Notes: a model not told the origin generated them from the sequence alone. A DNA stretch of 20,831 bases from a virus (IMGVR_UViG_3300033388_003195:1-20831), one strand, 5' to 3'. Counted from the stretch's first letter, positions 1 to 20,831 are shown. Translations and numbers: made by a program.

Positions 1-28
1 AAATTTAAAAAAACTGAGGTGAAAGCTG

Positions 29-970
29 ATGCCAATACTAACGAGTCGTGAGGTTGTCCTTGTAAAAGAGGAAAGCACCTATAATACTGATGCAGCACCT
101 ACAGCGTCAGCAGATGCAATTTTAGTTGGCAATCCATCGTGGGGTCATGAAGGATTGCGTATGAATGAGCGCAACGTGGTTAAGAATACTAATGCTGTCA
201 AGCAGCATGTGTTTGGTGACACACTTAAAACTATTTCAATGGACGTTGAACTCAAAGGTTCCGGTACTGCTGGTACTGCCCCTGATTTAGGGGTGTTATT
301 TGAAGCATGTAGTTATGATGAAACTGTAGTTGCAGTTACATCTGTTACCTATGCACCAACATCAACATATGCAGATCAGAAATCAGTAACAGTGTGGTAT
401 TACCAGGATGGTTTATTGCACAAACTGACAGGTTGCCGTGGTACATTCACCGTGAACCTTGAAACTGGTACTATACCAATGGCTACATTCACCTTGACAG
501 GTCACTCAATAGCCCCAATTGATGCAGCACTTATATCACCTACATTGGATACGACATCACCTGTAGCTGTTAAAGGAGCGCCATTTACCATTGATGGTTT
601 TGCAGCCATAATTAGTTCTTTGACATTCGATGCAGGTGTAACTGTAATGACACCTCCTGATATTTCTGAGACAGATGGGTTTGGTGAAATAACAGTTGGT
701 AAACGTGATCTAAATGGGTCATTTGATCCACAGGCTGATTTAGTTGCCAATGAAGACTTCTATGGTAATTTCCGTTCAGGTACTCAAATGGCATTAACCA
801 CAGGTGCAATTGGTGCAACTGCTGGTAATATTTTGACTATTGCAATGCCGAAGGTTTATTACCGTGATGTTTCACCAGGTGATCGTGATGGTATTCGCAC
901 TTATGAATTACCGTTTGGTGCTGTAGAAGATTCGGCTGGTGATGATGAAATAAGTATCGTATTTACGTGA
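29..970 (+). CDS. phage tail tube (major tail) protein
   Basis: 313 residues. Likely the protein that polymerises into the inner tube of a non-contractile tail. Sequence support: the N-terminal segment (SREVVLVKEESTYNT) and the beta-rich, Thr/Gly/Val-rich body resemble phage tail tube proteins of the Phage_tube_2 kind. Its position immediately before a frameshifted chaperone pair and a tape measure gene is the standard siphovirus order. Start ATG at 29 has a GAGG Shine-Dalgarno at 16-19. No signal peptide or membrane segment is visible. A capsid or head-tail connector role is less likely given the downstream order. The family assignment is from memory of the pattern, not a search. Confidence 0.75.
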   Translation: MPILTSREVVLVKEESTYNTDAAPTASADAILVGNPSWGHEGLRMNERNVVKNTNAVKQHVFGDTLKTISMDVELKGSGTAGTAPDLGVLFEACSYDETVVAVTSVTYAPTSTYADQKSVTVWYYQDGLLHKLTGCRGTFTVNLETGTIPMATFTLTGHSIAPIDAALISPTLDTTSPVAVKGAPFTIDGFAAIISSLTFDAGVTVMTPPDISETDGFGEITVGKRDLNGSFDPQADLVANEDFYGNFRSGTQMALTTGAIGATAGNILTIAMPKVYYRDVSPGDRDGIRTYELPFGAVEDSAGDDEISIVFT

Positions 971-1013
971 TATATATGTATAACTATAACTCTACAATGT
1001 AAGAGAGAATATT

Positions 1014-1331
1014 ATGACAAAAGCAATAGAAATGTTAACAGGTGTTAAATTTACTTCTGATTTTGACACTGATAAAAAGAAAACAATTTGGTTATTAAAA
1101 TCAATAAATTCATTGGAGTTTATTGATTGCAATGGTAATGGTTATGTAGACCATGTATTGTTTGTTCACAAAGGTCTTACTGGATGGGAAAATTTCCGTG
1201 ATCATAAGAATAAACAAATTGAATTTAGTGTTGAAAATATTAGTCGAATAGACCCGAATATCTTACTTGATATTTCATTAAAAGTTCAAGACATTTCCAC
1301 ACTTAGTGAGAAAGAAAGAAAAAACTCATAA
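1014..1331 (+). CDS. tail assembly chaperone, short form (lambda gpG-like)
   Basis: 105 residues. By position, between tail tube and tape measure, and by the slippery site at its 3' end, this is the short form of the tail assembly chaperone that coats the tape measure protein during tail assembly. No conserved motif is recognised, which is usual for this fast-evolving family. The upstream AAGAGAG gives a ribosome site. The last codons cover A AAA AAC at 1319-1325 in the correct zero-frame phase for a -1 shift, and the stop follows at 1329-1331. The function rests on gene order and the frameshift signal rather than on similarity. Confidence 0.75.
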   Translation: MTKAIEMLTGVKFTSDFDTDKKKTIWLLKSINSLEFIDCNGNGYVDHVLFVHKGLTGWENFRDHKNKQIEFSVENISRIDPNILLDISLKVQDISTLSEKERKNS

Positions 1332-1374
1332 TCGCAATTGGTGTCATGAGTAATCCAAAAGATTACAATTGCGA
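1319..1374 (+). promoter_or_regulatory. programmed -1 ribosomal frameshift site with downstream hairpin
   Basis: The heptamer A AAA AAC at 1319-1325 is in the phase required for tandem slippage. Seven bases later begins a 9-bp stem, TCGCAATTG at 1332-1340 pairing with CAATTGCGA at 1366-1374. Inside it a second 5-bp stem (TAATC 1351-1355 with GATTA 1361-1365, loop CAAAA) stacks directly on the 3' strand of the first. Slippery heptamer, short spacer and stem are the canonical parts of a -1 frameshift signal. The -1 frame leads straight into the chaperone extension. Confidence 0.85.
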
Positions 1375-1624
1375 GACATGTGATCATAAGTATTGCGGTG
1401 TTGATGTCACAGGTTCAAAAGGTGATGCTCCATACCCTAAATGGAAGTTAGACGGTTATGATGATTTATGGTCATGTCCGTTACCGATGATTACCGATGA
1501 GACTAATTTCTTTTTGAAGATGCACAAGCATTATAAAAATGGCATATTACTCACCAGTAAACACGGGTCTAATTTATTAGACCAACCGAATAAATATCTT
1601 GAGGCAATGGAGATACTAGGGTAA
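1325..1624 (+). CDS. tail assembly chaperone, -1 frameshift extension (gpGT-like)
   Basis: This is the -1 frame that continues from the slippery site at 1319-1325. After the slip the ribosome reads 1325 onward without a stop into the ORF that has its first ATG at 1346 and ends at 1624. The fused product would run from 1014 to 1624. The ATG at 1346 has no visible Shine-Dalgarno, which supports expression only by frameshifting. The extension contains two closely spaced Cys pairs (CETCDHKYC, and a later C before PLPM), possibly metal binding. Its stop TAA overlaps the start of the tape measure gene (TAATG), implying translational coupling. In lambda-like phages the T domain contacts the tail tube protein. 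Confidence 0.7.
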   Translation, partial: LIIAIGVMSNPKDYNCETCDHKYCGVDVTGSKGDAPYPKWKLDGYDDLWSCPLPMITDETNFFLKMHKHYKNGILLTSKHGSNLLDQPNKYLEAMEILG

Positions 1625-3597
1625 TGGCTACAGGTTCAGATAAGAATATAGGCATTGATGTTACTGCCAGGGATAAGACAAAAAAGGCACTAGGTAGCGT
1701 TAAGAAAAATCTTAAAGGAACTAGCAAAGAAGCCAACACTCTATCAGCCCGTTTCCGTAATATGGCACGGGCAACTGCTGCTATTGAGGGGCCATTAGGT
1801 GGTACTGCTGGTCGCCTGAGTGTGATTGCTACACTACTTGGTTCAGCTAATGTTGGCATGGTGGCATTAACAGCTACTATGACCGGCATGACTCTTGTAG
1901 CAGGTCTAGGCATTAAACGGTTTGGTGAATTTGAAGAACAAGGCCTTAAAGTTGAGCAAATGCTTAAGACTACTGGTAATGCCTCTGGTCTTACTGCACG
2001 ACAAATCAACACACTCGCTGATGAAATCGGTGAAGCCACACTCCAAAGCAGGAACGGTGTATTAGAAGCCTCTGCCGTTCTTATGTCATTTAAATCCATT
2101 GCCGGTGACTCATTCAGATCAACAATGAAAGTTGCTGCTGATATGTCAGCATTGATGGGCACTGATTTAAAATCATCCGTTGTTCAACTCGGTAAAGCAT
2201 TAGAAGACCCGACCAAAGGGTTAAGCGCTTTATCACGATCCGGTATTAGCTTTAATGCCACTCAAACTGAGATGATTAAAAAGATGCACGAGACAGGTAA
2301 TGCTGCTGGTGCGCAAGCTGAAATTCTCAAAATACTTGAAGGACAATTAGGAGGTGCTGGTGCTGCTGCTGGTGGTGGGTTGAGTGGTGCTTTAGATTTA
2401 GTTAGTCATGGATGGGATAAACTGTTAGTTCAATTAGCAAGCGGTGGTGCTGGTGAAAATGTAACTGAAATGATTAAACAAATCGGTAGTGGTATGAATA
2501 ATATCGCTAACGAGATGGATGAACAGCATGACACGTCAGGTAAAATGCAGAAGGTCTATGATGACAGACTTGCAATTACAATACGTATAAATGCTGAAGA
2601 AGCATTAGGTGATCGTGGCAGTAAATTACGTCTTAATGCAATGAAGAGACAGCGTGAAGAAATGAACGTACGCATTAGGCAATTGGACAGCGTTCTGTTT
2701 AAAGAACACATGTCTAAACAGAACGCTGAAGCAGCGGCAGCAGCATCTAAGAAATCGTTAAAAGAAGAAGCGGATGCTGTAGCTAAAAAATCTACTGCTG
2801 AAAAAATTGCTGCAACTACTAAGAAAGAATTTGAGAAAAGTCAAGCTAGTGCATCTAAGTTTGGTGAAAAATTAAAACTTGAGAATCAACAATTGAGTGA
2901 TTCATTCTTCACAAAAGAACAACTTGAGAACGAGTATTTTGCTCGTAAAATGGCAAAAATTAATGAGTTCAGATCAACCAATGCAGCTAACGATCAACAA
3001 GCTGATCAAATGACGTTAGATGCTAAACGGACACATGAATTAAAGTTAACGGATATTAAAGCCGTTGAAAATGAGAAACGTGAAAAGAGTGAAGCCAAGT
3101 TGTCACGTTTAAAAGTAAGTGCGGCAGCAGGTGTTGCATCTAATTTAGCAATATTAATGAACACTAATAGTAAAAAGTTATTTAAAATCGGTAAAACTGC
3201 TGCAATTGCAGCAGCTATGATCAACACTTATCAAGCAATCACAAAAACAATGGCTGCAACACCTTATCCGTGGAATATACCGCTTGCAGCAGCACAAGGT
3301 ATTGCGGGGATGGTACAAGTAGCAAATATTAAATCACAGAAATTTAGTGGTGCACGTGAACATGGTGGTGCTGTTATTGGAGGTCGTAGCTATTTGGTTG
3401 GTGAACGTGGGCCTGAAATGTGGACAGCACCAGACAGTGGGCGAATCGTAAACAACAGCAATATATCAAATGCTGGTACAACCAATAACTTGACAGTAAA
3501 TAATTATGTGGGTGTCAGTGATGATCATATTGCTGATGTTGCGTGGAATAGTTTATTGGATCGTATGAATGAAGAAGGCATGAGGTTTGCAGCATGA
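1624..3597 (+). CDS. tail tape measure protein
   Basis: 657 residues. Sets tail length and is ejected ahead of the DNA. N-terminus is basic and Ala/Lys-rich. A hydrophobic stretch lies at about residues 65-98, followed by a long, mostly helical region with tape measure features (Lys/Glu/Ala-rich, coiled-coil-like about 330-490). The C-terminal part (about 494-575) contains the typical segment with TAAIAAAMINTYQAI and a second hydrophobic patch, then AREHGGAVIGGRSYLVGERGPE, a pattern shared by many lambda-like tape measures. The gene starts by TAATG overlap with the chaperone and ends by ATGA overlap with the next gene. A perfect 14-bp inverted repeat lies inside it at 2688-2728. Confidence 0.92.
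   Translation: MATGSDKNIGIDVTARDKTKKALGSVKKNLKGTSKEANTLSARFRNMARATAAIEGPLGGTAGRLSVIATLLGSANVGMVALTATMTGMTLVAGLGIKRFGEFEEQGLKVEQMLKTTGNASGLTARQINTLADEIGEATLQSRNGVLEASAVLMSFKSIAGDSFRSTMKVAADMSALMGTDLKSSVVQLGKALEDPTKGLSALSRSGISFNATQTEMIKKMHETGNAAGAQAEILKILEGQLGGAGAAAGGGLSGALDLVSHGWDKLLVQLASGGAGENVTEMIKQIGSGMNNIANEMDEQHDTSGKMQKVYDDRLAITIRINAEEALGDRGSKLRLNAMKRQREEMNVRIRQLDSVLFKEHMSKQNAEAAAAASKKSLKEEADAVAKKSTAEKIAATTKKEFEKSQASASKFGEKLKLENQQLSDSFFTKEQLENEYFARKMAKINEFRSTNAANDQQADQMTLDAKRTHELKLTDIKAVENEKREKSEAKLSRLKVSAAAGVASNLAILMNTNSKKLFKIGKTAAIAAAMINTYQAITKTMAATPYPWNIPLAAAQGIAGMVQVANIKSQKFSGAREHGGAVIGGRSYLVGERGPEMWTAPDSGRIVNNSNISNAGTTNNLTVNNYVGVSDDHIADVAWNSLLDRMNEEGMRFAA
2688..2728. repeat. perfect 14-bp inverted repeat inside the tape measure gene
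   Basis: CAGCGTTCTGTTTA at 2688-2701 is exactly reverse-complementary to TAAACAGAACGCTG at 2715-2728, with a 13-base loop. There is no T-run on either side, so it does not look like an intrinsic terminator. It falls in the helical middle of the tape measure protein. Confidence 0.8.
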
Positions 3598-4199
3598 GCG
3601 GTACTTTCCCAACATCACCTGGCCCTGCCACAGTTAAATTATCATCTAATCAACCTGTTATTGTAAGCACATCTGAGTCAGGTAAACGTAAATCAAGAAT
3701 ACAAGGTGGTCACTTGTGGATAATAAAGATGACGTGGGTTCAAATGTTACGTACATTATTCTCCCCAATATTTGCTTTTGCTGTATCACAACGAGGGGGA
3801 CACGGCACTTTTCAAATATCATTACCGAACTTTAATACACCTCAAGGAATTGCTACAGGAACACCTTTGGTTAATGGTATTCACACTGCTGGTGATGAAA
3901 CAATTTCCACAGATGGTTGGACTAACAGTATTACCGACATAATGAAAGGTGGTGACGTATTAAAATTCTCAAGTCACAGCAAAGTATACATGGTTACAGC
4001 AAATGCAAATTCTGGTACATCTACTGGCCCCGCGACATTATCAATTGTACCGCCATTAATAGAAAATTTAGCAGACAATGAAGTTATCACTGTGAATAAT
4101 GTTGAGTTCACTGTGGCATTCACAAAAAATATAACTGATTGGAATACTTCTGCACCAACCATATCAACGTTTACTGCTGATATGGTTGAGGCTATTTAA
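3594..4199 (+). CDS. minor tail / distal tail protein, putative
   Basis: 201 residues. Directly follows the tape measure gene with an ATGA overlap (3594-3597) and precedes the tail-tip gene by two bases, the place where siphoviruses encode the distal tail or baseplate-ring component. The N-terminal 85 residues (from MSGTFPTSPGPATVKLSSNQP through AFAVSQRGGHGTFQISLP) look like a structural domain seen in minor tail proteins of similar phages. The C-terminal half (KGGDVLKFSSHSKVYMVTANANS) has the beta-rich pattern of Dit-like or adhesion domains. No signal peptide is visible. Role is inferred mainly from position. Confidence 0.6.
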   Translation: MSGTFPTSPGPATVKLSSNQPVIVSTSESGKRKSRIQGGHLWIIKMTWVQMLRTLFSPIFAFAVSQRGGHGTFQISLPNFNTPQGIATGTPLVNGIHTAGDETISTDGWTNSITDIMKGGDVLKFSSHSKVYMVTANANSGTSTGPATLSIVPPLIENLADNEVITVNNVEFTVAFTKNITDWNTSAPTISTFTADMVEAI

Positions 4200-4201
4200 T
4201 A

Positions 4202-5227
4202 ATGACTAAACGCGGATTATCAGCAGGCGCAATTACCGAGCTTGGCAGCGATGACTTGGAAGTTTTCCATTTGGTACAGATGGATTTCCCAGAAAGACTG
4301 AGGTACACAACTGGATCACGTGATGTAACTATTGGCCTGGAAGCGAGCAAGTTTCATGGTGATGTTGTTGGTACTTCCTCAGGTATAGCCTTAGCTGATA
4401 GTGGTACTAAATTAATTCATGTTGGCACAACGAGCGACATTGCGTATCTATATAATTTAGATGATGCCAATAGCGTGGAATCGGCATCATACTCTGGTGA
4501 GTTTTACGAGCCTTCATCAGGGGTGGTGGCAAATTCAGTTGCCGCAAAGTTCAGCCCTAACGGGTTGGCTGTGTTCTTCCTTGATTCAGTCAATCTAAAG
4601 GTTCATCAATACACGCTTTCGTCACCATTTGTTATTGAGTCAGCTACAGACGCAGGTAAATCATGTGATATTTCAGGGGAAATAACTAGCCCCTCAAGTA
4701 TGGATTTTAGCGACAACGGCGACACGCTTTATGTTTTTAATACTGCTGACGGTAAAATTCATCAATATGATTTATCAGTAATTCCATGGGATTTGGCTTC
4801 TTCGCCCTACTCTTCTTTAAGTTCACCTGCGGTAACTTCTCAAGAGTCTATACCGCTTGCAATAAAAATTGGATCATCAGGAACTAAAGCATATGTAACT
4901 GGATTAAGTGGTTATGTATATCAGTATTCAATAACCGCCGGAAATATAAGCACTCTATCTTATGACTCAATTTCATTTTCGTTCGCAGCATATCAACCCG
5001 CAGTTGTTAACGGGTTGGACATCTCATCTGACGGATTAACTATGCTCGCTCTGAGTCCTTCTAATGACACTATATATCAATACGCTTTAAGTTCAGCATG
5101 GAATGTTTCCACTGCAAGCTATGATCCTGTTTATGTTGATTTTATTTCTGGCGCCATTATATCTAAAATTCCAGATTTTAAAGAGACATACACAGGTATT
5201 TACCGAATTCCGATGAGGCTGTTTTAG
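4202..5227 (+). CDS. tail tip/hub protein, N-terminal part with inserted beta-propeller-like repeats
   Basis: 341 residues. The first ~60 residues (ELGSDDLEVFHLVQMDFPERLRYTTG...SKFHGDVVG) resemble the start of phage tail-tip proteins of the DUF2163 kind. From about 4380 to 5150 follow roughly five repeats of ~50 residues of the form (S/A)xDG...(I/V)(Y/H)QY.LS..W....ASY, a beta-propeller pattern known from phage and bacterial adhesion proteins. The end (DFKETYTGIYRI) is where the hub domain should resume, but the frame stops at 5225-5227. The natural continuation (DEAVLVFQGFLESYSSTEDI) is in the -1 frame from about 5212. The gene therefore looks split by a one-base frameshift from the ORF that follows. 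No slippery heptamer is visible there. Confidence 0.7.
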   Translation: MTKRGLSAGAITELGSDDLEVFHLVQMDFPERLRYTTGSRDVTIGLEASKFHGDVVGTSSGIALADSGTKLIHVGTTSDIAYLYNLDDANSVESASYSGEFYEPSSGVVANSVAAKFSPNGLAVFFLDSVNLKVHQYTLSSPFVIESATDAGKSCDISGEITSPSSMDFSDNGDTLYVFNTADGKIHQYDLSVIPWDLASSPYSSLSSPAVTSQESIPLAIKIGSSGTKAYVTGLSGYVYQYSITAGNISTLSYDSISFSFAAYQPAVVNGLDISSDGLTMLALSPSNDTIYQYALSSAWNVSTASYDPVYVDFISGAIISKIPDFKETYTGIYRIPMRLF

Positions 5228-7842
5228 TTTTTCAAGGGTTTTTAGAATCCTATTCTTCTACAGAAGATATTGAAAAAAGAACATCAACAGTTAGCTGGAA
5301 AATAGCTAATCACTGGAATAACTGGGATGAATCAAACGGTAGATATTTAACAGATACGGCGCAACAAGAATTATTCCCTGGTGATTTAGGCTTGGAATTT
5401 GTTGGCGTAACTGAGCCTGCTTTAGCTTACTGGGGCAAGGAATCATTCGTAACTAAGAATGAATTTCTCCAGTGGTATAACTTAACTACAAACAGTTTTC
5501 CAGAAAATGGTCGTGATCAATATGCTGACAGATTAATGTCAGCATTTCCGCCTGAGCAATATGATTGGATATCTGGCGCTAATGAGATTAATAAACTGTC
5601 GGTTATTTATGGCAGCACTGCTGTAAAAGGTATCCCGATATTTAGAGATGTAACAACCACGAAGGTTGACGGTGATACGCTATGGGTCGTATACGCCCTG
5701 GGTGAAGGTGAATGCTCGGCTTTAACGGATACAGAGTTTGACGGTCTTAGCGTATCGTCTGGAACATACTCAGGTAATGTTACGGTTACATTTTACCCAG
5801 GCTCAGACAGTCAAACGGTAGGGGATTATTCCAGTGGCTTAGAAACCGCAAGCGGTGATTGGACAACTGAACATAGATGTAAAGGTATAGCATGTGCAGT
5901 TGTTAAATATATTTATGACCCTGAGCTTTGGTCAGGTGAGCCTGATCCATTATTTATAATAGACGGCATGAAGTGTGCAGGGTTTGACTTAGGCGATCCC
6001 AGCATTTTCTCAGCCAGTCCAGCGCGTGTCCTCAATGATTATTTATTAAATACAACATATGGTAAAGGGCTGCAAAGGTCTGAGTTAGATCAATTTGCTA
6101 ATGGGCATTCATATGCGGGTACTGCTGTAACTGAAAATGACGGCGGTTCTGGGACAATATCTCGTTTCGCGTTCAATGGTGTCCTGGATACAAGGCAGTC
6201 AATTAAGAAAAATGTTGAATCTATATTATTTACAATGATTGGTTCGTTGCCGTGGATAGGCGGTAAATATAAATTAGTAATAAAGCGTAATGACGATACA
6301 GCGGATTACACATTTGATAAGGATAATATTACAGGAGCATTTAAAGTAGAAGAGGCCGGTATAAAAAATTATTTAAACCAGATTTTTTATAAATTCACAG
6401 ATCCGCTAATTGACTATGGTGAGTCAATGGTTGTATATCCAGATCCTTTGATTGCGGGTCAAGCTGACATTAACAGGGCATTACTTGCAGATGATGGTGG
6501 AAGACGATTAAAGAAAACAATAACCAATAAATACGAGAACAGCCGATTTAGAAGTGTCAACAGATGTAACACAATAATCAAGCAATCCAGAGACACTTTG
6601 GTTATAAGTCTAAAGTGTAACAATCCCGACTCTTTGCAAAATGAAACTGGTGATATTGTTTATGTAACACGCGAAACTCAGGGTTGGGTTAATTTACCAT
6701 GTAGAATTTCAGAAATGATTGTACATGGTGACGGGGATTGCAGTTTTACGCTATCCTATTATGATTCAACCAATTATGATTGGGATGTACCAGCGGATTA
6801 CACGCCGCCATCAGCAACGACTTTGACTGATCCTTTGTCTGTTCCAGCACCGACAGGAATTACACTTACTGATCACCAAGAAACAACTGATGATTTAACG
6901 TCAGTTGATGCAATAAAAGTTACATGGACAGCCACAAATGAAAAATACAATGTGGATAAATATGAAGTTGAATTTAGTGTTGGCTCAAGACCTTATACAA
7001 GATTCGCAGAAATAAAAGCTAATGATACTCTTGAGGCTTATTTAAAAAACGTAGAATACGGTGAGTCTTATATTATAAGAGTTAGGGCAGTTAATTATCT
7101 CGGTGTACCTTCATCGTGGAACACGACTTCAAGAACGTATTTGAACCTTACAGCACGTGGATTTGATATTGCGTTGTATGGTACAGACTCATGGAAAAAC
7201 GAAGGTGGTTTTTATTGGAATCCATTACTAGATTCAAATGATTCTTTGTATGCGTCGTATACATCTGGAAGCACGTTAACTTTTACAAACGACGGTGCAA
7301 TGACATTAACCCAAAATAGTTTATACCCATGTTATGCCGGGAAAAAGGCTGTGGGTTCTATAGGTGGAAGATTTGATTATTTTGATACTGAAATTTATGT
7401 AAAGTTTATATTAAGTATTTCAGATATTACAGCAATGGCAGACGCGGGGCCGGAACACGGTACGCAAATGATAATTGGTAATATGACAGATGGCTTTGGT
7501 TTTACATTTAACAATGTATCATCAACAACGTTTGCTATTTATGGTGTACATGCTCAAGGAGGTACAATAACACAATGGATTATTGCCGGTGCAACAGCAG
7601 TAGACACGGAATTTGAATTTGAGATGCACTTTATACCGGATGTAAGTTTAACACTTGTTGGTGCTGGCACTACGGTTACCAAGTTAAAAGCGGCTATGTC
7701 AGGTGGTGTTATTTTAAAAGATACAGACTCAACAACTAATTTATGCATGGCTATGGTTTTAGAAGAGGCAACTACCTCATCCCCGTCACCACCACCCTCA
7801 GTAACATTATCTGAATATGTAGTAATGAAGTTACCATCATGA
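5212..7842 (+). CDS. tail tip / receptor-binding protein, main part (J-like, with fibronectin type III domain)
   Basis: Open from 5182 with no ATG; the first usable start would be TTG at 5392. However, the residues before 5392 (VFQGFLESYSSTEDI, then RYLTDTAQQELFPGDLGLEF) match the hub domain of this family, so translation should enter by frameshift from the preceding ORF near 5212. From 5392 on there are 816 residues. A tail-tip core contains INKLSVIYGSTAVKGIPIFRDV and LWVVYALGEGE, as in J-like proteins. A segment ARVLNDYLLNTTYGKGL follows. A fibronectin type III domain lies at about 6840-7130 (PAPTGITL...IKVTWTA...YIIRVRAVN). The C-terminal ~230 residues are beta-rich, possibly a host-contact domain. 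It ends by ATGA overlap with the next gene. Likely role: tail tip and receptor recognition. The frameshift may be a mutation, an assembly error or unusual recoding. Confidence 0.75.
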   Translation, partial: DEAVLVFQGFLESYSSTEDIEKRTSTVSWKIANHWNNWDESNGRYLTDTAQQELFPGDLGLEFVGVTEPALAYWGKESFVTKNEFLQWYNLTTNSFPENGRDQYADRLMSAFPPEQYDWISGANEINKLSVIYGSTAVKGIPIFRDVTTTKVDGDTLWVVYALGEGECSALTDTEFDGLSVSSGTYSGNVTVTFYPGSDSQTVGDYSSGLETASGDWTTEHRCKGIACAVVKYIYDPELWSGEPDPLFIIDGMKCAGFDLGDPSIFSASPARVLNDYLLNTTYGKGLQRSELDQFANGHSYAGTAVTENDGGSGTISRFAFNGVLDTRQSIKKNVESILFTMIGSLPWIGGKYKLVIKRNDDTADYTFDKDNITGAFKVEEAGIKNYLNQIFYKFTDPLIDYGESMVVYPDPLIAGQADINRALLADDGGRRLKKTITNKYENSRFRSVNRCNTIIKQSRDTLVISLKCNNPDSLQNETGDIVYVTRETQGWVNLPCRISEMIVHGDGDCSFTLSYYDSTNYDWDVPADYTPPSATTLTDPLSVPAPTGITLTDHQETTDDLTSVDAIKVTWTATNEKYNVDKYEVEFSVGSRPYTRFAEIKANDTLEAYLKNVEYGESYIIRVRAVNYLGVPSSWNTTSRTYLNLTARGFDIALYGTDSWKNEGGFYWNPLLDSNDSLYASYTSGSTLTFTNDGAMTLTQNSLYPCYAGKKAVGSIGGRFDYFDTEIYVKFILSISDITAMADAGPEHGTQMIIGNMTDGFGFTFNNVSSTTFAIYGVHAQGGTITQWIIAGATAVDTEFEFEMHFIPDVSLTLVGAGTTVTKLKAAMSGGVILKDTDSTTNLCMAMVLEEATTSSPSPPPSVTLSEYVVMKLPS

Positions 7843-8231
7843 AGACTTTAGAATTAGGTTCTGAAATACCAAAAAATGCAACTGCTGTTATTTATGAAGC
7901 GGATCATGTAAAAGTATATGAGCATGGCGATGGAATAACTCAGTTAAAGTTACACAAAAAAGCCACAATGAATCTAGCTCATTCTCGTACTGACAGAAGA
8001 AAGAGAATTTTTATAAAATCAGAGGCGATATCTGTAACTACTGAAAATGGTAATGAGTACCAGGGCAATAAAGATGCCCGTATAAATTTGATGTGTGCTA
8101 TCACAGCGCTAGATCCAGGCGAATTTATTGAATGGATCATGAAGCATAATGATGTAGCAACTGTCACCCGCGAAGAATTGAAAGAAGCTCTTAAATTAAG
8201 TATGGCAGCATATGAGGTGTTATTAAAATGA
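7839..8231 (+). CDS. DUF4376-like tail-associated protein / fibre chaperone, putative
   Basis: 130 residues. Starts inside the stop of the tail-tip gene (ATGA at 7839-7842) and ends in an ATGA overlap with the amidase. The C-terminal half (KDARINLMCAITALD...EWIMKHNDVATVTREELKEAL) has the layout of DUF4376-type domains, often found at the C-terminus of tail fibre or fibre-assembly proteins: an Asp-Ala helix, a Trp followed by an Asn-Asp turn, then V-T-x-x-E-L and a helix. The N-terminal ~75 residues are not recognised. A chaperone or accessory role for the tail tip is inferred from the domain pattern and location. Confidence 0.5.
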   Translation: MKTLELGSEIPKNATAVIYEADHVKVYEHGDGITQLKLHKKATMNLAHSRTDRRKRIFIKSEAISVTTENGNEYQGNKDARINLMCAITALDPGEFIEWIMKHNDVATVTREELKEALKLSMAAYEVLLK

Positions 8232-8764
8232 TAGCCATATCAGCAGGTCACTATCCTGAACGTCCTGGTGCATGTTACGAGGATTTCTGTGAACATGGTG
8301 AAGCAAAGTCATGGGCAATTATAATTACTGACCACCTCATCAGGCTTGGTTGTGATGCACGACTTGTACCTTCAGGCGTACTCAGTAAGAAGGTTGAGTA
8401 CACTAACGGCTGCAATGCTGACATTGCCATTGAGATTCATTTTAATTCTGCTGTGAGCAAAGGAGAGCATGTGGGGGAGGGGTGTGAGACATTGTTTTAC
8501 CCTGAGTCACAAAAAGGTGCATTTATTGCCGGTGAGATTCAAACTGCATTGGCACCTGGTTTATTCCGTGATCGAGGCATTAAGCCTGGGTGGTACAGGA
8601 TGAACCCTAAAAAAGGTGTAGATTTTTTTCTTGCGCGAACAAAGTGTCCTGCTATAATTATTGAACCAGATTTTATTCACAGAGTTAACCACATACAAAG
8701 TAATCGTGAACAGGCCTGTGAGCTGATTTCAGAAACTTTAATGAGGATTCAACATGAACCATGA
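8228..8764 (+). CDS. N-acetylmuramoyl-L-alanine amidase (endolysin, Amidase_3 type)
   Basis: 178 residues. Zinc amidase that cuts the bond between muramic acid and the stem peptide, releasing phage by degrading peptidoglycan. All expected residues are visible: zinc ligands His8 (SAGHYP), Glu25 (HGEAK) and His71 (EIHFNS), and the catalytic Glu146 (IIIEPDF). The length matches a bare catalytic domain without a cell-wall-binding module. There is no signal peptide or signal anchor, so export should depend on a holin, and a holin-like gene lies just downstream. Start ATG 8228 overlaps the preceding stop. Confidence 0.93.
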   Translation: MIAISAGHYPERPGACYEDFCEHGEAKSWAIIITDHLIRLGCDARLVPSGVLSKKVEYTNGCNADIAIEIHFNSAVSKGEHVGEGCETLFYPESQKGAFIAGEIQTALAPGLFRDRGIKPGWYRMNPKKGVDFFLARTKCPAIIIEPDFIHRVNHIQSNREQACELISETLMRIQHEP

Positions 8765-8774
8765 GGTGCATACT

Positions 8775-8837
8775 ATGTCATCCGAGATTCCACCAGAAGC
8801 TAGTTTTTTCATTAAGTTTTGGAGCGTGATATGTTAG
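8775..8837 (+). CDS. very small ORF, unknown
   Basis: 20 residues (MSSEIPPEASFFIKFWSVIC). The ATG at 8775 has a well-placed GAGGTG Shine-Dalgarno; an ATG at 8754 in the same frame is also possible. It ends by overlapping the start of the next small ORF. It lies between amidase and holin-like gene. Alternatively, together with the next ORF it may be the remains of one frameshifted accessory lysis protein. No family is recognised. Confidence 0.3.
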   Translation: MSSEIPPEASFFIKFWSVIC

Positions 8838-8929
8838 CTTGTCGGCGCGATATAATGAGTGAGTTCAGGGTTGAACTTGATAAACGTGATAAGAAATTAC
8901 TTGAACACATTAAGGATATTATTGGGTGA
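8831..8929 (+). CDS. small charged helical protein of the lysis module, unknown
   Basis: 32 residues (MLACRRDIMSEFRVELDKRD...). ATG at 8831 is preceded by GGAG with good spacing. It overlaps the preceding ORF and its TGA overlaps the GTG start of the holin-like gene (GTGA). The sequence is strongly charged and helical, similar in look to the small coiled-coil proteins often next to phage holins. Function unknown. Confidence 0.4.
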   Translation: MLACRRDIMSEFRVELDKRDKKLLEHIKDIIG

Positions 8930-9132
8930 AAGGAATAACCTCTATTTTCCAGCACAAAAAATGGGTGTTCGCTTACGTGACACTTATTATCTTATATGAT
9001 TTATTGGTTAATAATCATATTGATGGTGCGCAATTCATGATGGGTTTAATAGCATTAATACCTGTAACTATTGGTGCATCAAGTTTTGATAAATCTAAGT
9101 GGCGAGACAATGAACAAAACAACATTAATTGA
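8926..9132 (+). CDS. holin-like small membrane protein
   Basis: 68 residues. GTG start at 8926 overlaps the previous stop and has an AAGGA site upstream. Two hydrophobic segments are visible, about residues 13-28 (WVFAYVTLIILYDLLV) and 37-52 (FMMGLIALIPVTIGAS), separated by a short polar turn and followed by a charged C-terminal tail (SFDKSKWRDNEQ). Two membrane spans, small size, charged tail and position between amidase and spanins are the pattern of a class II holin. There is no sequence-level family match that I can name. Its end overlaps the next gene in another frame. Confidence 0.65.
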   Translation: MKGITSIFQHKKWVFAYVTLIILYDLLVNNHIDGAQFMMGLIALIPVTIGASSFDKSKWRDNEQNNIN

Positions 9133-9424
9133 GAGTTTTAAAGGTGTTATATTTTTAGCACTCGGTGTTGCTGGTGGTACTACCTGGCATCAATCAAAGT
9201 TGAATGAATCCAATGTTGAAGTTATGAGTGTAGATAGTGATGTCGCACTTACAATTGCAGAAGAAACTAAAGAGCAGAAGGTAAAATTAGATGAGAAGCA
9301 TGAAATTAATACTGCTAATGGTTTTGTTACTTACTCAGGGATGCAGCTTATTCAATCCGCGATCACAGATGCGAAGCAAAGAACTGACAAAATTGGTTTT
9401 ATTAAAACCTTTACCCGTCGATAA
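9110..9424 (+). CDS. inner-membrane spanin (Rz-like)
   Basis: 104 residues from ATG 9110, chosen over the longer open frame because it begins directly before a signal-anchor-like segment. Residues about 9-23 (SFKGVIFLALGVAGG) form one N-terminal membrane span. The rest is a charged periplasmic domain rich in Lys and Glu (EETKEQKVKLDEKHE). This is the layout of i-spanins, which with an outer-membrane lipoprotein fuse the two membranes in the last step of lysis. The proposed partner gene lies embedded in another frame from 9291, the classic Rz/Rz1 arrangement. Confidence 0.65.
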   Translation: MNKTTLIESFKGVIFLALGVAGGTTWHQSKLNESNVEVMSVDSDVALTIAEETKEQKVKLDEKHEINTANGFVTYSGMQLIQSAITDAKQRTDKIGFIKTFTRR

Positions 9425-9530
9425 TAAAAGTGAATTATCCTGTGATGTTTTGGTTAAATACACTATAGGTTTAATAATTGATATTGGTGATATTAATGCC
9501 AGGATGCAACGGGTCAGGGATGGAGAGTAA
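9291..9530 (+). CDS. outer-membrane spanin lipoprotein (Rz1-like)
   Basis: 79 residues, out of frame and overlapping the 3' part of the i-spanin gene. ATG 9291 has AAGG at 9278-9281, nine bases upstream; ATG 9300 is an alternative. The N-terminus is a lipoprotein signal: charged MRSMK, a hydrophobic run LILLMVLLL, then a lipobox-like TQGC with Cys18 as the lipidation site. A Gln at -2 and Thr at -3 make it slightly off consensus. The remainder (KPLPVDN..., then a stretch ending INARMQRVRDGE) resembles the small periplasmic tails of o-spanins. It ends two bases before the convergent minus-strand gene. Confidence 0.65.
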   Translation: MRSMKLILLMVLLLTQGCSLFNPRSQMRSKELTKLVLLKPLPVDNKSELSCDVLVKYTIGLIIDIGDINARMQRVRDGE

Positions 9531-9532
9531 TA

Positions 9533-9637
9533 TTAAAACGTCAACGCTAACGCATGTATTTCAATCCCTATAATTACCACAACCAATATAAAAGCAATAA
9601 CACCTGCAAACGTCACTCTATCACTTGGTTCACTCAT
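9533..9637 (-). CDS. small single-span membrane protein, unknown
   Basis: 34 residues from ATG 9637 (MSEPSDRVTF...); ATG 9640 would add one Met. A polar N-terminus is followed by one strong membrane segment (AGVIAFILVVVIIGIEIHALAL) that reaches almost to the end. It overlaps the preceding gene by a few bases, so it belongs to the same minus-strand operon. Last gene of the leftward block, converging on the spanin gene with a two-base gap and no visible terminator. Function unknown. Confidence 0.5.
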   Translation of the reverse strand: MSEPSDRVTFAGVIAFILVVVIIGIEIHALALTF

Positions 9638-9791
9638 CATCTTCACCTTTAAGCTTCTTTTTAATTGATTCAAGACATTCGGTTCTATGGTCAATACAAG
9701 GTGGTGGGTCAAGGTCATTTATATCCCAGGTTTTACCACACACCTTACAATATAATTGATCACTGTATTGACGGGTTTTATGTTCAGTCAT
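9630..9791 (-). CDS. small zinc-finger-like phage protein
   Basis: 53 residues, ATG at 9791. A possible metal-binding set is visible: Cys-x2-Cys (LYCKVCGKTWDIND) then PPPCIDH and a later Cys (TECLES). The motif C-x2-C-G-K-x-W with downstream DPPPC is common in short phage proteins of unknown role. The C-terminus is Lys-rich and then acidic (KKKLKGEDDE). It overlaps the start of the following small membrane protein gene and follows the 56-residue gene by a few bases. Confidence 0.6.
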   Translation of the reverse strand: MTEHKTRQYSDQLYCKVCGKTWDINDLDPPPCIDHRTECLESIKKKLKGEDDE

Positions 9792-9794
9792 GGG

Positions 9795-9965
9795 TTAATG
9801 TCTTGTAGCTAATCTCAATATTCTACTTTTAATATTATCAACGTCTAAACCTGTCAGCAGTGACATTCTCATTAAGAGTTCGAGATAACGAGAATCACTT
9901 TGTTCTTTGGCAATCATGACATTAACCGCCATTTGTTTTAATTGTTTTTTTGAATATTTACTCAT
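9795..9965 (-). CDS. small helical protein, unknown
   Basis: 56 residues, ATG at 9965, preceded by AAGGTG. The sequence (MSKYSKKQLKQMAVNVM..., SRYLELLMRMSLLTGL, RILRLATRH) is basic and predicted helical, with no signal or membrane segment. Its ATG overlaps the stop of the upstream gene (ATGA). No family recognised; a nucleic-acid or host-protein binding role would be a guess. Confidence 0.55.
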   Translation of the reverse strand: MSKYSKKQLKQMAVNVMIAKEQSDSRYLELLMRMSLLTGLDVDNIKSRILRLATRH

Positions 9966-10123
9966 GAGTCACCTTCAGTTATCTCAACAGTAATGGTCAG
10001 AGGTTCAGACTTAGATAATTTATCCTTCTTTATATACAGGGGAGGAACAGGTACTGATTCATCGTCAGAGCCGTAAACGTGAGTGTTTTTTGTTGACTTG
10101 ATATAAGTTAATGTAAATTTCAT
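9962..10123 (-). CDS. small hypothetical protein
   Basis: 53 residues, ATG at 10123 with CGGAGA upstream. Beta-type start (MKFTLTYIKST), a Pro-rich middle (VPVPPLYIKKDKL) and a Thr/Glu-rich end (PLTITVEITEGDS). Resembles short phage proteins of the form I-K-K-x-L plus I-T-V-E-I, but no function is known to me. Linked by ATGA overlaps to both neighbours. Confidence 0.5.
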   Translation of the reverse strand: MKFTLTYIKSTKNTHVYGSDDESVPVPPLYIKKDKLSKSEPLTITVEITEGDS

Positions 10124-10224
10124 TTATTTCTCCGCTTAATTTTATGCTTCTTACTGTATTTACGTTTAACTTTGTGGTCATATTTTTTCGTATCTTTCTT
10201 TTTGATTTTCTCGAAGTTTTCCAT
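10120..10224 (-). CDS. small lysine-rich basic peptide
   Basis: 34 residues, ATG at 10224 with AAGGTG seven bases upstream. About half the residues are Lys or Arg (KIKKKDTKKY, KRKYSKKHKIKRR). Stop overlaps the next ATG (ATGA). Its charge suggests RNA or DNA binding, but that is inference only. Confidence 0.45.
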   Translation of the reverse strand: MENFEKIKKKDTKKYDHKVKRKYSKKHKIKRRNK

Positions 10225-10238
10225 TATTTTACACCTTT

Positions 10239-10520
10239 TTAAAACCCATGAGATTTAGCTTTTTCAATAAAACAGGCTTCAGTTATTTGCCCGTGCAATT
10301 TATCACGCAATAGGTTCTCCATATATCTAACCCACGCTCTGTCTTGAGCAGTGCATTCAACATTATTGTCTATAAAGTCAGCAAGTCCACATTCTTCTAT
10401 TGCAGATGCGAGGCTGCCGAATATTTCAATAAGTTTTGTTGTTTCTTTGAGCCGCATATAAGTTGCACTTCTTGCTATATCAAGTTCAGACTTATTTGCT
10501 GTTACTGTGTCTCTACCCAT
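10239..10520 (-). CDS. hypothetical protein
   Basis: 93 residues, ATG at 10520. Mostly helical (SELDIARSATYMRLKETTKL..., ENLLRDKLHGQITEACFIEKA), one Cys in an acidic stretch (EECGLADFID) and others near CTAQD and EACF; no membrane segment. First protein gene after the tRNAs in the leftward direction and start of the small-gene run. No family recognised. Confidence 0.5.
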   Translation of the reverse strand: MGRDTVTANKSELDIARSATYMRLKETTKLIEIFGSLASAIEECGLADFIDNNVECTAQDRAWVRYMENLLRDKLHGQITEACFIEKAKSHGF

Positions 10521-10545
10521 AAATATACCCAGTATTCTAAAAAAT

Positions 10546-10634
10546 TGGAGGAAGGTAGAGGAGTCGAACCCCTAACACACAATGGTCACTACGGTATTCA
10601 ACACCGTTTGCCAGCCAACCCAGCAGTACCTTCC
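10546..10634 (-). tRNA. tRNA-Ser(UGA)
   Basis: Read on the minus strand, a full class II cloverleaf is visible. The acceptor stem is GGAAGGT/ACCTTCC with the CCA tail encoded (10548-10546). The D arm is TGC/GCA. The anticodon arm is ACGGT/ACCGT with loop GTTGAAT, giving anticodon UGA. A long variable arm contains a short stem (TGAC with GTTA). The T arm carries TTCGA. Long variable arm plus UGA means serine. The discriminator base reads as U, unusual for serine tRNA. Confidence 0.85.
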
Positions 10635-10640
10635 GTTATT

Positions 10641-10704
10641 TGGCGGCGGGTGTAGGGGTCGAACCTACGCAACACATGATGGTTGTACGGTTTGCTAAAC
10701 CGCC
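10641..10704 (-). pseudogene. 3' half of a class II tRNA (tRNA remnant or attP-type tRNA fragment)
   Basis: Six bases upstream of the tRNA-Ser on the same strand. Readable parts: an anticodon-like arm (GCGGT/ACCGT, 10703-10687, loop TTAGCAA), a variable arm with CAAC/GTTG and 8-base loop CATCATGT, a T arm GTAGG-TTCGACC-CCTAC, the 3' acceptor strand ACCCGCC, discriminator G and CCA (10643-10641). The variable arm parallels that of the neighbouring tRNA-Ser. No D arm and no matching 5' acceptor strand GGCGGGT exist upstream. A D-armless fold using GGCGGTT as acceptor is possible with one mismatch but leaves no good anticodon arm. Confidence 0.55.
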
Positions 10705-10773
10705 AAATTAGATTGTAAAATGTAAGTAGTGTCTATAACTTAACACAGCACCCTCATAAAGTAAAATTTTATT

Positions 10774-12798
10774 TTATACAAATAGCTTATCAACTATCTT
10801 ACGAGTCTCTTCAATGTAGTACTCGTGATTTATGAGGCTAGGGTTAAAATCGTCCATATTTGAACAGTCAGTTACCATCAACCCTACATTTATACCAAAC
10901 CGCCTGTAAGGACATGTAACACTTGGTTTAGGTACTAACTTATACTTACCTGATTTTGGCTTGCCACCACGCTTAACGAGGTCGTGCGCACCTGTTACCT
11001 CATGTTCATAATGATCCCCGGTATCCCACAGCTTAACCATAGCGAGGAGGGGTGGCATTATCTTAGTTAAATACCCGCCTTTTATACTGACATAGTATCT
11101 GGATATATTTTGCAATTTAATTTCATCATAACAAACTAAATCAGCACCCCATGTAATGGGTTTACGTATTACTAAACTGGAACTACGAGGAACCTTCGTG
11201 CGCAACATAAAATCCATATAGTCAGTGTGATTATAGATGAACTCAGGTATCGGTGTACCGTGTACAAGAGCAGCTTCAGCAGCCATTGCTACGACACGTT
11301 GACTATGATTTTTATGCCAAGGTAATTCACGAGTGCCTGGATCTTCTAATGCGGTTACATAAGCATAACAACCAATACGTTTTACTTTACCGTCCAGTTT
11401 TACAGCCAGGTAATTATTGACATCCCTCACGGCTATTTTACTGTACTGTACATCCTCAAGCTCTAATTGAGTCATTGTTTCCCATTTATCAGTAAGATGG
11501 TCAACACGGTCTAACTGATCACGTGGGCACAGGAAAGTTAAACCATCAGTATTAATTTGAATCATTTTAAAGCCAGGTATTTGCATTAGTCTCTCAGCTA
11601 ACATGCAAAGTAATAGCTGACCATTAATTGTAATGGCACAGGTGAATTTTAAATCTAAAAATGTTTTACTATAATAATTTGCTGATTCACCGTACACACC
11701 ATTGAGTGCTAATTTAAGCATTGCATTTTCAGGTGAACCTTTCTTGGTTGCCTTACGTTGTTTATAAATATCCTCATAAATATCACAGAATTTTTCACCT
11801 AAATGTTCAGGGTATAGATTGTTTTTAATAGCAAGGTTTGGGTAATAACTAGCAACGTCTATGTCAATTAACGCACAGGTGTCTGAGTCGGTAATAATTG
11901 CATCATTAACTGACCCATGTATACCACCTGCACCAAAAACAAAAGTAAATCCATTGATTGTACAATTAACATCCTTAAATGCACCCTTGAGTGACAAATT
12001 ACCCTTTTCATCTTTACCATCTATCGTTTGGTTGTAGAAGAATTTGTGGATGCGTTGGAATTCAGGATGCTCGAATTGAATGTAAGGTAATAATATGTCA
12101 GCTACTCGTATAGAATCCCTGATTGTCCTTACATTTTTAGTTCGTATACCCGCTTTATCCAACTCCATTATAAAATAATCTTTACCAATTTTAGTATCAT
12201 TGTGATTGGTAAAATCCCGATCATATTTTTTAGATAATTTATCTCTAAATTTAATGGCGGGTAATGAGTGTTTATAAAACTTAATAGTCTCACTGACATC
12301 ATGTTTATTATAAACGCACAGGTGTCGTGCCTGGTCATACGTCACAGGATACCGTGGGTCATACGGTAAATCCTTAATGTTGTGTGACTTCATGTTAAAT
12401 TCAAGCAGTTTTAAACTGGTGCGTTTAGCCTTGTTATCAAAGTGGTGAATTCTATACAAGTCACATTGAGGTATAAATCTTTGGTCAGGCCAAAGATTAT
12501 ACTTATAACCCGTGTGATCTTTTATAATAAGTTGTGATGTTGCGTACAGTGTTTCATTAGTCACCCTACCAGAATTAAGCATGATAAAATGTATTAATGT
12601 ATAATCATAACCTTCGTTGTTATAACCAACAAGCCTAACTTTAAAATGTTGAAGTGCTTGTAAGAATTCAAAAAATTCTTGTGCCTGGTTTACCCAATCA
12701 CTTATCTCAAAAAACCATTCATCACCAGTTTCTATACGGGTAAAAGCACAGCTAAAAAAGTTAAGGTAACATTCTATGTCGTAGCAATAGTCGTTCAT
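10774..12798 (-). CDS. family B DNA polymerase with 3'-5' exonuclease domain
   Basis: 674 residues. Replicates phage DNA. Exonuclease motifs: Exo I Asp7 and Glu9 (YDIECY), Exo II around Asn60-Asp65 (YNNEGYDY), Exo III Tyr163-Asp167 (YNKHD). Polymerase motifs: A at 312-321 (DIDVASYYPN, catalytic Asp314), B at 362-370 (KLALNGVYG), C at 414-419 (QINTDG). In motif C the usual DTD is NTD; the retained Asp418 is the essential metal ligand. FGAGGIHGSV at 288-297 is also typical of phage members. The protein is shorter than cellular family B enzymes. Start ATG 12798 has AGGACAGG upstream. tRNAs lie downstream on the same strand. Confidence 0.92.
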   Translation of the reverse strand: MNDYCYDIECYLNFFSCAFTRIETGDEWFFEISDWVNQAQEFFEFLQALQHFKVRLVGYNNEGYDYTLIHFIMLNSGRVTNETLYATSQLIIKDHTGYKYNLWPDQRFIPQCDLYRIHHFDNKAKRTSLKLLEFNMKSHNIKDLPYDPRYPVTYDQARHLCVYNKHDVSETIKFYKHSLPAIKFRDKLSKKYDRDFTNHNDTKIGKDYFIMELDKAGIRTKNVRTIRDSIRVADILLPYIQFEHPEFQRIHKFFYNQTIDGKDEKGNLSLKGAFKDVNCTINGFTFVFGAGGIHGSVNDAIITDSDTCALIDIDVASYYPNLAIKNNLYPEHLGEKFCDIYEDIYKQRKATKKGSPENAMLKLALNGVYGESANYYSKTFLDLKFTCAITINGQLLLCMLAERLMQIPGFKMIQINTDGLTFLCPRDQLDRVDHLTDKWETMTQLELEDVQYSKIAVRDVNNYLAVKLDGKVKRIGCYAYVTALEDPGTRELPWHKNHSQRVVAMAAEAALVHGTPIPEFIYNHTDYMDFMLRTKVPRSSSLVIRKPITWGADLVCYDEIKLQNISRYYVSIKGGYLTKIMPPLLAMVKLWDTGDHYEHEVTGAHDLVKRGGKPKSGKYKLVPKPSVTCPYRRFGINVGLMVTDCSNMDDFNPSLINHEYYIEETRKIVDKLFV

Positions 12799-12881
12799 TT
12801 AAGCCTGTCCTGACAATCTTAATTAAGAATCATTCTCACGTCTGTATAGTATAGAATAGATGTTTTCTATATAGCATAGTG

Positions 12882-13025
12882 TTAGCCGCCTTTCCGCAGG
12901 CGTTTAATATATTTATCAACCTTCAGTTTTTCCGCATCACTTAAATAAAACTCTCTGCGCTTTAAGCCAAGATCCGCTCTGCGTTTTCGCAGAGCTTCTT
13001 GGCGCTCTTGGCTTGATTTAGGCAT
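12882..13025 (-). CDS. small DNA-binding-like regulator, putative
   Basis: 47 residues, ATG at 13025, overlapping the end of the 73-residue gene by 8 bases. Basic N-terminus (SSQERQEALRKRRADLGLKRR) followed by REFYLSDAEKLKVDKYIKRLR. This beta-strand-then-helix layout is like ribbon-helix-helix proteins and many short phage/plasmid regulators. It is a candidate for binding the palindromic operator at 13296-13307, which would make the two-gene unit autoregulated (inference). Nested inverted repeats lie in its 5' coding part (12964-13014). Confidence 0.55.
   Translation of the reverse strand: MPKSSQERQEALRKRRADLGLKRREFYLSDAEKLKVDKYIKRLRKGG
12964..13014. repeat. nested inverted repeats in the regulator gene
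   Basis: Outer 9-bp arms AAGCCAAGA (12964-12972) and TCTTGGCTT (13006-13014) enclose a perfect 8-bp hairpin GCTCTGCG-TTTT-CGCAGAGC (12976-12995). Both fall within the first ~20 codons of the 47-residue gene. No T-run follows on the coding strand, so attenuation or mRNA structure is more likely than termination. Confidence 0.65.
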
Positions 13026-13239
13026 TTAATTTACTGTAGACTCTTAATTTCATTATATTTCTAATTTTTGCGCCTTTTCCGAATTCGTGCCTGCAACTAT
13101 CAACAATGCTTCCGATATTATTTTGCTCAAACAGAAGTGCTTTTTTAAAAAAAGCAAGCGCATTTAACCCTGTTATTTTAACTCCTTCTTTTTCGGCAAT
13201 AGATAGTGCTTTTTCTAACGTTGAATCATTTATACCCAT
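13018..13239 (-). CDS. hypothetical small protein, first gene of autoregulated pair
   Basis: 73 residues. ATG 13239 is chosen because GGAG sits six bases upstream; an upstream TTG at 13251 overlaps that ribosome site and is unlikely. Helical sequence (STLEKALSIAEKEGVKITGLNALAFFKKALLFEQNNIGS), one Cys (DSCRHEF), basic C-terminus. It is the first gene downstream of the strong minus-strand promoter at 13286-13313 and is translationally linked to the 47-residue gene. No family recognised. Confidence 0.6.
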   Translation of the reverse strand: MGINDSTLEKALSIAEKEGVKITGLNALAFFKKALLFEQNNIGSIVDSCRHEFGKGAKIRNIMKLRVYSKLNA

Positions 13240-13285
13240 AAGTTTCTCCAATTTGCTAAAGAAGATTTCCTTAGCTCATGAATCT

Positions 13286-13313
13286 ATTATACATCGTTAC
13301 CGGTAACAGTCAA
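13286..13313 (-). promoter_or_regulatory. sigma70-type promoter with palindromic operator in the spacer
   Basis: Read on the minus strand: -35 TTGACT (13313-13308), 16-base spacer, -10 TATAAT (13291-13286). The spacer contains GTTACCGGTAAC (13307-13296), a perfect 12-bp palindrome that abuts the -35 element. It drives the 73- and 47-residue genes and perhaps the DNA polymerase. A repressor bound there would block RNA polymerase. Confidence 0.75.
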
Positions 13314-13349
13314 CTATAAATACATACCGCTTATCTATAAAAGCGGCAG

Positions 13350-13434
13350 CTAACAAATAATTCAACCTGAGCCGCTCGATTTACGGCCTGTTTCCTGCAA
13401 GCAATCGTGCCTACAGGTTAATAAGGCGGTTAGG
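13350..13434. other. attC-like recombination site 1 (array end)
   Basis: Outer arms CTAAC (13350-13354) and GTTAGG (13429-13434), inner arms AACCTG (13364-13369) and CAGGTT (13414-13419), with 9-base spacers on both sides. This is the R-L...L-R layout of integron attC sites. On the plus strand the left end (TAACAAATAATTCAA) looks like the canonical left end of attC. Its first 18 bases, CTAACAAATAATTCAACC, recur exactly at 15475-15492. Confidence 0.65.
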
Positions 13435-13448
13435 TTGCCTACAGTGTT

Positions 13449-13643
13449 TTAATCCTCGTCAACCCATTCATGCTCATTTATACGCTCAGCATCTTCGACA
13501 ATTTCACTCAATGATTCCGCATCCTCTCTTCTCGACATTCTAAATGCTTTGTGGACATCAATAGTCCAATCCCAATAACCATTTTGTATCGTCAAATAAT
13601 TTACATCAGTTTCTGTTTTTTCTAAAAGCCATGAAGTGCTCAT
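13449..13643 (-). CDS. small cassette protein, unknown
   Basis: 64 residues, ATG 13643 with AGAGA upstream. The sequence (STSWLLEKTETDVNYLTIQ, YWDWTIDVHKAFRMSRREDAESL, EHEWVDED) matches in style a group of short acidic proteins seen in phages and mobile elements (W.W...A..F.RREDA, ending in HEW); no function is established. It fills the space between attC-like sites 1 and 2. Its 5' leader shares AATTAAAATAAAAAA with the cassette at 14551-14763. It is the only minus-strand gene of the array whose stop is separated (by 15 bases) from the core site. Confidence 0.65.
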   Translation of the reverse strand: MSTSWLLEKTETDVNYLTIQNGYWDWTIDVHKAFRMSRREDAESLSEIVEDAERINEHEWVDED

Positions 13644-13674
13644 AATATATTCTCTCTTAAATTAAAATAAAAAA

Positions 13675-13770
13675 CCTAACAACTAGCTCCAGCGGAAAAA
13701 TAACCCTTCCCACCTGTTCGTAAAATTCGCCAGCTCACACGGGTTATTTCCCGCTGAGCAAAAGGTTATA
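13675..13770. other. attC-like recombination site 2
   Basis: Left arm ACCTAAC fits the RYYYAAC core (CTAAC at 13676-13680) and the right arm is GTTAT (13765-13769). Inner arms CAGCGG (13690-13695) and CCGCTG (13751-13756) are perfect, and AATAACCC (13699-13706) pairs with GGGTTATT (13741-13748) with a few unpaired bases between, as in attC hairpins with extrahelical bases. Nine- and eight-base spacers separate inner and outer arms. Confidence 0.6.
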
Positions 13771-13789
13771 TTTAAAAAAGGAAAAGCAC

Positions 13790-13993
13790 ATGGAAATGAA
13801 TATCGTAAAAATTGAACCATATACAGATTCACCAAAATTTGAATATATGTGGGTAACTGTATCAGTCTCAGAAGATACAGAATCACGCCCATGCATTAAA
13901 GGCGAAATAAAAGTGCCAATTAAAAAACAAGACATAACAATATCTAATCTCGAAAATCTTGTGTTTGAGAAGGTGAAATCCTTTCTATCTTAG
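13790..13993 (+). CDS. small cassette protein on the opposite strand, unknown
   Basis: 67 residues, ATG 13790 behind AAGGA, 20 bases after the right arm of attC-like site 2; ATG 13796 is an alternative. Sequence MEMNIVKIEPYTDSPKFEYMWVTVS..., GEIKVPIKKQDITISNLENL, ending VKSFLS: a compact alpha/beta-looking protein without signal or membrane segment. The only plus-strand gene in the array, so it has the orientation that classical cassettes would have relative to these sites. Its 3' end overlaps a minus-strand ORF in the same cassette. Confidence 0.6.
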   Translation: MEMNIVKIEPYTDSPKFEYMWVTVSVSEDTESRPCIKGEIKVPIKKQDITISNLENLVFEKVKSFLS

Positions 13994-14078
13994 TGTAAAT
14001 AACATCATGATTATTCAAGTCATCAAGAATGGTATTAATTATAAATTTTCGCAACTTATTTAATATGAGCTTAAACAT
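13944..14078 (-). CDS. small ORF convergent with the previous gene, unknown
   Basis: 44 residues, ATG 14078 with a good GGAG eight bases upstream, directly downstream (minus strand) of attC-like site 3. Helical and basic start (MFKLILNKLRKFIINTILDDL), polar end. Its last 50 bases overlap the plus-strand gene tail to tail. Spacing from core site to ATG is like that of the other minus-strand cassette genes, so it may be real, but coding evidence is thin. Confidence 0.35.
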   Translation of the reverse strand: MFKLILNKLRKFIINTILDDLNNHDVIYTKIERISPSQTQDFRD

Positions 14079-14103
14079 TGTTTCGTCTCCAAATTTAAAA
14101 AAA

Positions 14104-14168
14104 TATAACAAAACGCTAAACCGGATCGGCGCAAAAAGACGCGCCTTCCCAGTTAGCTCGGCGTTATG
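14104..14168. other. attC-like recombination site 3
   Basis: Outer arms TATAAC (14104-14109) and GTTAT (14163-14167). Inner imperfect arms CTAAACCGG (14116-14124) and CCCAGTTAG. Central stem GGCGC (14128-14132) with GCGCC (14141-14145) and loop AAAAAGAC. At 65 bp it has the size and symmetry of short attC sites. The stop codon of the 114-residue gene (14164-14166) is part of its GTTAT core. Confidence 0.65.
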
Positions 14169-14508
14169 TTTCTAAAAACGGTTTAATTAAAAATCTAGGT
14201 CTTTCGCATAGCGTCTTAATATTTCCAAGGCTTTTGATTAACATTATCCTTACAGGGTCTTCATGAAAATTTCTTTCTGCTTTTCTAATATCTTCTGAAC
14301 TCGGGTCAATACTCCATCCGTGGTCAAATAATTCTTTTTTAATCCTGCCCATCAACATATCACTATACTGTTCCAGCGCTAATTCTGCGCTCTCAATTAA
14401 ATGTCTATGCTCAGGTTCAACGTAAGGCGGCAACATAACAAGTCGTTCAAAATCAGACGCCTCACCCTTGCTATCTACTGCACTTTCATCGGTTTTATCA
14501 TTCATCAT
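14164..14508 (-). CDS. cassette protein, unknown
   Basis: 114 residues, the longest of the array. ATG 14508 (or 14505) behind AAAGGA. Acidic N-terminus (DKTDESAVDSKGEASDFERL), then PPYVEPEHRHLIESAELALEQY and a helical part (MGRIKKELFDHGW, RKAERNFHEDPVRIMLIKSLGNI). No membrane segment. The stop codon TAA is supplied by the core of attC-like site 3. No family recognised. Confidence 0.65.
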   Translation of the reverse strand: MMNDKTDESAVDSKGEASDFERLVMLPPYVEPEHRHLIESAELALEQYSDMLMGRIKKELFDHGWSIDPSSEDIRKAERNFHEDPVRIMLIKSLGNIKTLCERPRFLIKPFLET

Positions 14509-14536
14509 CGCATCCTTTAAGTTTATTTTAAGCGCC

Positions 14537-14554
14537 GTTTAACATGGTGGTTAT
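14537..14554. other. attC-like site 4, truncated (cores only)
   Basis: GTTTAAC (14537-14543, matching the RYYYAAC core) and GTTAT (14550-14554) are only six bases apart, at the boundary between two cassette genes. On the minus strand GTTAAAC fits GTTRRRY. The hairpin body is missing, so this may be a deleted attC or a simple-site junction. Confidence 0.4.
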
Positions 14555-14763
14555 ACGTCAACAGCATGAATAGTAATATCTCGATAAGAACCAGTTATGT
14601 TAATTGTCTTTTTTTCTGATCCTTCCGTGTAATTCTTGTCCATTGAAACCACTAACTCATTCACGCCTACATACAATCCAGTGATAAGAGAAAGAGCGCT
14701 ATTTATGTCTTCTTTAGCGTATTCAGTAAACAACTCTTCAAGTTCTTCTTTTTTAATTGCCAT
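14551..14763 (-). CDS. small cassette protein, unknown
   Basis: 70 residues, ATG 14763 behind GGA. N-terminus acidic helix (IKKEELEELFTEYAKEDINSALSLITGLY), then a likely beta part (GVNELVVSMDKNY, KTINITGSYRDITIHAVDV). Soluble, no signal. The stop TAA lies inside the GTTAT core of site 4, and the leader carries AATTAAAATAAAAAA shared with the 13449-13643 gene. Function unknown. Confidence 0.65.
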   Translation of the reverse strand: MAIKKEELEELFTEYAKEDINSALSLITGLYVGVNELVVSMDKNYTEGSEKKTINITGSYRDITIHAVDV

Positions 14764-14788
14764 GCTTTTTCCTAATTAAAATAAAAAA

Positions 14789-14910
14789 TATAACAATAAA
14801 ATTAACGCAGATCAAAAACCCTTACCTTCTTTCGGTCTGCTCACTATCCTACTAAACCTATTCCAAACAAATACCCTATCGGTTTTTGCCTGGTTATTTC
14901 GGGGTTATAT
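14789..14910. other. attC-like recombination site 5 (long)
   Basis: Outer arms TATAAC (14789-14794) and GTTATAT (14904-14910). Inner arms AAAAACC (14814-14820) and GGTTTTT (14881-14887), with partial pairing between (AACGCAG side against CCTGGTT). About 122 bp with a ~60-base apical region, like the long VCR-type attC sites. The stop codon of the next gene (14905-14907) lies in its right core. Confidence 0.65.
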
Positions 14911-15138
14911 TGCTACCCAAAGTGAATCAGGTAGCCAAACATTATTATCGTTCTTTTCAAAAGCGTCACCTGCTGTAAACACTAAATCCACTTCTTTTCC
15001 TTCTATGCTTTTTAGAAATTGTTTTAACTTTACATATTCCAGCCAGCCCCACATTTTCCATACAGCGCTTAATTCGCCTTTAAGCTCACTAGAAGTCTGG
15101 TATCTAGCTATCAAGTTATCCCTCATTAATGCCTTCAT
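14905..15138 (-). CDS. small cassette protein, unknown
   Basis: 77 residues from ATG 15138, which has GGAG eight bases upstream; the frame is open to a TTG at 15159 but no ribosome site supports it. Sequence: helical, Trp-rich middle (AVWKMWGWLEYVKLKQFL), then EVDLVFTAGDAFEKNDNNVWLPDSLWVAI. Soluble. The stop TAA is part of the core of attC-like site 5 and the start lies 22 bases from the core of site 6, so the gene fills its cassette exactly. Confidence 0.65.
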   Translation of the reverse strand: MKALMRDNLIARYQTSSELKGELSAVWKMWGWLEYVKLKQFLKSIEGKEVDLVFTAGDAFEKNDNNVWLPDSLWVAI

Positions 15139-15159
15139 AATTTCTACTCCGTAGTCCAA

Positions 15160-15244
15160 TATAACAAGGCGTTTAAGAAAGATGGCCTTGTCTGGTTTTA
15201 AGTTTCCTGTGCGAGTAAATCGCCACAGGTTATAAAAAGGTTAG
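15160..15244. other. attC-like recombination site 6
   Basis: Left end TATAACAAGGCGTTTAAGA (from 15160) closely resembles the left end of Vibrio-type attC repeats. The right core is GTTAG (15240-15244). Two internal hairpins are visible: ACAAGGC/GCCTTGT (15164-15170/15185-15191), and CCTGTG-CGA...TCG-C-CACAGG (15206-15229) with one bulged base. Left and right halves pair poorly with each other, so it may be a hybrid of two sites; the right half resembles that of site 1. Confidence 0.6.
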
Positions 15245-15450
15245 TTGTCATAATTAACCTTAAGTCTATTGAGAGTTTCTGGCTTCTGGTAATAATATTG
15301 TAATTCACCAGCCCACAATGAAACATGAACTCTATACTGTATATCATGGTTTTCTTTATTTGCTACGTGATACCACGCATATCCACCATGCTTGCTAAAG
15401 CTTCCAAACTCATATTTAATATCTAAATCTCTTTCATGCTTGTTACTCAT
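15241..15450 (-). CDS. small cassette protein, unknown
   Basis: 69 residues, ATG 15450 with a weak AGAGAT upstream, about 25 bases from the half-site at 15475. Aromatic-rich and probably beta (YEFGSFSKHGGYAWYHVANKEN, VHVSLWAGELQYYYQKPE), ending NRLKVNYDN. The stop TAA is supplied by the GTTAG core of site 6. First cassette after the helicase gene in the direction of transcription. Function unknown. Confidence 0.65.
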   Translation of the reverse strand: MSNKHERDLDIKYEFGSFSKHGGYAWYHVANKENHDIQYRVHVSLWAGELQYYYQKPETLNRLKVNYDN

Positions 15451-15474
15451 ATAAATATCTCTAGTAATTTAAAA

Positions 15475-15492
15475 CTAACAAATAATTCAACC
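15475..15492. other. attC half-site at the helicase end of the array
   Basis: CTAACAAATAATTCAACC is an exact copy of the left end of attC-like site 1 (13350-13367), in the same orientation, so the array is bracketed by an 18-bp direct repeat. Only the one half is present. The helicase stop codon (15487-15489) lies inside it. Confidence 0.65.
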
Positions 15493-17166
15493 AGACCGTG
15501 AGTTTCTGACCTTCTCTGTTAAATTAATTGCTAGTCTCTCACTAAGAGTTTGTGCTTTTAAAATATTTATACTAAACACTCGTTCAAATTCAAGCTGCAC
15601 TGTCTTTACAGTCCATTCATTGGCTACAGCAACACCATGACACCAGTGTTGCATATGACCACGTAATATTGTTTGTGCGTTCTGTCTTTTAATATGATTG
15701 TTAACTGCTGAGTCTCTTACTATAACTGGTGCGTTTTGCATATTATGTCGAACTGCTTCAGGTGGTCTATCAACCTTTTTACGCTCAGTCATTAATGTGT
15801 TTATAAAATTAATGTCCAACTCAACAAGATTACCTTCATCAAATTGAAAGTCTTGTTGTGCAGCATTTAATTCATCTTTAGTTTCTTCGTGGTTACATTC
15901 ATTACACACAAACATGTTTTTAACCGTGGGGGTATAGTAATTAAAACACTCAGGACATACACGACCTTCAGGTTTCTCACCATCACTATTACTACGTTTG
16001 GTTGAATCTAATGTCCACACTGGATCATCATGAGGTGCACCGTAAATACAGTGACGTTTAACATTACCTACATGATCAATTAAAACACCGTAATATTTAC
16101 CTTCACAAAGTCTGAGCATTCGACCAAATTGCTGTTTAAATAACGCATATGATTCAGTCTTACGTAGCATGATAACAACTGAAACAGCAGGTACATCAAA
16201 CCCTTCACCAAATAAATCACAATTAACCAGGTTCTTTATTCGACCATCCTCAAATGCTTGTAACCCTTTAATTAAATCACGGGTAGGGGTCTTACTCGAC
16301 AATGACAGGGAGGGTATGCCTGCCTCGTTAAATTGTTTAGCAACATGGTCAGAGTGTGCAATATTTACGCAAAAAGTAATTGCTTGTTGCCCATCCACAA
16401 GACGTTGATAATGTTTTACTGCATCACCTGTGATGTCATTTACATCTGTCTTTTCTGCTAATTTTTTTTGATTCCAATCACCGTTTGCTGTTATATTCAC
16501 ACCTGATGTGTCAAGTAATTGTGGTGGTACATATATTTTATAAGGTGACAAATAACCTCGACTAATTAATTCACCCATACTGCTACCAACAATCATGTGA
16601 TGGAATATTCCATCAGCCTGGACACCCAGACCTTTACCATCTGCACGTATCGGTGTTGCGGTAACACCCAACCCTCTTGCATTGCGTAAATATTTGACAC
16701 ACTTGCCGTGGGAGTTATCATCAAGACAATGATGAAACTCATCCCCTAACCAAACTGTCACTTTATCCCTTACACAATCAACCAAACCTTTATCAATACG
16801 TCTAATAAAGGTTTGTATGCTGGTGAGAATTATAGGGCTTGTTTCATCATAAAATGACTTACCAAATTTAAGCATTTGCTGGTCGGTAATCATTTTTCTA
16901 GTTTTATTTGCGCAAATAAAACTGTGTGGTACACCCATTACACAAAGCGACATTGATATTTGACTCAGTAGAACGTCACGGTGAGCAAACACCATACACA
17001 TTTCACCGTTAAGCATTGCCTCTCTTGCAAGCATGGCTTTTATAATTGTCTTACCTGCACCAGTGGGTAGCACCAGGAGAATGTATTTTATCAACATCCT
17101 CCATGCTTCGTTAACTGAGTTAACTGAGTTGGTTTGGTAATCACGCGGTTGTATTATTTGGGTCAT
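15487..17166 (-). CDS. DEAD/DEAH-type superfamily 2 helicase
   Basis: 559 residues. ATP-dependent helicase, probably for phage DNA replication or recombination. Visible: QxxxxN-type start (RDYQTNSV), Walker A LPTGAGKT at 33-40, Walker B DEFH at 142-145, motif III TATP at 169-172, a second RecA domain with FGEGFDVPAVSVVI (about 319-332), and motif VI QQFGRMLR at 345-352. A zinc ribbon follows: Cys404, Cys407, Cys421, Cys424. The C-terminal 130 residues are a phage-type extension. ATG 17166 overlaps the stop of the tiny upstream ORF (ATGA). The last codons and stop lie within an attC half-site, so the native C-terminus may have been altered by recombination. Confidence 0.92.
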   Translation of the reverse strand: MTQIIQPRDYQTNSVNSVNEAWRMLIKYILLVLPTGAGKTIIKAMLAREAMLNGEMCMVFAHRDVLLSQISMSLCVMGVPHSFICANKTRKMITDQQMLKFGKSFYDETSPIILTSIQTFIRRIDKGLVDCVRDKVTVWLGDEFHHCLDDNSHGKCVKYLRNARGLGVTATPIRADGKGLGVQADGIFHHMIVGSSMGELISRGYLSPYKIYVPPQLLDTSGVNITANGDWNQKKLAEKTDVNDITGDAVKHYQRLVDGQQAITFCVNIAHSDHVAKQFNEAGIPSLSLSSKTPTRDLIKGLQAFEDGRIKNLVNCDLFGEGFDVPAVSVVIMLRKTESYALFKQQFGRMLRLCEGKYYGVLIDHVGNVKRHCIYGAPHDDPVWTLDSTKRSNSDGEKPEGRVCPECFNYYTPTVKNMFVCNECNHEETKDELNAAQQDFQFDEGNLVELDINFINTLMTERKKVDRPPEAVRHNMQNAPVIVRDSAVNNHIKRQNAQTILRGHMQHWCHGVAVANEWTVKTVQLEFERVFSINILKAQTLSERLAINLTEKVRNSRSG

Positions 17167-17249
17167 TTAATACCTGCTGCACCAACATTATGACAATTAC
17201 CATGAAACACTGCTTTAAAGTCTCTCCTATCTAATATGTTTTTACTCAT
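17163..17249 (-). CDS. very small ORF before helicase, unknown
   Basis: 28 residues (MSKNILDRRDFKAVFHGNC..., ending GAAGIK). ATG 17249 overlaps the stop of the repeat gene (ATGA) and has a GAGGGTGG stretch upstream; its TGA overlaps the helicase ATG. The tight coupling on both sides suggests it is translated. No family. Confidence 0.4.
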   Translation of the reverse strand: MSKNILDRRDFKAVFHGNCHNVGAAGIK

Positions 17250-17483
17250 TTCACCACCCTCTCACCAGTTTCAATCAAGTTACCAAAACAAATCTCACCG
17301 GACACTAACAAACCACAGGTTATTTTTAATTCAATTTTATTAGGTTTTTTATAAATACACAGTCCTGCAAATATTCTTAAACTTGATGACAATTCTCTTT
17401 CACATGAGATACCCTGACCGGCTTTGATACCCCGACCGGCTTCGATACCTGTACCGGCTTTCACTAAAATGTACCGGCTTTCG
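17246..17483 (-). pseudogene. C-terminal part of the hexapeptide-repeat gene, out of frame
   Basis: The frame resumes KAG repeats (VKAGTGIEAGRGIKAGQG) and then a non-repeat C-terminal domain of ~50 residues (ISCERELSSSLRIFAGLCIYKK..., ITCGLLVSGEICFGNL) ending at 17246. It has no start of its own. The domain, with three Cys, looks like the natural end of GIKAG-type phage proteins. Two 20-base units at 17453-17492 each lack one T compared with the 21-base in-frame version near 17889-17910, which shifts the frame. The stop overlaps the next ATG. Confidence 0.55.
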
Positions 17484-17907
17484 CTAAAATGTACCGGCTT
17501 TGATACCCTGACCGGCTTTGATACCCCGACCGGCTTTGATACCCCAACCGGCTTCGATACCATCACCGGCTTCGATACCCCAACCGGCTTCGATACCCCA
17601 ACCGGCTTTGATACCCTGACCGGCTTCGATACCATCACCGGCTTCGATACCCCAACCGGCTTCGATACCCCAACCGGCTTCGATACCATCACCGGCTTCG
17701 ATACCCCAACCGGCTTCGATACCATCACCGGCTTCGATACCTGTACCGGCTTTGATACCCTGACCGGCTTTGATACCCCGACCGGCTTTGATACCCTGAC
17801 CGGCTTCGATACCCCGACCGGCTTTGATACCCCAACCGGCTTTGATACCCCAACCGGCTTTGATACCTGTACCGGCTTTGATACCTGTACCGGCTTTCGC
17901 TAAAATG
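17417..17907. repeat. 18-bp tandem repeat array, 27 units
   Basis: 27 copies of ACCGGCTT-type units counted on the plus strand, at 17417, 17435, 17453, 17473, 17493 and then every 18 bases to 17889. The consensus is ACCGGCTT(C/T)GATACC plus four variable bases (CCAN, ATC, TGT, CTG, CCG types). Units are contiguous, without spacers. Units at 17453 and 17473 are 20 bases long and contain CTAAAATGT, as does the longer last unit. Confidence 0.95.
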
Positions 17908-18056
17908 TAACCTGATACTCTTAAACTTTTAAATTTAACCCATTTAAGTTTTTCGGAAATTTCAATACTCCCATTGAAATTAGATAGATCCTCATCACCT
18001 GTGTATTCATTATCATCATTAAAATCTTTTCCGGTCAGTTTTAAAGTAGTTAACAT
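17484..18056 (-). CDS. hexapeptide-repeat protein, N-terminal part (AG-x-GI-K/E repeats)
   Basis: 190 residues from ATG 18056 (AAGG upstream; in-frame codons up to 18092 lack a ribosome site). A ~55-residue N-terminal domain (MLTTLKLTGKDFNDDNEY..., then SLRVSGYILAKAG) is followed by more than 20 repeats of six residues, A-G-x-G-I-K/E with x = T, W, R, Q or D. Such regular repeats suggest a solenoid-type fold. The type is known in phage hypothetical proteins; function is not. The frame ends at 17484-17486 where two 20-base variants of the unit break the register, while a natural C-terminal domain follows in another frame. It is the first gene after the leftward promoter at 18091-18118. Confidence 0.6.
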   Translation of the reverse strand: MLTTLKLTGKDFNDDNEYTGDEDLSNFNGSIEISEKLKWVKFKSLRVSGYILAKAGTGIKAGTGIKAGWGIKAGWGIKAGRGIEAGQGIKAGRGIKAGQGIKAGTGIEAGDGIEAGWGIEAGDGIEAGWGIEAGWGIEAGDGIEAGQGIKAGWGIEAGWGIEAGDGIEAGWGIKAGRGIKAGQGIKAGTF

Positions 18057-18078
18057 GTGTGTACGCCTTGCACAGTTG

Positions 18079-18118
18079 GTTTGTACAAACACTATAACCT
18101 AATAATTTCAAATTTCAA
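18079..18118 (-). promoter_or_regulatory. leftward promoter with palindromic operator at the start site
   Basis: Minus strand: -35 TTGAAA (18118-18113), 16-base spacer, -10 TATAGT (18096-18091). Immediately downstream is GTTTGTACAAAC (18090-18079), a perfect 12-bp palindrome over the expected transcription start. It would drive the repeat gene, helicase and the rest of the leftward block. Confidence 0.6.
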
Positions 18119-18125
18119 ATTTTAT

Positions 18126-18155
18126 TTTACATTTCTTCATTACTCGTGCTATATT
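18126..18155 (+). promoter_or_regulatory. rightward promoter of the replication operon
   Basis: -35 TTTACA (18126-18131), 18-base spacer, -10 TATATT (18150-18155), 32 bases before the ATG at 18187. Divergent from the leftward promoter, with only a few bases between the two -35 elements. Confidence 0.6.
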
Positions 18156-18186
18156 CCATTCTCATTAAACAAATTGGGATAAGAAT

Positions 18187-18900
18187 ATGGGTATATTAGA
18201 AGACATGCTATTAAGTTTGGATGAATTGCACGTTAAGGTTGATGCAATGTCATCTGGTACAGTAATGGCAACTCTTGAATCTGCACCACCAGGTGCTGTC
18301 ACACCACTAACTAACACTGGTGTGACACTGGACACTGAAGGTAAGCCTTGGGATGAACGTATCCACAGTGTGACCAGGAATCAAACAGTTAAAGGTGTTT
18401 GGAAAATTCGTAAAGGTGCTGATAAAACACTTATTGCAAAAGTTAAGGCTGAAACCCTTGCTGTCATACCATCTGTACCAGGTGTTGTGACACCAACCCC
18501 CGCCCCTACACCCACGACTGCTGCACCGGAAAACGTTTACAAAAAATCTGCCATTGCAGCCATTAATACGCTAACTAATGACCTCAGTGTTGATTTTGAC
18601 AATATTCAGAATGCTTTAATTAATCTTTTTGATGTTGATTCATTTGATAAATTGCCTGAAGCTTCTTTTGAAACTGCTGCTGATGAATTTTGCGGCTGGA
18701 GAGACAATCTTCTAGACATAAATGAAATTGTTAAAGTCATTACTGAATTAGGTGCTGAAAACGGTATTAACGGTATTGCGACTATTTGTGAATCTCGTGG
18801 TTTTAAAACTGTATCACAAGCAACCGTTGATGCTATTCCTGAACTCATTGAAGCATTGCGTGAATTCAAACAACAGTGGATTGAATTCACTAATCAGTAA
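18187..18900 (+). CDS. conserved phage protein of the replication/recombination module
   Basis: 237 residues, ATG 18187 with GGGATAAG upstream. Contains D-x2-G-x-P-W-x3-I-H (DTEGKPWDERIH, residues 49-60) followed by VWKIRKGAD (71-79). I recall this motif from phage proteins encoded next to recombinases, DUF2800 nucleases and ssDNA-binding proteins. A Pro/Thr-rich linker (about 94-112) leads to a helical C-terminal domain (KKSAIAAINTLTNDL..., ending EFKQQWIEFTNQ). No catalytic motif is visible. First gene of the rightward operon. Confidence 0.6.
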   Translation: MGILEDMLLSLDELHVKVDAMSSGTVMATLESAPPGAVTPLTNTGVTLDTEGKPWDERIHSVTRNQTVKGVWKIRKGADKTLIAKVKAETLAVIPSVPGVVTPTPAPTPTTAAPENVYKKSAIAAINTLTNDLSVDFDNIQNALINLFDVDSFDKLPEASFETAADEFCGWRDNLLDINEIVKVITELGAENGINGIATICESRGFKTVSQATVDAIPELIEALREFKQQWIEFTNQ

Positions 18901-18912
18901 CGGGTGACTCTT

Positions 18913-20058
18913 ATGCAACACAGCATATATGGTGCATCAGGGTTTCATCGTATTATGGCTTGTGCGAATTCTGTTCGCATGAGTCGTGGTCGACCTAACC
19001 CCACAAATGATGAAGCTGAATTAGGTACGTCTGCTCATGAGCTAGGTGAGTTTTGTTTGAAGTTTGGTTTAAATGCCTTTGAGTGTATTGGATTGACTTT
19101 TAATAACAATGTTGTCGATGCTGAAATGGCTGAAGCAGTTCAACTGTACGTAAGTTTCATCCGTGACATCTGTCATAAAGCCGGTGTTAACCCAATGCTT
19201 GAACTCAGGGTTACAATACTGTCTATCGGTGATGATGTTTACGGTACATCCGATTGTGTAATTATAATTAATGACGTGTTATATGTTTTTGATTATAAGC
19301 ATGGCTATGGTGTTGTTGAAGTTAAAAATAATATCCAGGCTATTTTTTATGCAATTGCAACTTTAGATACTTTGGGTTTGTGGAACCAAATAAAAACTAT
19401 TCAGACTGGGGTTATCCAACCAAGAGCTAATCATATTGATGGTGCTATCCGTCAACACACTTATAGTATTAATGAGATGGTTTGGTGGAGGGAGCAGTTT
19501 AAGCAAGCTGTTGCTAACGCAAAGTCTGATGATGCAGTGAGTGTAGCGGGTGAGCATTGCCGATACTGTCTAGCCTGTGGTGATTGTCGTGCAAGATGGG
19601 GACGCACGATGATGTTAGTGACAGGTGATAAACCTGTTCATGAGTTAAACCAGGATGAGTTAATTACTGTGTATGAGGAGTTAGGTGTAATTAGAAATCA
19701 TCTTAATAAGATTGAAGTTCGAGCAATTGAACTAGCCCGTGGTGGTAAATTTGTAGAAGGTCATAAACTTGTTAATTCAATCACTCGTGCTAATTGTGAA
19801 GATGAAACAGGTTTTATTAAAGCCGCAAGTGATGCAGGTGTCGATTCTGATAAATTATTTAATAAACCCAAACTTATCAGCATGACTAATGCTAAAAAAC
19901 TTCTTGATCATAAACTTGTTAATGAGTTTTATATCAAGCCACCTGTAACAACAACCCTCGTAAAACTTACAGACAAAAGACCAGCAATCTCAGTCGAAGG
20001 TTTTACATCTATAACTAAACCCGCAAGTGCTGTGGGTGTTTTCGCCCCCGTGGGCTAA
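18913..20058 (+). CDS. DUF2800 family PD-(D/E)XK nuclease (Cas4/RecB-like)
   Basis: 381 residues from ATG 18913 (GGGTG six bases upstream); a GTG at 18904 is possible. Likely a DNA exonuclease of the phage recombination/replication module. Motifs: SGFHRIMACANS near the start, GTSAHELGEF with His42, Asp114 (GTSD), Asp127 and Lys129 (FDYKHG), and Gln142/Tyr146 (NIQAIFYAI). These are the active-site pattern of RecB-type nucleases. Four Cys at 216, 219, 222 and 225 (CRYCLACGDC) suggest a metal cluster. The pairing with a DUF2815 gene 12 bases downstream is common in phages. Confidence 0.85.
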   Translation: MQHSIYGASGFHRIMACANSVRMSRGRPNPTNDEAELGTSAHELGEFCLKFGLNAFECIGLTFNNNVVDAEMAEAVQLYVSFIRDICHKAGVNPMLELRVTILSIGDDVYGTSDCVIIINDVLYVFDYKHGYGVVEVKNNIQAIFYAIATLDTLGLWNQIKTIQTGVIQPRANHIDGAIRQHTYSINEMVWWREQFKQAVANAKSDDAVSVAGEHCRYCLACGDCRARWGRTMMLVTGDKPVHELNQDELITVYEELGVIRNHLNKIEVRAIELARGGKFVEGHKLVNSITRANCEDETGFIKAASDAGVDSDKLFNKPKLISMTNAKKLLDHKLVNEFYIKPPVTTTLVKLTDKRPAISVEGFTSITKPASAVGVFAPVG

Positions 20059-20070
20059 GGATATAAACTA

Positions 20071-20831
20071 ATGGCAAATCGTACTATTTTTACAAGTATT
20101 TTTCGCACTTCATTTCCACATTTAGATAAACCTCATGCACAGAACCCGACTGATGTACCTAAGTATGGTCTGGCAATGATGTTCCCTAAAAATGGAATCT
20201 GCCGTGTAAACAATCAACCGAGTGACAGCAGTAATGTTGTTGCTGCACTGGATGAAGTTTGCATGGAAGAATTCCAGATGGGTTTCTACGCTGCAATTGC
20301 ACCAGGTATGGGCATTAATTTCCCACCTAATTTTAAGGATGGTGATACCGTCTTTGAGAAAGATCAGTTGGGTAACCCTATCCCTGGTGCAATTGCACCA
20401 CAGTCAGCAGGCATGTGGATTCTCGGTGTTAAAAATGCCGAACCTGTAGGTACTGTGGGTGCAGATGGTCAAACTGATGTTTTACCTACTGCTATTTATG
20501 CAGGTTGTTGGGCACGAGCGCAACTTGAAATATCTGCTTATACCGGTAAACAAGGTCGGGTTGTAGTAGCTAAAATATTAAATGTCCAATTGTGTTATGA
20601 CGATGAAAAGTTTGGTGGTCGTCCAGTTGTACAAGCTGCATCACAAGCATTTAGTGGCATGGCTATTACTGACACCAATGTTCCAATGGGTACAGGTCAA
20701 GGCAGGGCTATGCCACAGGTGCAACAGCAGCCCGTGGTGCAACAGCAGCCCGTGGTGCAACAGCAGCCCGTGGTGCAACAGCAGCCCGTGGTGCAACAGC
20801 AGCCCGTGGTGCAACAGCAGCCCGTGGTGCA
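20071..20831 (+). CDS. DUF2815 ssDNA-binding protein, partial (runs off window)
   Basis: Open from ATG 20071 to the window end, about 253 residues seen, no stop. Likely the phage single-stranded DNA-binding protein. Family features: start FTSIFRTSFPHLDKP, KYGLAMMFPK, then PTAIYAGCWARAQLEISAY, and VVVAKILNVQLCYDDEKFGGRP, the region typical of DUF2815. After about residue 215 follows a tail of perfect VQQQPV repeats. The start has a modest AAGGATAT upstream, 12 bases after the nuclease stop, so both are one operon. The unusual tail replaces the acidic C-terminus expected of ssDNA-binding proteins, but the true end is not in view. Confidence 0.85.
   Translation, partial: MANRTIFTSIFRTSFPHLDKPHAQNPTDVPKYGLAMMFPKNGICRVNNQPSDSSNVVAALDEVCMEEFQMGFYAAIAPGMGINFPPNFKDGDTVFEKDQLGNPIPGAIAPQSAGMWILGVKNAEPVGTVGADGQTDVLPTAIYAGCWARAQLEISAYTGKQGRVVVAKILNVQLCYDDEKFGGRPVVQAASQAFSGMAITDTNVPMGTGQGRAMPQVQQQPVVQQQPVVQQQPVVQQQPVVQQQPVVQQQPVV
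20719..20831. repeat. perfect 18-bp tandem repeat encoding VQQQPV, at window edge
   Basis: Unit GTGCAACAGCAGCCCGTG, six identical copies from 20719 plus five bases of a seventh, reaching the window end. In frame with the DUF2815 gene; 18 bases keep the frame whatever the copy number. Confidence 0.95.

Follow-up and report, generated by a model that had tools for sequence, protein, structure and literature searches.

The virus record analysed here comprises 20,831 bases and is the entire window, that is, the whole stretch of DNA under study. Tail genes lie at its left and are followed by a DNA polymerase gene, a stretch of small genes and candidate recombination sites, and a helicase gene. The nearest named relatives of the polymerase and the helicase, at about 50% identity, infect Vibrio, Aeromonas, Shewanella and Pseudoalteromonas. 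In Pseudoalteromonas phage B8b the helicase-polymerase gap is about 220 bp; a reading of the cassette stretch as an insertion between these two genes was nevertheless not relied on, because their order varies in other relatives. The features of the region are given below (R'' and R', left and right core; CM, phage-trained covariance model; z, bottom-strand folding).

10774-12798, minus strand: phage DNA polymerase gene, flanking
12881-12887, plus strand: lone R'-like core, GTTAGCC, at the left edge; holds the stop of the ORF at 12882-13025; 6-base match to the R'' of site A
12882-13025, minus strand: ORF of 47 aa; weakly matched by a family of phage transcriptional regulators; stop within the core at 12881
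13018-13251, minus strand: ORF of 77 aa; no phage homologue found
13348-13435, plus strand: attC site A; R'' AGCTAAC, R' GTTAGGT, extrahelical C; scanner 26.5; CM E = 0.0073
13449-13643, minus strand: gene of cassette A-B, 64 aa; inverted relative to attC
13674-13771, plus strand: attC site B; R'' ACCTAAC, R' GTTATAT, extrahelical C, long stem; scanner 26.0; z -4.9; CM E = 0.077
13790-13993, plus strand: gene of cassette B-C, 67 aa; the sole gene in standard orientation
14103-14169, plus strand: attC site C, the most canonical; R'' ATATAAC, R' GTTATGT, extrahelical A; scanner 34.9; CM E = 3.3e-9, 44 bits
14164-14508, minus strand: gene of cassette C-D, 114 aa; inverted, stop TAA within the R' of C
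14433-14556, plus strand: doubtful attC site D; R'' at 14433-14439; scanner 20.8 for 14433-14543; fold not significant
14551-14763, minus strand: gene of cassette D-E, 70 aa; inverted, stop within the R' of D; match to phrog_18086 (E = 4e-4)
14788-14910, plus strand: attC site E, long and weakly folding; extrahelical T; scanner 23.9; CM 10.4 bits on plus, 13.8 bits on minus
14905-15159, minus strand: gene of cassette E-F, 76-84 aa; inverted, stop within the R' of E
15159-15246, plus strand: site F; cores intact, L boxes unpaired; scanner 13.6; z -4.6
15241-15450, minus strand: gene of cassette F-G, 69 aa; inverted, stop within the R' of F
15473-15538, plus strand: site G, an attC-like hairpin across the 3' end and stop of the helicase gene; right core mutated to GCTA; z -2.3
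15487-17166, minus strand: phage helicase gene, flanking

The attC sites of two annotated integrons, those of Vibrio anguillarum phage Va_90-11-286_p16 (L020) and Shewanella phage M16-3 (L024), served as references. Their geometry consists of RYYTAAC, a five-base spacer starting with AA, three paired bases, one extrahelical base, three further paired bases, the body, the mirror arm, a five-base spacer and GTTRRRY. Sites A, B, C and E displayed the full attC geometry on the plus strand, with TAACAA at the left and GTTA at the right, all six L-box bases paired and a single extrahelical base that falls precisely on position 16 (C, C, A and T, respectively). B, C and E matched the references base for base, and A did so too but for a right spacer of six bases. 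When the whole window was scanned on both strands with an attC scanner built from the Vibrio and Shewanella reference integrons only, C, A, B and E took the top ranks, in that order, with D next. Three matches were observed at a score of at least 24 and five at a score of at least 20, against 0.013 and 0.08 expected from the shuffled region.

The two ends of a given cassette in an integron array are complementary to each other, a consequence of integrase cleavage between the G and the TT of the core. We compared therefore the R' of each site with the R'' of the following one. Summed over the six cassettes of the window, the complementarity amounted to 47 bases, against 31 within the same sites, and only 2 of 720 re-pairings reached 47. 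This corresponds to 7.8 bases per cassette against 5.2 within sites, the equivalent means for Vibrio being 9.5 and about 4.8; in the reference integrons 9.5, 9.0 and 8.3 complementary bases were counted across cassettes and 4.75 within sites. The complementarity across cassettes in the window is thus the signature of an integrase cutting between G and TT.

Two covariance models were also applied. R1, made from the arms of the reference attCs only, gave nothing significant in the window (best match C, E = 0.29), probably because its span is too short for long sites. R2 was built from 28 attCs of other phages, with neither window sites nor bacterial sites among them, and its top three matches in the window were C, A and B (E = 3.3e-9, 0.0073 and 0.077); on site E it was weak on both strands, slightly favouring the wrong one. 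The same model detected attCs in Vibrio, Colwellia, Rheinheimera and Alteromonadaceae loci and all four sites of phage H101, and gave no matches on seven control phage loci. Detection of bacterial attCs by a phage-trained model indicated that phage and bacterial attCs form one structural class. Folding of the single-stranded bottom strand supported B, C, F and G (z of -4.9, -2.2, -4.6 and -2.3), while A, D and E folded no better than shuffles. An Rfam scan of the window returned nothing relevant, and an exact search of viral contigs with an attC left arm (TAACAAATAATTCAACCWGA) found no match.

The remaining sites, D, F and G (3 of the 7 in the window), are degenerate. The R'' of D (AACATAAC), which suits cassette C-D, makes an 8-base match to the R' of C; the site is doubtful all the same, since its score of 20.8 was obtained with a different right end, its fold is no better than that of shuffles and it overlaps the start of the gene at 14508-14164. 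Site F is a decayed or hybrid attC, its R'' making a 9-base match to the R' of E and its R' a 7-base match to the R'' of G. The left 21 bases of G are 95% identical to site A. An earlier note on this DNA had proposed an integron-like cassette array in a phage, and on this the scanner, R2 and the cassette-end complementarity agree. It had taken six palindromes for attC sites: A, B, C and E bear this out with their full geometry, whereas D had been misplaced (it is not at 14537-14554) and F (15160-15244) has unpaired L boxes; site G and the lone core at 12881 are additions to its list. Of the two checks it suggested for the sites, the attC covariance model came out positive with R2 though not with the shorter R1, and bottom-strand folding did so for B, C, F and G but not for A, D and E.

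The left-hand position of TAACAA and of the extrahelical base, shared with the Vibrio and Shewanella references, identifies the plus strand as the attC top strand. Five of the six cassette genes of the window run opposite to their own attC and in the same direction as the flanking helicase and polymerase. In 4 of these 5 inverted genes (at 14164, 14551, 14905 and 15241) the TAA stop is the complement of the GTTA core, and the stop of the left-edge ORF at 12882-13025 is formed likewise. The earlier note was correct in placing the gene starts 20-35 bases from one core and the gene ends in the next, an arrangement that is in fact a sign of inversion, and the inversion itself is absent from that note. 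It was also right about the lack of an integron integrase: the 20.8 kb record, which is probably partial, contained no tyrosine recombinase or integron integrase match (PF00589 or TIGR02249). No Pfam family above cut-off was assigned to the cassette proteins. In tblastn searches these proteins had no plasmid matches, and in phages a single gene was matched, that at 15241-15450. Its protein is 48-54% identical to proteins of four Vibrio phages; the two of these that were inspected carry no array, and a search for the gene in viral contigs gave no matches.

To place the window among other loci, IMG/VR was scanned with attC patterns (scans 1-4) and GTDB genomes with the first pattern only, and all loci were passed through one pipeline (scanner score of at least 21, cassette-end complementarity of at least 6, longest ORF). 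Among the matches listed, the 96 bacterial loci with arrays held 412 cassettes with gene and attC on the same strand and 26 on opposite ones. Viral scan 1 yielded 41 same and 36 opposite, with a split between loci (mostly same in 19, mostly opposite in 15), and viral scans 2-4 yielded 5 same and 115 opposite. The difference between the bacteria (among the matches listed) and viral scans 2-4 had a Fisher P of 3e-86, a nominal value that treats cassettes as independent although some loci share a record and the cassettes of any one array depend on one another. Counting loci with at least 2 called cassettes, 24 of 25 in viral scans 2-4 were mostly opposite, against 0 of 76 bacterial ones among the matches listed. 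The inverted strand is the coding strand, as indicated by an excess of Shine-Dalgarno-like motifs, found in 116 of 155 inverted ORFs and in 6 of 77 ORFs on the other strand. A stop codon lay within the core in 87 of 124 cases in the inverted phage class, and the 5' flanking gene was co-directional with the cassette genes at 32 of 38 loci. Near the arrays, the contigs carried genes for terminase, portal, head or annealing proteins belonging to phages of different types, and other phage arrays were long and intact, with up to 11 sites in a row. One isolate-type record (L258) had no near match among named phages.

The two viral groups also differed in recombinases. A tyrosine-recombinase match, including full or broken integron integrases, was present in 12 of 16 same-strand records of scan 1, as expected of prophages and host flanks. 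Among the 15 inverted-array records of scan 1, such a match occurred in one (L031, in which one cassette was called) and in none of the remaining 14, and those of scans 2-4 had 3 in 24, none of them an integron integrase. The recombinase of L054 was considered as an array integrase and rejected; it resembles an ordinary phage integrase, and its locus is a single site without an array.

Exchange of genes between phages was apparent in the wider class. Some attC families are common to different phage contigs (89-98% identity over about 84 bases), the window attCs falling in none of these families (about 85 nt) common to other phages' records, and six genes are common to different phage loci at 73-95% identity. 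Recurrence of the same cassettes in other orders, a further proposed check, was seen as shared genes in different arrays of the class, but the window's own cassette genes were found in no other array. In the phage gene units, similarity sets in 0-18 bases ahead of the R' cut and ends at or around the R'' core of the next site. Both attC bodies had been left behind in 6 of 6 phage pairs, in which attC identity was that of random attC pairs, whereas bacterial gene units had kept the downstream attC up to the cut in 32 of 42 cases among the matches listed (Fisher P of 0.0007 against phage). Two further viral pairs, identical across gene and attC, were not counted as exchange, since they are probably copies of one phage. 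Only 3 of 74 phage sites, all from H101, matched sampled bacterial loci, which is weak evidence for a separate pool because the bacterial sample was chosen by one pattern.

Clusters of attC in phages are already known. Qi et al. 2023 (PMC9892861) described 17 CALINs in phages and saw recombination with IntI1 at 5 of the 6 attC sites that they tested from virulent phages; the H101 attCs recombined with it in the laboratory, the bottom strand better than the top. Like the window, these phage CALINs are attC arrays without an integrase, and the H101 attCs belong to the same class by scanner and model. Gene direction in H101 is described there as typical; our scanner placed its four sites on the plus strand, and the annotated genes there are on the minus strand, that is, opposite to the attCs. 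TJE1, from that paper too, is in standard orientation. Unlike the reading offered here, the main text of PMC9892861 contains no systematic inversion, core stop codons or attC-less exchange. Among open-licence papers it was the only one found on phage CALINs, and no report of inverted phage arrays or of attC-less exchange was found in that literature, which is not proof of novelty. Sedentary chromosomal integrons (Vibrio, Shewanella, Colwellia, Rheinheimera) share with the window attC sequence and fold, cassette-end complementarity and small genes; they differ from the phage arrays in that their genes run with the attC, the attC travels with the gene and an integron integrase is part of the system.

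The window holds at least two attC sites and cassette ends complementary across cassettes, with no integrase in the record, and is in these respects a CALIN. It is not a complete integron, as there is no intI in the record, nor an array of standard cassettes with the gene on the attC top strand, 5 of 6 being inverted. By direction (5/6) and core stops (4/5), though not by attC family, it fits the inverted phage cassette class. The stretch is probably best explained as an integrase-less integron cassette array of a phage-specific type, shuffled in trans by a host integrase. The small accessory genes between the attC sites, being parallel to the flanking genes, would be read from phage transcription. 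During infection, an integron integrase of the host could act in trans on the folded attC bottom strand and cut at the cores, which would let phages swap genes modularly.

The array might instead be a fossil left by a single chance capture of cassettes from a host integron, now in decay and without any recombination role. Degenerate sites D, F and G, the heterogeneity of the attCs and the lack of an integrase in the record would all suit such an origin, and phage CALINs had been reported before (PMC9892861). We consider it rather unlikely, as host cassettes are about 94% in standard orientation among the matches listed and capture keeps the gene-attC orientation however the array is inserted. 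Moreover, the cassette-end complementarity and sites A, B, C and E are still intact here, as are the long arrays of other phages.

Textbook IntI excision carries one attC along with the gene. The attC-less exchange differs from this, so the mechanism may differ from that of host IntI: an unrecognised enzyme cutting both cores, or annealing-type recombination with the conserved cores as boundary linkers, would be a route of the phages' own. The phage gene units that stop at the cores without either attC body, set beside the downstream attC kept by bacteria, point in this direction, as does an annealing protein in one array phage. This alternative appears less probable again, for it rests on 6 pairs, most such records (fragments, admittedly) lack a tyrosine recombinase, and dozens of phage attCs preserve paired L boxes and an extrahelical base, features for which linkers would have no use. 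It is highly improbable that the palindromes only resemble attC and are in fact RNA hairpins between genes, serving as weak terminators or for processing, in spite of their location between small genes of a likely operon and the strong folds of B and F, given that the complementarity runs across cassettes and not within sites, the cores and extrahelical base match integron attC, the phage-trained model cross-detects bacterial attC, and A and E fold no better than shuffles.

If the stretch is indeed a phage CALIN served by a host integrase, the direction of its genes calls for its own account. Expression from a phage operon accounts for genes that follow their flanks and not for genes that oppose their attC, given that an array inserted as a whole could take either direction. 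Inversion would put the recombining bottom strand on the gene-coding strand, which is the lagging-strand template whenever the gene runs with the fork. An attC bottom strand on the lagging-strand template folds and recombines more, with cassette excision strongly raised, and chromosomal integrons hold their attC bottom strands on the leading-strand template (PMC5371416, PMC11023631). The experimentally inverted V. cholerae integron (PMC11023631) and the excision study (PMC5371416) resemble our proposal in having the bottom strand on the lagging template and high excision; in the V. cholerae case the whole array is flipped relative to the fork, whereas in the window each gene is flipped relative to its own attC. 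The lagging-template effect may apply in the phage of the window as well, and a lytic phage, without an integrase and only briefly in the cell, would gain from an exposed recombining strand. More tentatively, phages may maintain their own pool apart from bacterial integrons, in which attC-less units are cut at both cores and inversion is selected to expose the recombining strand. We read the window array as an old, partly decayed member and an outlier within the inverted class, because it shares no common attC family, its sites D, F and G are degenerate and its genes occur in no other array; with 3 of 7 sites degenerate and one cassette in standard orientation, it may no longer be active.

Integrons are regarded as bacterial devices, and the copies found in phages as stray captures. 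That dozens of phage loci consistently show the opposite architecture implies that phages have used it over the long term. Two questions become testable in this way: which orientation of the strands is favoured by selection where cassettes are to be mobile, and whether cassettes can originate and move without an attC of their own. It also means that a large set of tiny phage genes, some of them perhaps directed against the host, can be found by their flanking sites.

Immediately upstream of the helicase gene, a tandem array at 17408-17897 comprises 27 copies of an 18-base unit (86% matches) and is open for reading in several frames, giving, for example, the repeats GFDTPT and GIEAGW. An 18-base repeat is also found at 20718-20831, where the final part of the last ORF consists of 6.3 perfect tandem copies that code for VVQQQP and run past the end of the record; assembly may have been halted by this repeat. 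The DNA polymerase gene is adjoined by a tRNA gene:

10546-10634, minus strand, tRNA-Ser, anticodon TGA

The longest of the inverted arrays seen, with 11 phage attC sites in succession within 3.6 kb, was that of comparison locus L051 (3655-7253). In the array of phage H101 the annotated genes lie on the strand opposite to the attC sites, and its arrangement is called typical in the literature (PMC9892861):

L095 25919-27987, phage H101 attC array, tested with IntI1

Genes common to two phages ended at attC cores in the locus pairs L338/L351, L076/L352, L058/L335, L082/L346 and L258/L341, and both attC bodies were unlike between partners. Textbook cassette excision does not explain such core-bounded common genes with differing attC bodies.
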